From: Microbacterium ginsengisoli
Lineage (GTDB): Bacteria > Actinomycetota > Actinomycetes > Actinomycetales > Microbacteriaceae
Direction: 5' to 3'
Length of the DNA: 64,000 nt
Assembly: GCF_000956535.1 (NCBI RefSeq)
Contig: NZ_JYIY01000069.1
Coordinates: 20,157 to 84,156 of the forward strand
In this document: positions 1 to 64,000 of the stretch, in pieces
Numbering within the stretch: position 1 is the stretch's first letter
Layout: each line of letters starts with the position of its first letter
Notes under the pieces: model-generated
Seen by the model: the letters and a program-made list of their open reading frames with translations, nothing else
The model's database searches: none
Told to the model about the DNA's origin: nothing
Program-made: the position numbers and the translations under genes

Positions 1-361
1 CCGCGGACATGAGACGCGACCCGGTGGTCACGCCGCGGTCGCGGACCTCGTTCAGGCGCGTCTGCGCCAGGGCCGCGCGCGCGAACGCGGCGTCGGCGGC
101 CTTCATCGCCGCGGTGAGGCGTGCTTCCGCCGCCGTCACCCCGTCGGTCGTCTTCGAGAGACGCTGAGTCTGCCGATCCACCGCGGCGAGCTTCGCGACA
201 GCCTCACCGGTCGTCGCACCCACACGGATGTCCGGGTTCGCCGACTCGATGTCGTGAATGTCCTTCTTCGTCGCCGCGAGCTGAGCGACCCACTCGTCGC
301 GGTCAATCCGCAGCCTCCCGACGATGCTGCCGACGGTGGTGGGACCGGAATCAACGCTCAT
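1..361 (-). CDS. Tape measure protein, N-terminal part (cut by window edge)
   Basis: The first 120 residues of a protein that runs off the left edge. The start ATG (359-361) overlaps the TGA of the HNH gene. The visible part has a short N-terminal segment ending in a WVAQLAATKKD-like stretch and then Ala/Arg/Lys-rich helical sequence with AEARLTAAMKAADAAFARAALAQ, typical of a coiled-coil tape measure start. Its place directly after the frameshifted tail chaperones is the standard one for the gene that sets tail length. The identification rests on position plus helical composition because the diagnostic long body is not in view. Confidence 0.75.
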   Translation of the reverse strand, partial: MSVDSGPTTVGSIVGRLRIDRDEWVAQLAATKKDIHDIESANPDIRVGATTGEAVAKLAAVDRQTQRLSKTTDGVTAAEARLTAAMKAADAAFARAALAQTRLNEVRDRGVTTGSRLMSA

Positions 362-927
362 GCCAGACCCCCGGTTCTCGACTCGGCGGGCGGGTAGTAC
401 TTGTCGCAGGACTCCTGCAAGGAGACGCCAGGATGCCGACGCGCCCACTGCGTTCCGAGGTGGCAAGCACGGCACTGTCGTTTGCCGTGCTTGATCCCTT
501 GTGCGCGGAGGTTCGGTGCAACAAGTCGGTGCCCGCGCGAACAGTGCGTCTTGTTCGCAAGGTGATGGTTGCCGTCAGCGACTCGCTGACGCTGGTTCTC
601 CGAGCGAGTCCCGTACCGCAAATTCCTCAAAGCCGGATTGGCGCGATTCGCGTCAAGGTGCAGCACTTCCATCCCGGCCGGTCGCGGGCCGACAAATGTC
701 TCCAACACGAGCGTGTGCACCTTGACCATGCGGCCTGCGGGAGACGCGCCGACCTGAACGGTGAGGTAACCGTCGTCGTTCACAGTGAGTTTCCGCAGAC
801 GGGGTCGGTAGTGCCAACCGCGGCGACCGACGATGCCGTCACCAATGAACGCAGCGGATCGAACCCGTCCGAGATCACTCACCTCAATGAGCGGATATTG
901 CGGATGATCCATCCAGCGCTCATTCAT
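358..927 (-). CDS. HNH homing endonuclease (NUMOD4-HNH type)
   Basis: 189 aa. The N-terminus (PQYPLIEVSDLGRVRS) matches the NUMOD4 DNA-binding module. The HNH core follows: VHTLVLETF, then HLDANRANPALRNLRYGT, then a Cys pair (CSRGH, CRACH) likely to bind zinc. It lies between the tail chaperone and the tape measure genes, which are normally adjacent, so it is probably a free-standing selfish endonuclease inserted there. Both ends overlap neighbouring genes by a few bases, so it is translationally woven into the operon. It is a clear paralogue of the HNH gene at 22643-23185, with the same order of NLRYGT, RGH.LVAPNLR and RQCRAC motifs. Confidence 0.88.
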   Translation of the reverse strand: MNERWMDHPQYPLIEVSDLGRVRSAAFIGDGIVGRRGWHYRPRLRKLTVNDDGYLTVQVGASPAGRMVKVHTLVLETFVGPRPAGMEVLHLDANRANPALRNLRYGTRSENQRQRVADGNHHLANKTHCSRGHRLVAPNLRAQGIKHGKRQCRACHLGTQWARRHPGVSLQESCDKYYPPAESRTGGLA

Positions 928-1575
928 GCGGCACCTCCTGTGGGTCGTCGGGCGCGAAGTAGCGTGCGAGAGGTGTGTCGGTGGAGAGGAGGAACTTCAC
1001 GCGTGCCGCGAACCAGCGCCACGACTTCACCCGCCACACGGACTCGAGGTCGACGTGCAGCACCTGGTGGAACGTGCCGACGAGCAGCGTCCACTGCTCG
1101 AACACGGCGTCGAAGGAGACGCTTGTGCCGGCGGGTTTCGTCAGCTCTTTCGGGAGGTCGTAGCCCTCGAAGATGCCGGTGACGGGGTCTTGCTCGCCCC
1201 ACCCGTACTGCGCGATCGCCGCGTAGCCCGATTCCCCTTCGACTTCATGTACTCCGCCATTGCTTTTGGGTCGGCACCGGTCTCCCACATCGCGGTCGCG
1301 TACTCGCGGCCGTACTGGAAGTCGGCGATGACGGTCGCCGCGGCGCGGGTGACGAACGCGACCGGCACGCCGTCAGCGCGCATCTCGTCGTAGGCGGGGC
1401 CGAAGAGATCGGGCCACAGGTCGGGGAACGGGAGTTCCGCTTCCTGCCCCAGATTCGTGATGCCGTTGAGGCGCAGACCGAGCTCGATACCGACCTCCGG
1501 GGCGGTGTACACCTTCCCCTGGTACGGGAACTGCAGCGGGCCGGCGGCGAACTCGGTGAACTCGCGAAGAGTCAT
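920..1575 (-). CDS. Tail assembly chaperone, frameshifted long form (gpGT-like)
   Basis: Predicted product of a -1 frameshift. The zero frame reads AAG GGG AAT; slipping one base back on GGGG (1234-1237) continues as GAA TCG GGC. This gives about 114 aa of the short form joined to about 104 aa reading ESGYAAIAQYGWGEQDPVTG onward. The second part, rich in Trp and Phe (SVWRVKSWRWFAARVKFLL), has no convincing separate start, which supports fusion. GGGGAA-type slip sites are known for tail chaperones of actinophages and other long-tailed phages. The slip itself is inferred from frame use and gene position. Confidence 0.8.
1141..1575 (-). CDS. Tail assembly chaperone, short form (gpG-like)
   Basis: 144 aa. 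The start ATG at 1575 has AGGAAGG upstream; an earlier in-frame Met at 1626 lacks such a site. The core (TLREFTEFAAGPLQFPYQGKVYT) resembles siphophage tail assembly chaperones, which hold the tape measure during tail growth. It follows the major tail protein and precedes the tape measure, as expected. After the GGGG run at 1234-1237 the zero frame turns into low-complexity Arg/Ser/Thr sequence (ATRRSRSTGGASK), while the -1 frame continues with good protein sequence. That is the usual sign of programmed slippage giving the longer GT form. Confidence 0.85.
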   Translation of the reverse strand: MTLREFTEFAAGPLQFPYQGKVYTAPEVGIELGLRLNGITNLGQEAELPFPDLWPDLFGPAYDEMRADGVPVAFVTRAAATVIADFQYGREYATAMWETGADPKAMAEYMKSKGNRATRRSRSTGGASKTPSPASSRATTSRKS

Positions 1576-1647
1576 GGTGTGGGGATCCTTCCTGTGGGGA
1601 TGAGCCCCGGGCGCACGCATCCCCACACGTGCGCCCGGGGGGTTGGG

Positions 1648-2355
1648 TTACGCGCCGCGCGTGTACGGCAGCGCGGTGGAGGTGCCGGTCGGGTTGGTGA
1701 CCGTGATCGGGGCGGAGCCCGCGGAACCAGCGGGCATGATCGCGACGATCACGTTGTCGGACACGACGAAGTAGCTCGACGCGTTCGTGCCGCCGATCTT
1801 CACGCCCGTGGCGCCGGTCACGCCGGCGAATCCGGAACCGGTGATCTGCACCATCGACCCGGCCGCGGCGCCCGACGGCGTCGCACCGAGCAGGACGGGC
1901 ACCAGCGGGTCGCTGAACGGGTTCGAGATCGGGGCGAGGATGCCGTCGCCGGTGAACGTCGCCGTGATCTCGTCGAGGTCGGCGACACCGGTCTTCGACG
2001 GCGCCCAGCCGACGATCGCGACGCCCTGGAACGCCTCGGGGCCGCCGTTGCGGTCGTACCAGCGGACGTTCACGCGGCCGGCGTCACCGAAGCCGAGCTG
2101 CTGCCCGCGGACGAGTTCCTGGCCCGGGTCGAACGTGCCGCCCGACGTCTTGCGGAGCGCCTTCGCGGTGACGACCCAACCCTGCATGGTCTTCTCGAAC
2201 GACGACCACCCGTTGGTGTCGTAGTCGTCGGCGGCCTGCAGGTTCGGGGTGACGGGGGTGTTGAGGTCGTTGATGCCCTTGAAAGGCACCCAGACGGTCG
2301 GGTTCGCGATCGACGAGACGTCGAGCTTGAACCGGCGGGCGAGAGCGGTGGTCAT
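1648..2355 (-). CDS. Major tail protein with C-terminal IPT/Ig-like domain
   Basis: 235 aa. Starts at ATG 2355 behind GAGGAGG. The N-terminal two thirds (TALARRFKLDV, VWVPFKGINDLN, then WVVTAKALRKTSGGTFDPGQ) fit a phage tail tube subunit of the kind with a beta-rich core. From about residue 150 the sequence becomes an IPT/TIG-type Ig-like fold: LLGATPSGAAAGSMVQITGSGF, then VKIGGTNASSYFVVSDNVI, then ITVTNPTGTS. Such C-terminal decorations on tail tube proteins project from the virion and often bind carbohydrate. The position before the chaperones supports the call. The gene is well expressed by its SD and codon use. Confidence 0.85.
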   Translation of the reverse strand: MTTALARRFKLDVSSIANPTVWVPFKGINDLNTPVTPNLQAADDYDTNGWSSFEKTMQGWVVTAKALRKTSGGTFDPGQELVRGQQLGFGDAGRVNVRWYDRNGGPEAFQGVAIVGWAPSKTGVADLDEITATFTGDGILAPISNPFSDPLVPVLLGATPSGAAAGSMVQITGSGFAGVTGATGVKIGGTNASSYFVVSDNVIVAIMPAGSAGSAPITVTNPTGTSTALPYTRGA

Positions 2356-2454
2356 GATGAGCCTCCTCAGGCTGATCGGGGCAGGGTGAAAGCCCCTCAC
2401 CAAGCGGTTCGGGGGCGGGCACCGACGGGAGTGTCGGTGGTCAGAGGGTGGGGA

Positions 2455-2907
2455 TCACCACGCCCCACGGTCGGGGCGCAGGGTGCTGGGTGGGGCGTCG
2501 ACGTCGAGGTAGAACTGGTCGGCGCGTTCCCACCGCTTCGACTGGTCCATGCCCATCGGTGCGGAGATGCGGCGCAGGCACTGGATGACGGTCTGGGAGC
2601 CGAACGTGACGCCCGTGAGCCCGTGGAGGGCGGTGAAGATCGGGTCGAGGATGTCGTCGACATCGGTCGGGTCACCGGGGGCACCGCGGCCGCGGACCTG
2701 CAGCATCTTCGCGCCGAGCGGCATGGTCGGGTCGTCGGTGGTGTCGACGATGGTGAGGGTCACCGCCCGGTCTGGGCTCGTCGGCATGAGCTTCATGAAG
2801 ATCCCGAGCGTGTCGTCGGCGTACACGCCGGTCGGGTTCCACGCGGCGAGGCCCGCGTCGGCGAGCAGCTGCGCGAACCCTTCGAGGAGTTCCGTCGTGG
2901 TGCCCAT
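2455..2907 (-). CDS. Tail terminator / minor capsid protein
   Basis: 150 aa. Begins MGTTTELLEGFAQLLADAGLAAWNPTGVY and carries the AVTLTIVDTTDD and RGRGAPGDPTDVDDILDPIF stretches typical of the minor capsid protein family PF12691, which behaves as a tail terminator capping the tail tube. It sits between the connector proteins and the major tail protein, the normal place for a terminator. Its start overlaps the stop of the upstream gene. The family call comes from recognisable sequence pattern; the capping role is inferred from gene order. Confidence 0.7.
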   Translation of the reverse strand: MGTTTELLEGFAQLLADAGLAAWNPTGVYADDTLGIFMKLMPTSPDRAVTLTIVDTTDDPTMPLGAKMLQVRGRGAPGDPTDVDDILDPIFTALHGLTGVTFGSQTVIQCLRRISAPMGMDQSKRWERADQFYLDVDAPPSTLRPDRGAW

Positions 2908-3242
2908 CAGAACGCCGCGCCGAGGGTGTCGGCCATGATCTGCATGACGGCGTCCGCCTCGGTGCGCATCGGCTGCTCGAGGTACAGTGCCTGCCCGTGC
3001 GTGTGCTTCCAGTCCAGCTCGAAGTGCTGCCGGCGGGCGTACGGTCCGGGGTAGGTGAGTTCGGCCTCGTCGCCGTGGACGGTGACGCCCGCCGCGCCGA
3101 CGAGCTGCCCGGACCGGATCGGGGTGAGCGTCGCCGCGACGCCGCGAACGTGCTCCATGCCGCGGCCGACGGCGAGAGGGGTGAGGTCGTCGACGGCTTC
3201 CTCGAGGGCTGTGAGCTTGTCGAACAGGCGGCCGTCGTCCAT
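2907..3242 (-). CDS. Neck protein, HK97-gp10 / minor-capsid-2 type
   Basis: 111 aa. Helical N-terminus (FDKLTALEEAVDDLTPLAVGRGMEHV), then VAATLTPIRSGQLVGAAGVTVHG, then LTYPGPYARRQHFELDWKHTHGQA. The order 'TPI.SG.L' followed by a 'Y...H' segment is the pattern of gp10-like neck or tail-completion proteins, which join the connector to the tail. It lies third in the connector block, between the head-closure protein and the tail terminator. Function is assigned by pattern and position only. Confidence 0.68.
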   Translation of the reverse strand: MDDGRLFDKLTALEEAVDDLTPLAVGRGMEHVRGVAATLTPIRSGQLVGAAGVTVHGDEAELTYPGPYARRQHFELDWKHTHGQALYLEQPMRTEADAVMQIMADTLGAAF

Positions 3243-3253
3243 GGTCGTCCCTC

Positions 3254-3592
3254 TCAGGTCAGGTAGACCGCGATGTGGTCGGGGAGTTCGAGGCCGCCGG
3301 AGTCGGACACGGCGACGGTGAGCACTCGGGATGCGACCCCGTCGATGGTGACTACGGAGTCGACGGTGAACAGTGGCTCGGCGTCCCGGTACGTGTAGAC
3401 GGTCGTCTCGGACACGACCTGCTCGCCGGCCTTGTCGCGCACGAGGCGACGCTTCCGTTCAACGAAGCACCCGGTGTCGGGCGGGGTCAGGATGTGGGGG
3501 GCTTCGAGGACGTCCGCGCCGTACCCGTTCGTGCCCTGGTGGGTCTCCACGGTCACGGTGTGGACGTAGAAGTCCGCGAGCTCGTCGCTCAT
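3254..3592 (-). CDS. Head-closure (stopper) protein
   Basis: 112 aa. The start ATG at 3592 overlaps the TGA of the upstream adaptor gene. The sequence is mostly beta-strand: DFYVHTVTVETHQGTNGYG, CFVERKRRLVRDKAGEQVVSE, YTYRDAEPLFTVDSVVTIDG, RVLTVAVSDSGG. This alternation and the size match small beta-barrel stopper proteins that close the head after packaging. It is second in the connector series. No catalytic motif is present or expected. A longer in-frame reading toward 3811 runs through the upstream gene in another frame and is not real. Confidence 0.65.
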   Translation of the reverse strand: MSDELADFYVHTVTVETHQGTNGYGADVLEAPHILTPPDTGCFVERKRRLVRDKAGEQVVSETTVYTYRDAEPLFTVDSVVTIDGVASRVLTVAVSDSGGLELPDHIAVYLT

Positions 3593-4050
3593 CCGATCGT
3601 CCACACGTTCGTGCCGAGCAGGTTCCGCTGCTGCAGGAACCGTGCGGCTTCCGGCACCAGGCCGCGGTAGGCGGCGGCGCGCGCGGCGGTGACGGCCTGC
3701 ACCTCGGAGTCGGAGTACTCGACGCGGGCGGAGCCGATCGCCTTCGACCGGGCCGTCTTCGACGCCTGCAGCACACCGCCCGTCGCCGGGTCGATGTTCA
3801 GCGCGATCCACGCGGCCGCCTGAATGCAGGTCGCGTCGCGGAGCGCGCCGGCGATGACCGGGTCCGTGGCGAGGCCCGTGTCAGGGTCGACGTCGTAGAT
3901 CGTGCCCTGCACGCCTTCGAGGACGAGCGTCGTGCACGACCGGAGCACCGCCAGGGCGTTCGCGGGCGCTCCCGCGCCCGTCCATGCGGCGAGGTCATCG
4001 GGTTGCGCGAGAAGAGAGGGGACGACGAAGTTCCCGAAGTACATGCTCAC
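3589..4050 (-). CDS. Head-tail adaptor protein (gp6/gp15-like)
   Basis: 153 aa if translation begins at GTG 4050, which has GAAGGG eight bases upstream; ATG 4044 is the alternative. The protein is largely alpha-helical, with the stretches VLRSCTTLVLEGVQGTIYDVD, VIAGALRDATCIQAAAWIALNID and VTAARAAAYRGLVPEAARFLQQRNLL, as in the helical adaptors that bind the portal ring. It stands first in the connector block after the head genes. The assignment rests on helical pattern, size and order. Confidence 0.68.
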   Translation of the reverse strand: MSMYFGNFVVPSLLAQPDDLAAWTGAGAPANALAVLRSCTTLVLEGVQGTIYDVDPDTGLATDPVIAGALRDATCIQAAAWIALNIDPATGGVLQASKTARSKAIGSARVEYSDSEVQAVTAARAAAYRGLVPEAARFLQQRNLLGTNVWTIG

Positions 4051-4114
4051 GGCTGGTTCCCTTCGTCGAGTGGTGCCAGTGGGCGGGGCGGGTGAGGCCC
4101 CGCCCACCAGGCGG

Positions 4115-4450
4115 TTACTTCTGGACGCCGAACTTCTCGATCAGGTCGTCCTTGGTGGCTGCTTCGGCGTCGTCCGGCTTCATGCCGTTCGCCACCGCCC
4201 AGCCCACCCAGGTCGCCTTGTTCGCGTTCAGCGGGGGACGTTCCGTCGGCGTCGACGCCACCTGCGTGGTGTCGGTCGTCGGGTCGTACGGGTCGCCTTC
4301 CGCGTTCGCGACGCGGGTCAGGTGGCCCTTGATGAGACGCTCCTCGATCGACTCGTGGAGGGGGAGGTCCATCTTGAAGATGCCGCCGCCCTCTCCTCGG
4401 ATGAAGACGTGGGGAGTCTCGGTCGGCTCGGTCGATTCGGTCTCGGCCAT
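4115..4450 (-). CDS. Small phage head-region protein, unknown function
   Basis: 111 aa, not recognised with certainty. The N-terminus is acidic and Thr/Pro-rich. The middle reads HVFIRGEGGGIFKMDLPLHESIEERLIKGHLTRV. The C-terminus, WVGWAVANGMKPDDAEAATKDDLIEKFGV, looks like a small helical SAP/HeH-type or Rho-N-type motif. Proteins like this are common between coat and connector genes in actinophages and may help head completion. It is followed 64 bases later by the adaptor gene. Confidence 0.55.
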   Translation of the reverse strand: MAETESTEPTETPHVFIRGEGGGIFKMDLPLHESIEERLIKGHLTRVANAEGDPYDPTTDTTQVASTPTERPPLNANKATWVGWAVANGMKPDDAEAATKDDLIEKFGVQK

Positions 4451-4454
4451 GGGA

Positions 4455-4826
4455 TCAGCCCACGTAGCGGCCGTCGACCGTGAACGCCGTGACCGTCATG
4501 ACCACGGACGTCTCGATCGCGAGGGTGCCGTCCGGCTGCTGGAACCGGGCGGACTCGAACGGGCCGATCCAGCGGGTCGCTCCCGCGCCGACGGTGTCGA
4601 CGAGGGGGCCCTGGCCGGACGCGATCGCCGACGGCTGCGAGCCGGCGAGGATCGATGCGGTGCCGGAGCCGCCGGTGCCGTTCGTGACGCGGAGCAGGAC
4701 GAGCTTCGATCCCTGCGCGGGGATCGTGAAGCCGTTGCCTGCGCCCGCGACCGACGCGGTTCCGGCGGGGTCGGCGATGCCCGCGTTCGGGGCGAACGGG
4801 GTCGGGGTGAGGGTTGCGCGTGCCAT
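4455..4826 (-). CDS. Probable capsid decoration-type protein
   Basis: 123 aa. Ala/Gly/Thr-rich and beta-predicted: PFAPNAGIADPAGTASVAGAGNGFTIPAQGSKLVLLRVTNGT, then TRWIGPFESARFQQPDGTLAIETSV and VMTVTAFTVDGRYVG. It lies immediately downstream of the coat gene (17-base gap), the usual place for a small beta-sandwich decoration or head-stabilising protein. It has no cysteines and no signal peptide. The decoration role is inferred from composition and position; a head fibre is an alternative. Confidence 0.5.
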   Translation of the reverse strand: MARATLTPTPFAPNAGIADPAGTASVAGAGNGFTIPAQGSKLVLLRVTNGTGGSGTASILAGSQPSAIASGQGPLVDTVGAGATRWIGPFESARFQQPDGTLAIETSVVMTVTAFTVDGRYVG

Positions 4827-4843
4827 GTGTCAGCACTCCTTTC

Positions 4844-5692
4844 TCAGGCCGTGACCGTGACGAGCGCGCTCGCCAGCGAGTCGGGACGGACGTTCTTCGC
4901 GCCGTAGAGCAGGAGGCCCTTGACGGCGTCGGAGAACGAGGACTGGGGCCGGTACGCCTCGACCTTGTTGATCTGCTCGGCGAACGTGATCGCACGGTCG
5001 TTGCCGGCGATCGTCGCGAACTCCGACCCGGACGTGTTCGGGGCGTTGTTCGAGAGGAGGATGTCGAAGCCGGCGGCGCGGCCGACCATACCGTTGCGGA
5101 GGCCCTCCGACGTGCCCGCCTCGTTCACCTTGATGAAGCGGGGGTCGCGGAGCAGAACACCGTGGAAGTCGGGGGTGACCACGACGGACCGGTTCTGGGT
5201 AGCGACGTTCGCCTTGTCGAGGCGGACCTTCAGGGGGACGAGGACGTTGTCGTACGCCTGCGAGGGGGTCGCGGCGGAGACGCTGATCGAGCCGAGCTGG
5301 TTGGCCGTCTGGATCGACGTGTAGAACGATGCGATGTACTGGTCCACCGTGTCGGCGAACGCGTACGCAGCCTCGTCCTTCAGCTGGTCGAGGATGCCGC
5401 CCTTCGCCTGCCGCTTGTCGACGTCGTCGACCTGGAAGGCGAAGAACTTCGCCTGGTCCACGACGAGGGTGCGCTGGCTGTCCGCGACCGTCTCCGGGGA
5501 GATGACCGTCTGACCGGGCACGTAGTTCGCGATCGTGGGGCGACCGACCGACGTGATGCGGACGGTGTCGCCCGCTTCGGCGATCTCGCCTTCGTAGTCG
5601 CGGTTCGTGAACGCGCTGTACACGAGGGACTTGCGGAGAGCGACGAGGAGCAGCGCGCTCCAGATCTCCGGCTTGAACTTGTTGAAAGCCAC
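4844..5692 (-). CDS. Major capsid protein, P22 coat (gene 5) type
   Basis: 282 aa. Begins MAFNKFKPEIWSALLLVALRKSLV and continues with NRDYEGEIAEAGDTVRITSVGRPTIANYVPGQ, the recognisable start of the P22-coat-like family (PF11651) with its HK97-type fold. Later segments VVTPDFHGVLLRDPRFIKVNEAGTSEGLRNGMVGRAAGFDILLSNNAP and YRPQSSFSDAVKGLLLYGAKNVRPDSL are also typical. The length is that of the short actinophage branch, well below P22 itself (430 aa). It follows the scaffold gene by 18 bases and precedes the decoration-type gene. Confidence 0.9.
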   Translation of the reverse strand: MAFNKFKPEIWSALLLVALRKSLVYSAFTNRDYEGEIAEAGDTVRITSVGRPTIANYVPGQTVISPETVADSQRTLVVDQAKFFAFQVDDVDKRQAKGGILDQLKDEAAYAFADTVDQYIASFYTSIQTANQLGSISVSAATPSQAYDNVLVPLKVRLDKANVATQNRSVVVTPDFHGVLLRDPRFIKVNEAGTSEGLRNGMVGRAAGFDILLSNNAPNTSGSEFATIAGNDRAITFAEQINKVEAYRPQSSFSDAVKGLLLYGAKNVRPDSLASALVTVTA

Positions 5693-5710
5693 GGCGGGCT
5701 CCTTTCGAGG

Positions 5711-6295
5711 TTAGAGCAGGTGGTTCAGTTGCCCCTTGGAGTGGGCGTCTGCGATCTGCTCGGGGGTCATCTGCGCAAGCTGCGCTTCGGTGATCTGTCC
5801 CTGCTCGCCGGGCCCGCCGGGAGTTTCGACAGTGCTCGCGCCGACCGCCCGGGTCGCCTTGAGGGTCTGGTCCGCAGCGATCGCGGCTTCGATGGCCGTT
5901 TTGATCGCTGCACCATCGGTCGGGTCGATCCCGGCGATGGAAGTGAGGAACGATGCTCGGTCGAGGAGCTTCGTCGGGTCTGCGCCGGCGGCGGTGGCCT
6001 GCTCGAACACGGCGAGCTTCCGCACTGCGGCGTTCGCGGTTTCGGTGGCCTGCTGAGCGACCTTGACCGGGTCGGGCTCGTCGGGCTTGATGCCCGCGGC
6101 GGCGAGGATCGCGGCGACACGGTCCTTCTCTGCCTTCGCCGCGGTGCGGTGGTCTCCCGCTTCCTTGCGGGTGTCCTTGATGAGCTTCTGCGCCCACTCG
6201 GGGAGGTCTTCGACCCTCTCCGCAGGGTTCTCGGCGGGCGTCTCCGCGGGCTTCTGCTGCTCGGTCGGGGTGGGAGTGACTTCGGGTTCGGGCAT
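5711..6295 (-). CDS. Capsid scaffolding protein
   Basis: 194 aa with ATG 6295 and AAGGAG 12 bases upstream; an in-frame ATG at 6424, just after the Dps stop, would add 43 residues but has no SD. The N-terminal region is acidic and rich in Pro/Glu/Thr. Then comes a long charged helix (LPEWAQKLIKDTRKEAGDHRTAAKAEKDRVAAIL) and helical Ala-rich sequence, ending QITEAQLAQMTPEQIADAHSKGQLNHLL. This is the standard profile of a scaffold: disordered acidic head, coiled coil, basic/amphipathic coat-binding tail. It lies directly upstream of the coat gene. Confidence 0.82.
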   Translation of the reverse strand: MPEPEVTPTPTEQQKPAETPAENPAERVEDLPEWAQKLIKDTRKEAGDHRTAAKAEKDRVAAILAAAGIKPDEPDPVKVAQQATETANAAVRKLAVFEQATAAGADPTKLLDRASFLTSIAGIDPTDGAAIKTAIEAAIAADQTLKATRAVGASTVETPGGPGEQGQITEAQLAQMTPEQIADAHSKGQLNHLL

Positions 6296-6426
6296 GATGT
6301 TCGGTGTCTCCTTCTGAGCGCCAGGCTCGTGGGGGTCGGTTGGGGATGAGCCCGCGCTCGGCGGGACGGTTATCAGCGCGCGGCGGCGTTCACGAGCCGC
6401 TGCGCGACGGCTCAGATCGGACATGG

Positions 6427-6894
6427 TCAGGCGATGTGCGCGAACAGGAACCAGCGGTCCTTGTCGAGGCCGCGAGCGATCTCGATGACCACGTCCTGCG
6501 ACACCTGATCGATCTCGTCGAGCGCTTCCACCGCCGCACGGACCGTCGCGAGAGCCGCGTCGATCTGGGCCAGCACCTGCGCGATGAGGGCGTCCGACTG
6601 CGCGAAGCCGGGCGTGATCGGGGGGAGCGTCGACTGCGCTTGCACCGTCGCGAGGTTCGCGTCCACGGGGCTGCCGAGAGCGATGATGCGTTCCGCGGCG
6701 AGGTCCGCATAGTCGAGCGCGTTGTCGACGAGCTTGTCGAGCAGCTTGTGCACGCCGATGAAGTTCGCGCCGCGCACGTTCCAGTGCGCCTGCTTCGCCT
6801 CCAGGACGAGCGCCTGACAGTCGATCACGACCGGGAGGAGCGCCTTCGTGACGCCGGTGACAACAGCCGTGGGGATCGTCGTCGCGTTGACCAT
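6427..6894 (-). CDS. dps: Dps-family mini-ferritin encoded in the head gene block
   Basis: 155 aa, start ATG 6894 with GAAGGAGA seven bases before it. The Dps ferroxidase ligands are all present with exact family spacing: His37 (in KQAHWNVRG), His49 and Asp53 (in VHKLLDKL), Asp64 and Glu68 (in DYADLAAERI). These correspond to E. coli H51, H63, D67, D78 and E82. The C-terminal GLDKDRWFLFAHIA also fits. Dps forms a 12-mer that oxidises and stores iron and can bind DNA. The gene stands between the MuF-type head gene and the scaffold, so the protein would be made late, with the virion. It could guard phage DNA from Fenton damage or enter the head; that role is inference. Confidence 0.93.
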   Translation of the reverse strand: MVNATTIPTAVVTGVTKALLPVVIDCQALVLEAKQAHWNVRGANFIGVHKLLDKLVDNALDYADLAAERIIALGSPVDANLATVQAQSTLPPITPGFAQSDALIAQVLAQIDAALATVRAAVEALDEIDQVSQDVVIEIARGLDKDRWFLFAHIA

Positions 6895-7066
6895 GTCTCT
6901 CCTTCGAAGTTGGGGGCGTGGTGGGCGTCCGCTGGCTGCGTTCCCCGTTAGGCGGCACCTGAGCCGCACCCACCACTTCGCGCTTAGCGACCGCGATACG
7001 TCGAGCCGATGAACATGGCGTCCCATGCCCTCTTCTCTGGAGGCAAACCCAGCGCTGATGACCCGG

Positions 7067-8977
7067 CTACCGGATGGGAGTCGGGAGCTTGATACGGCCG
7101 TCGGTCAGATCGACCTGCTCACGGCGGGAGTCGCGGGCGAACCCGGTCTCGGCGATGAAGTCGCGGATCTTCGCCTGCCCGGCCTGCACCTTCGTGCGCG
7201 CGTCCGCGCGGGTCTCCGGGGACACCGCGAACTCGAGCTGCCGCTTCGCTTTCCGCACCTCAAGTTCGAGGCGACGCTGCTTCTGCGACAGGTCGTAGTT
7301 CGCCTGCATCTCCTCGGCCCACACCTGCGGTTCCGGGAGGACCGTCACCCCCGGGTAGACGGGCAGGAGCGTGTGGCGGCAGTTATGTACTAAGATCGAG
7401 CTAGCGACGTAGGCGCCCGTCGACGTTTGGAGGTCGTAGGCATGCCCTTCGAAGTGAAGGAACTCGACGTTGACCAACTCGTCCGGCTCTACACCAGCGG
7501 CGAGACCGCTGAGAATCTCGCTCACCGATTCGGCGTCAGCGACACGACGATCCGTCGGCGTCTCCGCGACCGCGGCGTCAGCATCCGCCAGGGTCCGAGC
7601 TACCGCACCATGGACACAGAGGCTGTCAAGCAGCGCCGCGCGCGCACCCGTTCCCAGAAGGGCCTGCACATCGGCCCGCACGAAGTCGCTTTCGCTGCCC
7701 TGCTCGACGCCGCGGGACTCCACTATCGGCAGCAGCCGCCGATCGGCCACTACAACCTCGATTTCGCCCTGGATGAAGCGCCCATCGCCGTGGAGATCGT
7801 CAGCGGCGGCGGGAACTCGCGCCAGGCCTCCCAGCGCCGCGAGCGCATCGAGTTCGTCCTCGAACGTGGTCTGTGGGTCGTGGAGATTCACGTCCGGTAC
7901 GGGAACCAGTTCCGGACGCTCACTACTGGCAGTGCTGAATACCTGCATGCCCTCGCGGAGAGCCTTCGCGGGCAGCCATCCGGTCGCGGTGAGCACCGGA
8001 TGATCTGGGCTGACGGTGAGGTCATGACCCCGCGCAGTCGTCAGGTGTACTGACGGGCCGGAGTACCACGCCTTCACGCCGTTCTCAGCCTCACCGAGCA
8101 CCCGAACCGGGCCGTTTCCGAGGATCGCATTCGGGTGGAACAGGCCCGCCGCGGTCGCTTCCGCGATCGTCGCGTCGACGGGCAGAGCGGGGAACGGGAC
8201 CGGGGCGAACGTGAGCACGCGGCCCTGCCACGGGAAACACAGCGGGCACGGGTGACCCGTGTCGTCGACAGTGAAGTACTCCACGCCGAGCGCCTGCATC
8301 CGGGCCAGATGGGACGCGTTGTACGCCCGGGTCGCCGCGGTGCGCACCGCCATCTCCACGTACGCCGACAGCGACCAGTTCCGGCCCGACTTGTCGGTGA
8401 ACCCGGTGATGCCCTGCGACACGAACACCCGCCACGCCATCGCCTGCGCTTGCGCCGGCGTGACCTGGTTGTCGAGCACCTGCCGTATCGCGCCGTTCGG
8501 GGCGATCATCTTGTAGATGTCGTCGGGGAGGCGGGTGATGCGGAACCGCACATCCGCGAGCGACGATGTGATGTCGTCGCGGATCGCGCGCGCCGCCCGC
8601 TCACCATGCGACAGGGACAGGTCGAACGGTTCCCCGCCGGGGAGGGTCACGTCACGGCCTGGGGGGACACGGCCGCCCGCACCGCCGCCGGCACGAAGCG
8701 CGCGCTCGAGCACGAGCTCCGCGTCGCGGCGTCCCTCCGCCGACGCGGCCGTGACCATCGCCTGCAGCATCGGCGTGGACCGTGCCGTCAGGTACGTGAG
8801 CACCTGCCTCACCAGCAGGCGGGCACGGTTCAGGATCATCGCGTCCCGCTGAACCGACCACGGTGCACGCAGCACAGCGGTCAGGCCCGCGAGGAGTTCG
8901 TGCTCAGCGAGGACGTACAAGCCGATCAGGGCCGCCGCGATCTGCTGCGACGACGGCTCAGACGGCTGCTGCGCCAT
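7067..8977 (-). CDS. MuF-type minor head protein interrupted by an intein
   Basis: 636 aa precursor. The N-extein has helical portal-binding sequence and then the MuF core: AVRTAATRAYNASHLARMQALGVEYFTVDDTG, HPCPLCFPWQGRV, GLFHPN. The C-extein resumes with CRHTLLPVYPGV and ends in a charged helix. HPN and CRH together make the conserved HPNCRH motif of phage head morphogenesis proteins, so the insertion sits exactly in it. Removing the 249-residue insert leaves a 387-aa protein of normal size. It enters the head with the portal and is thought to help DNA injection. Its start overlaps the end of the portal gene. Confidence 0.9.
   Translation of the reverse strand: MAQQPSEPSSQQIAAALIGLYVLAEHELLAGLTAVLRAPWSVQRDAMILNRARLLVRQVLTYLTARSTPMLQAMVTAASAEGRRDAELVLERALRAGGGAGGRVPPGRDVTLPGGEPFDLSLSHGERAARAIRDDITSSLADVRFRITRLPDDIYKMIAPNGAIRQVLDNQVTPAQAQAMAWRVFVSQGITGFTDKSGRNWSLSAYVEMAVRTAATRAYNASHLARMQALGVEYFTVDDTGHPCPLCFPWQGRVLTFAPVPFPALPVDATIAEATAAGLFHPNAILGNGPVRVLGEAENGVKAWYSGPSVHLTTARGHDLTVSPDHPVLTATGWLPAKALREGMQVFSTASSERPELVPVPDVNLHDPQTTFEDELDALAALGGLARVPAAADDLHGDGRFIQGEIEVVVADRRLLPIVESRGVEQGSESDFVRADVQALLGTGARAALLDSLCVHGAVARTLADADAAVAETPTDRRVADAESVSEILSGLAAGVEPDELVNVEFLHFEGHAYDLQTSTGAYVASSILVHNCRHTLLPVYPGVTVLPEPQVWAEEMQANYDLSQKQRRLELEVRKAKRQLEFAVSPETRADARTKVQAGQAKIRDFIAETGFARDSRREQVDLTDGRIKLPTPIR
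7391..7433 (+). promoter_or_regulatory. Candidate -10 and ribosome site for the antisense endonuclease
   Basis: TAAGAT at 7391-7396 could serve as a -10 box and GGAGG at 7429-7433 is a strong ribosome site for ATG 7442. On the other strand these same bases encode the last intein residues (SSILVHN), using TTA, GTA and CAT codons that are rare in this high-GC phage. No good -35 is visible. Confidence 0.45.
7442..8053 (+). CDS. Vsr/EDxHD-like homing endonuclease gene, antisense inside the intein
   Basis: 203 aa on the opposite strand to the intein and wholly inside it. The start ATG 7442 has a perfect GGAGG (7429-7433) eight bases upstream. Residues 14-50 form a resolvase-type HTH (SGETAENLAHRFGVSDTTIRRRLRDRGVSIR). 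Residues 75-150 look like a PD-(D/E)XK/DUF559-Vsr fold: Glu81 in GPHEVAFAALLDAAGLHYRQ, Asp107 in HYNLDFAL, Glu118 in IAVEIVSGGGN, then RRERIEFVLERGLWVVEIHV. That combination resembles the EDxHD/I-Bth0305I homing endonuclease group. It would cut intein-free MuF alleles and so spread the intein. A weak -10 (TAAGAT, 7391-7396) lies upstream. Cutting specificity is inferred. Confidence 0.87.
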   Translation: MPFEVKELDVDQLVRLYTSGETAENLAHRFGVSDTTIRRRLRDRGVSIRQGPSYRTMDTEAVKQRRARTRSQKGLHIGPHEVAFAALLDAAGLHYRQQPPIGHYNLDFALDEAPIAVEIVSGGGNSRQASQRRERIEFVLERGLWVVEIHVRYGNQFRTLTTGSAEYLHALAESLRGQPSGRGEHRMIWADGEVMTPRSRQVY

Positions 8978-10562
8978 CGGCCTGACCGAACGGGTTCATG
9001 GTCGGGTCGGGGAGCGTGTGCGCGAACTCGTCCTTGATCTTGGCGACCTCTTCACCGATCTGCGTCTCGTCCCAGTCGGGGTGCAGCATGCTGACGCGCT
9101 CCTCGACGGACGCGGACTCCGACGCGTACAGGGCCTGCACGGTCTGCGCGAGACGCAGCTGCGACTCCTGCACCCCGTCGGAGAACTCGACCTGCACGCC
9201 CTCGGTCGGGTTCGGGTGGTTGAAGAACACCCGGTCGATGGCGAGCAGCTTCTCGACGTACTCCTCGAGCGCGGGACGCCAGATGCGGATCTTCCGGGCG
9301 CGGGTCATCAGGGAGCGGCGTTCGCGGGCTTCGATCTCCGTCGCGGTCCGGTCGCCGCGCTGGTCGCCCTGCACACCGAACGTCGACATCGAGTAGCCGG
9401 CCATCTGCAGGATCTGCTCGATCAGCTCGTCCGCGGTCGCCTTGTACCCGGCAGGGTCGAACGTGGGCTGCATGACGTTCATGCGGTCCGCCATCGACAG
9501 CGGGGCCGGCGAGGAACCCGAGTTCGCTGACATGTCGGTGGAGACGTACGTCTCCTGGTCCATGTCGATCACGGACGCCTGGCCGGGGCCGGCGGACTTC
9601 GCGAGTTCCTTCGCGACCAGCACGCGAGCGCGCGCGGCGCGGCGGGCACGCATCCAGTCCGACATGGTCTCCGCGAGCTGATCCATCAGGTGCTCGATGC
9701 CGTCGAGGTCGGAGCGGCCGAGGTTCTGCCCGAGGGGATCCTTCCGCCACGACCGGTTCGGGGTCTGGTTCGGGACGTACACGACCGCGAGACCCGGCGA
9801 GCCGGTGCTGATCGTGCCCTCACTGTTCAGGTCGGTGTACACGGCGAGGGGGGCCGTCTCGGGTCGGGAGGAGAGCGGGATGCGGATGCCGAGGGTCGTG
9901 TCGTCGCCGACGTACAGGCCGTGGAGGATCACGCCGACGCCCGTCGAGGTGAGTTCGTGGCGTTCGAGGTGTCGCCACACCTGCTTGCCGTCGCGGGCGA
10001 CGACCGCCCAGAACGTGACCGCGGTGAGCACACCGAACCGGAACTCGGGGATCGCTTCGTCCGCGTCCTTCACGGTCGTGAATGGGGCATCCGGGTTCAG
10101 TGTGTCGTCCCACGTGACCCGCAGGTACACGCCGCCGAGCGCCGCGGACATCTCCGCGGCCTCCGCGATCGACGCGTGGAACCCGTCGTCCAGGAGTTCA
10201 CCGAGCCGCGCCTGCGCCGCCTCGTCCGTGTGGGTCACGGTGACCGGGTCGGAGAACAGCAGGTCCGCGGACGCCTGGCAGATCTCCGCCGCGATCGGGA
10301 CGGGCAGTTTCGTGTTCAACTGTGTGCCGACGGCGGGCTGCGCGATGAACCAGCGGATCGGGCCGAGGGAGTGGACCTTCATCCCGCCCGTGTCGGACGC
10401 GAAGAACCCGGTCCGGTCGGGCATGAGGCCGCCGCCGTACACCGCCTGCAGGCGGGCGAGGTCGTTCGCCCACCATGCGCCCCACCGGGCCATCGCGGGG
10501 AGCAGGTTGTCGAGAACCTTCGGCGGCCACTGGGCGGTGGTGGAGGACGCGGGAAGCGGCAT
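8958..10562 (-). CDS. Portal protein, SPP1-gp6 type
   Basis: 534 aa, ATG 10562 with GGGAGG upstream. Recognisable portal features: WWANDLARLQAVYGGG near the N-terminus, EICQASADLLFSDPVTVTH, SAALGGVYLRVTWDD, then YVPNQTPNRSWRKDPLGQNLGRSDLDGIEHLMDQL and DQRGDRTATEIEARERRSLMTRARK in the stem/clip region. This is the PF05133 family. The portal is the dodecameric ring through which DNA is pumped; it binds the large terminase on one side and the head-tail adaptor on the other. It lies between the large terminase and the MuF-type gene, the canonical order. Confidence 0.93.
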   Translation of the reverse strand: MPLPASSTTAQWPPKVLDNLLPAMARWGAWWANDLARLQAVYGGGLMPDRTGFFASDTGGMKVHSLGPIRWFIAQPAVGTQLNTKLPVPIAAEICQASADLLFSDPVTVTHTDEAAQARLGELLDDGFHASIAEAAEMSAALGGVYLRVTWDDTLNPDAPFTTVKDADEAIPEFRFGVLTAVTFWAVVARDGKQVWRHLERHELTSTGVGVILHGLYVGDDTTLGIRIPLSSRPETAPLAVYTDLNSEGTISTGSPGLAVVYVPNQTPNRSWRKDPLGQNLGRSDLDGIEHLMDQLAETMSDWMRARRAARARVLVAKELAKSAGPGQASVIDMDQETYVSTDMSANSGSSPAPLSMADRMNVMQPTFDPAGYKATADELIEQILQMAGYSMSTFGVQGDQRGDRTATEIEARERRSLMTRARKIRIWRPALEEYVEKLLAIDRVFFNHPNPTEGVQVEFSDGVQESQLRLAQTVQALYASESASVEERVSMLHPDWDETQIGEEVAKIKDEFAHTLPDPTMNPFGQADGAAAV

Positions 10563-10582
10563 CAGTGACCTCCCGTCGCGGG

Positions 10583-11875
10583 TTAGAACGTGTGCGGTCG
10601 CGGGCCGACTTCGTCGCGCCATTCGTGTTCGGTGGATGCGACGACGTACCGGAACGCGTCGAGGGAGTCGTCGCCGACCTTGATCGGTTCGTCGAGGCCC
10701 TTCTCCGTGGCCTTCGGGTCGTACCGGTAGTCGGGCATTTCCTTGATGACGCCCGTGCAGCGGTCGGTGACCTTCATGAGCCCGCGGGCGAGGAGCGACG
10801 CGATCAGGCCGATGCCGTACGCGACCGCGTTGTCAGCTGCGATCGTGTCGACGCCTTCCGACTCGCGCAGCTCCTGCCGGAACGGTGCAGCGGCGGGGTC
10901 CGCGAAGATCAGTTCCGGTCGCAGGTGACCCTCGGGGAGGTGGTTAGCCTTCAGCCATACGGCGATCGCTTTCGCCTGCTGGCTGGGGGACTGGCGTTGC
11001 GTCTGCGCGTCCGCTTCGATCCGCAGCTCGTCGATCAGGTACAGCTTCCGGTCGTAGCCGAGGCCGAGGAGCACCACCGACGTGGCGTGCTGGATACCGA
11101 AGTCCATGCCGACGCCGAGGAGCCGGTACATCGGGGGCAGGTTCTCCCACGCGATGACGTGCTCGGCGGGGTCCCAGCCGTCGTAGATCGCGCCCTCAGC
11201 GTTCGTCCACAGGCCGCGGATGAACCGGTCGAAGAACAGCTTGCTCTTGCGGAACGCGGCTTCCATGTCGGCGATGTACGCCGGGCCCGGGTCGCCGCCC
11301 TCGAAGTAGAGCGGGTTGTCGTGCATCGTGAAGTGGAACACGATCATGTTCTGCGCGACGGCGTCGAGGATGTACTTCACACGCAGCCAGTGCTGTGACG
11401 AGCCGGGGTTCGTGGTCGCGAGGAGCCGGGCGCCGGCGACGCGGAGACGGGTGAGGAGCATCGCCCAGAACGCCTCCGGGACCAGCGTCGCCTCGTCGAC
11501 GTACGCGAGCTCGATCGTCGAGCCTCGGATCTTCTCCTCAGAGCGGGCATCGTTCGCGCCGACAAGGTGCACGACCCGGCCGAGGATCACCGCCGTGTTC
11601 GACCCGGTCGTGTGCTTCACCTGCTTCGCGAGACGCCCGTACAGTTCGGGCTTCTGCATCTCGCCGATCACGTTCCGCTCGATCGTCTGCAGCGTCTTCC
11701 CGACGATGACGATCAGCCCGCGGCCGCGCGTGTGACGGATCGCGATGAACAGCGCGAACAGCGACACCATCGTCTTCCCGGCGGACACCGCACCAACCCA
11801 CAGCGCGATCTTCCGCGACGACGCGCGCGCGATGCTCCACCGCTGCTTCCGCGACAACGCCGGCGGACGAGTCAC
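10583..11875 (-). CDS. terL: Terminase large subunit
   Basis: 430 aa from GTG 11875, overlapping the small subunit stop. ATPase domain: Walker A GAVSAGKT at residues 28-35, Walker B-type IELAYVDEAT, coupling motif LATTNPGS. Nuclease domain: acidic residues in GVGMDFGIQHA, LIFADPAAAPF and DDSLDAFRYVV, the RNase H-like triad. This is the motor that packages DNA into the prohead and cuts it. The KIRGSTIELAYVDEA sequence resembles the P22/PBSX-type group. It is followed after 20 bases by the portal gene. Confidence 0.95.
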   Translation of the reverse strand: MTRPPALSRKQRWSIARASSRKIALWVGAVSAGKTMVSLFALFIAIRHTRGRGLIVIVGKTLQTIERNVIGEMQKPELYGRLAKQVKHTTGSNTAVILGRVVHLVGANDARSEEKIRGSTIELAYVDEATLVPEAFWAMLLTRLRVAGARLLATTNPGSSQHWLRVKYILDAVAQNMIVFHFTMHDNPLYFEGGDPGPAYIADMEAAFRKSKLFFDRFIRGLWTNAEGAIYDGWDPAEHVIAWENLPPMYRLLGVGMDFGIQHATSVVLLGLGYDRKLYLIDELRIEADAQTQRQSPSQQAKAIAVWLKANHLPEGHLRPELIFADPAAAPFRQELRESEGVDTIAADNAVAYGIGLIASLLARGLMKVTDRCTGVIKEMPDYRYDPKATEKGLDEPIKVGDDSLDAFRYVVASTEHEWRDEVGPRPHTF

Positions 11876-12372
11876 TGCCCGAACTCCGCATCATCCACGT
11901 CGGTGAACTCGCCGTCGAACTCCGCCTCGAGCCGGTCCAGCACAGACTCCGCGTCCGCGCTGCCCTCCGTCGTCGACTCGATGACCTTCGACAGCTTGTC
12001 GAACACGATCGCCGCCGACGTGATGATCGTGCGGCGCGCATCCACAGGAGCGGAGTCGAGCGTCGCCGAGTTGAACACGTTGTCGCGACCACCGAACGCG
12101 TACACCGTGAACGGCTGCTCGATCATGTCGAGCATCGCGTTCGCGGCGACATCGAGGCGCTCGGCGAGCTTCAGACGGGCCGCGGCGAGGTCGAGTGATC
12201 GAGCCGCCTGTGCGGCTTTTGTCGCTGACCGGTCAAAGCTGCGGTGGTGGGCGTTGCAGATGTTGGTGACGGATCCGGCGCTGATGCCGACTCGGCGGGC
12301 GATTTCGTTTCGGGCGATGCCTTGGGCGTGGAGTCGGAGGACTTCGTCGCGTTGGGTGTCGTTGATCGCCAT
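11872..12372 (-). CDS. terS: Terminase small subunit (HTH)
   Basis: 166 aa, ATG 12372 with GAGG eight bases upstream. The N-terminus is a helix-turn-helix: DTQRDEVLRLHAQGIARNEIARRVGISAGSVTNICNAHHRSFDR. The rest is helical, with AARLKLAERLDVAANAMLDMIEQP and an acidic C-terminal tail (EAEFDGEFTDVDDAEFG). Small terminases bind the packaging initiation site and stimulate the large subunit, whose gene overlaps by four bases. The call rests on HTH plus adjacency to terL. Confidence 0.85.
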   Translation of the reverse strand: MAINDTQRDEVLRLHAQGIARNEIARRVGISAGSVTNICNAHHRSFDRSATKAAQAARSLDLAAARLKLAERLDVAANAMLDMIEQPFTVYAFGGRDNVFNSATLDSAPVDARRTIITSAAIVFDKLSKVIESTTEGSADAESVLDRLEAEFDGEFTDVDDAEFGQ

Positions 12373-12564
12373 CGGTGTCACCTCTTCGGTGGCGCCAGGC
12401 CACGTTCAGGGTTGCTGCGCGGGTGCGCGGTCACGGTGGTCGGGGAGTGACGAAGCCCCGGTGTCCTCTGTGAGGTCCGGGGCTTCTGTCGTTGGGCGGA
12501 GTGATCCACCATCTACGTCTGATCATGCCGTTTTTGCCACATTTGCATCTTTTTTCGGCGGTGT
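12373..12564 (-). other. Gene-free gap before the late operon (hairpin plus A-rich tract)
   Basis: 192 bases without a convincing gene. It holds a 10-bp hairpin (12452-12461 with 12477-12486) and, on the minus strand, an A-rich tract at 12526-12556 (runs of six and five A) that is unusual in this GC-rich DNA. Next to the small terminase this is a sensible place for a late promoter and for a packaging (cos or pac) site, but neither is proven. Confidence 0.4.
12452..12486 (-). terminator. Hairpin between early and late regions
   Basis: GAAGCCCCGG pairs with CCGGGGCTTC around a 15-base loop. There is no T run on the minus side, so it may be a factor-dependent terminator, an attenuator or a processing site at the early/late junction. 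Confidence 0.5.
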
Positions 12565-12780
12565 TCAGGGTCGGCGTGTCGGGATTCCTTTCGGGCGGCC
12601 GCGTTTCTGGTCGAGTGCGACGCGGCCGACGGATTTCGAGAGGACGAGGATGCGGCCCTGGCTGTCTTCTCGTGTGGCGAGGAGGTCGCGGTCGATCCAC
12701 CGGTAGATGGTGCGGGGTGCTTTGCCGGTGATCTTCGCCGCGACGGCGACGGTGATCCACTCCGGGATGTCTGGTGTCAT
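12565..12780 (-). CDS. Small HTH DNA-binding protein (MerR/excisionase-like)
   Basis: 71 aa, ATG 12780 with GGAG upstream. The sequence PEWITVAVAAKITGKAPRTIYRWIDRDLLATREDSQGRILV is a winged-helix of the MerR/excisionase kind, and SVGRVALDQKRGRPKGIPTRR is a basic tail with an AT-hook-like GRPKG. It is the last gene before the packaging/late block, a plausible place for a late regulator or a packaging helper. Function beyond DNA binding is not known. Confidence 0.65.
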   Translation of the reverse strand: MTPDIPEWITVAVAAKITGKAPRTIYRWIDRDLLATREDSQGRILVLSKSVGRVALDQKRGRPKGIPTRRP

Positions 12781-12827
12781 GTCGTGCTCCGAGTGTTCGA
12801 GGGGAGTTGAATCGGTCGGGTGGTGGT

Positions 12828-13208
12828 TCAAGCGGGAGGGTGTTCGCTTGAATCGGTGGCGTACGGGTACGGGCGGCCGGTGAACACCCGCATGACGGCG
12901 TCGGCGTACATGCCGGCGACGCCTGGCGGGATCGAGTAGAGCAGGTGACCCTCGTCGTCCTGGGCGGTCTGGATCGCGAGCTTGATCCGCTCACGCAGCG
13001 CCTGATCTTCGACGGGCGGCGCGAGCTCGAACAGGGACGGTGCTGGCGCCCACCCGGCGGTGATCACCGCGTCCGCCATGCGCAGGAAGTTCGCCCGGAA
13101 GTAGGCGGCGAGGTCCTCCCACTGGTCGACGTTGGCGCGCTCGGCGCGGGCCTTCGCGGTCACCGCGTCATGCAGGAGGCGGGCCAGGGCTTCACGGTCA
13201 GCCGGCAA
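12828..13208 (-). CDS. Phage protein of unknown function
   Basis: 126 aa, overlapping the methyltransferase gene by 11 bases. It is helical: ADREALARLLHDAVTAKARAERANVDQWEDLAAYFRANFLRMADAVI, then LRERIKLAIQTAQDDEGHLLYSIPPGVAGMYADAVMRVFTG. Proteins with this organisation are common in the early-to-late transition region of actinophages. No catalytic motif is visible and no function is proposed. Confidence 0.6.
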   Translation of the reverse strand: MPADREALARLLHDAVTAKARAERANVDQWEDLAAYFRANFLRMADAVITAGWAPAPSLFELAPPVEDQALRERIKLAIQTAQDDEGHLLYSIPPGVAGMYADAVMRVFTGRPYPYATDSSEHPPA

Positions 13209-13707
13209 CGTCAGACCCCCGATCGGTCGGTAGGGGCGTCTTGATGAACGTCACCCAATGAGTTCGCGCCGTCTTCCCCGACTTGTGCCCGACGAGTGGG
13301 CGGTACGGGGTGAGCGCGAGGATCTGTGACACCGGGATCTGCGTCTCGTTCCACTTGAAGATCAGCACACCGTCGTCGGCGAGCACGCGGAAGCACTCCG
13401 CGAAGCCTTCGGCGAGATCGGTGCGCCAGTTCAGCGGATCGAGGCGACCGTACTTCTTGCCCATCCAGGCGTTGTCACCGACGCGGACGAGGTGCGGCGG
13501 GTCGAACACGACCACGCGGAACGCGCCGTCCTCGAACGGCAGCGCCCGGAAGTCCATCTCCATGTCCGGTTCGATGTTGAGGGCGCGCCCGTCGCAGAGG
13601 ACGTGAGATTCGTTACGGATGTCACCGAACAGCACGCGGTCGTCGGCCTTGTCGAAGTACATCATCCGGCTGCCAGAGGCCGGATCGAGCACGAGCGGTT
13701 CAGGCAT
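13198..13707 (-). CDS. SAM-dependent DNA methyltransferase
   Basis: 169 aa from ATG 13707 (ATG 13719 gives 173 aa; both lie in the overlap with the next gene upstream). The SAM-binding start reads LVLDPASGSRMMYFDKADDRVLFGDIR and the catalytic motif is VVVFDPPHLVRV, a DPPH variant of the DPPY/NPPY motif. A later FAECFRVLADDGVLIFKWNETQIP strand-helix is typical of amino-methyltransferases. Length is short, without a target-recognition domain insert. It could protect phage DNA against host restriction or modify it for regulation. Target base is unknown. Confidence 0.8.
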   Translation of the reverse strand: MPEPLVLDPASGSRMMYFDKADDRVLFGDIRNESHVLCDGRALNIEPDMEMDFRALPFEDGAFRVVVFDPPHLVRVGDNAWMGKKYGRLDPLNWRTDLAEGFAECFRVLADDGVLIFKWNETQIPVSQILALTPYRPLVGHKSGKTARTHWVTFIKTPLPTDRGSDVAG

Positions 13708-13924
13708 CGCTGCCCCCATCCTCGTGGTCTGCCGACGGATCGGTCGGTTCGGGGCGGTCGATTCGCCCCGCCGCTATCTCTTCGAGCGCCCATTCGACGC
13801 CCTGACGGAAGGTAAGGCGACGCACGGCCCGAGCGGTACTCGTCACCTCACCTGATTCGTGTTCGTGTGGCCAGCGGCGGTTGGCCTCGCGCATCGTGTG
13901 CGCTCTATCGCGTCCTTCGAGCAT
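13700..13924 (-). CDS. Small phage protein, unknown
   Basis: 74 aa, ATG 13924 with AGGAG upstream and ATGA overlap with the preceding stop. It carries a His-rich segment (NRRWPHEHESGEV), then LTFRQGVEWALEEIAAGRIDRPEP. Nothing diagnostic. It belongs to a run of five very short overlapping genes that are likely co-translated. Confidence 0.55.
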   Translation of the reverse strand: MLEGRDRAHTMREANRRWPHEHESGEVTSTARAVRRLTFRQGVEWALEEIAAGRIDRPEPTDPSADHEDGGSDA

Positions 13925-14262
13925 CACGACTCCTGACTGGTCGAACCGGTGTCGTAGCTCCACACCATCCAGTCGCCGTTCCATGTCAGGATCACCGGCC
14001 CCGAGTGCAGGGCGTCGAACGCAAGCACGTCGCCGTCGTAGCAGTCGGCAGGGAAGTCATCGAACCATCCCTCGGTGCGCGCGCAGTATCCCTGGTCGCT
14101 GAGGGTGTGCGATTCATGGTTCTCGCTGGCGCCCTCCTCGCATTCGGTCTCATCGCACCACAGGCGGCAGGGTGCACCCACCGGGGCGTCGCAGACGATG
14201 CGGACACCGCTCGTGAAAGTGGATTCGGGATCGGTGACCTCGATCCGATGTGGGTTGCTCAC
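13924..14262 (-). CDS. Small Cys-containing phage protein, unknown
   Basis: 112 aa from GTG 14262 with GGGAG upstream. The sequence includes VRIVCDAPVGAPCRLWCDETECEE, a cluster of four Cys that may bind a metal, and an acidic aromatic C-terminus (PVILTWNGDWMVWSYD). A longer upstream reading is noise in this frame. No assigned function; neighbours are other small metal-binding-like proteins. Confidence 0.6.
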   Translation of the reverse strand: MSNPHRIEVTDPESTFTSGVRIVCDAPVGAPCRLWCDETECEEGASENHESHTLSDQGYCARTEGWFDDFPADCYDGDVLAFDALHSGPVILTWNGDWMVWSYDTGSTSQES

Positions 14263-14486
14263 GACTTGCTCCCATCCTCGTGGACGTCGATGTAGTGGTC
14301 GAATGCCCGCCGCGCATGGGCGAGTGACCCGAACGACGGCTGGACGAAACGCGCCCCGCACGACTTGCAGGTCAGCGAGTGCGGCGCGAGCCAGAACGCG
14401 AGACGTTCCAGCGGCGCGAACGCACGTTGCGGCAGGTACCGCCAGGCGGCCAAACGGCGCACGATGCGCGCGAGACGCTTCCTCAT
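14259..14486 (-). CDS. Small zinc-ribbon-like phage protein
   Basis: 75 aa. Basic N-terminus (RKRLARIVRRLAAWRYLPQRAF), then LTCKSCGARFVQPSFGSLAHARRAFDHYIDVH, where a CxxC pair and two His could form a C2H2-like metal site. It ends in DGSKS, as the next gene upstream ends in NGSKS. Start and stop overlap neighbours by four bases. Unknown function. Confidence 0.6.
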   Translation of the reverse strand: MRKRLARIVRRLAAWRYLPQRAFAPLERLAFWLAPHSLTCKSCGARFVQPSFGSLAHARRAFDHYIDVHEDGSKS

Positions 14487-14683
14487 GACTTGCTCCCGTT
14501 CTCGTGGTCGGTGACCCGGCGGTAGCAGGGCCCGTCATGCGCGCAGCCCGTGAAGCCATGGCCGGCGCACTCCATGCCGTGGATGGTGAGCTTCGACGCG
14601 AGACCCTGATCGTTGAACCGGGCCACTGCCGTCTCACACACCGTGCAGACGACCGGGTCGGATTCGACCTGCAACGTGGTCAT
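14483..14683 (-). CDS. Small Cys/His-rich phage protein
   Basis: 66 aa, ATG 14683 with GGAG upstream. CTVCETAVARFND followed by HGMECAGHGFTGCAHDGPCYRR gives several Cys and His suited to zinc binding. It shares its C-terminal GSKS with the downstream 75-aa protein, perhaps from a local duplication of the gene end. The overlap with both neighbours suggests translational coupling. Function unknown. Confidence 0.58.
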   Translation of the reverse strand: MTTLQVESDPVVCTVCETAVARFNDQGLASKLTIHGMECAGHGFTGCAHDGPCYRRVTDHENGSKS

Positions 14684-15510
14684 GCTGTTCTCCGTTCTTC
14701 GATGGGTTCGTAGTGGACGACGCCGGCGGTGATAACCCACACGGACCGGTCGACGTACCCGGTGGTGTGCTGGTCCGCGTCGAACACCGCATGGATGCCC
14801 TGGGGGAGGGACGCGCGGCCGACCATGTGGCAGGCGCACCGGCACTCGAGGCCACGGCAGTCGAGGTGGTCGTCGGACTCGCAGTCCTCGGACCCGAACC
14901 AGCGGGGCGCGGACGGGAGGCGGATCTCGTCGAGCACGTGCCCGCACTGCTGGCACTCGATGATCGTCTTCCCGCGGTGCTCCCGGGTGGGGTTCTCCGT
15001 GAGGGTGAGGAACCCGCAGCCGGGGCAGCGGACCCGTTCGATGTGCTTCGGGCGTTCCTCGGTCTGCAGGGCGTCGAACGCGTTGTGCGCGGCGTGCGCG
15101 AATCGGATCGCGTCGGCCGCTCCGGCTTCATCGTGCACCCACAGGTCGACGGTCCGGTCCGCGCGGGACGCGAGGAGGCGGGTGCACTCGTCGATCGCGA
15201 GGGTCGTGACCTGAAGGTTCGAGTACCCGTCGGCCTGCCCGCCGCCTTCCGGGGCGACGAGGCGCCCGTCGGCGGCGAGCACGAGACGCAGCCACCGCGG
15301 CCACCGCAGGCACGCGGACTCCACGAGCTCGTAGCAGCGTTGGCAGAGGAACCCTCGGTCAGCCTGCCGAGGCAGGCACCCCCGGCACGTGCCCGGACGC
15401 AGCGTCTCCGCCCACCCGGGATGATCCGGGCACGTCACCCGGTGGAGGCCGAAGTGGGTGCACGGGCGGATGCCGCGGAGCCCCACGGTCGTCGCACATA
15501 AGACAGTCAT
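14680..15510 (-). CDS. Phage zinc-finger protein, unknown role
   Basis: 276 aa from ATG 15510, which overlaps the stop of the HNH gene. Repeated Cys pairs: CPDHPGWAETLRPGTCRGCLP, FLCQRCYELVE, RVRCPGCGFLTLTEN, IECQQCGHVLDE, then CESDDHLDCRGLECRCACH. This is at least two zinc-ribbon units with a helical middle. Proteins with serial zinc ribbons are common in the middle region of actinophage genomes; no enzymatic motif is seen. A DNA- or RNA-binding role is a guess. Confidence 0.6.
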   Translation of the reverse strand: MTVLCATTVGLRGIRPCTHFGLHRVTCPDHPGWAETLRPGTCRGCLPRQADRGFLCQRCYELVESACLRWPRWLRLVLAADGRLVAPEGGGQADGYSNLQVTTLAIDECTRLLASRADRTVDLWVHDEAGAADAIRFAHAAHNAFDALQTEERPKHIERVRCPGCGFLTLTENPTREHRGKTIIECQQCGHVLDEIRLPSAPRWFGSEDCESDDHLDCRGLECRCACHMVGRASLPQGIHAVFDADQHTTGYVDRSVWVITAGVVHYEPIEERRTA

Positions 15511-15992
15511 GAGCCGCCCCCAGCTCGTCCGCGTGCCCACCCGCTGGGCCGCCGCCGATCCCGCTCTCGCGAGCATGCGTGACACTTCCGGCTACCGCTA
15601 GGAAGGATCGCGGTGTTCTCCGCGGTGAACTCGTGCCCGTGAACACAATGCGTCTGGCGGGCGTGGATACCTGATGCGCCGAACCCTCGACGGTTGTTCT
15701 CCCCGACCGTCACCGGTTCCAGGTGCGCTGGGTTCACGCAGATCCGGTTTCGACATAGGTGGTCGAGCGGAAGTTCGCCGGGGATTGGACCGCGGAGGAT
15801 CGTGTAGACCACGCGATGCGCCAGTAAGCGTGTGCGGGAGCGGCCTCGCGACACGAGCCCGTACCCGGCCTTCCCAGTCCCGCCGGTCCATGGCCAGCAC
15901 CCGCCCGACTTGGATTGGTCGAACCTGGCCAGGACTGCCTTGATGTCGACGGTGCTCAGATCGATGGGAAGCGCGGTGCGGGTAGCATTCAC
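15507..15992 (-). CDS. HNH endonuclease (HNH_3 type)
   Basis: 161 aa from GTG 15992 with AAGGA upstream. GGCWPWTGGTGKAGYGLVSRG, LLAHRVVYTILRGPIPGELPLDHLCRNRICVNPAHLEPVT is the classical HNH_3 core (His, then DHLCRN, then NPAHLE). The tail has two Cys pairs (CVHGH, CHACSRERDR), as in the zinc-binding C-termini of the other two HNH proteins of this prophage. It lies between ssb and the zinc-finger gene and is probably a mobile free-standing endonuclease. Confidence 0.88.
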   Translation of the reverse strand: MNATRTALPIDLSTVDIKAVLARFDQSKSGGCWPWTGGTGKAGYGLVSRGRSRTRLLAHRVVYTILRGPIPGELPLDHLCRNRICVNPAHLEPVTVGENNRRGFGASGIHARQTHCVHGHEFTAENTAILPSGSRKCHACSRERDRRRPSGWARGRAGGGS

Positions 15993-16111
15993 TGCTAGCC
16001 CATCCTTGGTTGAGTCAAGCGAGTGGGTCAGGCCCCGAGCGAGCGTTGGCGCGCTCCTCGGGGCTGCCATCATGTTACCGCGCGTGGTAGACAAAACCCC
16101 AGACTGAGCGA

Positions 16112-16591
16112 TCAAAACGGTGTCTCCGAATCCCCGTACGCCGATCCCGGCGTGGACCACTCATCGCCGCCCGACTCAGGAGTCGCCCACTGCTCAGAGA
16201 CGCCCGGTCGCGCAGCGCTCGCGTTGCTCACTGCTCGCGTCACCGTGGCCACGGCGTAGCGCAGCGAGGGGCCGATCTCGTCGACCTCGAGCTCGATGGC
16301 GGTGCGGGTCTGCCCGTCACGGTCTTGGTAGGAGCGCTGACGCAGACGACCGGTCGCGATGACACGACTGCCCTTGGTCAGCGAACCCGCCACGTGCTCG
16401 GCGAACTCACGCCAGACCGACGCCCGCAGGAACAGGGCCTCGCCGTCCTTCCACTCGTTCGCCTGACGGTCGAACGTGCGGGGGGTCGACGCGATGGTGA
16501 AGTTCGCGACGGGCAGCCCGTTCTGCGTGTACCGCAGCTCGGGGTCGGCCGTGAGGTTGCCCACGACGGTGATGACGGTCTCGCCGGCCAT
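16112..16591 (-). CDS. ssb: Single-stranded DNA-binding protein
   Basis: 159 aa. The OB-fold begins [40 protein letters not shown], with [56 protein letters not shown] following, all canonical SSB sequence. A Gly/Ser/Pro linker leads to an acidic tip ending DSETPF, close to the DDIPF tip that recruits replication partners. It serves phage replication and RecT-mediated recombination. It overlaps the upstream gene by one base. Confidence 0.95.
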
Positions 16592-16851
16592 CAGTTCTCG
16601 ACCTCCGCGCTGACGGTGACCTCGGCAGGCTGGATCTCGTCGCCGGGCTTGAACTCGATCTCGACGTACGGGATCGCCTCGTCGAAGAACCCGGCCGGGA
16701 CGGTGATCTTGGCCTTTACGATGACCGTCCCCGGCTCGACCTGCGCTTCACGCGACTTCGCGACCTTCGAGACGATCAGGTCCCTTGCGTAGCGACCCGG
16801 GTTGAGGTGCAGGTACACGACCTGCGATCGGGGATATCCCAATGTGCTCAT
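16591..16851 (-). CDS. Phage protein of unknown function, upstream of ssb
   Basis: 86 aa. [65 protein letters not shown] is beta-rich with a Lys/Asp pattern but no recognisable motif. It sits directly before ssb and after a small regulator-like gene. Possibly a replication accessory protein; no firm basis. Confidence 0.55.
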
Positions 16852-17162
16852 GCTCGTTTCCTTCGTGTTCCAGTGGCCCTCCGCACGGAATGCGGAGGGA
16901 GGTTCTTCGACCTACGGACGCCCGCGACGTAGCCGCGGACCTCCCCAGTGCGTTCAGCGATCGCCGCGTCCGTGAGGCCTTCTCCCCACGCCTGCAAGAC
17001 CTGGTTCCGTCGCGCCGCGTTGCGGAGCTTCGCGATCGACGACGGCCGCACCGCGTCGCGCAGTGCCGCCTCGATCACCCGCGCGACCGTCGTCCCGTGC
17101 TCCTCGGCGAACGTGAGCACTTCCGCCCACGTGCTGTCGGCGAGGTGGATCTCGACTCTCAC
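16848..17162 (-). CDS. Small DNA-binding protein (ribbon-helix-helix / HTH type)
   Basis: 104 aa from GTG 17162 with GGAGG upstream. The N-terminus VRVEIHLADSTWAEVLTFAEEHGTTVARVIEAALRDAV is ribbon-helix-helix-like, and AARRNQVLQAWGEGLTDAAIAERTGEVRGYVAGVRRSKNLPP resembles an HTH. A regulator or replication accessory role is plausible. It overlaps the replication gene by four bases. Confidence 0.6.
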   Translation of the reverse strand: MRVEIHLADSTWAEVLTFAEEHGTTVARVIEAALRDAVRPSSIAKLRNAARRNQVLQAWGEGLTDAAIAERTGEVRGYVAGVRRSKNLPPHSVRRATGTRRKRA

Positions 17163-17836
17163 GAGGCCACCTCCGCCGCTTCGCGAGCGCACCGGTCGCA
17201 CGGCAGCGGATAGCCGGGATGCGTCTCGCACTCCGGGTCACGCGTCGGCAGCGGCGTCGGCTTCGCACGAGTCGCAGCCCGCGACACCTCGAGCGCCATG
17301 CGCGCGTCGCCGCACGCCCGGCAGGACTTCCCGTCGGGGCCGTTCGGCTGATGCTTCGGGCAGAAGGGGGAGAGCGCAGCCTCGCGCGACCCCTCTACTG
17401 CTCCGTCAGGAGTAGTAGAGGGGGGTCGGGTCGGGTCGGGTCGGGTCGGGGAAGCCGGAATCACGGCGTCTATCCCGCGTGCGTCACGGCGTGACTCACC
17501 CTGTGACCTCTGACGTGACTTCTCGCGTGACACCCGCTTGCGTTCCGTCGCGGCAGCACGCTCAGCGAGCACCTGCTCCTTCGTCGGCTGATAGTCCGAC
17601 CAGTCATGGAACCGGAACCCGCCGTCATGCGGATGCCACAGCCGAGCCGTCACCAGCGCCTCCGCGTCCGCCTCCGTCCCACCGAGCGCCGGCACCATCG
17701 ACCCGGGCACGAACCCGTCCGTGAGCTGCTGCATCGACCACGAGCCCGCCCGCACCCACAGGCCGAGAGCAGGGTTCCCGGCGTTGATCGCCTTCATGCT
17801 GAACGCGAGAGCGTCGTCGACCTTGAACCACGGCAT
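17159..17836 (-). CDS. Replication initiation-type protein (DnaD/replisome-organiser-like)
   Basis: 225 aa from ATG 17836. The N-terminal 80 residues (MPWFKVDDALAFSMKAINAG, ALGLWVRAGSWSMQQLTDGFVP, ALVTARLWHPHDGGFRFHDWSDYQPTKEQV) match the winged-helix start of phage replisome-organiser proteins. A basic linker follows, then PTRPDPTRPP encoded by a GGGTC repeat, and a C-terminal zinc-binding part (CPKHQPNGPDGKSCRACG, CETHPGYPLPCDRC). In this family the N-domain recognises the origin and the C-domain contacts helicase. The absence of a phage helicase or primase nearby suggests it recruits the host replisome. Confidence 0.7.
   Translation of the reverse strand: MPWFKVDDALAFSMKAINAGNPALGLWVRAGSWSMQQLTDGFVPGSMVPALGGTEADAEALVTARLWHPHDGGFRFHDWSDYQPTKEQVLAERAAATERKRVSREKSRQRSQGESRRDARGIDAVIPASPTRPDPTRPPSTTPDGAVEGSREAALSPFCPKHQPNGPDGKSCRACGDARMALEVSRAATRAKPTPLPTRDPECETHPGYPLPCDRCAREAAEVAS
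17421..17451 (-). repeat. GGGTC tandem repeat inside the replication gene
   Basis: Five successive GGGTC/GGGTCG units on the plus strand encode the Pro-Thr-Arg-Pro linker. A 5-base unit changes the frame with each gain or loss, so the C-terminal zinc domain could be switched by slippage. Confidence 0.7.
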
Positions 17837-18225
17837 CAGCGGGCCCCCATCGCTTCCTCGACGCTGATCCGCTCGGACTCGGACAGCAGGAACCAGCGGG
17901 TACCGTCGAGCGCTTCCACCGGCGTCTCGCGGGCACGCGCGAGGGTCTTCTCGTGCGTCGCCGCGGGCCGCACCCACAGGCCACGCAGCTCGAGTTCGAG
18001 CAGCACCAGCGCGGGCGCGTCGGCCTTGTCCCCGTTGCACAGAGCGCACGCGGCGATCAGGTTCACGGGGTCGTTGAGGACGCGGGAGCCGCCCATGCCG
18101 CGGTTCGCGCGGTGATCGGTGGTCGTCGCCTCGCCCTGGCATCGGGACAGCGCGAGAAGGCAGTACTCGCCGTCGCGGCGGATTACGGCACGCTTCACGT
18201 CGACCGGAGGATGCGGGGTGCTCAT
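17836..18225 (-). CDS. HNH endonuclease, small
   Basis: 129 aa. VDVKRAVIRRDGEYCLLALSRCQGEATTTDHRANRGMGGSRVLNDPVNLIAACALCNGDK holds the HNH pattern: C...C, DHR, N, then ACALCN with a second Cys pair. The C-terminal half is helical and ends VEEAMGAR. Unlike the NUMOD4 types it has no obvious DNA-recognition module. HNH proteins of this kind can also serve packaging or recombination, so it may be a phage function rather than a mobile element. It overlaps both neighbours. Confidence 0.82.
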   Translation of the reverse strand: MSTPHPPVDVKRAVIRRDGEYCLLALSRCQGEATTTDHRANRGMGGSRVLNDPVNLIAACALCNGDKADAPALVLLELELRGLWVRPAATHEKTLARARETPVEALDGTRWFLLSESERISVEEAMGAR

Positions 18226-18677
18226 ACTGCCACGCTCCCGAGGTAGCTCGAGCGACGTCGCGCCTGCGCGGCCACGAGGTCGTCATGCTGGTCGATCTCG
18301 TGCGACACGCCCCAGTGCGACGTGTGCAGCGGCCTGACGTGGTGCTCCATCGCCTGCGCGACTTCGTCGACGGTGAGGGGGATCGACTGCCCGTCTTCCC
18401 ACCGGTGCGCGTTCAGGAACCACGCGCAGTGCAGGCAGCGGGCGATGCGCACGGCACCCGGCAGGTTCCGGTCCCGGCCGCGCATCACGATCGCGTCGTG
18501 TTCTCGGATCCGGCACCCGTCGATCTGCGCGCAGTCGTCGCACACGGTGCCCGTGCGGGTGCCGCCCTGGTTGAAGCTGCAGCGCGTCCCGCAGAGCCCG
18601 CAGCGCTCCCAGTCGCCCACGATGACCCACTCGGTTCGCGTCTCGGGGAAGTCGTCGAGCTCGAAGAGCGCGCTCAT
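18222..18677 (-). CDS. Zinc-ribbon phage protein, unknown
   Basis: 151 aa. CGLCGTRCSFNQGGTRTGTVCDDCAQIDGCR gives a Cys-rich N-terminal metal site, followed by CLHCAWFLNAHRWEDGQ and a helical His-rich part (VAQAMEHHVRPLHTSHWGVSHEIDQHDDL). No catalytic signature is recognised. It overlaps the redoxin gene upstream by four bases and is part of the middle replication block. Confidence 0.6.
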   Translation of the reverse strand: MSALFELDDFPETRTEWVIVGDWERCGLCGTRCSFNQGGTRTGTVCDDCAQIDGCRIREHDAIVMRGRDRNLPGAVRIARCLHCAWFLNAHRWEDGQSIPLTVDEVAQAMEHHVRPLHTSHWGVSHEIDQHDDLVAAQARRRSSYLGSVAV

Positions 18678-18976
18678 GCGCCGACCTCCGCATCCTTCTC
18701 AGCGCGCCAGGCGGCGATGATCCTGTCGATCTCGGCCGGTACGAACCCGGGGACAGCGACCGCCCCGTGCGCCGTGATCGGCGCGCTGCGGTAGCCGAGC
18801 TTCCGGAAGTACTCGAGGTCGCTCTCGTGCTCCTCCGCTGTGAGGTCGCGCTCGGTGAACGGCACCCCGGCCTCGGTCAGGCGACGCTTCACCGCCGTGC
18901 ACTGCACGCAGGAGGGCTTCGTCCACACGGTGATATCGCCGGACGGCGGCGCGGTGAGGTGAGAGGGAAGGCTCAT
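18674..18976 (-). CDS. nrdH: NrdH-like glutaredoxin/redoxin
   Basis: 100 aa. ITVWTKPSCVQCTAVKRRLTEAGVPFTERDLTAEEHESDLEYFRKLGYRSAPITAHG is the NrdH-type thioredoxin fold with redox centre CVQC and the cis-Pro region SAPI. NrdH reduces class Ib ribonucleotide reductase. Actinophages often carry one to boost dNTP supply. It overlaps the Holliday junction resolvase gene. The chromosome part of this window has an unlinked NrdI, a partner of the same enzyme class. Confidence 0.88.
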   Translation of the reverse strand: MSLPSHLTAPPSGDITVWTKPSCVQCTAVKRRLTEAGVPFTERDLTAEEHESDLEYFRKLGYRSAPITAHGAVAVPGFVPAEIDRIIAAWRAEKDAEVGA

Positions 18977-19410
18977 GCGTCGAACCCACCCTCGAGGAGA
19001 ACAGCGAGGCCTTCGAGCCGCATCGTGACGTACTGCTCTGCAGGGTCCGCGATCCCGCGACGCTTGTGGACGACCAAGCCCACGACCGCGTCGTCGTTGC
19101 CGCGCTCGGCCTCCGCTTCACGCAGCCACCCGGACAGGTCGATGCGGGTGGTGTTCTTCGCTTCGATGACGACGCGTCCGCCGCGGATGGTGCGCACACC
19201 GGTGATGTCGCCGCGGTCCTTCACGCCTCGCTTCACGCGGCGGTCGATGCGGTCGTCGTTGAGGCGGCTGGCGAGCCAGTCGGCGATGGAACGCTCGAAC
19301 GAGGAGCCGGCCTTGCGGGCGGATGTGCGGTTCCGGCGGGGCGGCGGGGCGCCGACGGTATCCGTCTGCACCTGCTCCGGGACCGGGTCGGGAAGAATGG
19401 GGGAGCCCAT
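18973..19410 (-). CDS. Holliday junction resolvase-like nuclease
   Basis: 145 aa. ARKAGSSFERSIADWLASRL, then VKRGVKDRGDITGVRTIRGGRVVIEAKNTTRIDLSGWLREAEAE shows the PD-(D/E)XK pattern of archaeal-Hjc-type resolvases: Glu in the first helix, Asp in GDITG, EAK. A basic loop with GLVVHKRRG follows. It would resolve branched intermediates before packaging. It stands downstream of the RecT/YqaJ pair, separated by a small gene and a hairpin. Confidence 0.85.
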   Translation of the reverse strand: MGSPILPDPVPEQVQTDTVGAPPPRRNRTSARKAGSSFERSIADWLASRLNDDRIDRRVKRGVKDRGDITGVRTIRGGRVVIEAKNTTRIDLSGWLREAEAERGNDDAVVGLVVHKRRGIADPAEQYVTMRLEGLAVLLEGGFDA

Positions 19411-19521
19411 GGTCTGCTTTCCTGCTCAGGGATAGTGATTGGGTGGTGGGGGCCGAGCTGCTGGAATCAGCTCGGCCCCCGGTTTCGTTCGGTCAGCGAT
19501 GGGGGACGCCGACCGGACGGG
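19411..19521 (-). other. Spacer with hairpin between recombination genes
   Basis: A 111-base gap, exceptional in this tightly packed operon, containing the strong hairpin at 19448-19480 and nothing else recognisable. Confidence 0.5.
19448..19480 (-). terminator. Strong hairpin within the early operon
   Basis: 13-bp perfect stem, GGGGGCCGAGCTG with CAGCTCGGCCCCC, and a 7-base loop. No T run on the minus strand. It may stop a part of early transcripts or protect RNA ends between recombination and replication gene blocks. Confidence 0.6.
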
Positions 19522-19893
19522 TTACGGGTCGACGCTGTGGTCGGCGTACAGCTGGCGCTCTGCGCGCTCGGTGCTCACCTCCGATCGGAGTGCGTCCGCG
19601 ACCGCGGCGCACCATCTGAGTCGCGCCTTCTTTGCCTCGACCGTCGATTCGGCGGCGCGGAACTCGCGGTGGAGCCGATGGGCTTCCGGATCGGCGTCAG
19701 CGATCCGCTCGGCGGCAGCCTGCGAGAGCTTCGCGTCGCCACGATGCTTCGCCTCCTCCATCACCACGGCCCGGCGATACTCGTGGTCCGCTTTCCGCTG
19801 CCCGTAGGTGGTGATCGCAGTGTCGAAATCCTTGATCTCCCTGTCCCAGCGCATGAGGTGGTCATTCAGACGCGTCTGTGTGGGGAGTGGCAT
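19522..19893 (-). CDS. Coiled-coil phage protein downstream of recT
   Basis: 123 aa, ATG 19893 overlapping the recT stop (ATGA). The protein is charged and helical throughout: HLMRWDREIKDFDTAITTYGQRKADHEYRRAVVMEEAKHRGDAKLSQAAAERIADADPEAHRLHREFRAAESTVEAKKARLRW. No domain is recognised. Location after recT suggests a recombination accessory protein, but that is only context. Confidence 0.6.
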   Translation of the reverse strand: MPLPTQTRLNDHLMRWDREIKDFDTAITTYGQRKADHEYRRAVVMEEAKHRGDAKLSQAAAERIADADPEAHRLHREFRAAESTVEAKKARLRWCAAVADALRSEVSTERAERQLYADHSVDP

Positions 19894-20795
19894 CAGATCT
19901 CACCCCTCTCGACAGCGGCGTCGAACTCCGCCGATGCGGCGGCCTCGTAGTCGTCCGGGGTGCCCGCCGAGGGCGAGGCGGGGGGCGTGGGGGACGCGTC
20001 CTCACCCTCGGCGGGAGTCTGGTCGTCGACGACATCCGCGTCGACGGTGTTCGCTTCGGTCGCGAGAACGGCGGCACGCGCACGGTAGGCGGCGCGGATG
20101 TCGTCGTTCCCCTGCCCGGACTCGGCGATCCGCGCACCGACCCGTGCGAGATCGCCCGTGGTCGTGGCGGACGCGATCAGCGCCCCCCAGTCCTCGCGCT
20201 CCTCCCACGGGGCATCGGACGTGTCGACATCGTCGGACTCGAAGTCCTCCGGCGTGTACAGGCCGGCCAGCTCCATCGGGAATGCACGTCGGAATGCGTG
20301 AGACTCCGCACGGATGCCGAGCATGTGCGATGGGCGCTGAGACCAGTTCCCTCCGCGGCCACCGAACTCGGCGAGCGTCACCGTCTGAACGAGCGGACGG
20401 CTGACGCCCTTCCGGTAGATCGCGACGCGCGCCGCGTACGGTGCCTTCGGCGGCACCGTGGTCCACTGGCCGTCCTCGGCCGCGAGCCACTCGATCGGGT
20501 CTTGCCCGTCGTACTGGCCGGTGCGCTGCGCGACAACCCGCATCCCGTCGATGCCGACGAGCACGGTCCACTTGCCACCCATCTGCGCGGCGTAGATCTG
20601 CTTCGCAGTCGGGTCGAGACCGGTACGGGCGCACGCGGCGATGAACGCGGCCATCACACCGGACGGTGCGAACACGCGGTGCGCAGCGTCGCCGACACCC
20701 TCGATCCACGTGAGGCCAGCGAACTCCATCATCGCGGCGGTGTCGGCGTTCCAGGTGTCAGGGCGGACGGAACTGGGCAGAGCAACTTCGGACAT
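19893..20795 (-). CDS. recT: RecT-family single-strand annealing protein
   Basis: 300 aa from ATG 20795. Typical RecT/Bet core: MMEFAGLTWIEGVGDAAHRVFAPSGVMAAFIAACARTGLDPTAKQIYAAQMGGKWTVLVGIDGMRVVAQRTGQYDG, followed by WTTVPPKAPYAARVAIYRKG and NWSQRPSHMLGIRAESHAFRRAFPMELAGLYTPEDF. The C-terminus is an acidic, Pro/Ala-rich tail. RecT anneals complementary strands made by its partner exonuclease, here the YqaJ-type gene just upstream, overlapping by one base. Confidence 0.92.
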   Translation of the reverse strand: MSEVALPSSVRPDTWNADTAAMMEFAGLTWIEGVGDAAHRVFAPSGVMAAFIAACARTGLDPTAKQIYAAQMGGKWTVLVGIDGMRVVAQRTGQYDGQDPIEWLAAEDGQWTTVPPKAPYAARVAIYRKGVSRPLVQTVTLAEFGGRGGNWSQRPSHMLGIRAESHAFRRAFPMELAGLYTPEDFESDDVDTSDAPWEEREDWGALIASATTTGDLARVGARIAESGQGNDDIRAAYRARAAVLATEANTVDADVVDDQTPAEGEDASPTPPASPSAGTPDDYEAAASAEFDAAVERGEI

Positions 20796-21415
20796 CAGAA
20801 CGGAACCTTCATGAGAGTGGCCGCGGTGAGCGCGGCGAGAACGGCGTGCCCGATCGGCACAATGAGTTCGGTGGCGGAGGCGATCGCGGGGTGGTCGCGG
20901 GTGAACAGGAGCGTCTGCGGCGGACGGCGGAGCCGCCACCCGACCGGCGACGCGGGGTCGCGGACCAGCTCACCCCACACCCACTCGGCGTGCGTCGCTT
21001 CCGGGATGCAGTAGAGCTGCCAGGCGAGCTGCCGCACCTCGTACGGTGTGGGACCAGCGACGACCTTCTCGTGCTTCGTCTTCGTCTCGACGATCGCGAA
21101 CCCGTCCGCGGCGGGCTTCGTGCCGTCGATGGTGGCCGCGAACCGGTCGTTGTCGGGGGCGTGGACGAACAAGCTGTTCGGCTCCGCGCCGACCGCGGCG
21201 AGCAGCGCCGGCTCCCAGTCGTGACCCGACCGGGTCGTCTCGTTGCCGGCGAACGTGCGGGGCTCGAGGATCTGCCGGACGTACGTCTCTACCGAACCCG
21301 GCTTCGCGAACTTCCCCGCCGTCGACGACCCGATGACGCGGTCGTGCACGCCCAGCCACGACTCACGGTCAGCGGAGTCGGCGAGAGTACGGTCCAGAAC
21401 AGCAAGAGCGCTCAT
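20795..21415 (-). CDS. YqaJ-type exonuclease (RecE/lambda-exo analogue)
   Basis: 206 aa. RVIGSSTAGKFAKPGSVETYVRQILEPRTFAGNETTRSGHDWEPALLAAVGAEP is the YqaJ-like start (SGHDWEP is the usual G..EP motif). Catalytic residues are in FAATIDGTKPAADGFAIVETKTK (Asp, Glu-x-Lys). VRQLAWQLYCIPEATHAEWVWGEL follows. It degrades dsDNA ends to make 3' overhangs for RecT. Gene order exonuclease-annealase with overlapping start/stop is typical. Confidence 0.9.
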   Translation of the reverse strand: MSALAVLDRTLADSADRESWLGVHDRVIGSSTAGKFAKPGSVETYVRQILEPRTFAGNETTRSGHDWEPALLAAVGAEPNSLFVHAPDNDRFAATIDGTKPAADGFAIVETKTKHEKVVAGPTPYEVRQLAWQLYCIPEATHAEWVWGELVRDPASPVGWRLRRPPQTLLFTRDHPAIASATELIVPIGHAVLAALTAATLMKVPF

Positions 21416-22641
21416 GCGAGTGCGCCGTCCTCGATGGTGAAGCCGATCTGCCGGGACTCGTCACGGTCGCGCTCCACGAGGACCGTGTAGCCGCGCTCGT
21501 CGGCGAGCTCACGGATCGCGGCGAGGGAATCGGCGTCCAGGAGGTCGCCGTCCTTGATAATCACCAGGCGGAGCTTCGGGTCGCCGGCGGTGGCGATCGC
21601 GAACGCGACGCGGCGGCGCATCGCGGAGTTGACCTGCGTGAACGGGACGCCGTCGAAGGTGACGCCGTTCTCATCCACGGACAGGCCGTCGACGGGGAAC
21701 GTGGCCGCGGCGAGGCCTTCCCGCTTGCGCTTCTCGATCGCCTCGAGTTCGCGGTTCGCGGCGGCCTGCGCGGTCTCCGCGGCGGCGCACTCGTCAGCGA
21801 CCTTCGCGTACTCGCGTCTCGCGCGCACGGCGGCGTTGGTCTCGTCGACGGCCGCGAGCTTCTCGCGCAGCGGCTCGATGTCGACCGGCGCGGGCAGAGC
21901 GTCCCGCGCCTCGGTCAACGTCTTGACCTGCGCGGATGCTTCCTCCAGCTCCTCTGTGAGCTTGGCGATGCGCGCCGTGAGGGATGCGACGTCTTCCGCC
22001 GCATCATCGAGCTCGCTCATCACCCGCTCGCGGTGGCGCTGGAGGTCCTGAGCGGCCTCGATCTCGGCGAGCACCGCGGCTCCCGACACCTCCTCGGCGG
22101 GAGCGTCGAGCGGGTTCGGCATCGACGCGAGAGCGCCCTGGAGGCGGCGCACGTCGCGCCCAGCCTCAAGGCGGCGCTGCTCGGCGCCCGCCTTCTCGCG
22201 CGCCACCTCGTCGATGTCGAACGGCAGGTCAACCTTCTCGAGCAGCGCGTCACGCTGCCGCTTCTCGTCGAGGTTCAGGAACGCGACCGGGTCGAAGATC
22301 AGCCCGCCCGTCAGCTCCGCGACGATCTCCGCAGGCTTCGAGTACTTCGCGCCATCGAGCGCGAACACCTCAAGCTTCCCCGCGTCGTCCTTCTTCCACG
22401 TGCGCACGATCCGCACCTGCAGGTCGTCGTCGACGAACTCGGCGCGCGCCTCGGCCTCGCCGTCACGGATCGGCTTCGGCGTCAGGCGGACACCGCGAGG
22501 ATCGACCAGCTCGGCGATCGCGTCGATGAAGCTCGACTTCCCGGCACCGTTCGCGCCGGCGACTACGACCAACGAGCCAGTCGGGTGGAGGGTGATCTCA
22601 CGGATCCCCTTGTAGTTCTGGACGGTGAATGTCTTTGCCAT
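21412..22641 (-). CDS. RecF/SbcC-like ABC-type ATPase with coiled coil
   Basis: 409 aa, ATG 22641 with AGGAGG six bases upstream. N-terminus FTVQNYKGIREITLHPTGSLVVVAGANGAGKSSFIDAIAELV, with Walker A GANGAGKS. Two long coiled-coil arms follow (LLEKVDLPFDIDEVAREKAGAEQRRLEAG, then a second run to LEAIEKRKREG). The C-terminal half-site reads NSAMRRRVAFAIATAGDPKLRLVIIKDGDLLDADSLAAI, with signature-like and Walker B-like segments. Such phage SMC-type ATPases accompany YqaJ/RecT recombination genes. The Walker B Asp-Glu pair is replaced by IIKDGDLLD, as in many phage homologues. Confidence 0.85.
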   Translation of the reverse strand: MAKTFTVQNYKGIREITLHPTGSLVVVAGANGAGKSSFIDAIAELVDPRGVRLTPKPIRDGEAEARAEFVDDDLQVRIVRTWKKDDAGKLEVFALDGAKYSKPAEIVAELTGGLIFDPVAFLNLDEKRQRDALLEKVDLPFDIDEVAREKAGAEQRRLEAGRDVRRLQGALASMPNPLDAPAEEVSGAAVLAEIEAAQDLQRHRERVMSELDDAAEDVASLTARIAKLTEELEEASAQVKTLTEARDALPAPVDIEPLREKLAAVDETNAAVRARREYAKVADECAAAETAQAAANRELEAIEKRKREGLAAATFPVDGLSVDENGVTFDGVPFTQVNSAMRRRVAFAIATAGDPKLRLVIIKDGDLLDADSLAAIRELADERGYTVLVERDRDESRQIGFTIEDGALA

Positions 22642-22642
22642 C

Positions 22643-23185
22643 TCAGGCCTCCTGCATGATTCGGGCGTACGCGGCGTTGGCGCGCGCCGGGTTGAAGGGT
22701 TCACGCGCGTGGTGTGCGCGGGAGTGTTCTTGGCCGCAGGCGCGGCACTGGCGGCCGCCGTTCGCGAGTGCGCCGAGGCGGAGGTTCGGAGCGACGAGCT
22801 GGTGCCCACGGGGGCACTCGGTCTTGGAGGAGTTGTGGTGCGTGCCGTGGAGCACGCGGTCCTCGTTGTTCTCGCCCCTCGTGCCGTAGCGAAGGTTCGA
22901 CACGGCGTTGTGAGCGGGGTTGCCGTCGAGGTGACGGGTTTCGAGTCCGGCCGGCAGTGGGCCGAGGAACGCCTCGCCGACGATGCGGTGGACCTCGAAC
23001 GTGCGCCCTCGACCGTCTCGCCACAGGCTCAGGTGGAGGTGTCCGCTGTCGCGGACGGCGGCGCGCAGCTCGGACCCGGATATGGCGCGGCCGAGAGAGT
23101 CGCGGCGGGGGAGGGATCGAACTGCACCCTCGTCGCTAACCTCGTAGATGCCTTCGTAGCCGACAACGGCGAGCCACCGGGCCAT
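22643..23185 (-). CDS. HNH homing endonuclease (NUMOD4-HNH), paralogue of 358-927
   Basis: 180 aa. WLAVVGYEGIYEVSDEGAVRSLPRRDS is a clean NUMOD4 module. The HNH core follows: FEVHRIVGEAFLGPLPAGLETRHLDGNPAHNAVSNLRYGTRGENNEDRV. The C-terminus has the zinc-type pairs CPRGH and CRACG. It matches the 358-927 protein along its length, so two relatives have settled in one genome. It lies between a small membrane protein gene and the ATPase gene with only one base to the latter. Confidence 0.9.
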   Translation of the reverse strand: MARWLAVVGYEGIYEVSDEGAVRSLPRRDSLGRAISGSELRAAVRDSGHLHLSLWRDGRGRTFEVHRIVGEAFLGPLPAGLETRHLDGNPAHNAVSNLRYGTRGENNEDRVLHGTHHNSSKTECPRGHQLVAPNLRLGALANGGRQCRACGQEHSRAHHAREPFNPARANAAYARIMQEA

Positions 23186-23207
23186 CAGCGGTCTCCATCC
23201 ATGCGGT

Positions 23208-23372
23208 TCATCGGTGTTCCTTTCGGCGGCGGGATCTGATCGCGCGGAGCCCTGCCAGACCCGCGATGAGAAGGACCACGACCAGCAGGTCGAGTCCGTT
23301 GATGGGGCGGTCAGCGATCGCGAACGGCGCGAGCAGCAGACCGAGGATGAGGGCGGCGGCGAACCCGATCAC
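23208..23372 (-). CDS. Small two-helix membrane protein
   Basis: 54 aa from GTG 23372, overlapping the stop of the upstream gene (GTGA). The sequence reads as two hydrophobic segments, VIGFAAALILGLLLAPFAIA and LDLLVVVLLIAGLAGLRAI, joined by a short DRPING turn, ending with a basic RSRRRKEHR tail. It is too short for routine calling, but frame, overlap and composition agree. Possible roles are superinfection exclusion or membrane anchoring of replication; unproven. Confidence 0.6.
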   Translation of the reverse strand: MIGFAAALILGLLLAPFAIADRPINGLDLLVVVLLIAGLAGLRAIRSRRRKEHR

Positions 23373-23950
23373 AGCGGGTCACCGCCGAGACGGTCGTGGA
23401 GGGTGTTCTCCTCGAGGTCGACCTCGAGGCTGTCGAACACGGACCAGACAAGGTCCAGCCACGTGTTCGGCCGGCGGGCGTCTTCGATGTCGAGATCCGG
23501 GTCGGTGTCGTGCTGGTCGCGGTACGACTCCCACGCGGTAGTGATCGCCTGCGAGATCTGCTGGTCCGTGCGGGTGATGCCCGCCGCGAGCAGACGGTCG
23601 CGGACGTCCTCGACACGGGACTGGTAGGGGAGAGTCGGGCCAATGCGCCAAACCGCGGCGGACACGCCGTCCTGCTTCACCCGTCCGGCCTTGTGCACAC
23701 GGTCGTCGGCGACGAGCTCCCCGCGGGCGGTGCGGATGCGGGAGTCGGAGAACCGGTGCCCGGCGCGCCGCACCTCGACGACGATCTGCTTATCGGTCAG
23801 CGCGATCCCGAACGCGAGGACGTCGAGGACAGCGGCCTGAGACGCGGCGACGGACGACGCGGACGCGTCCGCGGCCTCGTGGGACTCGATCGGGTCGAAC
23901 AGGCGCGCCCGGGGGGAGTCGCCGTTCATGACGATCTGCGGGACACTCAC
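23369..23950 (-). CDS. Winged-helix-like early phage protein
   Basis: 193 aa. The segment VLDVLAFGIALTDKQIVVEVRRAGHRFSDSRIRTARGELVADDRVHKAG looks like a winged-helix domain of the sort found in phage regulators. A second related helix set follows (RVEDVRDRLLAAGITRTDQQISQAITTAW). The C-terminus (WLDLVWSVFDSLEVDLEENTLHDRLGGDPL) is acidic. It overlaps both neighbours. A DNA-binding function is likely; the target is unknown. Confidence 0.6.
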   Translation of the reverse strand: MSVPQIVMNGDSPRARLFDPIESHEAADASASSVAASQAAVLDVLAFGIALTDKQIVVEVRRAGHRFSDSRIRTARGELVADDRVHKAGRVKQDGVSAAVWRIGPTLPYQSRVEDVRDRLLAAGITRTDQQISQAITTAWESYRDQHDTDPDLDIEDARRPNTWLDLVWSVFDSLEVDLEENTLHDRLGGDPL

Positions 23951-24099
23951 AGGACCGCCGCCCCCCAGATCGCCATGGCGACGAGGAACGGGATCATCCA
24001 GGGCGCGACCTTCTCCGCGACCTCGTCCACCCGCGAAGCGAGCACCGCGCGAGCACGTGCACGATCGGTGCGGCGGACGGCCACCTTCGAGGCATCCAT
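23947..24099 (-). CDS. Small single-span membrane protein
   Basis: 50 aa, ATG 24099 with GGAGG seven bases upstream. A basic N-terminal half (RRTDRARARAVLASRVDEVAEKV) leads into one membrane span at the extreme C-terminus (APWMIPFLVAMAIWGAAVL), a tail-anchored layout. It overlaps the next genes by one and four bases. Function unknown. Confidence 0.6.
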   Translation of the reverse strand: MDASKVAVRRTDRARARAVLASRVDEVAEKVAPWMIPFLVAMAIWGAAVL

Positions 24100-24437
24100 C
24101 ACGCGACCTCCACGCACTCGAACGACTCCGTCACATCGGCCGGGCGCATCAGCGTGCGCTCGGGCGTGCCGACGTGGACGACTTCGAATCGCACGGCCCC
24201 GCAGAGGTGACGGACCGCCGTCACCCTTTGCCCGTCCGCCAGATCCGTGACCTCGATGCGCTCGCGAAGATGCTCGGCCCACGCGGCCACGGACTCGACC
24301 GAGTCAGCGATCACGGTCACCGTGAGCGGGCTGTCCGGGTACTTCAACCCGGGCCGCTCGTCCGGGAACAGCACCACCGTGTTCGCCAAGGCGCGCAGCC
24401 CCTCGGCGATATCCACGACGTCGAACGCGTCGCTCAT
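24099..24437 (-). CDS. Early phage protein, unknown
   Basis: 112 aa. DVVDIAEGLRALANTVVLFPDERPGLKYPDSPLTVTVIADSVESVAAWAEHLRERIEVTDL is an alternating strand-helix pattern. The C-terminus reads RFEVVHVGTPERTLMRPADVTESFECVEVA. No motif recognised. It sits in the operon of small overlapping early genes. Confidence 0.58.
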   Translation of the reverse strand: MSDAFDVVDIAEGLRALANTVVLFPDERPGLKYPDSPLTVTVIADSVESVAAWAEHLRERIEVTDLADGQRVTAVRHLCGAVRFEVVHVGTPERTLMRPADVTESFECVEVA

Positions 24438-24856
24438 GCTGCCTTCTCCTTTGCTGCTTCGAGCAGCAGCTCGCGGAACTTCGCAAGGTGTCCGTACTTC
24501 GCCTGGAGGATGCGGATCTCACGCTTCAGCTCGCTGAGGAGCAGGCGCGCGCTGAACGGGTCGGCGAGCACCTCCTCGGTCGGCACGTAGCCTTCCGACG
24601 GGCTGTCCTCCCCGCGGACCGCGACGAAGGCGCGCACGTCTGTGGTGGTCTCCGCATCGGACGCGAATGTGATCTTGACGCTGCGGATCAACTCGGCTGC
24701 CTGGTCCCGGCGGTACTTCTCTGCCGCAACGTCGTCTCGCCACTCGAACCGCCAGTGAAGGGGCGCATCCTCCGCACGGGACGCGTCGACCACGTTCATC
24801 GGTGTCAGGGCGCCGTACGCGGCGCGGATGCTGAGCAGCTCATCGCGGAGGCTCAT
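24434..24856 (-). CDS. Early phage protein, unknown
   Basis: 140 aa. SLRDELLSIRAAYGALTPMNVVDASRAEDAPLHWRFEWRDDVAAEKYRRDQAAELIRSVKITFA is followed by VRAFVAVRGEDSPSEGYVPTEEVLADPFSARLLLSELKREIRILQAKYGHLAKFRELL. The pattern HxRFEWDD..AAEKYR..QA..LIRSV..TF is shared by a widespread actinophage early protein of unknown role. Overlaps both neighbours by four bases. Confidence 0.62.
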   Translation of the reverse strand: MSLRDELLSIRAAYGALTPMNVVDASRAEDAPLHWRFEWRDDVAAEKYRRDQAAELIRSVKITFASDAETTTDVRAFVAVRGEDSPSEGYVPTEEVLADPFSARLLLSELKREIRILQAKYGHLAKFRELLLEAAKEKAA

Positions 24857-25497
24857 GAGAGCACTTCGATTTCACGTGACGCGTCGACCGCGTAGGTGCC
24901 GAATTCACCGCGCTTCTCGGGACGCCACTCGCCGACCCCGATGCCCAGGCCGCCCGCATCGATGAGAGACAAGACCGACTGACGCGAGATCGAGGAGGTA
25001 ACGAACGTCACCTCGAGAACCGCCGACCACGTCGGGAACTCAGGGCGGTACCGGAGGTCTGCGGATCTCGACGGGCCGCCGAGACGCACCACGTCTTCCC
25101 GCATCCGCGGCTCCCCGACGATCTCGACGAGTTGCTGCGGGTCGGCCTCGGAGAGGATGCCGCGCATGAAGATGAACTGACGCAGCGACGTCATCGACAC
25201 CGACTTGTCGTAGAACCGAGCGGCGCCAATGGTCGCCGCCTTGAAGGCGGTAACGGGGAACCCGAAACGGTCACCGTTCGGATCGCTGATCCGATACAGC
25301 GCCGCGGTGTACTCGGATCGCGGGTCGCGGACCTCCTTCAGCTTCTTCCGGCCCTGCTGCGCGTCGAGCATCTGACGCTTCGACTTCTCGGAGAAGTTAT
25401 GCACGATCAGCGGCGATGTGCCGACGATCGGAACGCGCACTGTCTCCGCAGCGATCCGGTCGATCTGAATCGCTGCGCCTTCGGTTACACTCGCCAT
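24853..25497 (-). CDS. Phage protein with GIGEWRPEK-type C-terminus
   Basis: 214 aa from ATG 25497. VPIVGTSPLIVHNFSEKSKRQMLDAQQG near the N-terminus, GFPVTAFKAATIGAARF in the middle, RPEFPTWSAVLEVTFVTSSISRQSVLSLIDAGGLGIGVGEWRPEKRGEFGTYAV near the C-terminus. The protein is conserved in many phages without an assigned function. The closing Gly-rich GIGVGEWRPEKRGEFGTY recalls the glycine-rich turn of RAMP/Cas7-like ferredoxin folds, but that is a visual resemblance only. It is the first large early gene after the regulators. Confidence 0.65.
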   Translation of the reverse strand: MASVTEGAAIQIDRIAAETVRVPIVGTSPLIVHNFSEKSKRQMLDAQQGRKKLKEVRDPRSEYTAALYRISDPNGDRFGFPVTAFKAATIGAARFYDKSVSMTSLRQFIFMRGILSEADPQQLVEIVGEPRMREDVVRLGGPSRSADLRYRPEFPTWSAVLEVTFVTSSISRQSVLSLIDAGGLGIGVGEWRPEKRGEFGTYAVDASREIEVLS

Positions 25498-25784
25498 GAG
25501 AATCCCATCTCGTTCGAGCGCCCCGTTGCTGCGGGGCGCTTTCTCGTGGTGCGGTCGCGTGACCGCCCGTGCGCGTCGACGACTCGAACGTCGATGTGAT
25601 CCACTCGCGCGAACTTCCTCATGCCGGCCGCACCGCGCCCAGCCGAGCCCTGCCGGAACCAGCGCTGCCATGCCATGCCTGCCGTGCCCTGCCGCGCCAA
25701 GCCCTGCCAAACCAGGCCCATCCGCGCCTGCCATGCCCTGCCGCGCCAGGCCATGCCGCACCAGGCCACGCCATGCCTGCCACG
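25498..25784 (-). other. 287-base gene-free early region with hairpin and GCCNN repeats
   Basis: No convincing coding sequence. The only open frames are low-complexity Ala/Trp/Arg/Gly strings made by the repeat. It contains a 9-bp hairpin at 25517-25540 and a pentanucleotide-periodic stretch at about 25655-25790. The region lies between the two small HTH genes and the first large early gene, where an origin, leader or transcription-control element would fit. Confidence 0.6.
25517..25540. terminator. GC hairpin in the early leader
   Basis: AGCGCCCCG (25517-25525) pairs with CGGGGCGCT (25532-25540), loop TTGCTG. TTTCTC follows on the plus strand, so it could terminate rightward RNA or act as an attenuator for leftward early transcription. 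Confidence 0.5.
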
Positions 25785-25790
25785 TCAGAC
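25655..25790. repeat. Degenerate (GCCNN)n pentanucleotide-periodic repeat
   Basis: For about 135 bases GCC recurs at about 5-base steps (CTGCC, ATGCC, ATGCC, then CGCCA, AGCCC, TGCCA and so on, with a few slips), the variable bases mostly AT, TG, CG and AG. On the minus strand this is GGCAT/GGCAG/GGCGC. The 5-base step places GGC every half turn of the helix. It is not protein-like in any frame. Confidence 0.75.
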
Positions 25791-26033
25791 CGCCCGAAGC
25801 AGCTCACGCATGCGCTTCGTCCGCTGGTGAGCCTCAGACCGTGTCGGGTCACTCGGCTCGTGATGCGTCATCGCACGAACCCGCTCTACGTCCTCGGCGG
25901 ACATGCGACGAGTGCGCTCGCTGAACTTCGAGTGCGGCCAGCGCCCTGCGTAGACGTTGTCCCGCACGACCTCGTACGGGATGCTGAGCTGCTCTGCGAT
26001 CTCGCGGAGCGTGAACAGCGCTTGGGTGCTCAC
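25785..26033 (-). CDS. Small HTH protein, excisionase/AlpA-like
   Basis: 82 aa from GTG 26033, overlapping the stop of the Cro-like gene (GTGA). ALFTLREIAEQLSIPYEVVRDNVYAGRWPHSKFSERTRRMSAEDVERVRAMTHHE is a MerR/excisionase-type winged helix. The C-terminus is basic and helical. As second gene of the leftward early transcript it could be the excisionase or a second regulator; no integrase is in view to decide. Confidence 0.7.
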   Translation of the reverse strand: MSTQALFTLREIAEQLSIPYEVVRDNVYAGRWPHSKFSERTRRMSAEDVERVRAMTHHEPSDPTRSEAHQRTKRMRELLRAV

Positions 26034-26263
26034 GCCGCATCCTCTACTCGGAATTCCTCGGGTAGGAGCTGTGTGGGATGGAGGCCGAGTGCCTTAGCGA
26101 TTCGGGCGATCTCGCTGATCGTGAATTCTCCGCCGCCGCGAACCTTGCGGCGCAGGGTCGGAATCGCGAGACCCGCACGCTCGGCGGTCCACTTCACCGA
26201 GCGATCCGCGGCGAGGATTGCGTCCTCGACCAGCTCCGCTGGTGTCTTCGAGTCGGTAGTCAT
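26030..26263 (-). CDS. Cro-like XRE-family regulator
   Basis: 77 aa from ATG 26263. SVKWTAERAGLAIPTLRRKVRGGGEFTISEIARIAKALGLHPTQLLP is a five-helix HTH_XRE domain covering most of the protein. No ribosome site precedes it. Instead TATAGT (26270-26275) ends six bases upstream, with TTGTTC 17 bases further, so the mRNA would start at or next to the ATG and be leaderless. Divergent from the plus-strand XRE gene across a palindrome. It is likely the first gene of the lytic transcript (Cro role), by analogy. Confidence 0.82.
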   Translation of the reverse strand: MTTDSKTPAELVEDAILAADRSVKWTAERAGLAIPTLRRKVRGGGEFTISEIARIAKALGLHPTQLLPEEFRVEDAA

Positions 26264-26269
26264 ATGAAG

Positions 26270-26298
26270 ACTATAGAGTACGAATGAGTACCGAACAA
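26270..26298 (-). promoter_or_regulatory. Early leftward promoter (leaderless)
   Basis: On the minus strand: -35 TTGTTC (26293-26298), 17-base spacer, -10 TATAGT (26270-26275), then ATG at 26263. Good match to a sigma-70-type promoter firing at the start codon. Confidence 0.75.
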
Positions 26299-26320
26299 GC
26301 GTTGTCCGAACTTTCAAGGT

Positions 26321-26353
26321 AGCAATTTGACTACCCTTGGTAGTCAAATTGCT
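26321..26353. promoter_or_regulatory. Perfect palindromic operator of the immunity region
   Basis: AGCAATTTGACTACC (26321-26335), CTT, GGTAGTCAAATTGCT (26339-26353): 15-bp arms without mismatch. It lies between the two divergent HTH genes, 15 bases before the plus-strand start and about 23 bases behind the minus -35. Probably bound by one or both XRE proteins. Confidence 0.8.
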
Positions 26354-26355
26354 GC

Positions 26356-26361
26356 TATGGT
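26356..26361 (+). promoter_or_regulatory. -10 box of the rightward repressor promoter
   Basis: TATGGT, six bases before ATG 26368, with no ribosome site between. This implies a second leaderless transcript. The right arm of the palindrome covers the -35 position, so the repressor would block its own promoter when bound. Confidence 0.6.
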
Positions 26362-26367
26362 CCCCGT

Positions 26368-26613
26368 ATGGGAGATTACGGAGACGCCTTCAATGCTGCG
26401 GTGGCAGCCGAACTAAGGGGCCAGCGCGCGAAGCAACGCATCACCATCGATGAGCTCGTGCGTCGTACGGGCTACGCCAAGAGCACCGTCCTCAACTACC
26501 TCAATGGGCACCGTGACATTCCACTGTCCGCACTCGCTGAGCTCTGCCGAGCATTGGACGTCAGCTATCGAGCCATCGCCGATCGCGCCGAGCAAGCGCT
26601 CAATGGCGAATGA
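26368..26613 (+). CDS. XRE-family phage repressor (CI-like)
   Basis: 81 aa. AAVAAELRGQRAKQRITIDELVRRTGYAKSTVLNYLNGHRDIPLSALAELCRALDVSYRAIADRAEQAL is a full HTH_XRE domain with little else; there is no C-terminal peptidase domain as in LexA/CI. It is transcribed rightward, away from the lytic genes, and lies next to the att junction. These points make it the best candidate for the lysogeny repressor. Induction would then not be through RecA-stimulated self-cleavage. The role is inferred from orientation and operator. Confidence 0.78.
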   Translation: MGDYGDAFNAAVAAELRGQRAKQRITIDELVRRTGYAKSTVLNYLNGHRDIPLSALAELCRALDVSYRAIADRAEQALNGE

Positions 26614-26767
26614 CGGGCTTACGCCACATGCTCGTGCTACCTCTGCGACTACTGCGACAGTGAGCAATCAAACCCCCAAGTTTCGAATGTTTGTTCGACT
26701 ATAGGACTGGCATGGGACACTTACAAGCGGCAGAGTGGTCACTGCACATTCATCAGTGGGGGTAATC
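26614..26767 (+). other. Intergenic spacer upstream of the coiled-coil membrane gene
   Basis: 154 bases. AT-rich for this genome, with TATAGG at 26700-26705 as a possible -10 and GGGGG just before the next ATG. No gene seen. Confidence 0.4.
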
Positions 26768-27406
26768 ATGGGAGACGAAGTTGAGCCAGCACCGGAAGGG
26801 CCCGCGACTTGGCGCGAGCGGATTAGGGGCATCGGGCGAGAGGTGAAGCCGGGCGGGAAGGCCTGGGTGCCGGCGCTCGCGATTCTCGGTGCGATCGTGG
26901 TGGTAGCTGCAATCGGGGTGCCGACTATCCTTCGAATCCAGGACCAGGCACGGTCCGTTGAACTCCTATCGACTCAACTAGCAAACACCGAGTCTGACCT
27001 CAGCATCGCGAAGGCCGAGGCGAAGAACCTTGGCGACTCGCTAGCTGCTGCCCGGAACAGCGCAGCCCAGAAGGATGCTGACATAGCCGCGCGCGAAGCC
27101 GACTTGAAGGCGCGAGAGGACGCCGTGAGTCAGCGTGAAGCTGCCGTGTCCGCGACAGAGCAGAAGATCGCTGAGAACTCATTCTCGGGCGGCGTCTACG
27201 TCGTGGGCACCGACGTCGCTGCGGGCACGTACCGGACGGGGCAGATCGACTCGGGGCTCTGCTACTACGCATGGAAGGCGGGAACCGATTCGGACTCTCG
27301 GATTCTCGATAACAACGTCGTGCAGGAGGGCGCAGCAACTGCGACCCTGCGAGAGGGTCAGGTGTTCGAGTCAAGCGGCTGCGGCACTTGGACGAAGTTG
27401 GGATAG
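26768..27406 (+). CDS. Membrane-anchored coiled-coil protein, possible lysogenic conversion factor
   Basis: 212 aa from ATG 26768 with GGGGG upstream. Cytoplasmic N-terminus (TWRERIRGIGREVKPGGK), one membrane span (AWVPALAILGAIVVVAAIGVPTIL), a coiled coil of about 80 residues (LLSTQLANTESDL through AVSATEQKIAE), and a C-terminal domain GVYVVGTDVAAGTYRTGQIDSGLCYYAW with two Cys that could form a disulphide outside. The C-domain is found on secreted actinobacterial proteins. It is expressed with the repressor, so it may act in the lysogen, for instance in exclusion of other phages. This is inference. Confidence 0.75.
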   Translation: MGDEVEPAPEGPATWRERIRGIGREVKPGGKAWVPALAILGAIVVVAAIGVPTILRIQDQARSVELLSTQLANTESDLSIAKAEAKNLGDSLAAARNSAAQKDADIAAREADLKAREDAVSQREAAVSATEQKIAENSFSGGVYVVGTDVAAGTYRTGQIDSGLCYYAWKAGTDSDSRILDNNVVQEGAATATLREGQVFESSGCGTWTKLG

Positions 27407-27490
27407 CTCTGTTGACTGCGTCAACGAATGGCCGATTTCGTGGGTGCTCGTAGCTTCATTTCGGACTGGCCACCCGCGAAATTTCAATCC
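27407..27490 (+). other. Short AT-richer spacer before the att junction
   Basis: 84 bases without a gene. AAATTTCAATCC at 27479-27490 leads into the tRNA-derived sequence. No 5' half of a tRNA can be found here (no GGAGACG acceptor strand), confirming that the tRNA piece is a remnant. Confidence 0.5.
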
Positions 27491-27543
27491 TCTAACGCGT
27501 TGCCGCGGTGCGAGGGAGGGTTCAAATCCCTCCGTCTCCGCCA
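27491..27543 (+). other. Prophage attachment site: displaced 3' end of tRNA-Ser
   Basis: Reading from 27516: T-stem GAGGG, T-loop TTCAAAT, CCCTC, acceptor strand CGTCTCC, discriminator G at 27540, encoded CCA at 27541-27543. G73 and the long variable arm (about 27491-27515) fit tRNA-Ser. The remaining 5' parts of the tRNA are missing. The piece is followed by what looks like the original tRNA terminator. Phages that recombine into tRNA 3' ends bring their own copy and push the old one to the far end, as seen here. The precise crossover limits need the other junction. Confidence 0.85.
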
Positions 27544-27544
27544 G

Positions 27545-27569
27545 AAACCCCCGGATGCCCGGGGGTTTT
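27545..27569 (+). terminator. Rho-independent terminator of the former tRNA-Ser
   Basis: AAACCCCCGG and CCGGGGGTTT form a 10-bp stem with ATGC loop, ending in TTTT. It directly follows the tRNA CCA, marking the first chromosomal sequence right of the prophage. Confidence 0.85.
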
Positions 27570-27596
27570 CGCGTTGTCCGTGAGTTCTCGAGTGCG

Positions 27597-28877
27597 TCAG
27601 GAGTCGGCCTGCGCGCGGGCCGCGATGAACGGCTCGGAGGCGCGCACCTCGAGCGCGGCCTGGGTGGCCGTGGTCCGCTCGATGAGACGATGACCCATCA
27701 GCCGCTCGGCCTTCTCGAGCCTGCTGACCAGGGTGTTCCGATGGATGAACAGGCGGTCGGCGGCGGGTGCGATGCGCGTGCGTGTGTCGAAGAACACTCG
27801 CACGGTCTCGCGCAGCTCGGCCATCTCGTCCGTGTCTGCCGACAGGTCTTGCAGCACTGTCTCGGCGAACCACATCGCCCGTTCCGGGTCCTGCAGCAGG
27901 AGCGCCCGTAGGGCGACGTCGCGGTAGAGCGCGCCGCGGCGGCGGCGCTCGCCCCGACTCACCGCGAGCGCCGCGAGTGACTTGAGATGGCTTCTCCGGA
28001 AACCCGCGCGACCCGGATGGGCTTCGCCGATGCCGACGAGCAGTGTGTCGTCGAATCGCAGCGCATCGAGGGATTCCACGCGCACCGGGCCGTCTGTCGT
28101 GACCCAGAGCCAGACCTCGCCAGACCCTGTCGCGTGCCGCACCGAGCGCGTGGTGCCGACCGCGCGCTGCAGGGCATCGGCGACCGCGTCCACCGCGCGC
28201 GGGGTCATCGTCGCTCCGGGCGGTGCGCCGATCGTGCTCGCCAGATGCCAGCTCTCGACCGGAACCCCCAGCACGGATGAGGCCACCTGGTCGTCGACCG
28301 CTTCTCCCGCGACGAGGGAGCGCACCATCGCCCGCCGGCGTGCGTGTTCCGACTGGAACGCACGGCGCCGCTCCGCATCGATTGCCGAGATGAACGCACC
28401 TACCCACCCGTCGACGGTCTGGGTCACGACGTGGGTGAGTGCGGGGACGTCGGCCGCCCCTCCGAGTTCGACCGCCCGAGAGACGAGGGCGTCGAGCCAC
28501 GCGTGCTGCATCATGCGCATCGTGTCGACGACCCGCCCCAGCGGAATGTCGCGAGCGACGATGTCGTCGGCGAACGCGCGCTCTGCCAGGCGCTCGTCGG
28601 GGGTGGTCGGTTCCGATGCGACGCACCGCTCGATCGCCTCGGCGAGCACGTGCTCGGCGAGGGCGCGCATGTGGGGCCACGGCGCGAGTGCGTCCGCATC
28701 GGGCCGCGCTCTCAGTACACCGAGCGTGTGGTCCACGGTCGCGACCACCCAGCGCACCGGCCCCTCGCCGAGTGGGGCATGCAGGCGTTCCAGCTCGTCG
28801 TCGGGCAGTGAGGCGGCCGTCGTGGGGGCGCCGTCGAGCGTGCAAACGAGCTCGCGCAGCCGACCCGGGGAGGACAT
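27597..28877 (-). CDS. PucR/CdaR-family transcriptional regulator
   Basis: 426 aa. Central region with ADDIVARDIPLGRVVDTMRMMQHAWLDALV and FQSEHARRRAMVRSLVAGEAVDDQVASSVLGVPVESWHL is typical of the GGDEF-like middle of this family. The C-terminal HTH_30 reads LRETVRVFFDTRTRIAPAADRLFIHRNTLVSRLEKAERLMG. TAGGCT six bases before the ATG suggests a leaderless mRNA. The gene stands alone next to the prophage; its target is not evident from neighbours. Confidence 0.88.
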   Translation of the reverse strand: MSSPGRLRELVCTLDGAPTTAASLPDDELERLHAPLGEGPVRWVVATVDHTLGVLRARPDADALAPWPHMRALAEHVLAEAIERCVASEPTTPDERLAERAFADDIVARDIPLGRVVDTMRMMQHAWLDALVSRAVELGGAADVPALTHVVTQTVDGWVGAFISAIDAERRRAFQSEHARRRAMVRSLVAGEAVDDQVASSVLGVPVESWHLASTIGAPPGATMTPRAVDAVADALQRAVGTTRSVRHATGSGEVWLWVTTDGPVRVESLDALRFDDTLLVGIGEAHPGRAGFRRSHLKSLAALAVSRGERRRRGALYRDVALRALLLQDPERAMWFAETVLQDLSADTDEMAELRETVRVFFDTRTRIAPAADRLFIHRNTLVSRLEKAERLMGHRLIERTTATQAALEVRASEPFIAARAQADS

Positions 28878-29029
28878 GCGGTCAGCCTAGGCGCACCGTG
28901 CACTCTGCACAGAGAGCGCTGTGAAGAGTGGTCGAAGCGACCGATGAGCGGCGACGCGAACACCGCGATCGTGGTGGTCATGCGGGACAACCGCCCGCGA
29001 ACATCCCCCGTGATCAGGAGGTCACCGTC

Positions 29030-29635
29030 ATGCCCGAATCGAACATCATCGCCGTCACCTTCGACGACCGCTCGAACGCCTTCCAGGCGCTCAGCGAGCT
29101 GAAGGGAGCAGGCATGGAAGGCCGCGTCGACGTCGCCGCCGCGGCCGTCGTCACCCGCGACGCCGACGGGCGCATCTCGATGCCCGACGGCGTCGACAAC
29201 AACGGCGCCATGGGCACCTGGGGCGGCAGCCTCGTGGGACTCCTGATCGGCGTGATCGGCGGACCCATCGGCATGCTGCTCGGCTGGACGGGCGGGCTGC
29301 TCGTGGGCGGCGCCTTCGATCTGCGGCGCGTCGACCGCTCGGCGGGCGCGCTCGAGCAGATCAGCAGTGCCATCCCGATCGGCGGCACCGCCCTCATCGC
29401 CGAGGTCACCGAGTACGCCCGTGAGGTCGTCGACGGTGAGATGGCGAAGCTCGACGGCGTCGTCATCCGGCGCCCGCGCGAGGAGGTGCTCGACGAGATG
29501 GAGGCCGCCGAGGAGGCCTACCGTGAAGCCGAGAAGGAGGCGCGGCGTCACGCGCGTGAGCAGCGCAAGGCCGAGCGCAAGACCGATGCGGCGGAGCGCA
29601 CCGCGGCGCTGAAGGAGAAGCTCGGCGCCAGTTGA
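29030..29635 (+). CDS. DUF1269 membrane protein
   Basis: 201 aa, ATG 29030 with AGGAGG. NIIAVTFDDRSNAFQALSELKGAG is the DUF1269 ferredoxin-like start. Then GSLVGLLIGVIGGPIGMLLGWTGGLLVGG is a Gly-rich double membrane hairpin, and GTALIAEVTEYAREVVDGEMAKLDG continues the domain. The last 50 residues are a charged helix (EAEKEARRHAREQRKAERKTDAAERT). Often found near stress genes such as the hsp20 gene that follows. Role unknown. Confidence 0.82.
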   Translation: MPESNIIAVTFDDRSNAFQALSELKGAGMEGRVDVAAAAVVTRDADGRISMPDGVDNNGAMGTWGGSLVGLLIGVIGGPIGMLLGWTGGLLVGGAFDLRRVDRSAGALEQISSAIPIGGTALIAEVTEYAREVVDGEMAKLDGVVIRRPREEVLDEMEAAEEAYREAEKEARRHAREQRKAERKTDAAERTAALKEKLGAS

Positions 29636-29650
29636 TCCGCCATGCGAAGA

Positions 29651-29680
29651 GGGCTGCCGGTGCAGGAGCGCCGGCAGCCC
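29651..29680 (+). terminator. Hairpin terminator after the DUF1269 gene
   Basis: GGGCTGCCGG pairs with CCGGCAGCCC, loop of 10, followed by TTCG. No long T run. Confidence 0.6.
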
Positions 29681-29873
29681 TTCGCCGCGCGTTCGGCGGG
29701 CGGGCCGGGCGGAAGTAGGGTCTTCGGTCTGCCGGTGGGCGTGGCATCCTTCGGCGAGCCGGCCTGCTCCGGGGGACTGTGCACAATGCGCAGTCGTGGG
29801 CTCCGGACCGCGATGGAGCGGTCCCGCCCCGGGATCTCACCCATTTCGCCGTCGGCGAACGACGCCGCCTTCG

Positions 29874-29900
29874 CTGGCACTCTCACTGCCCGAGTGCTAA
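29874..29900 (+). promoter_or_regulatory. CIRCE operator (HrcA site)
   Basis: CTGGCACTC, nine bases, GAGTGCTAA: matches TTAGCACTC-N9-GAGTGCTAA with two mismatches in the left arm. It lies about 85 bases upstream of the hsp20 start. Confidence 0.85.
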
Positions 29901-29910
29901 TCTCGCTCTA

Positions 29911-29931
29911 GTTGAGCCAATCAGACTCAAC
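29911..29931 (+). promoter_or_regulatory. HAIR operator (HspR site)
   Basis: GTTGAGC, seven bases, ACTCAAC: matches the HspR inverted repeat CTTGAGT-N7-ACTCAAG with a symmetric end substitution. It sits 10 bases after the CIRCE, giving double heat-shock repression of hsp20. Confidence 0.85.
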
Positions 29932-29983
29932 TTTCGCAGACCCGGGTGGATGCTGCATCCGCCCCGCTCACACAGGAGAACCC

Positions 29984-30424
29984 ATGGCGACCTACGACCT
30001 GCTCCGCGACCTGGAGCGCTTCGCGACCACGACTCTCGACCAGACCCGCCGTGGTCCGCGCCAGATGCCGATGGACGTCTACCGCGACGGCGACCACTAC
30101 GTGCTCACCGCCGACCTCCCGGGCGTCGACCCGGGTTCGATCGACGTCGACGTCGACGGACAGCTGCTCACCATCCGCGCCGAGCGCACCCTGCCCAGCG
30201 GCGAGGGCGTCAGCTGGATCACCCGCGAGCGGGAAGCCGGCGCCTACCTGCGCCAGCTGCAGCTCGGGCGTGGCATCGACACGGAGACCATCTCGGCGAG
30301 CTACCGCGACGGCGTGTTGAGCGTGACCCTGCCTGTCAGCGAGAAGGCGAAGCCGCGCAAGGTGGCCGTGGCCGGCGCCGCCGAGGCGGTCACCGTGACC
30401 GAGGGCGCGACTCCCGCCGCCTGA
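29984..30424 (+). CDS. hsp20: Small heat-shock protein Hsp20
   Basis: 146 aa, ATG 29984 with AGGAG upstream. RGPRQMPMDVYRDGDHYVLTADLPGVDPGSIDVDVDGQLLTIRAERT is the alpha-crystallin start. GAYLRQLQLGRGIDTETISASYRDGVLSVTLPVSEKAKPRKVAV closes it, with the GVL motif. This holdase chaperone binds unfolding proteins as an oligomer. Both HrcA- and HspR-type operators stand upstream. Confidence 0.95.
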   Translation: MATYDLLRDLERFATTTLDQTRRGPRQMPMDVYRDGDHYVLTADLPGVDPGSIDVDVDGQLLTIRAERTLPSGEGVSWITREREAGAYLRQLQLGRGIDTETISASYRDGVLSVTLPVSEKAKPRKVAVAGAAEAVTVTEGATPAA

Positions 30425-30458
30425 CCCATCGACCGCGCCGACCGGCGCACAGACGGAG

Positions 30459-30488
30459 CGCCCCTGGCCCGAGTACGGGCCGGGGGCG
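30459..30488 (+). terminator. Hairpin terminator after hsp20
   Basis: CGCCCCTGGCCC and GGGCCGGGGGCG form a GC stem with one bulge around GAGTAC. Lies between convergent genes, so it may serve both. Confidence 0.55.
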
Positions 30489-30505
30489 TTCGCGCATTCC
30501 CGCAG

Positions 30506-31255
30506 CTACCGCAGGTCGGCGGGTTTCATCCGCACCGGTCCCATCCAGAGCGCGACGAGCACGGATGTGACCGCCCCGGCCGCCATGATGGCCGCGAGCA
30601 CGACGATCTGGAACCGGCCCGCCTCCAGCGGCGAGATCCCCCCGAAGATCGCGCCGACGAAGGCGCCCGGCAGCACGACGAGACCGGTCGTCTTGGTCTG
30701 GTCGATCGAGGGGATGAGGGCATCGCGCACGGCCTGCCGCGCCAGCGCCAGGGTCGACTGCCGGGGCCGCGCGCCGAGGGCGAGCCACCCCTCCACCTCG
30801 TCCCAGTGGTCGACGATTCCGCGGGTGAACATGCGGCCGGTGAGGGTCGCGATGCTCATGGCGTTGCCGATGACGATCGCGCCGATCGCCAGCGCGTAGC
30901 GTGCGGTCAGCTCGAGCGCACCGGTCGCGAACACGATCGTCGTCGCGAACACGACCCCCGACACGATGGATGTCGTCATCATCGCCGCGTGGCGCCGCGA
31001 CCATCCGATGCGTCCGGTCGCCACCGACGCCGCGATCACGAACATCGCGACGAGGGTCAGTGCGATCAGCCTCGCGTCGGTGATGAGTCCGGTCAGCAGC
31101 ACGCTGATCACCGCGAGCTGCACCGCGCCGCGCACGATCGCCAGCAGCGGCGACCACAGGCCCGGCACGCGGAAGGCGGCGAGCACGACCGTCGTGACGG
31201 CCGCGAGCACCCCGACACCGACGAGCGAGGGGAGCAGGTCGGTCGGCGGATTCAC
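30506..31255 (-). CDS. UPF0014-family membrane permease (FetB-like)
   Basis: 249 aa from GTG 31255. About seven membrane spans: LLPSLVGVGVLAAVTTVVLAA, LLAIVRGAVQLAVISVLLTGLI and others, with AIGAIVIGNAMSIATL, then the conserved LALGARPRQSTLALARQAVRDALIPSIDQTKTTGLVVLPGAFVGAIFGG motif of FetB/YbbM. FetB pairs with the ATPase FetA in iron or metal export, but no ATPase gene is adjacent. It stands alone, convergent with hsp20. Confidence 0.85.
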   Translation of the reverse strand: MNPPTDLLPSLVGVGVLAAVTTVVLAAFRVPGLWSPLLAIVRGAVQLAVISVLLTGLITDARLIALTLVAMFVIAASVATGRIGWSRRHAAMMTTSIVSGVVFATTIVFATGALELTARYALAIGAIVIGNAMSIATLTGRMFTRGIVDHWDEVEGWLALGARPRQSTLALARQAVRDALIPSIDQTKTTGLVVLPGAFVGAIFGGISPLEAGRFQIVVLAAIMAAGAVTSVLVALWMGPVRMKPADLR

Positions 31256-31332
31256 AGCGCGAGCGTAGCCCCGCGGCATCCTGAGGCCCGAATCTCGGCG
31301 CATTCTTTGAATCGCACCGCCAGGATGGGCGC

Positions 31333-31929
31333 GTGAACATCATCGACAGTCTCGGAAGCCTCGGTCCCCTCGCCCTCGTGCTCGTCGCCGTCATCGTCTT
31401 CATCGAGAACGGTCTGTTCTTCCCCTTCCTGCCCGGCGACAGCCTCCTGTTCGCCGCGGCGATCCTCGCGGTGCCGCTGAACACCTCCTGGGTGCTGATC
31501 GCGGCGATCGCCGCGGTCGCCGCGATCGTCGGCGCCGAGCTGTCGTTCTGGATCGGTCGTCGCTACGGGCGGCGCCTCTTCCGTCCCGGGGCGCGGCTGT
31601 TCAAGCCTGAGTACCTCGCCGAAGCACACGGCTTCTTCGAGCGCTACGGGGTGGGCGCGATCATCCTGGCCCGTTTCGTGCCGATCGTGCGCACCTACAT
31701 CTCGCCCGCGGCGGGCGTCTCCGACATGCCGCGTGCCCGCTTCTCGATGTGGAACGCGATCGGCGCCGTGATCTGGGCGGGCATTCTCGGGCTCGCCGGC
31801 GCCCTGCTCGGCGGGGTGCCGTGGGTCGCCAACAACATCGAGTGGATCAGCATCGCGATCGTGCTCGTGACCGTCGCGCCGGTCGTCATCGGGGCGCTCG
31901 TGAAGCGCTCGAAGGCCAAGCGCGCATGA
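31333..31929 (+). CDS. dedA: DedA/SNARE-associated membrane protein
   Basis: 198 aa from GTG 31333. ALVLVAVIVFIENGLFFPFLPGDSLLFAAAILA contains the FxPGDS motif. SFWIGRRYGRRLFRPGARLFKPEYLAEAHGFFERYGVGAIILARFVPIVRTYISPAAGVSDMPRARFSMWNAIGAVIW shows the conserved F.R..P..R region. DedA proteins are lipid scramblases or flippases. The stop overlaps the next start (ATGA), so the two membrane genes are coupled. Confidence 0.92.
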   Translation: MNIIDSLGSLGPLALVLVAVIVFIENGLFFPFLPGDSLLFAAAILAVPLNTSWVLIAAIAAVAAIVGAELSFWIGRRYGRRLFRPGARLFKPEYLAEAHGFFERYGVGAIILARFVPIVRTYISPAAGVSDMPRARFSMWNAIGAVIWAGILGLAGALLGGVPWVANNIEWISIAIVLVTVAPVVIGALVKRSKAKRA

Positions 31930-32711
31930 GCGCGACGACTTCGGATGCCGCGCCCTCGCGCGTGCCCGATCCGACGCCGTCGTTCTGGGTGGCCAAAGCC
32001 GCGTCGACGGCGCTGGGCGAGGCGCTGTCGGACTTCTCGATCCGGGTGCTGCCGCCGGTGGTCGCCGTGCTGATCGCGTTCGTGCTGTTCTGCGCGGCAC
32101 TGGCGCTGCAGTTCACGCGTCGGCGCTACGTGCCCGAGGTCTACTGGTTCGCCGTCGCGATGGTGGGCGTCTTCGGCACGATGGCCGCCGATGTCGCGCA
32201 CGTCGTCGTGGGCCTTCCGTATGCGGTGTCGGCGACGCTCTACGCGGTGTTCCTCGCGGCCGTCTTCCTCGTCTGGTGGCGGGTGGAGCGCACCCTGTCG
32301 GTGCACGCGATCACCACGACCCGGCGCGAGGCGTTCTACTGGGCGGCCGTCATCGGCACCTTCGCCCTCGGCACGGCGGTCGGCGACTTCGCCGCGGTGA
32401 CCCTGGGACTCGGCTACGCTCCGTCGATCCTCGTGTTCGCGGTGCTCATCCTCGTTCCGGCACTCGGCTACCGCTTCCTGCGCTTCGGCGCCGTGTTCGC
32501 GTTCTGGTTCGCCTACGTGCTCACCCGTCCGCTCGGCGCCTCGGTCGCCGACTGGCTCGGCAAGCCCGTCGACGAGGGAGGGGTAGGCGTCGGCAGCGGC
32601 TGGGTGTCGCTCGGATTCGCGCTGGTCATGGTGATCGTCGTCGCGATCATCCGTCAGCGGCGCAGCGTGGCGGGCACGGCCCCGGTCGCCGCATCCGACC
32701 TCGGTCTGTGA
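31926..32711 (+). CDS. COG4705-type multi-span membrane protein
   Basis: 261 aa. About seven to eight hydrophobic helices. Family-typical segments are FWVAKAASTALGEALSDFSI, VYWFAVAMVGVFGTMAADVAHV, REAFYWAAVIGTFALGTAVGDFAAVTLGLGY and FGAVFAFWFAYVLTRPLGASVADWLGKP. The three repeats with GTALGD-like motifs mark COG4705. Members have no firm function; some sit with metal or stress genes. Translationally coupled to the dedA gene. Confidence 0.85.
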   Translation: MSATTSDAAPSRVPDPTPSFWVAKAASTALGEALSDFSIRVLPPVVAVLIAFVLFCAALALQFTRRRYVPEVYWFAVAMVGVFGTMAADVAHVVVGLPYAVSATLYAVFLAAVFLVWWRVERTLSVHAITTTRREAFYWAAVIGTFALGTAVGDFAAVTLGLGYAPSILVFAVLILVPALGYRFLRFGAVFAFWFAYVLTRPLGASVADWLGKPVDEGGVGVGSGWVSLGFALVMVIVVAIIRQRRSVAGTAPVAASDLGL

Positions 32712-32753
32712 CCGGCGCGGCAGCCGCGCGTCATCGATCCGGCCGCTGAGCGC

Positions 32754-33793
<1,040 letters not shown>

Positions 33794-33797
<4 letters not shown>

Positions 33798-35281
33798 GCG
33801 GTCTTCTTCCGGCGGGCGTCGGCGAGGAGCAGTGCGACGCTCGGCACCGACAGGGCGATCAGCAGGATCGCATATGGTGCGGCCGATGCGAAGTCGGCGT
33901 TGATCGTCGCCGACCAGAACTGGGTCGCGAGCGTGCTGGTGCCGGCCGGGGCGAGCAGCAGAGTCGCCGTGAGCTCGTTCGCGCAGCCGAGGCCGGTGAG
34001 TGCGAGAGCCGCGCCGAACGACGAGAGCATGAGCGGCGCGGTGACCGTCAGCTTCGCGCCGAGCGAGCTGCGCCCGAGAGAGCGCGCCGCCTCTTCGAGC
34101 CCGCGCGGCACCTGGGCGAGGCCGGTGCGCAGGCTCACCAGCGCCCGCGGCAGGAACACGATGACGTAGGCCGAGATCACCGTGACCGGCGTCTGGTAGA
34201 CGGCCGGAAGCACCCGCAGGGTGACCGTCACGAGCGCGAGGGCGACGATGATCGTCGGCAGGCTGCTCGCGAGGTACATCGCGCCTTCGATCACGCGGGA
34301 CATGCGGCCCGGGTACCGCACCGCGAGCCACGCGCCGGGCAGGGCGATGACGGTCGCCGCGATCGCGCCGCCCGCCGAGAGCATCAGGGTCTGCCCGAGG
34401 GTGGAGAGCAGGTCGCCGGCCGCCCAGGCCTCCGGGCGCAGGGCCCAGCGCACGAGGCTCACGCCCGGCACACCGACAGCGAGTGCGAGCACGAGGGTCA
34501 GTGCCAGGGCCACGGGCACCGCGCGCCACCCGAGTCGGTGTGGCACGGCGGGGCGCGGCGCACCGCGGCCGATGCGTGCGTAGCGCGCGGAGCCGCGTGC
34601 CGACGCCTCGCCGACGAGCAGCACGAGGCACAGCAGCGCGAGCACCACGCCGAGTGCGTTGGCGGCAGGACCCGCGAACGTCGACTGGAACTGGCTGACG
34701 ATCGCGGTGGTGAAGGTGTCGAACCGCAGCAGTGCGAAGGCGCCGTACTCGGCGAGCAGGTGCAGCCCGACGACCAGTCCGCCGCCGAGGATCGCGATGC
34801 GCAGCTGGGGGAGGGTCACGCGCAGGAAGGTGCGCACGGGGCCGTGCCCGAGCGCGCGGGCGGACTCCTCGAGCGCCGGGTCGAGCCGCCGTAGGGCGGC
34901 GAGGGCGGGGAGGTAGACGAGGGGATAGTACGCGCCCACCGCGACGAGGAGCCCTCCCGACAGTCCGCCGAGGGAGGGCACCGCCGACACCCATCCGTAG
35001 CTGCTGACGAATGCGGGCATCGCGAGCGGAGCAGCGAGCGCGATGGCCCAGACGCGCCTCCCCGGGAGGGCGGTGCGCTCGACGACCCATGCGGCGAGCA
35101 CCCCCACGACCACGCACAGCGGAACCCCCACCACGACCAGGCCGATCGTGTTCAGCAGCAGCTCGCCGACCCGCGGCCGGAAGATGAGCGGCGCCAGCTG
35201 CGCCCAGCCCTCATCGATCGCGACCCAGGCGACGAAGCCGACGGGCACGAGCATGAGCGCGGCGACCACGAGCGTGAGCAC
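33794..35281 (-). CDS. fbpB: Iron(III) ABC transporter permease, fused double unit
   Basis: 495 aa from GTG 35281. It contains two binding-protein-dependent transport modules in one chain. Each has an EAA loop: LDPALEESARALGHGPVRTFLRVTLPQLR in the first, VPRGLEEAARSLGRSSLGAKLTVTAPLM in the second. About 12 membrane helices. In-frame Arg-rich sequence continues upstream to a TGA at 35360 without a standard start; true translation could begin earlier at CTG. No ribosome site is clear, suggesting coupling to the binding protein gene. Confidence 0.9.
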
Positions 35282-35363
35282 GACCAGCGGCGCCGGGGCT
35301 CGACGAGCCCGGCGCCGGAGGGTCGCGCCGCCGATCGGGGCGCTCGCAGCGAGAGCGGTCAGA

Positions 35364-36413
35364 TCAGATCAGCCCCGCCGCGGTCATGAGGTCGGAGACC
35401 TGCGAGCTGTTGAGGGTTGAGGGGTCGATCGCTGGCGGCTGCAGCGTGTCGAGCGCCGGCAGCGCCGGGTTGGAGGCGACGCCGCTGCCGATCGCGTACT
35501 CGAAGCTGGTGCCGTCGCGCAGCACCTGCTGGCCCGCGGCGGAGGTGATGAACGCGATGAACGCCTGTGCCGCCTGCTGGTGGGTGCTGGACTTCAGCAC
35601 GCCACCGCCCGAGATGCTGACGAAGGCGCCCGGGTCCTGGTTCGTGAAGTAGGCCAGCTTCGTGTTGTTGCTGTTCTCCTTCGTCTTCGACTGATCGATG
35701 AACCAGTAGTAGTGGTAGATGATGCCGAGGGGCACCTGGCCGGAGTTGACGGCCTTCATGACGGTCGAGTTGCCCTTGTAGGCGACGGAGTTCTGCTTCA
35801 TCGCGTCGAGCCAGGCGGTCGTCGCATCGACGCCCTTCTGCTGCAGGATCGCGGACACGATCGCCTGGAAGTCGGCTCCGGTGGGGGATGCCGCCCACTT
35901 GCCCTTCCACTCCGGCTTCTCGAGGTCCATGATCGACGTCGGCAGCTGGTCGGCGGAGATGAGCGACGGGTTGTAGACCATCACCGTCGAGCGGGCGGCG
36001 ATGCCGGTCCAGTCGCCGCTGGCGGGGCGGTAGGCGGCCGGAACGTTGTCGAGGGTCGAGGCATCGAGCGGGGCGAAGAGCCCGGCCTTCTCGACGAGCG
36101 ACATCGCCGGCGAGTTCTCCGTGAGGAAGACGTCGGCGGGCGATGCGGCGCCCTCCTGCACGATCTGGTTGCCGAGCTCGGAGTCGTCCCCGTTGCGAAG
36201 GACGACCTTCACACCGGTCTGCTTCGTGAACGCGTCGGCCCATGCCTGGGTGAGTTCTTCGTGCTGTGCGTTGTAGACCGTGATGGTCTGGCCGGAGATG
36301 TCGCCGGATGCGCTCGCGCTGGGCGACGACGAGGACGAGCACGCGGCGAGGCTGACGGCGACGGCGAGAACGGCGGATGCCGCGGCGAGACGGCGTGCGG
36401 TACGGCGGGGCAT
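35364..36413 (-). CDS. fbpA: Iron(III) ABC transporter substrate-binding lipoprotein
   Basis: 349 aa. Signal peptide MPRRTARRLAAASAVLAVAVS with lipobox LAAC at the cleavage site. Mature part: ITVYNAQHEELTQAWADAFTKQTGVKVVLRNGDDSELGNQIVQEG, then ADVFLTENSPAMSLVEKAGLF, as in ferric-binding proteins. IIYHYYWFIDQ holds the paired Tyr residues that bind iron in FbpA-type proteins. First gene of a three-gene operon with an IdeR-type box upstream. Confidence 0.93.
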   Translation of the reverse strand: MPRRTARRLAAASAVLAVAVSLAACSSSSSPSASASGDISGQTITVYNAQHEELTQAWADAFTKQTGVKVVLRNGDDSELGNQIVQEGAASPADVFLTENSPAMSLVEKAGLFAPLDASTLDNVPAAYRPASGDWTGIAARSTVMVYNPSLISADQLPTSIMDLEKPEWKGKWAASPTGADFQAIVSAILQQKGVDATTAWLDAMKQNSVAYKGNSTVMKAVNSGQVPLGIIYHYYWFIDQSKTKENSNNTKLAYFTNQDPGAFVSISGGGVLKSSTHQQAAQAFIAFITSAAGQQVLRDGTSFEYAIGSGVASNPALPALDTLQPPAIDPSTLNSSQVSDLMTAAGLI

Positions 36414-36436
36414 GACGGGAACCTTCGGTCGATGGG

Positions 36437-36451
36437 AGGTAAGGCTTACCT
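36437..36451 (-). promoter_or_regulatory. Iron box (IdeR/DtxR operator)
   Basis: AGGTAAG, G, CTTACCT: a perfect palindrome about a central base, close to TTAGGTTAGGCTAACCTAA. It lies 24 bases before the fbpA start. Repression when iron is plentiful is expected. Confidence 0.85.
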
Positions 36452-36572
36452 GACTTGGGCCTCGTGAATAGTACGTCCCCGGCGCGCCCAGCGCCATTCG
36501 GACGGCCGTGAGAATCGGGATGCGGCGGTCACGGGTTGCGCGCTCCCGGGTGGGTCGGGGTAGGGTGGCCGC

Positions 36573-36599
36573 GTGCTGACCTGTCTGTGTTGTCGCTGA
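36573..36599 (+). CDS. Poly-cysteine leader peptide (leaderless, attenuator)
   Basis: Eight codons from GTG 36573: V-L-T-C-L-C-C-R, then TGA. Three of eight residues are Cys. TAGGGT (36561-36566) ends six bases before the GTG, so the transcript should start at it. It is followed by hairpins and, 77 bases later, the cysteine-synthase-type gene. Leaderless poly-Cys leaders that attenuate downstream genes by cysteine supply are known in mycobacteria; this is the same layout. Confidence 0.75.
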   Translation: MLTCLCCR

Positions 36600-36638
36600 T
36601 CGACGCCTTCGCGTCGTCTTCATCGACCCCCGTCAGCC

Positions 36639-36656
36639 GTCACGCCCCCGCGTGAC
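36639..36656 (+). promoter_or_regulatory. Attenuator hairpin before the CBS-type gene
   Basis: GTCACGC pairs with GCGTGAC around CCCC. A smaller stem (GACGC with GCGTC) precedes it at 36602-36615. The ribosome site AGGAA starts ten bases later. Stalling of ribosomes on the Cys codons could change which stem forms. Confidence 0.55.
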
Positions 36657-36676
36657 ACCACCCCCAGGAATCTCTC

Positions 36677-37666
36677 GTGCGCTACGCCTCGAGCGTGACC
36701 GACCTCGTCGGCAACACGCCTCTCGTCCGTCTGAACGCCGTCACCGCCGGCATCCGTGCCACCGTGCTCGCCAAGGTCGAGTACTTCAACCCGGGCGGCT
36801 CGAGCAAGGACCGCATCGCGGCATCCATCATCGACGCCGCCGAGCGGGACGGACTGCTCCGCCCGGGCGGCACGATCGTCGAGCCGACCTCGGGCAACAC
36901 TGGCGTCGGACTCGCGCTCGTCGCCCAGCAGCGTGGCTACCGGTGCGTGTTCGTCGTGCCCGACAAGGTCGCCGAGGACAAGCGGGCGGTGCTGCGGGCA
37001 TACGGCGCCGACGTCGTCGTCACGCCGACGAACGTCGAACCCGATGACCCCACCTCCTACTACTCGGTGTCCGACCGCCTCGCTCGCGAGATCCCGGGTG
37101 CCTTCAAGCCGAATCAGTACGCGAACCCGAACGGTCCGGCGAGCCACTACCGCTCGACCGGTCCTGAGATCTGGCGTGACACCGACGGACGCCTGACCCA
37201 CTTCGTGGCGGGCGTCGGCACCGGCGGCACCATCACGGGTACGGGCCGTTTCCTTCGGGATGCCGCGGGCTCCGCAGTGCGCATCATCGGCGTCGACCCG
37301 GTCGGCTCGATCTACTCCGGCGGCCCCGTGCACGGCTACGACGTCGAGGGCGTCGGCGAGGACATGTGGCCGGAGGCCTTCGACCCGACCGTCGTCGACG
37401 CCTACGAACGCGTGTCCGACGCGGAGTCGTTCGCGATGGCGCGGCGCCTCGCCCGCGAGGAGGGTCTGCTCGTCGGCGGCTCCAGCGGCATGGCGGCGGT
37501 CGGTGCGCTGCGCGTCGCGCGCGACCTCGACGAGCATGCCGTGGTCGTCGTGCTCCTGCCCGACCACGGCCGCGGCTACCTCTCGAAGCTGTACGACGAC
37601 GACTGGATGCGCGCCCACGGCTACGACGTCCCGACCCCGACCCCGATCACTGGAGTGAACGCATGA
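36677..37666 (+). CDS. Cystathionine beta-synthase / cysteine synthase-type PLP enzyme
   Basis: 329 aa from GTG 36677 with AGGAA upstream. PLP Lys44 lies in NPGGSSKDR; TSGNTGVGLAL binds the phosphate side; GVGTGGTITGTGRFLRD holds the second phosphate loop. No C-terminal CBS domains. Lengths and the following gene suggest reverse transsulphuration (homocysteine plus serine to cystathionine), but O-acetylserine sulphhydrylase activity is also possible. Its stop overlaps the next start. Confidence 0.9.
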   Translation: MRYASSVTDLVGNTPLVRLNAVTAGIRATVLAKVEYFNPGGSSKDRIAASIIDAAERDGLLRPGGTIVEPTSGNTGVGLALVAQQRGYRCVFVVPDKVAEDKRAVLRAYGADVVVTPTNVEPDDPTSYYSVSDRLAREIPGAFKPNQYANPNGPASHYRSTGPEIWRDTDGRLTHFVAGVGTGGTITGTGRFLRDAAGSAVRIIGVDPVGSIYSGGPVHGYDVEGVGEDMWPEAFDPTVVDAYERVSDAESFAMARRLAREEGLLVGGSSGMAAVGALRVARDLDEHAVVVVLLPDHGRGYLSKLYDDDWMRAHGYDVPTPTPITGVNA

Positions 37667-38826
37667 CCGACCACGCCTCGTCCGCCCGCGGCTTCGACAG
37701 CCTGGCGGTGCACGCCGGGCAGGAGTTCGACCCGACGACGGGCGCGGTCATCCCGCCCGTGCATTTCTCGTCGACGTACGCGCAGGACGGCATCGGCGGG
37801 CTGCGCGGCGGCTATGAGTACGGCCGCAGCGGCAATCCCACCCGCACCGCCCTCGAGCGTCAGATCGCGGCGATCGAAGGCGGCGTGCACGGTCTCTCGT
37901 TCGCGTCGGGCCTCGCCGCCGAGGACGCCCTGCTGCGCGCGGCACTGCAGCCCGGCGACGAGGTGCTTCTCGGCAACGACGTCTACGGCGGCACCTACCG
38001 GCTGATCGCCCGCATCCTCGGGCCCTGGGGAGTGGGCCTGCGGGTCGTCGACATGAGCGACCTCGCCCAGGTCGAGGCGGCACTCGCCGAGCGTCCGGCG
38101 AAGATCGTCTGGGTCGAGACCCCGTCGAACCCGCTGCTGCGCGTCACCGACATCGCCGGGCTCGCCCGCCTCGGCCACGAGGCCGGCGCGATCGTCGTCG
38201 TCGACAACACCTTCGCCTCCCCGGCCCTGCAGCAGCCGCTCCCGCTCGGCGCCGACGTCGTCGTGCACTCGACGACCAAGTACCTCGGTGGGCACTCTGA
38301 CGTGATCGGCGGTGCACTCGTCATCGCCGACGACGCGCTCGCCGAGAAGGCGCGCTTCCTGCAGTTCGCCGCCGGTGCCGTGTCGGGGCCGCTCGACGCG
38401 TGGCTCACGACCCGCGGCATCAAGACGCTCGCGGTGCGCATGCAGCGGCACTGCGAGAACGCGCAGCAGATCGCCGAGGTGCTCGAGGGGCACAACAAGG
38501 TCGCCCGGGTCTACTACCCCGGCCTCCCCTCGCACCCGGGACACGAGCTCGCCGCGCGACAGATGTCGGCGTTCGGCGGCATCGTCACGCTCGACCTCGG
38601 CGACGGGGCATCCGCCCGCCGCTTCGCCGAGTCGACGCGCCTCTTCACACTCGCCGAGTCGCTCGGCGGCGTCGAGTCGCTGGTCAACTACCCCGATGAG
38701 ATGACCCACGCCTCGGTGCGCGGCACCGAGCTCGCCGTGCCGGAGTCTGTCGTGCGGCTGTCGGTGGGCATCGAGTCGGTCGACGACCTCGTGGCCGACC
38801 TCGAGCAGGCGCTCGCCGCCCTCTGA
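37663..38826 (+). CDS. metB: Cystathionine gamma-synthase/gamma-lyase
   Basis: 387 aa. FDSLAVHAGQEFDPTTGAVIPPVHFSSTYAQ, YEYGRSGNPTRTALERQIAAIEGG, and PLP-Lys in HSTTKYLGGHSDVIGGALV are all hallmark sequence of this family. The C-terminal ESLGGVESLVNYPDEMTHASV carries the usual Ser-Leu-Gly motif. Actinobacterial members can act as synthase or lyase. With the adjacent CBS-type enzyme and cysteine attenuator, the cleavage direction to cysteine is plausible. Confidence 0.93.
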   Translation: MTDHASSARGFDSLAVHAGQEFDPTTGAVIPPVHFSSTYAQDGIGGLRGGYEYGRSGNPTRTALERQIAAIEGGVHGLSFASGLAAEDALLRAALQPGDEVLLGNDVYGGTYRLIARILGPWGVGLRVVDMSDLAQVEAALAERPAKIVWVETPSNPLLRVTDIAGLARLGHEAGAIVVVDNTFASPALQQPLPLGADVVVHSTTKYLGGHSDVIGGALVIADDALAEKARFLQFAAGAVSGPLDAWLTTRGIKTLAVRMQRHCENAQQIAEVLEGHNKVARVYYPGLPSHPGHELAARQMSAFGGIVTLDLGDGASARRFAESTRLFTLAESLGGVESLVNYPDEMTHASVRGTELAVPESVVRLSVGIESVDDLVADLEQALAAL

Positions 38827-38838
38827 GCCCCACGCATC

Positions 38839-38869
38839 GAGGCCCCCGGGAGATCATCCCGGGGGCCTC
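38839..38869. terminator. Bidirectional hairpin terminator
   Basis: 13-bp perfect stem GAGGCCCCCGGGA/TCCCGGGGGCCTC, loop GATCA, between convergent genes. Confidence 0.75.
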
Positions 38870-38916
38870 GACACATTCCTGCCGCGCGACGCTGAGCGAC
38901 GGGCTCAGCGGAGCGG

Positions 38917-39114
38917 TCACTCGCCGCGCAACTGCTCCTTGAGCTCGTTGCGCTTCTCGACCCGCTCCTTCTCGGCTTCGGCCTTCTTGACGTTCGCGTC
39001 GGCCTTGACCTCGTCGACCTTGTCGCCGATGCGGTCCTTGGCGTCCTCGAAGCCCTCCTTGACCTTGCGGCCGGCGGTCTCCGCGACGTCCTTGGCGTCA
39101 TCGATGAGTCCCAT
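38917..39114 (-). CDS. CsbD/LEA-like small hydrophilic stress protein
   Basis: 65 aa. MGLIDDAKDVAETAGRKVKEGFEDAKDRIGDKVDEVKADANVKKAEAEKERVEKRNELKEQL: fully charged amphipathic helix with repeats of KxxE/DxK and no Cys, aromatic-poor. Such proteins are common stress-induced hydrophilins in actinobacteria. Function is inferred from composition. Confidence 0.8.
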   Translation of the reverse strand: MGLIDDAKDVAETAGRKVKEGFEDAKDRIGDKVDEVKADANVKKAEAEKERVEKRNELKEQLRGE

Positions 39115-39254
39115 GTCGATACCCCTTTCGTGAAGTGTGTACGGACACCGGTGACGGTACGCGGCCGGCGTCGACGGATGCCGGGGGTTGCGCTGCTGCA
39201 GCGAGGTCGCTACGCCCCTTACCCGGCGTCGCCGGGCGGGCCTACGCTGTGCGC

Positions 39255-39692
39255 ATGACGCAGCGGTTCGAGACGCCCATGTCGCAGTTCGGCAACAACA
39301 CCGGCATCGAGGTGCCGCCCGCGGTGCTCGAGGCGCTCGGAGGTGGCAAGCGTCCCGCCGTCGTGGTCAGTGTCAACGGCTACGAGTACCGCTCGACGGT
39401 CGGGGTGATGCAGGGGCTGTTCCTCGTGCCGTTCAGCTCCGACAAGCGTGCGGCGACCGGCATCGGCGGGGGCGACGCGATCACCGTCGAGCTCGCCCTC
39501 GACACCGCGCCGCGCGAGGTCGAGGTCCCGGCCGATCTCGCCGCCGCGCTCGCATCCGCAGGGCTCACCGACGCGTTCGCCGCGCTCGCTCCCAGCCACC
39601 GCAAGGCGCACGTCGTGAGCGTCGAGTCCGCGAAGGCCGCCGACACCCGCTCACGACGTGTCGAGGCGGTGATCACCAAGCTCGCGGGGTGA
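39255..39692 (+). CDS. DUF1905/YdeI-type protein
   Basis: 145 aa from ATG 39255. FETPMSQFGNNTGIEVPPAVLEALGGGKRPAVVVSVNGYEYRSTVGVMQGLFLVPFSSDKRAATGIGGGDAITVELALDT is the DUF1905 beta barrel. VEVPADLAAALASAGLTDAFAALAPSHRKAHVVSVESAKAADTRSRRVEAVITKL is the OmpD-associated (YdeI) helical tail. Biochemical role unknown. Confidence 0.9.
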   Translation: MTQRFETPMSQFGNNTGIEVPPAVLEALGGGKRPAVVVSVNGYEYRSTVGVMQGLFLVPFSSDKRAATGIGGGDAITVELALDTAPREVEVPADLAAALASAGLTDAFAALAPSHRKAHVVSVESAKAADTRSRRVEAVITKLAG

Positions 39693-39754
39693 GGGGCGGC
39701 ATCCGTCATCGACCTCACAGGCCTGCGGGCGATACCCTCGACACAGGAGTGGTT

Positions 39755-40441
39755 GTGGCGCGGATCTGGAAGAGCCGGGAAGGCGAGAGCCCGAACGATG
39801 CCGCACGCGTCGCCAAGACGAAGGATGTCGTCGCCGAAGGTCTCTACATCGCGGCGGCCGCCACGCGACTGACGTTGAAGAACCGCATGCTGGTCGCGCT
39901 CATCTCGTCGGACGCCGACTTCGATGTCGAGCTGTTCCTTCCCGACGCGCAGGAGGCGCTGCTGGCGCTGGCGCGGGAGGCGGAGGCCGACGGCAAGCGG
40001 GCGGAGCGGGAGCGCAAGCGCGCCAGCCGCCGGTTCAGCCTCTCGGACGGCACCCACGACTACCGCAGCCGCGACGTCAAGAATCTTCGGCGTCGACGTA
40101 AGCAGTCGCTGCGCATCGCCGAGGAGCTGCAGCAGCGTGCCGCCGACGAGGCGACGCTGCGCGAGCTCGTCGAGGCGGCGCGCGAGGCGGCATGGAGCGA
40201 GGTCTCGCGCAACATCGACCGGCGGCTGCGCATCGAGGCGGCGCGCCCCGACCTCGAGCCCGACTACGAGAAGATGCGCAAGGCGCGCATGATGAGCCTC
40301 AAGCTCGTCGACCTGCCGAAGCTCGCCGCTCACCGCAAGCGGCTCGTCGACGGGGAGCCTGAGGCGCTTCCCGGCGGTGAGATCGTCTCGGGTGCCGCGC
40401 CGAAGGCATCGGGCATCGACCTGAGCGAACTCGATGAGTGA
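39755..40441 (+). CDS. Conserved charged cytoplasmic protein, unknown
   Basis: 228 aa. GTG 39755 is five bases after AGGAG; GTG 39749 overlaps that site. VARIWKSREGESPNDAARVAKTKDVVAEGLYIAAAATRLTLKNRMLVALISSDADFDVELFLPDAQEALLALA, then a long Arg/Glu-rich helix. No cysteine, no membrane span, no motif recognised. It stands before the tRNA-Arg gene. Confidence 0.65.
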   Translation: MARIWKSREGESPNDAARVAKTKDVVAEGLYIAAAATRLTLKNRMLVALISSDADFDVELFLPDAQEALLALAREAEADGKRAERERKRASRRFSLSDGTHDYRSRDVKNLRRRRKQSLRIAEELQQRAADEATLRELVEAAREAAWSEVSRNIDRRLRIEAARPDLEPDYEKMRKARMMSLKLVDLPKLAAHRKRLVDGEPEALPGGEIVSGAAPKASGIDLSELDE

Positions 40442-40539
40442 GGGGATGTCGCGGGCCGCGGCATCCACGATTCGTTCCGGGAGCACGTCCTGGGGTATGC
40501 TCTCCTGGTGCCCGCGCGCCGAAAAGGCCGCGAGAACAT

Positions 40540-40612
40540 GCGCCCGTAGCTCAATGGATAGAGCATCTGACTACGGATCAGAAGGTTAGGGGTTCGAGTC
40601 CCTTCGGGCGCA
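40540..40612 (+). tRNA. tRNA-Arg (anticodon ACG)
   Basis: Acceptor GCGCCCG (40540) pairs with CGGGCGC (to 40611), A73 at 40612, no encoded CCA. D-arm GCTC..GAGC, anticodon stem TCTGA/TCAGA with loop CTACGGA, so anticodon ACG. T-arm GGGG-TTCGAGT-CCCT. All features of a functional tRNA. Confidence 0.95.
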
Positions 40613-40633
40613 CACTGTGTTGAGACAGTAATT

Positions 40634-40661
40634 GAAACGGCCCGCTTCGGCGGGCCGTTTC
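40634..40661 (+). terminator. Terminator after tRNA-Arg
   Basis: 12-bp perfect stem GAAACGGCCCGC/GCGGGCCGTTTC with TTCG tetraloop. Also correctly placed to end the convergent small zinc-ribbon gene. Confidence 0.8.
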
Positions 40662-40675
40662 GCGTCTGCGGGGTC

Positions 40676-40816
40676 TCAGATAGGCTCGGTCGTGCGGATC
40701 AGTCCGCAGTTCACGCACGACCATGCGACGAGGAAGCGTTCGTCGTCGAGGATCTCGAATCGCAGAGGATCGCCGCACGTCGGGCACGCGCGCGGATCCG
40801 GAGCATCCGACGTCAT
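40676..40816 (-). CDS. Small zinc-ribbon protein
   Basis: 46 aa from ATG 40816. DPRACPTCGDPLRFEILDDERFLVAWSCVNCGLIRTTEPI contains two CxxC pairs 23 residues apart, the layout of a zinc ribbon. It is short but has normal codon use and fills the gap between the tRNA and the next gene. Function unknown. Confidence 0.65.
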   Translation of the reverse strand: MTSDAPDPRACPTCGDPLRFEILDDERFLVAWSCVNCGLIRTTEPI

Positions 40817-40896
40817 GAGCCCAGCCTAGGGAGGGTGGAGCGGGCGGGCGCGAGTGGGGGCAGGATGGTGCCGAGACATCCGATCCGGAGGCCACC

Positions 40897-41073
40897 ATGA
40901 AGCACACCGTGTTCGTCGTCATCTACCTGCTCGTGATGGGTGGGCTCATCGTCGGGCTCGACGTGGCGTTCTTGCGCGACCACCTCTGGTGGCGCCTCGC
41001 CGTCAACGTCGGCATCGTCGCGGTGTTCGCGATCGTCTACCTGACCCTGCTGCGCAACCTCTTCACGCAGTGA
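40897..41073 (+). CDS. Small two-span membrane protein
   Basis: 58 aa, ATG 40897 with GGAGG upstream. KHTVFVVIYLLVMGGLIVGLDVAFL and WWRLAVNVGIVAVFAIVYLTLL are two membrane helices with a short charged turn (RDHL). Family of small actinobacterial membrane proteins of unknown function. Confidence 0.75.
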   Translation: MKHTVFVVIYLLVMGGLIVGLDVAFLRDHLWWRLAVNVGIVAVFAIVYLTLLRNLFTQ

Positions 41074-41088
41074 CGCGGTTGCGGGGTG

Positions 41089-41123
41089 TATGACGGCCGT
41101 CATAGTATGACGAGCATCATACT
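41089..41123 (+). promoter_or_regulatory. Twin palindromic operators for the TetR gene
   Basis: TATGACGGCCGTCATA (41089-41104) is a perfect palindrome. It is followed directly by AGTATGA-CGAGCA-TCATACT (41104-41123), a perfect 7-bp repeat with a 6-base gap. Both share the half site TATGA. They lie just before the tautomerase-tetR operon, so the TetR protein is the likely ligand. Confidence 0.8.
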
Positions 41124-41143
41124 CCCGACCTCGGAGGCTCCCC

Positions 41144-41578
41144 ATGCCCATGATCGACATCTACGCTCCCGCCGGACTCATCGCCGACGTGCATTCCCTC
41201 GCCCAGCGTGCCGCCGCCGCCGTGAAGGACGTCGAGCAGGTGCCCGACATCCCGATGTTCCGGGCGAACACCGCCGCGTTCGTTCATGAGCTTCCCGCCG
41301 CGGCACTGTCCGATGTCGACGGATCGAGCGATCACGTGCGCGTGCAGGTGCTGACTAACGCCGGTGCACTCGACCGCGACAAGCAGCTCGCCGTCGTGAG
41401 CGCGCTCACCGATCTCGTGGCGGAAGCCGCGGGCGACCCGAGCTGGCGCGAGCGCACCTGGGTGCTGCTCACCGAGGCCCCCGAGGGTGGCTGGGGCCTG
41501 TGGGGTCACGCGCACACGAACGCCGAAATCGTCGGCGCCGCGCGCGCCGAGATCGCGTCGCTGCGGGGCGAGTCCTGA
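41144..41578 (+). CDS. Tautomerase (4-oxalocrotonate tautomerase-like)
   Basis: 144 aa. After Met comes Pro (MPMIDIYAP), which becomes the catalytic N-terminal proline. PDIPMFRANTAAFVHELPAAALSDVDGSSDHVRVQVLTNAGALDRDKQLAVVSALTDLVAEAAGDPSWRERTWVLLTEAPEGGWGLWGHAHTNAEI fits the fused tautomerase fold of this length. Substrate unknown. It is cotranscribed with the TetR regulator, perhaps for detoxifying a reactive keto/enol compound. Confidence 0.88.
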   Translation: MPMIDIYAPAGLIADVHSLAQRAAAAVKDVEQVPDIPMFRANTAAFVHELPAAALSDVDGSSDHVRVQVLTNAGALDRDKQLAVVSALTDLVAEAAGDPSWRERTWVLLTEAPEGGWGLWGHAHTNAEIVGAARAEIASLRGES

Positions 41579-41595
41579 GCGGCGCGCGGGAGCAG

Positions 41596-42132
41596 ATGGC
41601 CGACACCGCGGCGCGGCTGCTGGCTGAGCGCGGCTATCAGGCCACCTCGTTCAGCGACGTCATCGCCGCCTCGGGTGCACCCCGCGGGTCGATCTATCAC
41701 CACTTCCCGGGCGGCAAGGACGAGCTCGTCGAGCTGGCGGTGCGCCGGCAGGCCGACCGGGTGATCGCGCTCGTCGGCGGGTTCACCGGCGACACCCCCG
41801 TCGAGGTCGTGGCATCCTTCATCGCCGTCTGGCGGCACACGCTCGTCGCGACAGACTTCGCCGTCGGATGCTCCCTGCTCGCCGTGACCGCCTCGACCGA
41901 CGGGCCGCTGCGCGACACGGCCGGCGCCCTGTTCGGCGGATGGATCGACGCCCTCGCCGCCCGCCTCGTCGTGACGGGCGTGGATGCCGCAGCCGCCGCA
42001 TCGTTCGCGACGACACTGCTCGCGGCCATCGAGGGCGCCGTGGCGATCTCTCGCGCGCAGCGCTCGCTCGCGCCCTTCGACGCGGTCGCCACCCGCCTCA
42101 CCGCCGACGCCGCTGCGCTCGCGCGCGGCTGA
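41596..42132 (+). CDS. TetR/AcrR-family regulator
   Basis: 178 aa from ATG 41596; homologues usually have a few more N-terminal residues, and the frame is open back over SGAREQ. The HTH reads DTAARLLAERGYQATSFSDVIAASGAPRGSIYHHFPGGKDELVELAVRRQADRV. The ligand domain is Ala-rich and helical and includes FAVGCSLLAVTAS. It belongs to the group with GCPLLAVT-type sequence often called YxaF/LmrA-like. Likely autoregulates through the twin palindromes upstream of the tautomerase gene. Confidence 0.9.
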   Translation: MADTAARLLAERGYQATSFSDVIAASGAPRGSIYHHFPGGKDELVELAVRRQADRVIALVGGFTGDTPVEVVASFIAVWRHTLVATDFAVGCSLLAVTASTDGPLRDTAGALFGGWIDALAARLVVTGVDAAAAASFATTLLAAIEGAVAISRAQRSLAPFDAVATRLTADAAALARG

Positions 42133-42135
42133 GCG

Positions 42136-43233
42136 TCAGGCGTATCGGCGAACCGCCTCGCGGATCTCATCGGCGAAGGAGTAGATGTCTTCGAGCGCGT
42201 CGATCGGATGACGGGTTTCCACCTTGTCTGCGTCGAGGAGTCCGAGGTACTTCTGCTTCGCCGCGTTGAAGTGCAGACGCGCGATCGGCTTGCGATTGTT
42301 GTCATCGAGGAGCACCGCGAAGTAGCTCTTCGAGTCGCGGGCGACCACGCGGCTTGGCCGGACGTCGGAGCAGGCGATCGCGCGAACGATCTGGAAGCCT
42401 TCGAGTTCCTCGGGCGTCGTCACGACCTCCGAATCCTCGACGGGCTCGCCGGCGAGCGCCACTTCGCTTGCCGGGCTGGGTGCGGGCTCGGCGAGCGGTA
42501 GGAAGGCGGCAGGGGCCTCCGATCCGAGGGCGGTCTTGAGTCGGTCGTTGACCTGTTCATTCAAGAACTGGCGCGACGACTTCGACACGAGCGAAGTGAA
42601 CTGCTCCCGAACCTTCTGTGTGAATGCACCCTCGTACACGCGGGTGGTGAAGAACCGCACCCACTCGGTCGTGGGCTCTCGGAATTCCGCCGCGATCTCT
42701 CGCTTGATCGCGCCGACGTACTTCAGTTCTTCGGCGGCATTGATGATCGAATCGAGGTCGAAACTTGCCTTCGAGATCTTCTTGATCTCGGGAACGAGGT
42801 TGTCGTCGATCTCGAGAAGGTCCAGCACGAGGAATGGCTTCTCGTCCATGCGGTTCGGGGCGTCGAGGTCCGTATAGAACTGCCACACGATACCGTTCGT
42901 CAGCACCGCGAGACGGGCATTGGTCGTCGCAAAATAGCGGAAGAGCTGCGACGCATGCTCGATCTTCAGGGCGCCGACTGAGGGCTTGCATTCCACGAGA
43001 ATCTGAATGGCGCCGTCCTTGACGATGGCGTAATCGACTTTCTCGCCACGCTTCACACCGACGTCAGCGGTGAACTCAGGGATCACTTCCTGAGGATCGA
43101 ACACGTCGTAGCCGAGGATGCTCGAGATGAATGGCATGACGAAGGCGTTCTTCGTTGCCTCCTCGGTCTGAACTGCCGCGGCTTGGCCTTTGACCTTCGA
43201 GGCCAGCGCGACGAGACGCTCTTCAAACTCCAT
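42136..43233 (-). CDS. Orphan HsdR-N-type (type I restriction R-subunit N-terminal) protein
   Basis: 365 aa, ATG 43233 with GGGGGG upstream. EEATKNAFVMPFISSILGYDVFDPQEVIPEFTADVGVKRGEKVDYAIVKDGAIQILVECKPSVGALKIEHASQLFRYFATTNARLAVLTNGIVWQFYTDLD has the HSDR_N nuclease motif: Asp in KVDYAI and ECK. The C-terminal half (SKSYFAVLLDDNNRKPIARLHFN, KYLGLLDADKVETRHPI) is another small domain. No helicase part and no HsdM/HsdS neighbours. Codon use is less GC-rich than neighbours. Such stand-alone proteins may act in defence against foreign DNA. Confidence 0.85.
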   Translation of the reverse strand: MEFEERLVALASKVKGQAAAVQTEEATKNAFVMPFISSILGYDVFDPQEVIPEFTADVGVKRGEKVDYAIVKDGAIQILVECKPSVGALKIEHASQLFRYFATTNARLAVLTNGIVWQFYTDLDAPNRMDEKPFLVLDLLEIDDNLVPEIKKISKASFDLDSIINAAEELKYVGAIKREIAAEFREPTTEWVRFFTTRVYEGAFTQKVREQFTSLVSKSSRQFLNEQVNDRLKTALGSEAPAAFLPLAEPAPSPASEVALAGEPVEDSEVVTTPEELEGFQIVRAIACSDVRPSRVVARDSKSYFAVLLDDNNRKPIARLHFNAAKQKYLGLLDADKVETRHPIDALEDIYSFADEIREAVRRYA

Positions 43234-43326
43234 ATTTCCCCCCGGTCCCAATGGTGATTCCAAGATTCTAGGGACTGGTCGGCACTTTCATTCGCCCCTC
43301 ATCGCCGCTCGCGCGCGGCTGAGGGG

Positions 43327-43755
43327 TCACCCGGTGGCGAGCGCCCGGTCGAGCTCCCCGAGGATCTCCGCGCATCGAGTCACGTCTTCGGGGGTACCCG
43401 AGAGCTCGAACTCGAACAGGATGGGGCGCCCGGACAGCTCCGCGAGTTCACGCGCAGCCGCCTGGTAGTACCGACCGAAGTTGCGATTGCCCGAGCCGAT
43501 GATGCCGACGAGATTCCGCCGGGTGACGGCGGACCGAAGGAACGCCCGCACCGCCGCGGGCAGCGTCACCTGATCGTCGTTGCCGGCCTTGTATGAGGGC
43601 GTGAGCAGCACCCACGGGGCATCCGCTTCGCTCTGTCGCACCTCGGCGTCGGCGAGGTCGCGCACGGGCCTGCCGTCGTTCTCGGTCAGGTGCTCGGCGA
43701 ACCGGCGGGTGAGGTTCGAGGTGGACGAGTAGTAGTACACCGGCGTCTGGTGCAT
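43327..43755 (-). CDS. nrdI: NrdI-like flavodoxin
   Basis: 142 aa. VYYYSSTSNLTRRFAEHL (FMN phosphate loop SSTSN), PWVLLTPSYKAGN, then NLVGIIGSGNRNFGRYYQAAARELAELSGRPILFEFELSGTPEDV are characteristic of NrdI, which helps activate the Mn centre of class Ib ribonucleotide reductase. nrdE, nrdF and nrdH are not nearby, so this copy is unlinked. The redoxin in the prophage is of the matching class. Confidence 0.9.
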   Translation of the reverse strand: MHQTPVYYYSSTSNLTRRFAEHLTENDGRPVRDLADAEVRQSEADAPWVLLTPSYKAGNDDQVTLPAAVRAFLRSAVTRRNLVGIIGSGNRNFGRYYQAAARELAELSGRPILFEFELSGTPEDVTRCAEILGELDRALATG

Positions 43756-43870
43756 GCCGTCAGTGTGCTCCGGATGCCGCGGCTCCGCGCCCACGCGCAC
43801 CGTGAGAATGTTCATCTCGATCGGGCATCGGTTCAGCCCCGGGTCACTCGGCCCCGCTAGCCTCGGCGGC

Positions 43871-44290
43871 ATGAGAGGTAGGTGGGCGGGTGCGGGTGCT
43901 GTGGCGCTCGCTGTCGCCGTGCTCACCCCGGGGTGTGCCGTCGGCCCGACTGCCTGCCCCGCGATCGGCTACGTCTACAGCGGTCCGGCGGTGCTCGAGT
44001 TCACCCCCGCGCTGCCGGCGTCGGCGAGCCTGGCGGCGTGCTTCGGCGCCGGATGCGCGCCTTCGGCCCTCACGATCGTCGAACGCACGCGGGTCGAGGT
44101 GCCCCAGCAGACGCCGTACGCCACCCCTCCCGCGGGCGACACGTCGCTCATCACGGTGCGCGTCACCGACGCCGGCTCGGTGCTCATCGATCAGACCTTC
44201 ACGATCGGCCACAAGGCCGAGGCGCCCGTATTCGGGTCGTGCCCCGGCCCGTTCAGCTTCGAGCCGGTCGCCGTGACGCTCGCGGGCTGA
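43871..44290 (+). CDS. Small lipoprotein, unknown
   Basis: 139 aa. Signal peptide RGRWAGAGAVALAVAVLTPGC with lipobox LTPGC. The mature part has five further Cys (CPAIGY, CFGAGCAP, CPGPF plus one) that may form disulphides. It reads as a small beta-rich domain (SLITVRVTDAGSVLIDQTFTIG). Unknown function; exported and lipid-anchored. Confidence 0.8.
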   Translation: MRGRWAGAGAVALAVAVLTPGCAVGPTACPAIGYVYSGPAVLEFTPALPASASLAACFGAGCAPSALTIVERTRVEVPQQTPYATPPAGDTSLITVRVTDAGSVLIDQTFTIGHKAEAPVFGSCPGPFSFEPVAVTLAG

Positions 44291-44293
44291 TCG

Positions 44294-44995
44294 TCAGCGC
44301 GCGAGCTCGGGGTACAGCACCGGAAGCGGCTGAGAGACGGCCGCCTTCACGGTGACACTCACCGCGTCGGCCAGCACCTCGTGCTCACCGGACTCGAGGG
44401 CGTCGTAGATCGCCGCGACGATGTCGGCCGGGTCGGCCTTCGCGACATCGAGGCCCTCGGTCATCGGGGTGTCGGCGTAACCGAGGTGGGCGCCGAGCAC
44501 CTGCGTGCCCTGCGCCTGCAGCTCGAGGCGCAGCGAGTTGGTGATCGACCAAAGCGCGGCCTTGCTCGCCGAGTAGGCGCCGGCGCGGGCCAACCAGCTC
44601 AGCGCCGAGTGCACGTCGATGAGCGCGCCACCACCGTTGCGGGCGAGCACGGGGGCGAAGGCCTGTGCCACGCTCAGCGCGCCGAACACGTTCGTGTCGA
44701 AGACCCGCCGCACCTCGTCGAGGTCGGTCGACAGCAGCGAGTTCCCGCCCGCGATGCCGGCGTTGTTCACGACGATGGTGGTGTCGGCCGCGGCCTGTAC
44801 GGCGGCGCGCACCGACGCCGAGGAGGTCACGTCGAGGGCGAGTGGAACGATCCGGGAGTCGGTCGCCTCGCGCGGCGATCGTGCGGTCGCGTAGACACGG
44901 CGCGCGCCGCGTTCGAGGGCGATGCGGGCGAAGTGCGAGCCGAGCCCGCCGTTCGCGCCGGTGATGAGCAGGGTGGCATCCACGAGTGAGGTCAT
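44294..44995 (-). CDS. Short-chain dehydrogenase/reductase
   Basis: 233 aa. Cofactor loop TGANGGLGSHFARIAL, NNAG as VVNNAGIAG, catalytic Ser in VHSALSW and YSASK. The usual Tyr-x-x-x-Lys is intact. Substrate unknown. It is divergently transcribed from an HxlR gene with an inverted repeat in between, so it is probably that regulator's target. Confidence 0.93.
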   Translation of the reverse strand: MTSLVDATLLITGANGGLGSHFARIALERGARRVYATARSPREATDSRIVPLALDVTSSASVRAAVQAAADTTIVVNNAGIAGGNSLLSTDLDEVRRVFDTNVFGALSVAQAFAPVLARNGGGALIDVHSALSWLARAGAYSASKAALWSITNSLRLELQAQGTQVLGAHLGYADTPMTEGLDVAKADPADIVAAIYDALESGEHEVLADAVSVTVKAAVSQPLPVLYPELAR

Positions 44996-45016
44996 GTCGA
45001 GAGCGTACCACCTAGA

Positions 45017-45029
45017 TTGGAAATACCAA
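45017..45029. promoter_or_regulatory. Inverted repeat in the SDR/HxlR divergent region
   Basis: TTGG-AAATA-CCAA between the two start codons. TAGGAT (45036-45041) six bases before GTG 45048 is a likely -10 for a leaderless HxlR transcript. Confidence 0.6.
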
Positions 45030-45047
45030 CTCAGATAGGATGGACGC

Positions 45048-45509
45048 GTGAAGCCGCCCTCTCCCGTCAACGAACGCTGCTCGATCGCCCGCACCCTCGT
45101 CGTGCTCGGCGAGAAGTGGGCGCTGCTCGTCGTGCGCGACATCGCCCTCGGTGTGACCCGGTTCGCCGACATCCGTTCGCGGCTCGAGGTGGCACCCGAT
45201 GTGCTCTCCGACCGGCTGTCGAAGCTCGTCGATCTCGGAGTGATCGAGCGCCGCGCGTACCGCGACGAGGGCGCGCGGCAGCGCGACGAGTACACGCTCA
45301 CCGCCGCCGGCGCCGCCCTTCTGCCGGTGCTCGGCGCGCTCAGCCAGTGGGGAGACGTCCACGTCGCGTCGCCGTGGGGGCCCGCCACGCGCTATGTCGA
45401 CGCTCGCGATGGGGGTGACGTCCGCATCGCCTTCGTCGATGCACACGGGCGTGCGGTCGATCGCGAGCAGGTCGCGGTCGTCCCGGGGCCGGGGGCGCTC
45501 GTCGCCTGA
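45048..45509 (+). CDS. HxlR-family transcriptional regulator
   Basis: 153 aa from GTG 45048. NERCSIARTLVVLGEKWALLVVRDIALGVTRFADIRSRLEVAPDVLSDRLSKLVDLGVIERRAYRDEGARQRDEYTLTAAGAALLPVLGALSQWGD is the complete HxlR winged helix, with Cys near the N-terminus (ERCS) that in many members senses oxidants or electrophiles. Divergent SDR gene suggests a quinone or aldehyde stress circuit; this is inference. Confidence 0.92.
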   Translation: MKPPSPVNERCSIARTLVVLGEKWALLVVRDIALGVTRFADIRSRLEVAPDVLSDRLSKLVDLGVIERRAYRDEGARQRDEYTLTAAGAALLPVLGALSQWGDVHVASPWGPATRYVDARDGGDVRIAFVDAHGRAVDREQVAVVPGPGALVA

Positions 45510-45541
45510 TCCCGCGGCAGCGCACCGGGTCCCGGTTCGCG

Positions 45542-46720
45542 TCAGACCGTCGCCGATCCGCCCCGCCCGAGGAGGCTCACCGCCAGACGGAACCACCAGC
45601 GCATCGCGTACGCGGAGAGCGGCGTCTCACCCGCGCAGAACTCGACGAATGCGCGCCGGGCTCGCCGCGACCGGCCGAGGGCGGCGTGCACGAGACGCGG
45701 ATGCCGCTCGAAGACCGCGAGCAACTGCGCGCCGGTGCGGATCTCGGGCTGCAGCTCCTGTTCGACCCGCGCGACGTACCCGTCCAATGCGGCCGGGTCG
45801 CCCGCCGCCGCTCGCGCCGCCGCCTCGCCCGCCCAGGTACCCGACCGCAGCGCGAAGGAGATGCCCTCCCGCGTCCACGGTTCGAGCAGGCCCGCCGCAT
45901 CACCGGCGACGAGCACGCCCCCGCGGCGCAACGGCGAGGACGCCGTGCGCCACTGCGTGAGATGCCCGCTCGAGTGGCGGGGCGCGGCATCCGTCGTCTC
46001 GGTCTCGCGCAGCCACGCGGCCAGGTAGGCGCGTGTCTGCTCGGGTCGCCCGCGCGCCTCGATCACACCCACCTCATCGACCTCGCCCTTCGGGAAGAGC
46101 CAGCCGTAGCTGCCCGCGCCCGGACCCCAGTCGATGCGCACCGCGTCGCGCGGCGCCCGGCCGCGCTCCCGCTCGTCCTCGAGTCCGAGGTCGACGCGCG
46201 CGGGGGTCACTCCGACGTGGCGGGCGATCCGTCCGCCGACGCCGTCCGCGCCGATCACGACCCGCGCCCGCAACACGCCCGCGCTCGTCTCGACCGCCAC
46301 GAGATCAGCGGATGCCGCCCCCACCCGCTGCACGGCGACGCCCTCGCGGAACACGGCCCCCGCGCGCTGCGCGGCGGTGACGAGCGCCGCGTCGAGACGC
46401 TCGCGCCGCGCCATCGCGAGGAACGGCTCGTCGCGGCGGATCTCGACCGGACGCGCGCCGTCGTGCGTGAAGACGACTCGGCCCACCTCGGCCTCGATCG
46501 CGGCCACTCCTTCGGGCGGCAGGAAACGCCGACTCACCCCGAGCAGACCGCCGCCGCAGGTCTTGTAGCGAGGGAACGTCGCCCGATCGACGAGCAGAGT
46601 GCTCGCGCCGCCGGCCGCCGCGCATCGGGCAGCCGACGAGCCTGCGGGGCCGGCACCGACGACGACGACGTCCCAGACGATGTCATCGGATGCCGCGGTC
46701 ACTCCGGCATTCTCGCGCAC
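45542..46720 (-). CDS. Geranylgeranyl-reductase-type flavoprotein
   Basis: 392 aa from GTG 46720 (GTG 46702 is an alternative). FAD site VVVVGAGPAGSSAARCAAAGG, then TFPRYKTCGGGLLGVSRRFLP (the PxxKxCGGG motif of geranylgeranyl reductases), VIGADGVGGRIARHVGV, and VLVAGDAAGLLEPWTREGISFALRSG as the second FAD motif. Enzymes of this group reduce isoprenoid chains, for example of menaquinone or lipids. No isoprenoid genes are adjacent in the window. Confidence 0.9.
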   Translation of the reverse strand: MRENAGVTAASDDIVWDVVVVGAGPAGSSAARCAAAGGASTLLVDRATFPRYKTCGGGLLGVSRRFLPPEGVAAIEAEVGRVVFTHDGARPVEIRRDEPFLAMARRERLDAALVTAAQRAGAVFREGVAVQRVGAASADLVAVETSAGVLRARVVIGADGVGGRIARHVGVTPARVDLGLEDERERGRAPRDAVRIDWGPGAGSYGWLFPKGEVDEVGVIEARGRPEQTRAYLAAWLRETETTDAAPRHSSGHLTQWRTASSPLRRGGVLVAGDAAGLLEPWTREGISFALRSGTWAGEAAARAAAGDPAALDGYVARVEQELQPEIRTGAQLLAVFERHPRLVHAALGRSRRARRAFVEFCAGETPLSAYAMRWWFRLAVSLLGRGGSATV

Positions 46721-46742
46721 CCGATTCGGTGCGCGATGCGGA

Positions 46743-47000
46743 TCAGACCTGCCGTCGGATGAAGCGGATGAGTGCGGCGATGATCGCGATGACGATCAGC
46801 ACCACGCCGAGCCACAGCAGGAAGCCGACCGCCTTCACGAACACACCGAGGAGCAGCAGCACGAGGCCGATGAGGAGAATGAGAACGGCGATACCAACTA
46901 TGCCGACAGTCTGCGTCGCAGCCGTGAGCTCGTGCCAGGGCCCTCGCCGGAGGCGGGTCGAGGAGTAGAATTCGCACCCCCGGCGTAGGGTCGAACGCAT
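46743..47000 (-). CDS. Small hydrophobic membrane protein (start uncertain)
   Basis: Up to 85 aa. The certain part is TVGIVGIAVLILLIGLVLLLLGVFVKAVGFLLWLGVVLIVIAIIAALIRFIRRQV, two membrane spans and a basic end. The first standard start, ATG 47000, overlaps head to head with the ATG of the serine dehydratase gene and its first 25 residues look non-coding, so a non-standard internal start is possible. Function unknown. Confidence 0.6.
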   Translation of the reverse strand: MRSTLRRGCEFYSSTRLRRGPWHELTAATQTVGIVGIAVLILLIGLVLLLLGVFVKAVGFLLWLGVVLIVIAIIAALIRFIRRQV

Positions 47001-48492
47001 GGGTGCCTATGTCTCGGCGTTCGAGCTGTTCTCGATCGGGATCGGTCCCTCGAGCTCCCACACCGTCGGTCCGATGCGGGCCGCCCGCGACTTCGTGCTG
47101 CGGCTGGATGCCACGGGCCGGCTCGCCGCGGTGCGCCGGGTGACGGTGACGCTCTACGGGTCGCTCGGCGCGACGGGCATCGGTCACCGCACGCCCGACG
47201 CTGTCATCGCGGGGCTGCGCGGGCTCGCCCCCGAGACGGTCGATCCCGCCGATGTGCGCGACGCGTGGAGCCGGTACCCCGAGGGTGAGCCGCTGCGGCT
47301 CGCCGGGCACCACCCCGTGCCGTTCGCGGCATCCGACATCGCCTTCGCGCCGCGCACACGGCTCCCCGGGCACCCGAACGCGATGACGCTCGTCGCCTCC
47401 GGCGATGCCGGTGTCACGATCGCCGCAGACACGTATTACTCGGTGGGAGGCGGTTTCATCCGACGCGAGGGCGAGGATGCCGCGGTCTCCCCGGCGGCGC
47501 TCCCGTTCTCCTACGGCGACGCGGCGACCCTGCTCGCGCTCTGCGACGAGCACGGCCTCACGATCGCCGAACTCGCCCGCCGCAACGAGGAGGCGCTGCG
47601 CGGCGAGGCCGAGGTGGCGGCGGGGCTCGACCGCATCTGGGACGCCATGTCGGCGTGCGTCGACGCGGGTCTCCACGCGACCGGCACGCTGCCCGGGATG
47701 CTGCGGGTCGCCCGGCGCGCCGACGCGATCAGATCGCAGCTCGAGGCCGCCGAGGCCGACGGCCACCGGGAGCTGCCGGGGGAGTGGCTGGGCGCCTTCG
47801 CGCTCGCCGTCAACGAGGAGAACGCCGCCGGCGGGCGCGTCGTCACCGCACCGACCAACGGCGCCGCGGGCATCGTCCCCGCCGTCGCGATGTACTGGTG
47901 GCGCTTCCTCGCCGATTCCGGTCTCGGGCAGGGGAACGCCGTCACCCCGTACGGCGAGCTGGTCGGCAGTGCGCTGCTCGGCTTCACCGGCGAGGCCGCG
48001 CACGCTCTTCCCGAGGCGGCTGACGACGCGGTGGTCGCCGAGGCGAACCGTCGCCGCGGCATCCGTCGTTTTCTGCTCACCGCCACCGCACTCGGGTCGC
48101 TCTTCAAGGCCAACGCCTCGATCTCGGGAGCCGAGGGTGGCTGCCAGGCCGAGGTCGGATCGGCGTGCGCCATGGCAGCGGGCGGGCTCACCGCCGTGAT
48201 GGGCGGCACCAACCGGCAGATCGAGAACGCCGCCGAGATCGCCATGGAGCACCATCTGGGCCTCACGTGCGACCCGGTCGGGGGTCTTGTGCAGATCCCG
48301 TGCATCGAACGCAATGCGATCGCGGCATCCACCGCCGTCACCGCCGCCCGCCTCGCTTTGCGCGGCGACGGCTCGCATTTCGTGTCCCTCGACCAGGTGG
48401 TCGAGACGATGCGGCAGACCGGCATCGACATGTCGACGAAGTACAAGGAGACGAGCGAGGGCGGACTCGCCGTCAACGTCATCGAGTGCTGA
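46999..48492 (+). CDS. sdaA: L-serine ammonia-lyase (iron-sulphur, single chain)
   Basis: 497 aa. Starts VSAFELFSIGIGPSSSHTVGPMRAARDFVLRL, the beta-domain start. Catalytic/FeS part: GCQAEVGSACAMAAGGLTAVMGG and LGLTCDPVGGLVQIPCIERNAIAASTAV, holding the Cys that bind the 4Fe-4S cluster. It deaminates serine to pyruvate. TAGGGT seven bases before ATG 46999 suggests a leaderless mRNA. Stand-alone transcription unit. Confidence 0.96.
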   Translation: MGAYVSAFELFSIGIGPSSSHTVGPMRAARDFVLRLDATGRLAAVRRVTVTLYGSLGATGIGHRTPDAVIAGLRGLAPETVDPADVRDAWSRYPEGEPLRLAGHHPVPFAASDIAFAPRTRLPGHPNAMTLVASGDAGVTIAADTYYSVGGGFIRREGEDAAVSPAALPFSYGDAATLLALCDEHGLTIAELARRNEEALRGEAEVAAGLDRIWDAMSACVDAGLHATGTLPGMLRVARRADAIRSQLEAAEADGHRELPGEWLGAFALAVNEENAAGGRVVTAPTNGAAGIVPAVAMYWWRFLADSGLGQGNAVTPYGELVGSALLGFTGEAAHALPEAADDAVVAEANRRRGIRRFLLTATALGSLFKANASISGAEGGCQAEVGSACAMAAGGLTAVMGGTNRQIENAAEIAMEHHLGLTCDPVGGLVQIPCIERNAIAASTAVTAARLALRGDGSHFVSLDQVVETMRQTGIDMSTKYKETSEGGLAVNVIEC

Positions 48493-48564
48493 CGCAGGCT
48501 CGGGTCGGGCGGGTGCGGCCCCGGTCTGACGGACGCGCGTCGTGCAGACGGCGGCGGCCGCCGG

Positions 48565-49023
48565 TCAGGCGGTCTCGCCGAGCTCGGTCGGGCAGGCCGG
48601 CTCGCGCAGTTTCGTCGTGAGGGCGAGCAGCGCCTGCAGCTCGGCGTCGTCGAGGGTCGACATGCGGTCGACGATGGTGCGCGCGTGCTGCGCACCGAGG
48701 CTGCGGAACGCCCGCGCCCCCTGCGCCGTCGCGCGCACGAGCGAGCCGCGGCCGTCCTCGGGGTCCGGGCACTTGGTGACGAGCCCGCGGGTGACCATGC
48801 GATCGACCAGGCGCGACACGCTCGGCTGGCTGATGAGCAGGTTGCGGGTGACGTCGCGCAGCCGGGCGGTCATCTCGGGGGCCCGCACGACCGTCAGCAG
48901 GACGTCGTATTCGTCCTGCTCGAGCGGGGCGTCGACGAAGTCGCCGGAGATCTCGCCGAAGATCTCGTGCTGCGCGCGGAAGAGGCTCTCCCAGGCGTCG
49001 ATGGCGAGACGGCGATCGGTCAT
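48565..49023 (-). CDS. MarR-family regulator
   Basis: 152 aa from ATG 49023 (ATG 49029 also possible). LEQDEYDVLLTVVRAPEMTARLRDVTRNLLISQPSVSRLVDRMVTRGLVTKCPDPEDGRGSLVRATAQGARAFRSLGAQHARTI is the MarR winged helix with the wing DPEDGR. Divergent from the nucleoside hydrolase gene, which may be its target. Confidence 0.92.
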   Translation of the reverse strand: MTDRRLAIDAWESLFRAQHEIFGEISGDFVDAPLEQDEYDVLLTVVRAPEMTARLRDVTRNLLISQPSVSRLVDRMVTRGLVTKCPDPEDGRGSLVRATAQGARAFRSLGAQHARTIVDRMSTLDDAELQALLALTTKLREPACPTELGETA

Positions 49024-49163
49024 GGGCATAGCGTACGGTCCCCAGGTGGTCGGTGGCGCCCCGGGAGGCGATCTAGGCTTGATCGAGTGGGTCGGATGCC
49101 GCAGCCGCCGCTCCGCCCCCATGCCGTGGACGCCCGCAACCCACCCGGCAGGAGGTCACGTCG

Positions 49164-50207
49164 GTGAGTGATTCGCCGCTGTTCCAAGCTCTTATCTCCG
49201 GCTCGCTCCCCGCGCGTCCCGGCGCCCCGGCGCAGCCGTCCGCCCGTCGGTCTGGTGGGCCGCGCCCGAGGTCCGGGCGCATCCCGCTCGTCGTCGACAC
49301 CGACACGGCGGCCGATGACTGCTTCGCGCTGCTGGCCGCGGCGCTGCATGAGCGTGCCGACCTGAAGGCGGTCACGATCGTGGCAGGCAACGTCGGGTTC
49401 GCGCAGCAGACCGAGAACGCACTGCTCACGCTCGAGCTCGCCGGGCGCGACGGCGACGTGCCGGTACACGTCGGCGCCGCCCGCCCACTCGTGGCCGACT
49501 GGGTGAGCGCAACCGACGTGCACGGCGAAGACGGCGTCGGAGGTCAGCGGCGCACCGGCACGACCGAGGTCGATTCGGAGCACGCCGTCGACGCGCTGCT
49601 ACGACTCTCCCGGGCGTACGCGGGCGAGCTCGTCATCGTCGCGATCGGACCGCTCACCAACATCGCGCTCGCTGTGCGTCGCGACGAGGAGTTCGCCTCC
49701 CGCGTGCGCGAGATCGTCGTCATGGGCGGCTCGATCAACGGCCGTGGCAACATCACGCCGGCCGCCGAGTACAACATCTACGTCGATCCGGAGGCGGCGG
49801 CGATCGTCGTCGGAGCCGGATTCCCGAGCCTGCGGTTCGTGCCGTGGGACCCGACGACCATCCGCGACACGGTGTTCGACGCCGGCCGAATCGCAGAGAT
49901 CGAGGCCCTCGGCACCCGCCTGTCGGCGTTCTTCGTGCAGGCCAACAAGGCGACGTTCGCCTTCGATTCGGCGGCGGGCATCGGCGGGTCGACGCATCCG
50001 GACTCACTCTCGGTGCTCGTCGCGCTCGACCCCTCGCTCGTCGAGGTCGAGCGCCCCTATCGCGTGGGCGTCGAGCTGCGTGGCGAGCTCACCCGCGGGG
50101 CGACCGTCTTCGACTGGCGATCGGATGCCCCGAATGCCACGGCGATCGAGCGGGTGCATGGAAAGGCGTTCTTCCGCGCACTGACGGCGATCCTCACGTC
50201 GCGCTGA
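49164..50207 (+). CDS. Inosine-uridine-preferring nucleoside hydrolase
   Basis: 347 aa from GTG 49164; the first 40 residues are low complexity and a later start is conceivable. Catalytic calcium motif IPLVVDTDTAADDCFALL (family DTDxGxDD; the Gly is Ala here). Then AVTIVAGNVGFAQQTENALLTLELAG, ELVIVAIGPLTNIALAVRR, IVVMGGSINGRGNITPAAEYNIYVDPEAAAIV, all typical. It cleaves ribonucleosides to base and ribose for salvage. Ends just before the small-RNA region. Confidence 0.92.
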   Translation: MSDSPLFQALISGSLPARPGAPAQPSARRSGGPRPRSGRIPLVVDTDTAADDCFALLAAALHERADLKAVTIVAGNVGFAQQTENALLTLELAGRDGDVPVHVGAARPLVADWVSATDVHGEDGVGGQRRTGTTEVDSEHAVDALLRLSRAYAGELVIVAIGPLTNIALAVRRDEEFASRVREIVVMGGSINGRGNITPAAEYNIYVDPEAAAIVVGAGFPSLRFVPWDPTTIRDTVFDAGRIAEIEALGTRLSAFFVQANKATFAFDSAAGIGGSTHPDSLSVLVALDPSLVEVERPYRVGVELRGELTRGATVFDWRSDAPNATAIERVHGKAFFRALTAILTSR

Positions 50208-50251
50208 GCGGTCAGCTGGCCGGCGCGAGACGCGCGGCCCCGGCCCTTTCC

Positions 50252-50378
50252 GGGCAAAAGGAAAGGGCCGGTCGATGGGGGTTCGACCGGCCCAGTGTCC
50301 CTTGCACCAGGAGTGTTGCAATCACATGTGGCCGCCGCCACAGCACAACGGCGACCTGTCCTCACGGTATAACGACGC
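50252..50378 (-). ncRNA. Putative small RNA, copy 1
   Basis: Read on the minus strand it begins near TTATAC (50368-50373), contains the conserved GCTGTGGC and ATGTGATTGCA and ACTCCTGGTGCAAGGGACA blocks, and ends with an 11-bp hairpin (50265-50275 with 50283-50293) followed by TTTCCTTTTG. A second, similar unit lies 225 bases away. No ORF frame is kept between the two copies, so RNA rather than protein is conserved. The 5' end is estimated. Confidence 0.6.
50265..50293 (-). terminator. Intrinsic terminator of small-RNA copy 1
   Basis: GGGCCGGTCGA/TCGACCGGCCC stem, 7-base loop, then TTTCCTTTT on the minus strand. Confidence 0.7.
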
Positions 50379-50481
50379 GGTAACGGAGTGCACCCGAATC
50401 CGGCTGTTCTGTGGAAAGACATAGCGGCGTCGGATGCCGCGATCAGCAACCCCTGGCGGGCGCGACGGGTGGGGGCATCCG

Positions 50482-50606
50482 GGCGAAAAAGTAGGGCCGG
50501 TCGGGGATCCCGACCGGCCCTTGTCCCTTTTGCACCAAGAGTGTCCTGCAATCACATGCCGGTAGCTGCCACAGCAAAACAACTACCGTGCGAGCACTCT
50601 ATAACG
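50482..50606 (-). ncRNA. Putative small RNA, copy 2
   Basis: Same order of blocks as copy 1: GCCGTTATA with TATAGA as likely -10 (50599-50604), GCTGTGGC, ATGTGATTGCA, ACTCTTGGTGCAAAAGGGACA, then a 12-bp hairpin (50494-50505 with 50509-50520) followed by TACTTTTTCG, a good intrinsic terminator. Upstream CCGTTACC is shared with copy 1. Confidence 0.65.
50494..50520 (-). terminator. Intrinsic terminator of small-RNA copy 2
   Basis: GGGCCGGTCGGG/CCCGACCGGCCC stem with a tight loop, then TACTTTTTCG on the minus strand. Confidence 0.75.
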
Positions 50607-50714
50607 GCGAGGTAACGGAAGGGAAGCCCTTCTCGTTACCTTTCTGTGATTCATAGGTTTCACACCAGTCGTGCATGACATCGGGGTGACGCGACCCGCC
50701 TCGCCCGGCCCCGC

Positions 50715-50788
50715 AACGTCGGAACTTCTCGGCGGCACGCCGCGCCGCGGCATCCGTCGCCGTCGCGTCAGGGAAGACTTCCGACGTT
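50715..50788. repeat. Palindromic intergenic element, copy 1
   Basis: Left arm AACGTCGGAACTTCTC, right arm GAAGACTTCCGACGTT, with a GC-rich centre (CGCCGCGCCGCGGCATCC). The same terminal motif GTCGGAACTTCTC occurs at 53911-53978. Confidence 0.7.
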
Positions 50789-50924
50789 GTGCCCGGCCGA
50801 GTCCGGTGGCCGATCACCGGCCGACCCGGGCCGTTCCCCTCACCCGCCTCGGTGACCCTTTCCCGACCCCGGCACTCGCCGGCCGCCCCACCCGGCCGCC
50901 GTCACCACCCGGACGTCGCCCCCC

Positions 50925-51821
50925 TCACTCCGCCGCAGCGACCCGCGTCGTCGGCGCTGTGAGGCGCGGGAGCAGCACGGGAGTGCGGGACTTGTACGCC
51001 CGGTATGCGGGATCGTCGCCCCACTTCCGCTCCGCCTTCGCCTCGAGCAGGGGGATGCCGCTGACCCGCGTGAGCAGCAGGGTGACGAACAGGGGCGAGA
51101 GCACGGCGACCCACTGCCAGCCCGACAGCACCGGGGCGGCGACGAGGAACACGCCCACCCACAGCACGATCTCGCCGAAGTAGTTCGGATGCCGCGACCG
51201 CGACCACAGGCCCGTGCTGATGAAGCGACCGCGGTTCGCGGCATCCGCCTTGAAGGCGTTCTTCTGGGCATCCGCGACGATCTCGATCACGAGGCCGATG
51301 AGCCACACCGCGATGCCGACGTAGGCGATCCACTCGAGCGGCGCCGGCCGGTCGGACGACAGGGCGATCCACGCCGCCGACGCCGTCAGGCTCACCCACG
51401 CGCCCTGGATCACCCACACCTGCAGGAACCGCACCGGGTTCTGCTTGATCGTGTCGAACCGGTCGTCGCCGCCCGTGCGCCGCACACGCATGAACAGGAA
51501 CGTGCCGAGCCGCAGCGCCCACACCGTCACCATCGCCGCGAGCACCCAGCCGCGCGCGTCGATGGTCGGATGCAGCACCACGAGGCCCGCGGAGATGACG
51601 ACGAACGTGAGGCTCCCGGTCAGGTCGAAGAAGTGCTCGGTGTGTGCGAGCTGCGACGGGATGTACACGATCACCTGGATCGCGAATGCGGCGATCACGG
51701 CGAGCGCGTACAGCGGGAACCCGCCGACGGTCGCCCCGCCCTGGCTTCCGGCGACGGCGACGAGCGCGCCGATCACCAGCACGACGATGATCGTGAGGAG
51801 GGCTTTGCGGGTCACGGACAT
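50925..51821 (-). CDS. DUF1295 membrane protein (steroid 5-alpha-reductase-like)
   Basis: 298 aa with about seven membrane helices. VTVWALRLGTFLFMRVRRTGGDDRFDTIKQNPVRFLQVWVIQGAWV, then GRFISTGLWSRSRHPNYFGEIVLWVGVFL is the SRHPNYFGE motif of DUF1295/isoprenylcysteine-methyltransferase-like proteins. It ends EAKAERKWGDDPAYRAYKSRTPVLLP. Predicted NADPH-dependent reductase or methyltransferase of lipids. Followed by the acyl-CoA synthetase gene upstream on the same strand. Confidence 0.9.
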   Translation of the reverse strand: MSVTRKALLTIIVVLVIGALVAVAGSQGGATVGGFPLYALAVIAAFAIQVIVYIPSQLAHTEHFFDLTGSLTFVVISAGLVVLHPTIDARGWVLAAMVTVWALRLGTFLFMRVRRTGGDDRFDTIKQNPVRFLQVWVIQGAWVSLTASAAWIALSSDRPAPLEWIAYVGIAVWLIGLVIEIVADAQKNAFKADAANRGRFISTGLWSRSRHPNYFGEIVLWVGVFLVAAPVLSGWQWVAVLSPLFVTLLLTRVSGIPLLEAKAERKWGDDPAYRAYKSRTPVLLPRLTAPTTRVAAAE

Positions 51822-51864
51822 GGGGTGCTCCGATCGGGTTGAGGGAACGAGGGGATGCCGCGGC

Positions 51865-53682
51865 TCACGCGCGGGCGTAGAGGTCGTCGATCACGGCGGC
51901 GCCGCGGTCGAGCAGCGCGGTGCGCTTGATCTTGAGGGTCGGGGTGACGAGGGTCGTGTCGTCGAGATCGGCGAGCACGAGCGCGAAGCGCCGCACGCTC
52001 TCACTGTGGGAGACGCGGGAGTTCGCGGCATCCACCACGGCAGTCAGCGCCGCGACGAGGGCGGGATCGTCGATGACCGACAGCCCGTCGCCCGCGGTGT
52101 CGTCGACCGAGACACCGTTCTCCTGGGCCCAGGCGCGCGTCTCGACGGGGTCGAGCACGAGCAGGGCCGACAGATACGAACGCCCCTCGCCGACGGTCAC
52201 CGCGTGGGCGACGAGGGGATGTGCCTCGACCGCGTTCTCCCACGCCTGCGGCACGACGGTCTTGCCGGTGCTGGTGATGATGACGTCCTTGAGGCGGCCC
52301 TCGAGCACGAGGCGGCCGTCGTCGTCGAGCCGGCCGAGGTCGCCGGTGCGCAGGAAGCCGTCCTCGAACGCGTCGGCGTTGTGCCGCGGGTCGCGGTAGC
52401 CCGCGAACACCCCGACGCCCCGGGCGAGGATCTCGCCGCGCTCGCTGATGCGCACGGTCGAGCCGGGCAGCGGGTAGCCCACGGTGCCCGAGCGGATGTT
52501 CCCCGGCAGGTTGCCGGTCAGGGGCGCGGATGTCTCGGTGAGCCCATAGCCCTCGATCACCGGCACGCCGAGGCCGCGGAAGAACAGCGACAGGTCGGCG
52601 GCGAGCGGGGCGCCGCCGGAGAGGATGTAGTCGAGCCGGCCGCCCATGAGCGCGCGCAGCCGCCCGTAGAAGAGGCGGTCGAAGAGCCGGCGGCGCAGCC
52701 GGAGCCCGAACGCGGGCGTCGCGCCCGACTCGGCGGCCTCACCCCACTGCTCGGCGGTCGCGACGGCGCCGCGCCAGACCGCGCCGAGGTGAGCGGCATC
52801 GGCCTTCGCCCCCGCCGCTGCGCGGATCTTCTCGAGCACCCGCGGAACGACCACGAGGAAGGTCGGCCGCAGCACCCCGAGGCTCTCGACGACCTGGGTC
52901 GTGTCCGCGACGTGCGCGATGCGCATCCCGCCCGAGAGGCAGATGAGCTGCAGGCCACGGGCGAGCACGTGGGCGAGCGGCAGGAAGATGACCGTGTTGC
53001 CGCCCTCGTGCACCACCGCGCTGTACGCCGCGGCGATGTTGGCGACCTGGCCGACGAAGTTGCGGTGCGTGAGGATCGCACCCTTCGGCTCGCCGCTCGT
53101 GCCCGACGTGTACACGATCGTCGCGGGGGAGTCGAGGTCGGCGTGACGCCGTCGCGCCTCGAGAACGTCGTCGCCGATCGCGGCGCCGCGTGCGGTGAGC
53201 GCGTCGAGGTCGGCGGGCGAGGCATCCATCGTCCAGACGCCGAGGTCGCCGAGACCCGTCGCGGCGAACGCGTCGGTGAGGATGCCGCGCTGCCGCTCGC
53301 CGCCCGCGATGCCCAGCCGCACCTGCGCATCGGTCGTGATCGCCGAGACCTGGTCGGGAGACGACGTGTCGTAGACCGGCACGATCACCGCGCCCGCGAA
53401 CCACCCGGCGAGATCGGCGGCGGCCCACTCGTAGCGGGTGGGCGCCATGATCGCGACCGCCTCGCCGGCACCGACACCGACGGCGATCAGACCCTTGGCG
53501 AGCGCCTGCACCTGGTGCAGATAGTCGGCCGTCGAGACGTGTCGCCACGGATGCTCCGCATCACCGGTCGGCACATCGAACGCCGCGTGATCGGGCGCCG
53601 CCGCCGCGCGCCGGGTCAGCAGGTCGGTGATGTTGCGGTAACCGTCGATGTCGACGAGGGGTTCGGTGGAGCGCTCCCGCAT
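51865..53682 (-). CDS. fadD: Long-chain acyl-CoA synthetase (FadD15-type)
   Basis: 605 aa. AMP-binding signature YTSGTSGEPKGAILTHRNFVGQ, VIEGYGLTETSAPLT, YRDPRHNADAFEDGFLRTGDLGRLDDDGRLVLEGRLKDVIITSTGKTVVPQAWEN (A8/A10 region). The C-terminal LVTPTLKIKRTALL contains the catalytic Lys region. It activates fatty acids for beta-oxidation or lipid synthesis. Same strand as the DUF1295 gene, 43 bases apart, probably one operon. Confidence 0.94.
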   Translation of the reverse strand: MRERSTEPLVDIDGYRNITDLLTRRAAAAPDHAAFDVPTGDAEHPWRHVSTADYLHQVQALAKGLIAVGVGAGEAVAIMAPTRYEWAAADLAGWFAGAVIVPVYDTSSPDQVSAITTDAQVRLGIAGGERQRGILTDAFAATGLGDLGVWTMDASPADLDALTARGAAIGDDVLEARRRHADLDSPATIVYTSGTSGEPKGAILTHRNFVGQVANIAAAYSAVVHEGGNTVIFLPLAHVLARGLQLICLSGGMRIAHVADTTQVVESLGVLRPTFLVVVPRVLEKIRAAAGAKADAAHLGAVWRGAVATAEQWGEAAESGATPAFGLRLRRRLFDRLFYGRLRALMGGRLDYILSGGAPLAADLSLFFRGLGVPVIEGYGLTETSAPLTGNLPGNIRSGTVGYPLPGSTVRISERGEILARGVGVFAGYRDPRHNADAFEDGFLRTGDLGRLDDDGRLVLEGRLKDVIITSTGKTVVPQAWENAVEAHPLVAHAVTVGEGRSYLSALLVLDPVETRAWAQENGVSVDDTAGDGLSVIDDPALVAALTAVVDAANSRVSHSESVRRFALVLADLDDTTLVTPTLKIKRTALLDRGAAVIDDLYARA

Positions 53683-54031
53683 GGTGTCCTCCGGTCGGAA
53701 CGTCGTGGCACTGGGTCACTCCGTGGCCGCAGGCGGGCAGGGAGAAGTGACCCCATACTGGCGTTTCGGAGCCGTCGACGAAGTGGATTGCCCTTCGGGC
53801 CGGAATGTGCTCTGGGGTCGGGCAGGGGCTGCGGCTGGGGCTGTGGCTGCGGCAGGGGCTGGCGCGGGCTCGGGCGGCGCAATCCGCGAACGGCGCGATG
53901 CCCGCACTGCGTCGGAACTTCTCGGCGCCGCGCCGGTGCGGGATGCCGCGGCGCCGCGTGTCGGCGAGAAGTTCCGACTGTGCGCGGGGCCAGGGGGTTC
54001 GAGAGCCGGGGTCGGGCGGGGTGGGAGGCGC
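53683..54031. other. 349-base intergenic region with GGCTGC-type repeats and palindrome
   Basis: No gene. Holds an imperfect hexamer repeat (GGGGCTG/CGGCTG/TGGCTG) at about 53822-53868 and the palindromic element 53911-53978. Confidence 0.6.
53911..53978. repeat. Palindromic intergenic element, copy 2
   Basis: Arms GTCGGAACTTCTCGGCG and the complement CG(C)CGAGAAGTTCCGAC, with an inner GCGCCGCG repeat. Shares its ends with the element at 50715-50788. Confidence 0.75.
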
Positions 54032-54784
54032 TCAGGCCCGCGGAGGCCAGGTCGCCGCGCCGAGCTCGCGGGAGATGCCGCGCGCGGCATCGCGCAGCTC
54101 GCGCAGGGCCGCATCGGGCACCGGCTGCGCGTCGGCGGGCACGACGAGCACCACGGCGGCGATCACCCGTCCGGTGTCGTCGACGACCGGCACCGCCACC
54201 GAGCATTCGCCGACGACGGCCTCCTCGATCTCCCACGCGAGCGCCGCCGCTCGGATGTCGTCGAGCGCCGACGTGAGGGATGCGGCATCCGTCACTGTGT
54301 GGTCGGTGAGGTCGGCGAGCTCGCGTGCAAGCAGTTCGCCGCGCACGTCGTCGTCATAGGCCGCCAGCACCTTGCCGATCGCCGACGCGTGCACGGGCAG
54401 AGTGATGCCGGTCTCGGGCATCTGCTCGGAGCCGTCGGGGCGCCGGTCGTGGTGGATGACGAGCACGTCGCCGAGCAGCGGCACCCCGAGCCGGGTGGCG
54501 AAGCCGGTGCGCTGCGACAGTGCGTGCATCCACCGGATGGAGCGCGAGCGCACATCGAGGGTGTCGAGGTAGACGCTCGAGAGCTTGAGCAGTGCCGGCC
54601 CGAGCATGTAGCGGTTGCCGTCGGGTTCCTGCGCGACGAGCCCGTGGGCCTGCAACGACTTCACGAGCCCGTGCACGGTGGACGGGGGGAGTCCGAGCGC
54701 GGCGCCGAGGTCACTGACGCCCAGTCGCCGCGCGCCCTGCAGGAGCCCGAGGATGCGCGCGGCACGGTCGATCGACTGGATCAT
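54032..54784 (-). CDS. IclR-family regulator of the dha operon
   Basis: 250 aa from ATG 54784. IQSIDRAARILGLLQGARRLGVSDLGAALGLPPSTVHGLVKSLQAHGLVAQEPDGNRYMLGPALLKL is the IclR winged helix. The effector domain includes RTGFATRLGVPLLGDVLVIHH and ITLPVHASAIGKVLAAYDDD. It is divergent from dhaKLM with palindromes in between, similar to GylR-type glycerol regulators. Probably senses dihydroxyacetone or glycerol derivatives. Confidence 0.92.
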   Translation of the reverse strand: MIQSIDRAARILGLLQGARRLGVSDLGAALGLPPSTVHGLVKSLQAHGLVAQEPDGNRYMLGPALLKLSSVYLDTLDVRSRSIRWMHALSQRTGFATRLGVPLLGDVLVIHHDRRPDGSEQMPETGITLPVHASAIGKVLAAYDDDVRGELLARELADLTDHTVTDAASLTSALDDIRAAALAWEIEEAVVGECSVAVPVVDDTGRVIAAVVLVVPADAQPVPDAALRELRDAARGISRELGAATWPPRA

Positions 54785-54865
54785 GGGGCTCTCCTTCCGC
54801 ATTCAGCATCCTCAGGGGACGCACCGTCGGGATGCCTCTTGACACCGGCGTCCGACGCGACAATG

Positions 54866-54901
54866 CTTCGATATTAGCGAAGTGGATTCGACAATGTCGA
54901 A
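54866..54901. promoter_or_regulatory. Likely IclR operators upstream of dhaK
   Basis: CTTCG-ATATTAG-CGAAG (54866-54882) and TTCGACA-A-TGTCGAA (54887-54901), the second a perfect palindrome. Both carry the TTCGA-type half sites common for IclR proteins. Confidence 0.7.
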
Positions 54902-54946
54902 AATTGCACCGTCGATCCACACATCGTTCACAGGGGAGCGTGAGTC

Positions 54947-55060
54947 ATGGACGACATCAGCACGCGGCGCATGCGCGTCGCGGACACCCCCTGCTGTGAC
55001 GCCGGCGGGCGATCCCGATCCGTCGCGCGCATCGACAACGCCTCGACGACCGAGGCCTGA
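54947..55060 (+). CDS. Small leader ORF before dhaK
   Basis: 37 aa from ATG 54947 with GGGGAG eight bases upstream: starts [20 protein letters not shown] and ends [12 protein letters not shown]. It ends 21 bases before dhaK. The TPCC pair and the early basic RRMRV resemble Cys-containing leader peptides of actinobacteria. It may be a short real protein, a leader with a regulatory role, or chance. Confidence 0.45.
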
Positions 55061-55080
55061 AACGAGCAGGAGATCCGCGC

Positions 55081-56073
55081 ATGAAGAAGCTCATCAACGA
55101 CCCGGCCAACGTCCTCGCCGACGCGCTGCACGGGGTCGCCGCAGCCCACCCCGAACTCGACGTTGACTTCGAGAACCGCGTCGTGTTCGGCACCGCACCG
55201 CGCGCCGGTCGCGTCACCCTCGTCTCCGGCGGAGGCTCGGGCCACGAGCCCCTGCACAGCGGCTTCGTCGGCGACGGCATGCTCGACGCCGCGTGCGCGG
55301 GTGAGGTGTTCACCTCGCCCACCCCCGACCAGATGCTCGCCGCCGCGACGAAGGTCGACTCCGGTTCGGGCGTGCTGTTCATCGTGAAGAACTACACCGG
55401 CGACGTGCTCAACTTCGACATGGCCGCCGACCTCGCCCGCGAGGAGGGCGTGATCGTCGAGTCGGTCGTCGTGGCCGACGACGTCGCCGTCGAGGACTCC
55501 ACCTGGACCGCGGGTCGTCGCGGCGTCGGCACCACCCTCGTCGTCGAGAAGGTCGCCGGCGCCGCCGCGGCCGAAGGCCTGCCCCTCGCCGAGGTCAAGC
55601 GCATCGCCGAGAAGGTCGCCGCGAATGGACGCTCGATGGGCGTCGCGCTCACGAGCTGCACCGTGCCGGCCAACGGCAAGCCGAGCTTCGAGCTGCCCGA
55701 GGACGAGATGGAGGTCGGTGTCGGCATCCACGGCGAGCCGGGCCGCAAGCGGGTGCCGCTGGCATCCGCTCACGACATCGCCGAGACGATCGTCACCGCC
55801 ATCACCGACGACCTCGACTTCACTGGATCGCCCGTGATCGCCCTGCTCACCGGCCTCGGCGGCACGCCGCTCATCGAGCTCTACCTCACCTACGGCGAGA
55901 TCGCGAAGGCCCTCGAGGCCAAGCGCGTCACGGTCGCGCGCACACTCGTCGGCGACTACGTCACGAGCCTCGACATGGCCGGCGCCTCGCTCACGCTGGT
56001 GAAGGCCGACGACGAGATCCTGCGCCTCTGGGATGCCCCGGTCGTGACCTCCGCGCTGCGCTGGGGGCGCTGA
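55081..56073 (+). CDS. dhaK: Dihydroxyacetone kinase subunit DhaK
   Basis: 330 aa, ATG 55081 with [70 protein letters not shown], and [16 protein letters not shown], where His forms the covalent bond with dihydroxyacetone. Works with DhaL (nucleotide-binding) and DhaM (PTS phosphate donor). First gene of the operon. Confidence 0.97.
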
Positions 56074-56074
56074 G

Positions 56075-56713
56075 ATGGCAGACGTCATCACCGTCGCCCA
56101 GCTCGAGGCGTGGCTGCGCGCCGCCTCCGCCGCCCTGCACGAGAAGGCCGCCTGGCTCACCGAGCTCGACTCGGCCATCGGCGACGCCGACCACGGCACG
56201 AACATGGCCCGCGGCTTCACCGCCGTGGTCACGAAGCTCGACGCCGGCGTGCCTGACACGGCTCCCGCCCTGCTGAAGTCGGTCGGGATGACCCTCATCT
56301 CGACCGTCGGTGGGGCGAGTGGCTCGCTCTACGGCACCCTCTTCCTCGAGGCGGCCAAGGCGCTGCCCGCCGACTCCGAGGTCACCGCCGCGCAGTTCGC
56401 CGACGCGCTCGCCGCCGGCGTCGCCGGCATCGTCTCGCGCGGTCACGCCGAGATCGGCGACAAGACCATGATCGACGCGCTCACCCCCGCTGTCGCGGCC
56501 TTCGCCGCCGCGGCGGCGGAGGGTGAAAGTGCAGCGGATGCCGCGGCATCCGCTGCCCGCGCCGGAGAGGCCGGACGCGACTCGACCGAACCGCTCGTGG
56601 CGCGCAAGGGTCGTGCCTCGTACCTCGGGGAGCGCAGTGCCGGGCATCTCGATCCGGGGGCATCGTCGTCGGTCATCCTGCTCGAGACCCTGGCGGGAGT
56701 GCTGGCCGCGTGA
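56075..56713 (+). CDS. dhaL: Dihydroxyacetone kinase subunit DhaL
   Basis: 212 aa. ELDSAIGDADHGTNMARGF is the Asp-rich ADP/Mg site. SVGMTLISTVGGASGSLYGTLFLEAAKALP and GHAEIGDKTMIDALTPAV complete the family pattern, and ARKGRASYLGERSAGHLDPGASSS the end. Transfers phosphate from its bound ADP/ATP to DHA held by DhaK. Overlaps dhaM by four bases. Confidence 0.97.
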   Translation: MADVITVAQLEAWLRAASAALHEKAAWLTELDSAIGDADHGTNMARGFTAVVTKLDAGVPDTAPALLKSVGMTLISTVGGASGSLYGTLFLEAAKALPADSEVTAAQFADALAAGVAGIVSRGHAEIGDKTMIDALTPAVAAFAAAAAEGESAADAAASAARAGEAGRDSTEPLVARKGRASYLGERSAGHLDPGASSSVILLETLAGVLAA

Positions 56714-57438
56714 TCGGGTTCGTCGTCGTCTCGCACTCCGCCACGCTCGCCGACGCGGCGGTCGACCTCGCCCTGCAGATGGTGCACGACGAGGCGCCGC
56801 CGGTGCGGGTCGCGGCCGGCGCCGCGGGCGGCTTCGGCACGGACGCCGCCGCGATCGCGCAGGCGATCGACGAGCTGGCCGACACCGACGGGGTGCTCAT
56901 CGTCACCGACCTGGGCTCGGCCGTGCTGAGCTCCTCGCTCGCCCTGGATCTCCGGGAGAGCGCCGTGCCCGTGCGCATCAGCGACGGGCCCTTCGTCGAG
57001 GGGTTGACCGCCGGGATCGTCCGGGCCGTGACCGGCGGCACCCTCGACGAGGTCACGGCCGAAGCGCGCCGCGCGCTCGATGCGAAGCGGCAGGACGACG
57101 TCTCCGAGACGGGGGCGGATGCCGCACCCGCCGCGGCGCCGGTCGAGGTCGCCCCCGCGGTGGCCGTCGCCGAGGTGACCCTCGTGAACGAGGTCGGGCT
57201 GCACTCCCGGCCCGCGGCATCCGTCGTGAAGACCGTCGGCCGGTTCGACGCCGCGGTCACCGTGACCAACGCGACCTCGGGCAAAGGGCCGGTGTCTGCG
57301 TCGAGCCTCATCGGACTGCTGTCGCTCGCCGCGGGGAAGGGCGATGTGCTGCGCATCGCGGGGGACGGGGCAGATGCGGTCGCCGCGGTCACCGCCGTGC
57401 ACGACCTCGCCGCCGACGGGTTCGGCGAAGCGGCCTGA
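56710..57438 (+). CDS. dhaM: DhaM: EIIA-type phosphotransferase fused to HPr
   Basis: 242 aa from GTG 56710. N-terminal EIIA-Man-like part: MIGFVVVSHSATLADAAVDLAL with phospho-His9, GTDAAAIAQAIDELADTDGVLIVTDLGSAVLSS. A linker (DDVSETGADAAPAAAPVEVAPAV) leads to an HPr domain: VTLVNEVGLHSRPAASVVKTVGRFDAAVTVTNATSGKGPVSASSLIGLLSLAAGKGD with phospho-His in GLHSRP. No enzyme I domain is attached, so phosphate must come from the cell's general enzyme I. Confidence 0.94.
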   Translation: MIGFVVVSHSATLADAAVDLALQMVHDEAPPVRVAAGAAGGFGTDAAAIAQAIDELADTDGVLIVTDLGSAVLSSSLALDLRESAVPVRISDGPFVEGLTAGIVRAVTGGTLDEVTAEARRALDAKRQDDVSETGADAAPAAAPVEVAPAVAVAEVTLVNEVGLHSRPAASVVKTVGRFDAAVTVTNATSGKGPVSASSLIGLLSLAAGKGDVLRIAGDGADAVAAVTAVHDLAADGFGEAA

Positions 57439-57460
57439 CGCGTCGGCTCCGTCGCCGGGA

Positions 57461-57931
57461 TCAGGAGAAGTCGGCGGCGACGGCGTTGCGGTGGTACTCG
57501 AAGATCAGGCTCGTGCGGGTCGAGGCGACGCTCGGTCGTGCCGAGAGTTGATCGACGACGAAGCGTCGTACCGACGACGACGTGTCGACGGCGATGTGCA
57601 CGAGGAAGTCGTCGACCCCGCCGAGGAAGAAGAGCTGGATGACGTCGGGGTGCCGGCTGATCTCCTGGGCGAACCCGCGGATGTTCTCCTGACGCTGCCC
57701 GGGCCGCAGGGTCACGCCGATGATCGCTTGGAGGCCGCGCCCGAGCGCGGTCTGGTCGACGGCGGCGTGGAAGCCCGTCAGTACCCCTCGTTCGACGAGG
57801 GAGCGGGTGCGGGCGTGGGCGGTCGACGGGGCGACGCCCAGCTGATCGGCGAGGGCCGCGTTGGTCGCCCGCGCGTCGCGACTGAGGGTCTCGATGATCT
57901 GCTCATCGATCGGGTCGAGCTCATCGGGCAT
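57461..57931 (-). CDS. Lrp/AsnC-family regulator (AldR-like)
   Basis: 156 aa from ATG 57931. PIDEQIIETLSRDARATNAALADQLGVAPSTAHARTRSLVERGVLTGFHAAVD is the AsnC HTH. QAIIGVTLRPGQRQENIRGFAQEISRHPDVIQLFFLGGVDDFLVHIAVDTSSSVRRFVVDQLSARPSVASTRTSLIFEY is the RAM ligand domain. Divergent from alanine dehydrogenase, the typical target of AldR in actinobacteria. Confidence 0.93.
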   Translation of the reverse strand: MPDELDPIDEQIIETLSRDARATNAALADQLGVAPSTAHARTRSLVERGVLTGFHAAVDQTALGRGLQAIIGVTLRPGQRQENIRGFAQEISRHPDVIQLFFLGGVDDFLVHIAVDTSSSVRRFVVDQLSARPSVASTRTSLIFEYHRNAVAADFS

Positions 57932-58004
57932 CGAAGATCCTTCGACAGTTGGAGGACAAGAGCGGGTTTTCCAGAGAACTCTACGGCGATATGACGAATC
58001 TGAC

Positions 58005-58018
58005 GCAGAAGATTCTGC
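58005..58018. promoter_or_regulatory. Inverted repeat in the lrp-ald spacer
   Basis: GCAGAA-GA-TTCTGC between the divergent genes; plausible Lrp-type operator. The surrounding sequence is AT-richer than average. Confidence 0.6.
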
Positions 58019-58087
58019 ATGTAACACAAACGAGCGAACCGTCTGCCATATTTCCCTCAACCCGCCGGAGGAACCGAGGAGCCCGAC

Positions 58088-59173
58088 ATGCGCGTCGCCG
58101 TGCCGACCGAGATCAAGAACAACGAGAACCGGGTGGGGCTCACGCCCGCCGGCGTCGACGCTCTGCATCACCGCGGCCACGAGGTCGTCGTGCAGTCCGG
58201 AGCCGGCATCGGCAGCGGGTTCTCCGATGACGAGTACCGCGCCGCCGGCGCCGTCATCGCCGCCACCGCCGAGGAGACCTGGTCGGGTGCAGACCTGCTC
58301 GTGAAGGTCAAGGAGCCGATCGCCGCGGAGTACCCGCTGCTGCGCCCCGACCTCACCCTCTTCACCTACCTGCACCTCGCCGCCGACCGTCCCCTCACCG
58401 AGGCGCTCATCGCGGCCGGCACGACCGCCGTCGCCTACGAGACCGTGCAGACCCCCGACCGTGCGCTCCCTCTCCTTGCCCCGATGAGCGAGGTCGCTGG
58501 GCGCCTCTCGATCGTCGTCGGCGCCCACGCCCTCATGCGCGCCTCCGGAGGCCGCGGCCAGCTCATGGGCGGCGTGCCGGGCACCCCGCGGGCGAAGGTC
58601 GTCGTGATCGGCGGCGGTGTCGCCGGCGAGCACGCGGCTGCCAACGCCCTCGGCCTCGGTGCCCAGGTCACCGTCATCGACGTCTCCCTGCCGGCCCTGC
58701 GCCGCATCGAGGCCCGCTTCGGCACCCAGGTGCAGACGCGCGCGTCGACCCGGTACGAGATCGCCGAGCAGCTGCGCGATGCCGATCTCGTGATCGGCTC
58801 GGTGCTCATCCCCGGGGCCGCCGCCCCGAAGCTCGTCACCGACGACATGGTCGCCGCCATGAAGCCCGGCTCCGTGCTCGTGGACATCGCCATCGACCAG
58901 GGCGGATGCTTCGAAGGCTCCCGTCCGACGACCCACGACGACCCGACGTTCCCCGTGCACGACTCCGTGTACTACTGCGTCGCCAACATGCCGGGCGCCG
59001 TGCCGCACACCTCGACCCGCGCTCTTGCGAACGCCACGCTGCCCTACGTCATCGCGATCGCCGACAAGGGATGGGACGCGGCATCCGCTGCCGACCCGGC
59101 CCTCGCGAAGGGTCTCAACGTCGTCGGCGGCGAGGTCGTCAACGCGGGGGTGAAGGCAGCCCTCGGCCTGTAA
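58088..59173 (+). CDS. ald: Alanine dehydrogenase
   Basis: 361 aa. [26 protein letters not shown] start, [11 protein letters not shown] and [12 protein letters not shown] hold the catalytic Lys and His. [34 protein letters not shown] is the NAD fold. Ends [18 protein letters not shown]. Interconverts alanine and pyruvate plus ammonia. Ribosome site GAGGA upstream. Confidence 0.97.
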
Positions 59174-59218
59174 TCGAGCGACATCCGCCCGACATACGGG
59201 CCACGTACGCTCGCGCTC

Positions 59219-60259
59219 GTGATCGCGTATCCGGACTATCTGCGGCTGCTGCCCAAGACCGAGCTGCACTGCCACTTCGCGTCGACGATGAACGCGCCGC
59301 TGTTCATCGAGCTCGCCGACCGGTACGGCGTCGCGTTGCGCTCGACCGACCCCGCGACGCTGTTCGACTTCGACGACCTGCGCGACTTCCTGGTGGCGTT
59401 CCGGGCCGCGCACGACGTGCTGCGCGCGCCCGACGACTTCGCCCGCGTCGCCTACGAAGGCGTGCGCTCGGCGGTCGCCGACGGCAATCTGCGCTACCGC
59501 GAATACTTCGTCAACCCGCAGTACTTCGCGTCGCGCGGCCTCGCCTACCCCGACGTGATCGACCCGATCATCGACGGACTGCGTCGCGCCGAGACCGACT
59601 ACGGCGTCGGCTTCCGGGTGATCGCCGCGATCAACCGCCGCGAGTCGCCCGAGAGCGCCGTCGAGATGGTGCGGCAGGTGCTCGCGCACCCGCGCCCCGA
59701 GGTCGTCGGCATCGGCCAGGACGACCTCACCCCCGAGGACACCGAGGACCCGGCGCGCTTCGCCGACGCTTACGCGCTCGCCGCCGCCCACGGCCTGCTC
59801 CGCACCGCCCACGTCGCCGAGACCGATCGGGCGCTGCCGTCGGCGGTGCGCGACGCGCTCGAGGTGCTCGACTGCGACCGCCTCGACCATGGCTACCGCA
59901 TCATGGACGACCCGGCGCTCGTCGAGCTCGCCCTCGCGCGCGGGGTCGCCTTCACGACCACCCCGATCTCCACCACCATCTGCACCGGCTGGCACCTCGA
60001 CCCCTCGCACCGCATCCGCGGCATGATCGAGGCGGGCCTGACCGTGACCGTCTCCACCGACGACGCCATGTTCTTCCGCACCGACCTCGGACGCGAGTAC
60101 ACCGAGGGCCTGCTCGAGATGGGCGTCTCGGCCGAGACCGCCAAGCGCATCGCCCTGAACGGGGTGGATGCCGCGTGGTGCGACGACGCCCAGAAGGCAC
60201 GTCTGCGGGCGGAGTTCCGCGCACAGTTCCTCACGCTCGACGCGGCGCTCGCGGGCTGA
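59219..60259 (+). CDS. add: Adenosine deaminase
   Basis: 346 aa from GTG 59219. [29 protein letters not shown] has the zinc HxH (family usually HxHLxG; here HCHFAS). [36 protein letters not shown] (zinc His), [27 protein letters not shown] (catalytic Asp pair). TACGCT seven bases before GTG suggests a leaderless mRNA. The HFAS variant marks the adenosine-deaminase-like subgroup; adenine deaminase is possible. Confidence 0.92.
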
Positions 60260-60461
60260 GCCGCGGCATCCGCTCGTCGTCGGCGCCGACGAGGACGATA
60301 GAGCATACGGCGCACGAGGACGTGAGGCAATGGCCTGGTGTGACCCTGGATGCGGCGGCGTAGAGTGCCGCCACGCACTTGGGGAGAGCGAGGGGGAATC
60401 GCTCGGGGTGCGGCACAGGGGGACGGTGGAGTCTCCCTGGCGATCTCATTGGGGAGACAAC
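60260..60461. other. 202-base promoter region of the secretion cluster
   Basis: No gene. GGGGAG precedes ATG 60462 by nine bases. TAGAGT (60361-60366) is a possible -10. Confidence 0.45.
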
Positions 60462-61022
60462 ATGAACAAGGCAACAAAAGGCACGTTGGCGATCGCGGCG
60501 GGTGTCGTCCTGCTCTTCGGAGGCGGAGGATCGCTCGCGTACTGGAGCTCGCAGGCGACGGTCACGCCGGCGCAGGTCACGACCGGTCAGCTGACGATCG
60601 GCACGGCGTCGTCGTCGGGTTGGTCGGTGGAGAAGTACCTCGGGTCCAGTTTCACGAGCGTCGACACGGCGAGCTACCTCGCTGTTCCTGGTGACACGCT
60701 GCAGTACGCGGCCATCTTCCCGGTGACGGCGGTCGGCACGAACCTGGCGGTCTCGGCAGCGCTGACGGGCGGTGCCCTCACGTCGTCGAGCTCGGGCCTG
60801 CAGACCCTTCTCGGCGCGACGCCGACGTACACGGTCAAGGACCAATCGGGCACGACGATCACCCCGTCGGCCGGGTCGTACGCGATTCCGGACGGCACGA
60901 CCTCGCTCAGCGTGACGACCACGATCTCCTGGCCGTTCGGATCGACCGGCGATCAGGTCGGCGTGGACTCGACGATCTCGCTGTCGCAGATCGGCCTGAC
61001 CCTCACCCAGGTCGCTCCGTAA
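60462..61022 (+). CDS. SipW-type secreted protein (alternate signal peptide, TasA-like)
   Basis: 186 aa. MNKATKGTLAIAAGVVLLFGGGGSLAYWSSQ is the alternate-type signal: Lys/Thr start, hydrophobic core, then GGGGSLAYW followed by a Ser-rich cleavage area. The mature part is beta-rich and Thr/Ser/Gly-rich: VTPAQVTTGQLTIGTASSSGW, TLQYAAIFPVTAVGTNLAVSAAL. Such proteins are processed by SipW-like peptidases and may polymerise into fibres like TasA. First gene of a five-gene cluster. Confidence 0.85.
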   Translation: MNKATKGTLAIAAGVVLLFGGGGSLAYWSSQATVTPAQVTTGQLTIGTASSSGWSVEKYLGSSFTSVDTASYLAVPGDTLQYAAIFPVTAVGTNLAVSAALTGGALTSSSSGLQTLLGATPTYTVKDQSGTTITPSAGSYAIPDGTTSLSVTTTISWPFGSTGDQVGVDSTISLSQIGLTLTQVAP

Positions 61023-61035
61023 CCAGCCGACGGTC

Positions 61036-61593
61036 ATGCGCGGGAGCACCACGACCGCGGTGAGTGCGGCATCCCTGATCCTCGGGGCTGTCGTGCTCGC
61101 CGTGGTCGTCGCGCCCGGTACCTACGGATCGTTCTCGTCCGCGACGAGCGTCAGCCCCGCCACGGTCACGATCGGAACGCCCTCGCTCGCGATCACCGCC
61201 GGAACGCCCGTGACCCCTGCCGGGGTGTATCCGGGCGGGCCGGCCGACCTCATCGCGGTGAGGACCGTCACCAACGGCGGCGCCGTCGGGCTGCGCCTCG
61301 GAGCCGCCGTCGCCCTCGCCGGGCCGTCGTCATCGAATCTCGGCGGCAACGTCGTGGTGAGTTTCGCCACGCAGACCAGCGCGACCTGCGCGGCGACCCC
61401 GCCGGCGTCGGGGCTGTGGACGTGGAGTCTCGCCGGCGGTCTCACCTCACCGACGACGGCCCCGACGCTGGCGTCAGGGGCGAGTGCCACCCTCTGCGTC
61501 TGGCAGTCGCTTCCGGCGACGGCCCCCAATGGAACCTTCGCCGCCAGCGCGTCGCCCACCCTCACCCTCACCGGCTCCCAGACATCGCCGTGA
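61036..61593 (+). CDS. Secreted protein of the SipW cluster
   Basis: 185 aa. VSAASLILGAVVLAVVVAPGTYGSFSSATSVSPATVTIG is a signal of the same style (hydrophobic core then GSFS/A, no AxA site). Mature part: ALAGPSSSNLGGNVVVSFATQTSATCAAT, Ser/Thr/Ala-rich beta structure with two Cys. 13 bases after the preceding gene. Likely minor subunit or partner of the first protein. Confidence 0.78.
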   Translation: MRGSTTTAVSAASLILGAVVLAVVVAPGTYGSFSSATSVSPATVTIGTPSLAITAGTPVTPAGVYPGGPADLIAVRTVTNGGAVGLRLGAAVALAGPSSSNLGGNVVVSFATQTSATCAATPPASGLWTWSLAGGLTSPTTAPTLASGASATLCVWQSLPATAPNGTFAASASPTLTLTGSQTSP

Positions 61594-61612
61594 CCGGACA
61601 TCGAGCACCGCC

Positions 61613-62506
61613 ATGACCCGCAGAACCGCCGCCATCGCCGCCATCGCGGCGGCCTGTGCGTTCGCGGTGCTCGCACCGGCGGCCGCGTTCGCCTACTGGT
61701 CCGTCAGCGCGCAGACGACGGTCGCGGCATCGAGTCGCACCTTCGCGGTCACCGCTCCCGGCGCGACCGCGGTGTCGTTCTTCGGGCGCACCGGCACCCA
61801 GTACGCCGCGGTGAGCATGGCCAACTCGGGCACCACGCCGTGGGCGAGCGTCGCCGTCGCCACGGCGCCCGGAACGAACTCCCTCGGCAGCGGGGCCACC
61901 GCCACCGTGCAGATCACCTCGGCCGCGAGCGCCTCGACCTGCGCGACGGATGCCACCTACAGCGGCGTCACCGCGCAGAACATGCTCGCCGCGGCATCCG
62001 CGACCCTCTCGACGAACCTTCCGGCGCCGGGCGCCACCACCTACGCCTGCCTGAAGATCGTGGTCGCCGGTGTCGTCGCGAGCACCGCCAGCGGGGCCGC
62101 CCCGCCGAGCCCCGCAGCCGCCGCCACCCTGACCCTCACCCCCGCGCAGCAGAACTGGAGCACGTCGCAGTCGGCGTCGCTGACCGCGACGAGCACGGGG
62201 TGGATGTCGTGCCTGACCAACCCGGGCATCCTCAACGTCGCTGCACAGTCCGCCACCGTCACCTACACCGCGCCGGTCTCGGGTACGTACACCTTCACGC
62301 TCGACACCGGTGCCACCTCGACAGCGACGGGTGTGCCCGCCGGAACCGCCACCCGCACGATCACCAACGCCCTCCTCGGCGGAAGCGCGGGCGACCACTA
62401 CGTCACCGTGAGCTACACCGCTGGGAGTACCACGGTGTACGTCGGCATCGCTCATCTGACCTATGTGTCGGTGCTCGGGCTCGGCCTGGGGGTGCAGTGC
62501 ACATGA
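61613..62506 (+). CDS. Secreted protein of the SipW cluster, larger
   Basis: 297 aa. MTRRTAAIAAIAAACAFAVLAPAAAFAYWSVSAQTTVAA: signal with AFAYWS after the core. The mature protein has two parts. The first is FAVTAPGATAVSFFGRTGTQYAAVSMANSG. The second, from about residue 180, is ATLTLTPAQQNWSTSQSASLTATSTGWMSC with VTYTAPVSGTYTFTLDTGATST, an Ig-like fold. Four Cys. It is the largest subunit and may carry a binding function. Confidence 0.75.
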   Translation: MTRRTAAIAAIAAACAFAVLAPAAAFAYWSVSAQTTVAASSRTFAVTAPGATAVSFFGRTGTQYAAVSMANSGTTPWASVAVATAPGTNSLGSGATATVQITSAASASTCATDATYSGVTAQNMLAAASATLSTNLPAPGATTYACLKIVVAGVVASTASGAAPPSPAAAATLTLTPAQQNWSTSQSASLTATSTGWMSCLTNPGILNVAAQSATVTYTAPVSGTYTFTLDTGATSTATGVPAGTATRTITNALLGGSAGDHYVTVSYTAGSTTVYVGIAHLTYVSVLGLGLGVQCT

Positions 62507-63174
62507 CCGGCTCCGTCGCGCTGCTCGCCGTGCTCACCGCGGCAGCGCTCCCGCTCGCGCCGGCGGCCGCGCCTGCCGTCGCGCGGGCCGCCACGGCGGC
62601 AGGCGAACCGGGGCTCTCCTTCAGCGCCGACGGCTCCACGTGGACATCCGGCCCGCTCGACATCGTGCCCGCGTCCTGGCGTCCTGTGCCGGGATCCGCC
62701 TTCGACGCCACGTTCTCGGTGCGCAACGACCGGAGCACCGCGGCATCCGTCGCCCTCTTCGCCACCGATGTGTCCTCGAGCTCGCGCGACCTGCTGCTCG
62801 CGACGAGCATCGCGGGAGGAGGGGACGCCCCGCAGCAGCTCGGTGAGGTCACCGGATGTCTCGCACTGGCGTCGGCGCGACTCGCACCGGGCGAGGTGAT
62901 CCCGGTGACGCTCTCGCTCGCCGTCTCACCGGGATTGAGCACCGCGCAGAACACGGCGGTGTCGTTCGAGGTCGTCTCGACCGCGAGCGACGCGATGACG
63001 GCACCGCCGGCCTCGACCTGCCCCGTCGCGTCCCCGCCCGCGCCGTCGGTGTCGGCACTGCCGCGCACGGGCTGGTTCGACGGCGACACGCTGCGCACCG
63101 TGCTGCTCGCCGGCCTCGGCGCACTGGGCGCGGGCGCCGTGCTCTCGGTGAGACGCAGGGAGCACCACAGATGA
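62503..63174 (+). CDS. LPRTG-anchored surface protein of the SipW cluster
   Basis: 223 aa. Signal peptide SVALLAVLTAAALPLAPAAAPAVARA, mature GLSFSADGSTWTSGPLDIVPASWRPVPGSAFDATFSVRNDRSTAASVALFATD. Near the end is the sortase motif LPRTG, then FDGDTLRTVLLAGLGALGAGAVLSV and RRREHHR: a full LPxTG anchor. Overlaps both neighbours by four bases. It could anchor the fibre to peptidoglycan. No sortase gene is in the window. Confidence 0.85.
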   Translation: MTGSVALLAVLTAAALPLAPAAAPAVARAATAAGEPGLSFSADGSTWTSGPLDIVPASWRPVPGSAFDATFSVRNDRSTAASVALFATDVSSSSRDLLLATSIAGGGDAPQQLGEVTGCLALASARLAPGEVIPVTLSLAVSPGLSTAQNTAVSFEVVSTASDAMTAPPASTCPVASPPAPSVSALPRTGWFDGDTLRTVLLAGLGALGAGAVLSVRRREHHR

Positions 63175-63782
63175 CCGACACCCTCCCCGCCACCCGCCGC
63201 GCGGTGCGCCACCGATCCGGAGAGCGGGTCTCCGTGGTGCGGATGATCGCGGCGGGACTGTCCTGGGCTCTGCTGGTGATCGTCGCGTTGATCGCGATCG
63301 TCGTCATCGCCGTGCCGGCCGTGACGGGATCACGCGCCTACACTGTGCTCACCGGGTCGATGGTGCCGCTGTATCCCCCCGGCACCCTCGTCGTCGTTCG
63401 GCCCGTCGATCCGTCGACGCTGCGTACCGGTGACGTCGTCACGTATCAGCTCGAATCGGGCAAGCCCGCGGTCGTCACCCACCGCATCGTGGGCATCGGT
63501 GCGTCGGGCGACGGCGCCCCCCTGTTCCTCACCCGCGGCGACGCGAACAATATCGACGACGCGAAGCCGGTGCTCGCCGCGCAGGTCGTGGGCAAGCTCT
63601 GGTACGCCGTGCCCTACATCGGATGGATCAACAACATCCTGGTCGGTGACTGGCGCATGTGGGTGATCCCGATCGTGGTCGGCGCGCTCCTCCTCTACGG
63701 CGTCGTGACGCTGATCTCCGCCCATCGTGATCGGCGTCGTGCCCGCGCCGCCGCCGATCGCGGCACCCGTCGAGTGCACTGA
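63171..63782 (+). CDS. sipW: SipW-like (ER-type) signal peptidase I
   Basis: 203 aa. Membrane span SWALLVIVALIAIVVIAVPAVTG, then YTVLTGSMVPLYPPGTLVVVRPVDPSTLRTGDVVTYQLESGKPAVVTHRIVGIGASGDGAPLFLTRGDANNIDDAKPVLAAQVVGKLWYAVPYIG. Catalytic Ser in GSMVP and His in VTHRIVG (Ser-His type, no Lys) define the SipW class. Second span WVIPIVVGALLLYGVVTLI. Last gene of the cluster and presumably dedicated to its secreted proteins. Confidence 0.93.
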   Translation: MTDTLPATRRAVRHRSGERVSVVRMIAAGLSWALLVIVALIAIVVIAVPAVTGSRAYTVLTGSMVPLYPPGTLVVVRPVDPSTLRTGDVVTYQLESGKPAVVTHRIVGIGASGDGAPLFLTRGDANNIDDAKPVLAAQVVGKLWYAVPYIGWINNILVGDWRMWVIPIVVGALLLYGVVTLISAHRDRRRARAAADRGTRRVH

Positions 63783-63796
63783 GACGGGATGCCGCT

Positions 63797-63833
63797 GCCC
63801 CGGGTCGGTCGGTCGGAGCGACAGACCCGGGGC
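63797..63833. terminator. Bidirectional terminator hairpin
   Basis: GCCCCGGGTC and GACCCGGGGC, 10-bp stem with a 17-base loop, between convergent genes. Confidence 0.6.
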
Positions 63834-63858
63834 CGCGAGACCTCGGTGCGGCGTCGCG

Positions 63859-64000
63859 TCAGGGGCGGCTGGCGCGACGGTGCCGGCGGGCGCCCGCAGG
63901 GCGTGCGGCCGTGCCGTCGGATGCCGCGGGCCGGCCGCCGTGCGGATGTGCGGCGCCGTTCGCGCCGCCGTGGCGGGCCTGGTCGGTCCCGCCGTGGCCC
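63859..64000 (-). CDS. C-terminal part of a minus-strand gene (cut by window edge)
   Basis: The last 46 residues before a TGA at 63859-63861, rich in Gly/His/Arg/Ala (GHGGTDQARHGGANGAAHPHGGRPAASDG, then RPAGARRHRRASRP). It is low complexity, perhaps a metal- or nucleic-acid-binding tail. The body lies beyond the window. Existence as a real gene is supported by the convergent terminator only. Confidence 0.4.
   Translation of the reverse strand, partial: GHGGTDQARHGGANGAAHPHGGRPAASDGTAARPAGARRHRRASRP

What the first reader, a model, noticed from the sequence alone, without database searches (positions are those of the whole stretch)
7382..8128. Homing endonuclease gene written antisense inside an intein
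The minus strand encodes a MuF-protein intein (SPDHPVLT block B, ILVHN|C end). The plus strand of the same 747 bases encodes a complete HTH plus Vsr/EDxHD-type endonuclease with its own GGAGG site. In known full-size inteins the endonuclease is a domain in the same frame, and mini-inteins lack one. Here splicing and homing share the DNA but on opposite strands, so both products can evolve as a unit and be copied together. The endonuclease C-terminus even overlaps the intein's N-terminal splicing block, so both strands are under protein-level constraint. I know of no named example of this arrangement.
Basis: partly seen in the sequence, partly recalled or inferred. Interest (0 to 1): 0.95.

Follow-up and report, generated by a model that had tools for sequence, protein, structure and literature searches.

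The report
Endonuclease gene hidden antisense in intein
A phage capsid gene holds a likely self-splicing insert (an intein), and the opposite DNA strand of the same bases encodes a predicted DNA-cutting enzyme that would help it spread; the same two-strand arrangement recurs in phages of very different bacteria, with signs of natural selection on both strands.

The parts
7067..8977 (-). MuF-like minor head protein gene (636 aa) that hosts the intein
   Evidence: Pfam Phage_min_cap2 E=1.5e-34; PHROG minor head protein 4.1e-61
7382..8128 (-). Intein, 249 aa (Ala1 ... His-Asn, then Cys+1)
   Evidence: boundaries from intein-less relatives L088-L094, L096, L102; Intein_splicing E=1.6e-5, under the curated cut-off; model resembles RadA/RecA inteins
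7442..8053 (+). Antisense nuclease gene, 203 aa, HTH + Vsr/EDxHD-type nuclease
7429..7434 (+). GGAGGT ribosome-binding site, written opposite intein block F (Y-D-L-Q)
   Evidence: across 25 loci SD-like matches exceed what the minus protein dictates, 0 of 1000 simulations; in the 11 GC-rich loci alone 59 of 1000
7469..7570 (+). Helix-turn-helix of the nuclease (residues 10-43)
   Evidence: HTH_7 match and predicted helices
7670..7972 (+). Nuclease domain (residues 77-177)
   Evidence: structure matches to Vsr, 3HRL and I-Bth0305I over residues 75-202, 76-177 and 78-177
7682..7684 (+). E81, nearly invariant
7751..7762 (+). Y104-N105-x-D107, invariant core, plus-strand-owned
   Evidence: Y, N and D each 25 of 25 with free third positions
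7784..7795 (.). Dual-coded codons: I/V-A-V-E118 of the nuclease (+) and F/L-H-G-D of the intein (-)
   Evidence: A116 is GCC in 23 of 25; minus G 24, D 23, H 20 and F 20 of 25
7988..8011 (-). Intein block B (SPDHPVLT), overlaps the nuclease C-terminus
   Evidence: minus H43 25 of 25; mostly minus-owned columns
7424..7444 (-). Intein block F (HAYDLQT); its other strand carries the SD and ATG of the + gene
7382..7396 (-). Intein block G (ILVHN) before Cys+1 of MuF (7379-7381)
7547..7735 (-). Intein linker (residues 132-194), low-confidence in the model, opposite the HTH end and the linker of the nuclease
   Evidence: pLDDT under 50

Best explanation
The 747 bases at 7382-8128 encode on the minus strand a 249-residue intein, predicted to splice itself out of the phage MuF head protein, and on the plus strand, in the same codon register, a 203-residue predicted HTH plus Vsr/EDxHD-type nuclease that likely is its homing endonuclease. 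Likely mechanism: the minus-strand product splices (inferred), so the phage keeps a working MuF protein; the plus-strand gene would be made from an antisense promoter and ribosome site inside the intein, cut the intein-free MuF site (HPN|CRH), and repair would copy intein and endonuclease together (inferred). Shown here: the anatomy, its recurrence in phages of Actinomycetota and Pseudomonadota hosts, selection on both strands, empty sites in relatives, and, in several pairs, an intein segment more alike than its flanks. The bases divide by strand: HTH and the Y-N-x-D core are set mainly by the plus strand, block B and the ends mainly by the intein, and the four codons I/V-A-V-E / F-H-G-D by both.
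For: Nested antisense in 78 of 80 entries, one register, plus three further phages found through the intein. Strand switch of substitution positions and NN/SN 0.22 in the core against 1.04 in flanks, pooled over 12 pairs, each also. 0 intein-stopping codons against 302 expected in 57 nucleases; 12 in the free-standing copy. Codon shuffles: 27 of 196 columns conserved on the minus strand and 61 of 196 on the plus strand beyond the other protein at p<0.001. Empty sites at the exact junction; 75 of 1117 phage records matching Snoke MuF cover at least 80% of it, while fFiEco03, 90% identical, lacks the intein. Identity over the intein 0.92-0.97 against 0.55-0.91 in the flanks, Snoke vs LP31. Nuclease and Hint distances correlate, Mantel 0.83, n=33. 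Fold: Vsr, I-Bth0305I; intein fold. With the anchor taken from the intein protein alone and 25 divergent loci, ATG in 20 of 25 (expected fraction 0.36), SD 4.40 against 3.60 and promoter score 8.78 against 7.22, each 0 of 1000 simulations.
Against: No activity is shown. The window itself has no consensus promoter on the plus strand (score 4 against 3.8 expected), and several members score no better than expected (L007, L075, L080, L038). The HD part of the EDxHD motif is not recognisable. Dual coding by itself slows change, so higher identity over the intein need not all be recent transfer. In the close group L038-L045 plus position 1 slightly exceeds position 3. Pairs and rows are partly related by descent. 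In window vs L027 the minus strand of the core shows no constraint (NN/NS 1.08), and the pooled minus value, 0.61, is weak. Pfam and NCBIfam intein models match the window below their curated cut-offs.
Confidence: 0.88

Rival explanations
1. The plus ORF is an accidental open frame opposite the intein, kept open by GC bias and codon use.
For: In this register 141 of 413 flank stretches of 110 codons are open by chance, mostly in GC-rich loci.
Against: Open over 231-299 codons in loci of 38-45% GC, where 8 of 134 flank stretches of 110 codons are open in loci under 57%; folds with pLDDT 89.7 and has a profile match to I-Bth0305I; plus purifying selection; free-standing relative.
Confidence: 0.02
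2. The nuclease gene is the only functional part and the intein frame is a decaying or non-splicing filler that merely stays open so that MuF is made.
For: Middle of the intein is predicted disordered; weak minus constraint in the core, 0.61 pooled and 1.08 for the window pair.
Against: Block B columns are among the most conserved on the minus strand (H43, G50 25 of 25); both ends of the intein are predicted with high confidence; block B side minus NN/NS 0.31 pooled.
Confidence: 0.06
3. The nuclease does not drive homing of the intein but serves another role (mismatch repair as Vsr does, or exclusion of competing phages), and hitchhikes in the intein.
For: Closest solved folds include the Vsr repair nuclease; no cleavage data.
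Against: Resident in the element it would mobilise; intein-free alleles in close relatives; best sequence match is a homing endonuclease; intein more alike than flanks in several pairs.
Confidence: 0.1
4. The intein spreads only by ordinary phage recombination, with an inactive, formerly homing nuclease.
For: REQ3-type copies lack the HTH; HD residues are not evident.
Against: Strong plus purifying selection in close pairs (Snoke/LP31 core NN/SN 0.04, REQ3/L035 0.06).
Confidence: 0.08

Closest known systems
Full-length mobile inteins with an in-frame homing endonuclease domain (e.g. PI-PfuI; description recalled, structure listed)
   Same: Intein in a conserved gene, with a homing-type nuclease carried inside it
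   Different: Here the nuclease is on the opposite strand with its own start and ribosome site; no homing-endonuclease family matched the intein strand of 29 members or of 6 scanned at a looser limit
Antisense homing endonuclease genes in nuclear group I introns (Didymium, I-DsqI; PMC9548176, abstract and passages seen)
   Same: Endonuclease gene on the strand opposite a self-splicing element; the paper reports expression from that strand and cleavage of the insertion site
   Different: That element splices as RNA and the gene sits in a peripheral paired segment; here both strands encode proteins and share codons
ShiLan-type hidden HNH insert in a phage methylase (PMC11855218, abstract, passages and sections 12 part 1 and 19 seen)
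   Same: Overlapping-frame homing nuclease inside a phage gene that stays open across it
   Different: Same strand, third frame, HNH type; the authors find no splicing domain and argue that it is not an intein
I-Bth0305I / EDxHD homing endonucleases, and split genes with free-standing EDxHD nucleases between intein halves (Dassa et al. 2009, recalled, not read)
   Same: Nuclease fold and best profile match
   Different: I-Bth0305I is listed as a mobile intron protein; in the split-intein case, as recalled, the gene lies between the halves, not opposite them
Rodin-Ohno sense/antisense gene hypothesis for aminoacyl-tRNA synthetases (PMC4082485, search listing only)
   Same: Two unrelated folds on opposite strands in codon register
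   Different: Hypothetical ancient ancestor there; present-day genes here

Membership tests
Intein | Hint fold / splicing domain | tested here: met
   Intein_splicing in 25 of 29 members at E<=0.01 (window 1.6e-5 but under the curated cut-off); Foldseek prob 1.00 to RadA and RecA inteins
Intein | Block B histidine, C-terminal Asn and Cys/Ser/Thr +1 | tested here: met
   SPDH and HN|C in the window; minus H43 in 25 of 25. The end-finding pattern itself demands N or D then C
Intein | Nucleophile at position 1 (Cys/Ser) or the known Ala1 variant | tested here: met
   Ala1 in the window from the empty-site alignment; Cys or Ala in the 73 placed loci, which the pattern demands; best PDB profile match 2JMZ is a KlbA intein precursor, an Ala1 intein (recalled)
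Intein | In-frame insertion with intein-free alleles | tested here: met
   (nine relatives of the window; Snoke against fFiEco03)
Intein | Protein splicing | not testable with these tools
   needs expression
Vsr/EDxHD-type homing endonuclease | Vsr-like nuclease fold | tested here: met
Vsr/EDxHD-type homing endonuclease | Full E-D-x-H-D motif | tested here: inconclusive
   E81, D107, E118, R135 conserved; no conserved H-D pair in the alignments
Vsr/EDxHD-type homing endonuclease | Separate DNA-binding domain | tested here: met
   HTH_7 in 20 of 31 members; absent in the REQ3 type
Vsr/EDxHD-type homing endonuclease | Cuts the element-free site | not testable with these tools
   needs a cleavage assay
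Canonical full-length intein | Endonuclease domain in frame with the splicing domain | tested here: not met
   no homing-endonuclease family on the intein strand; the nuclease is antisense
Group I intron with antisense endonuclease gene | RNA intron | tested here: not met
   no intron family in window 6900-8700; the one listed hit is a snoRNA model at 19.2 bits against a cut-off of 40; the insert is in frame with intein blocks
ShiLan-type out-of-frame insert | HNH nuclease on the sense strand, no splicing domain | tested here: not met
   opposite strand, Vsr fold, splicing domain present

The most novel reading that the evidence does not exclude
These are living sense/antisense genes: two unrelated folds, a protein-splicing domain and a homing nuclease, written codon against codon on opposite strands, with the nuclease's promoter, ribosome site and start codon engraved in the intein's splicing blocks and four codons (V-A-V-E / F-H-G-D) serving conserved motifs of both proteins, making a self-contained ambigrammatic selfish element spread across phages of at least two bacterial phyla.
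Probability: 0.7. Interest if true: 0.93.

Novelty: new variant of a known kind. Interest (0 to 1): 0.88.

Why it matters
It would add an intein architecture in which splicing and mobility are encoded on opposite strands rather than as fused domains, so that neither could easily be lost without damaging the other. It also gives many present-day examples of two folded proteins sharing one stretch of DNA in codon register, a natural test bed for overlapping-gene evolution and for the sense/antisense idea behind the Rodin-Ohno hypothesis. Practically, the phage records looked at here annotate one of the two proteins, mostly the MuF strand, so a nuclease family is hidden under head-protein or hypothetical-protein annotations.

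Tried and rejected

Rows dropped: one search kept 25 of 31 nucleases (under 65% identity) and 196 columns; could not place intein ends in 5 of 78 nested loci (L009, L025, L048, L050, L081); one search counted 57 distinct nucleases, 59; one search used 12 of the 26 pairs; one search looked at 9 of 19 fetched relatives. The start codons were chosen with credit for ATG, for an SD-like site and for a place opposite block F, so the SD and promoter tests (26 loci; 32 loci, some related) were biased. I therefore repeated them with an anchor taken from the intein protein alone and 25 loci under 65% identity, out of 66 with an anchor; 7 loci of the REQ3 type (L005, L024, L031-L035) had none. The result held overall, but the SD signal is weak in the 11 GC-rich loci (59 of 1000). 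The selection tests do not use the chosen start; searches use it only for the extent of the gene and for column M1.

Literature: searches (inteins; introns) showed no intein with an antisense endonuclease gene. I judged from the listed titles and abstract beginnings, which are only the top of longer lists; only PMC11855218, PMC3943268 and PMC9548176 were opened, in part. One search was about the Rodin-Ohno hypothesis.

Full report
The observation. The minus strand of 7067-8977 encodes a 636-aa MuF-like minor head protein. The insert is therefore residues 284-532, window 7382-8128, exactly the coordinates of the finding. It carries block B (SPDHPVLT), a block F-like HAYDLQT and ILVHN before Cys+1. 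Its predicted structure is confident at both ends and low-confidence at residues 71-81 and 132-194, and the best fold matches are RadA and RecA inteins.

Recurrence. tblastn with the nuclease alone finds 113 of 50,697 phage records; the listed ones lie under genes annotated as head morphogenesis, minor capsid, MuF-like, structural or hypothetical protein (some under the label NAD+--asparagine ADP-ribosyltransferase), or in unannotated records, from phages of Salmonella, Pseudomonas, Gordonia, Escherichia, Rhodococcus and others. I fetched 15 of these and added 64 loci from genome and viral contigs found with nuclease queries. Of these 79 plus the window, 78 have a minus frame fully open across the nuclease, always with coinciding codon boundaries, at 38-72% GC. 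L026 is the window's own sequence and some others are near-identical or cut by contig ends. The two exceptions are Acinetobacter phages where the nuclease stands free, on the opposite strand, just downstream of an intein-less MuF gene. Searching with a relative's intein instead found 125 records. I fetched four not seen among the listed nuclease matches: three have a complete nested nuclease and one is an unverified record with broken frames.

Selection on both strands. In this register plus position 3 faces minus position 1. In the flanks minus position 3 changes most in 25 of 26 pairs, the other pair having no change; over the nuclease plus position 3 exceeds plus position 1 in 19 of 26 pairs, 4 are tied (two of them without any change) and 3, all within the close group L038-L045, are slightly reversed. 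An overlap-aware count over 12 of these pairs gives plus NN/SN 0.22 in the core against 1.04 in flanks, and minus NN/NS 0.61 in the core, 0.31 on the block B side and 0.45 in flanks. For the window pair alone the core values are 0.42 plus and 1.08 minus. TTA, CTA and TCA in the nuclease would stop the intein: 0 were seen against 302 expected from the loci's own codon use in 57 distinct nucleases, while the free-standing copy has 12. Shuffling synonymous codons within each of 25 divergent nucleases, 27 of 196 columns are conserved on the minus strand beyond the plus protein at p<0.001, and 61 of 196 the other way. The map is orderly: HTH and Y-N-x-D are mainly plus-owned, block B mainly minus-owned, and at I/V115-E118 both are constrained, A116 being GCC in 23 of 25. 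That stretch reads F/L-H-G-D on the intein strand. Relatedness of rows inflates these figures to some degree.

Expression signals. My first tests used start codons chosen with credit for ATG and SD and were biased, so I repeated them with an anchor taken from the intein's block F alone, in 25 loci under 65% identity. The codon opposite the anchor is ATG in 20 of 25 (all 20 that have His on the intein strand), against an expected fraction of 0.36; SD-like matches average 4.40 against 3.60; promoter scores average 8.78 against 7.22; each is reached by 0 of 1000 simulations that keep the intein protein. Split by GC, the 14 low-GC loci give 1, 0 and 0 of 1000 for start, SD and promoter, the 11 GC-rich loci 0, 59 and 2. 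L073 and L079 have TTGACA-18-TATAAT with an extended -10; there the -35 box lies across the splice-junction codons (by eye). The window and several others (L007, L038, L075, L080) show no promoter above expectation.

Mobility. Closely related phages differ by the insert: of 1117 records matching Snoke MuF, 75 cover at least 80% of it, and fFiEco03, 90% identical, lacks the intein at the same junction. Identity is high across the intein and falls near its ends in several pairs. Nuclease and splicing-domain distances correlate (0.83), more than nuclease and extein (0.72); partial correlations 0.68 and 0.43, n=33. The splicing set includes block B, which overlaps the nuclease, so these are not fully independent. 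The intein of fEg-Eco06 (L009) sits at another Cys of MuF, so the family appears to have used more than one site.

What is known. Antisense endonuclease genes occur in nuclear group I introns, with expression and cleavage reported (PMC9548176, abstract and passages). An out-of-frame HNH insert in a phage methylase lies on the sense strand and is argued not to be an intein (PMC11855218, abstract, passages and sections 12 part 1 and 19). A review describes the EDxHD enzyme I-Bth0305I as a multi-domain protein on a very long target (PMC3943268, passages). The listings showed no intein with an antisense endonuclease gene; only the top of the longer lists was seen. [quoted passage not shown] I saw only its title, and it may describe part of this.

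Verdict. The arrangement and the dual constraint are well supported; splicing, cleavage and homing are inferred. I file it as a new variant of the mobile intein.

Noticed in passing
L014:455-1348 (+) and L015:2827-3720 (+): Acinetobacter phages carry a free-standing relative of the nuclease on the strand opposite MuF, its 3' end overlapping the 3' end of an intein-less MuF gene by 7 bases; it uses the codons that nested copies avoid. It may be an escaped copy.
   Followed up: partly
L009:1880-3817: In Escherichia phage fEg-Eco06 the intein with its antisense nuclease sits before a different Cys of MuF (CRARDG) than in Snoke (HPN|CRST).
   Followed up: partly
window 7784-7795 (-), intein residues 112-115: A conserved F/L-H-G-D motif in the intein, outside the blocks I know, is conserved beyond what the antisense nuclease dictates; its role in splicing is unknown.
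   Followed up: partly
L005, L024, L033-L035, L031, L032: REQ3-type copies have a different block F region; the REQ3 nuclease lacks the HTH and starts further inside the intein.
   Followed up: no
many loci: Many of these inteins end in Ser-Asn or another pair instead of His-Asn before Cys+1.
   Followed up: no
P0001, P0002 (Corynebacterium): Here the public annotation calls the nuclease strand, while in the annotated nested phage records fetched the MuF strand is called; automatic annotation hides one of the two genes.
   Followed up: no
window 7391-7396 (+): TAAGAT resembles a -10 box 45 bases before the nuclease start and has TANNNT counterparts in L022, L023, L027, L028; no statistical support for the window itself.
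   Followed up: partly
L111: UNVERIFIED record of Salmonella phage GE_vB_HIL has broken frames on both strands at this site.
   Followed up: no
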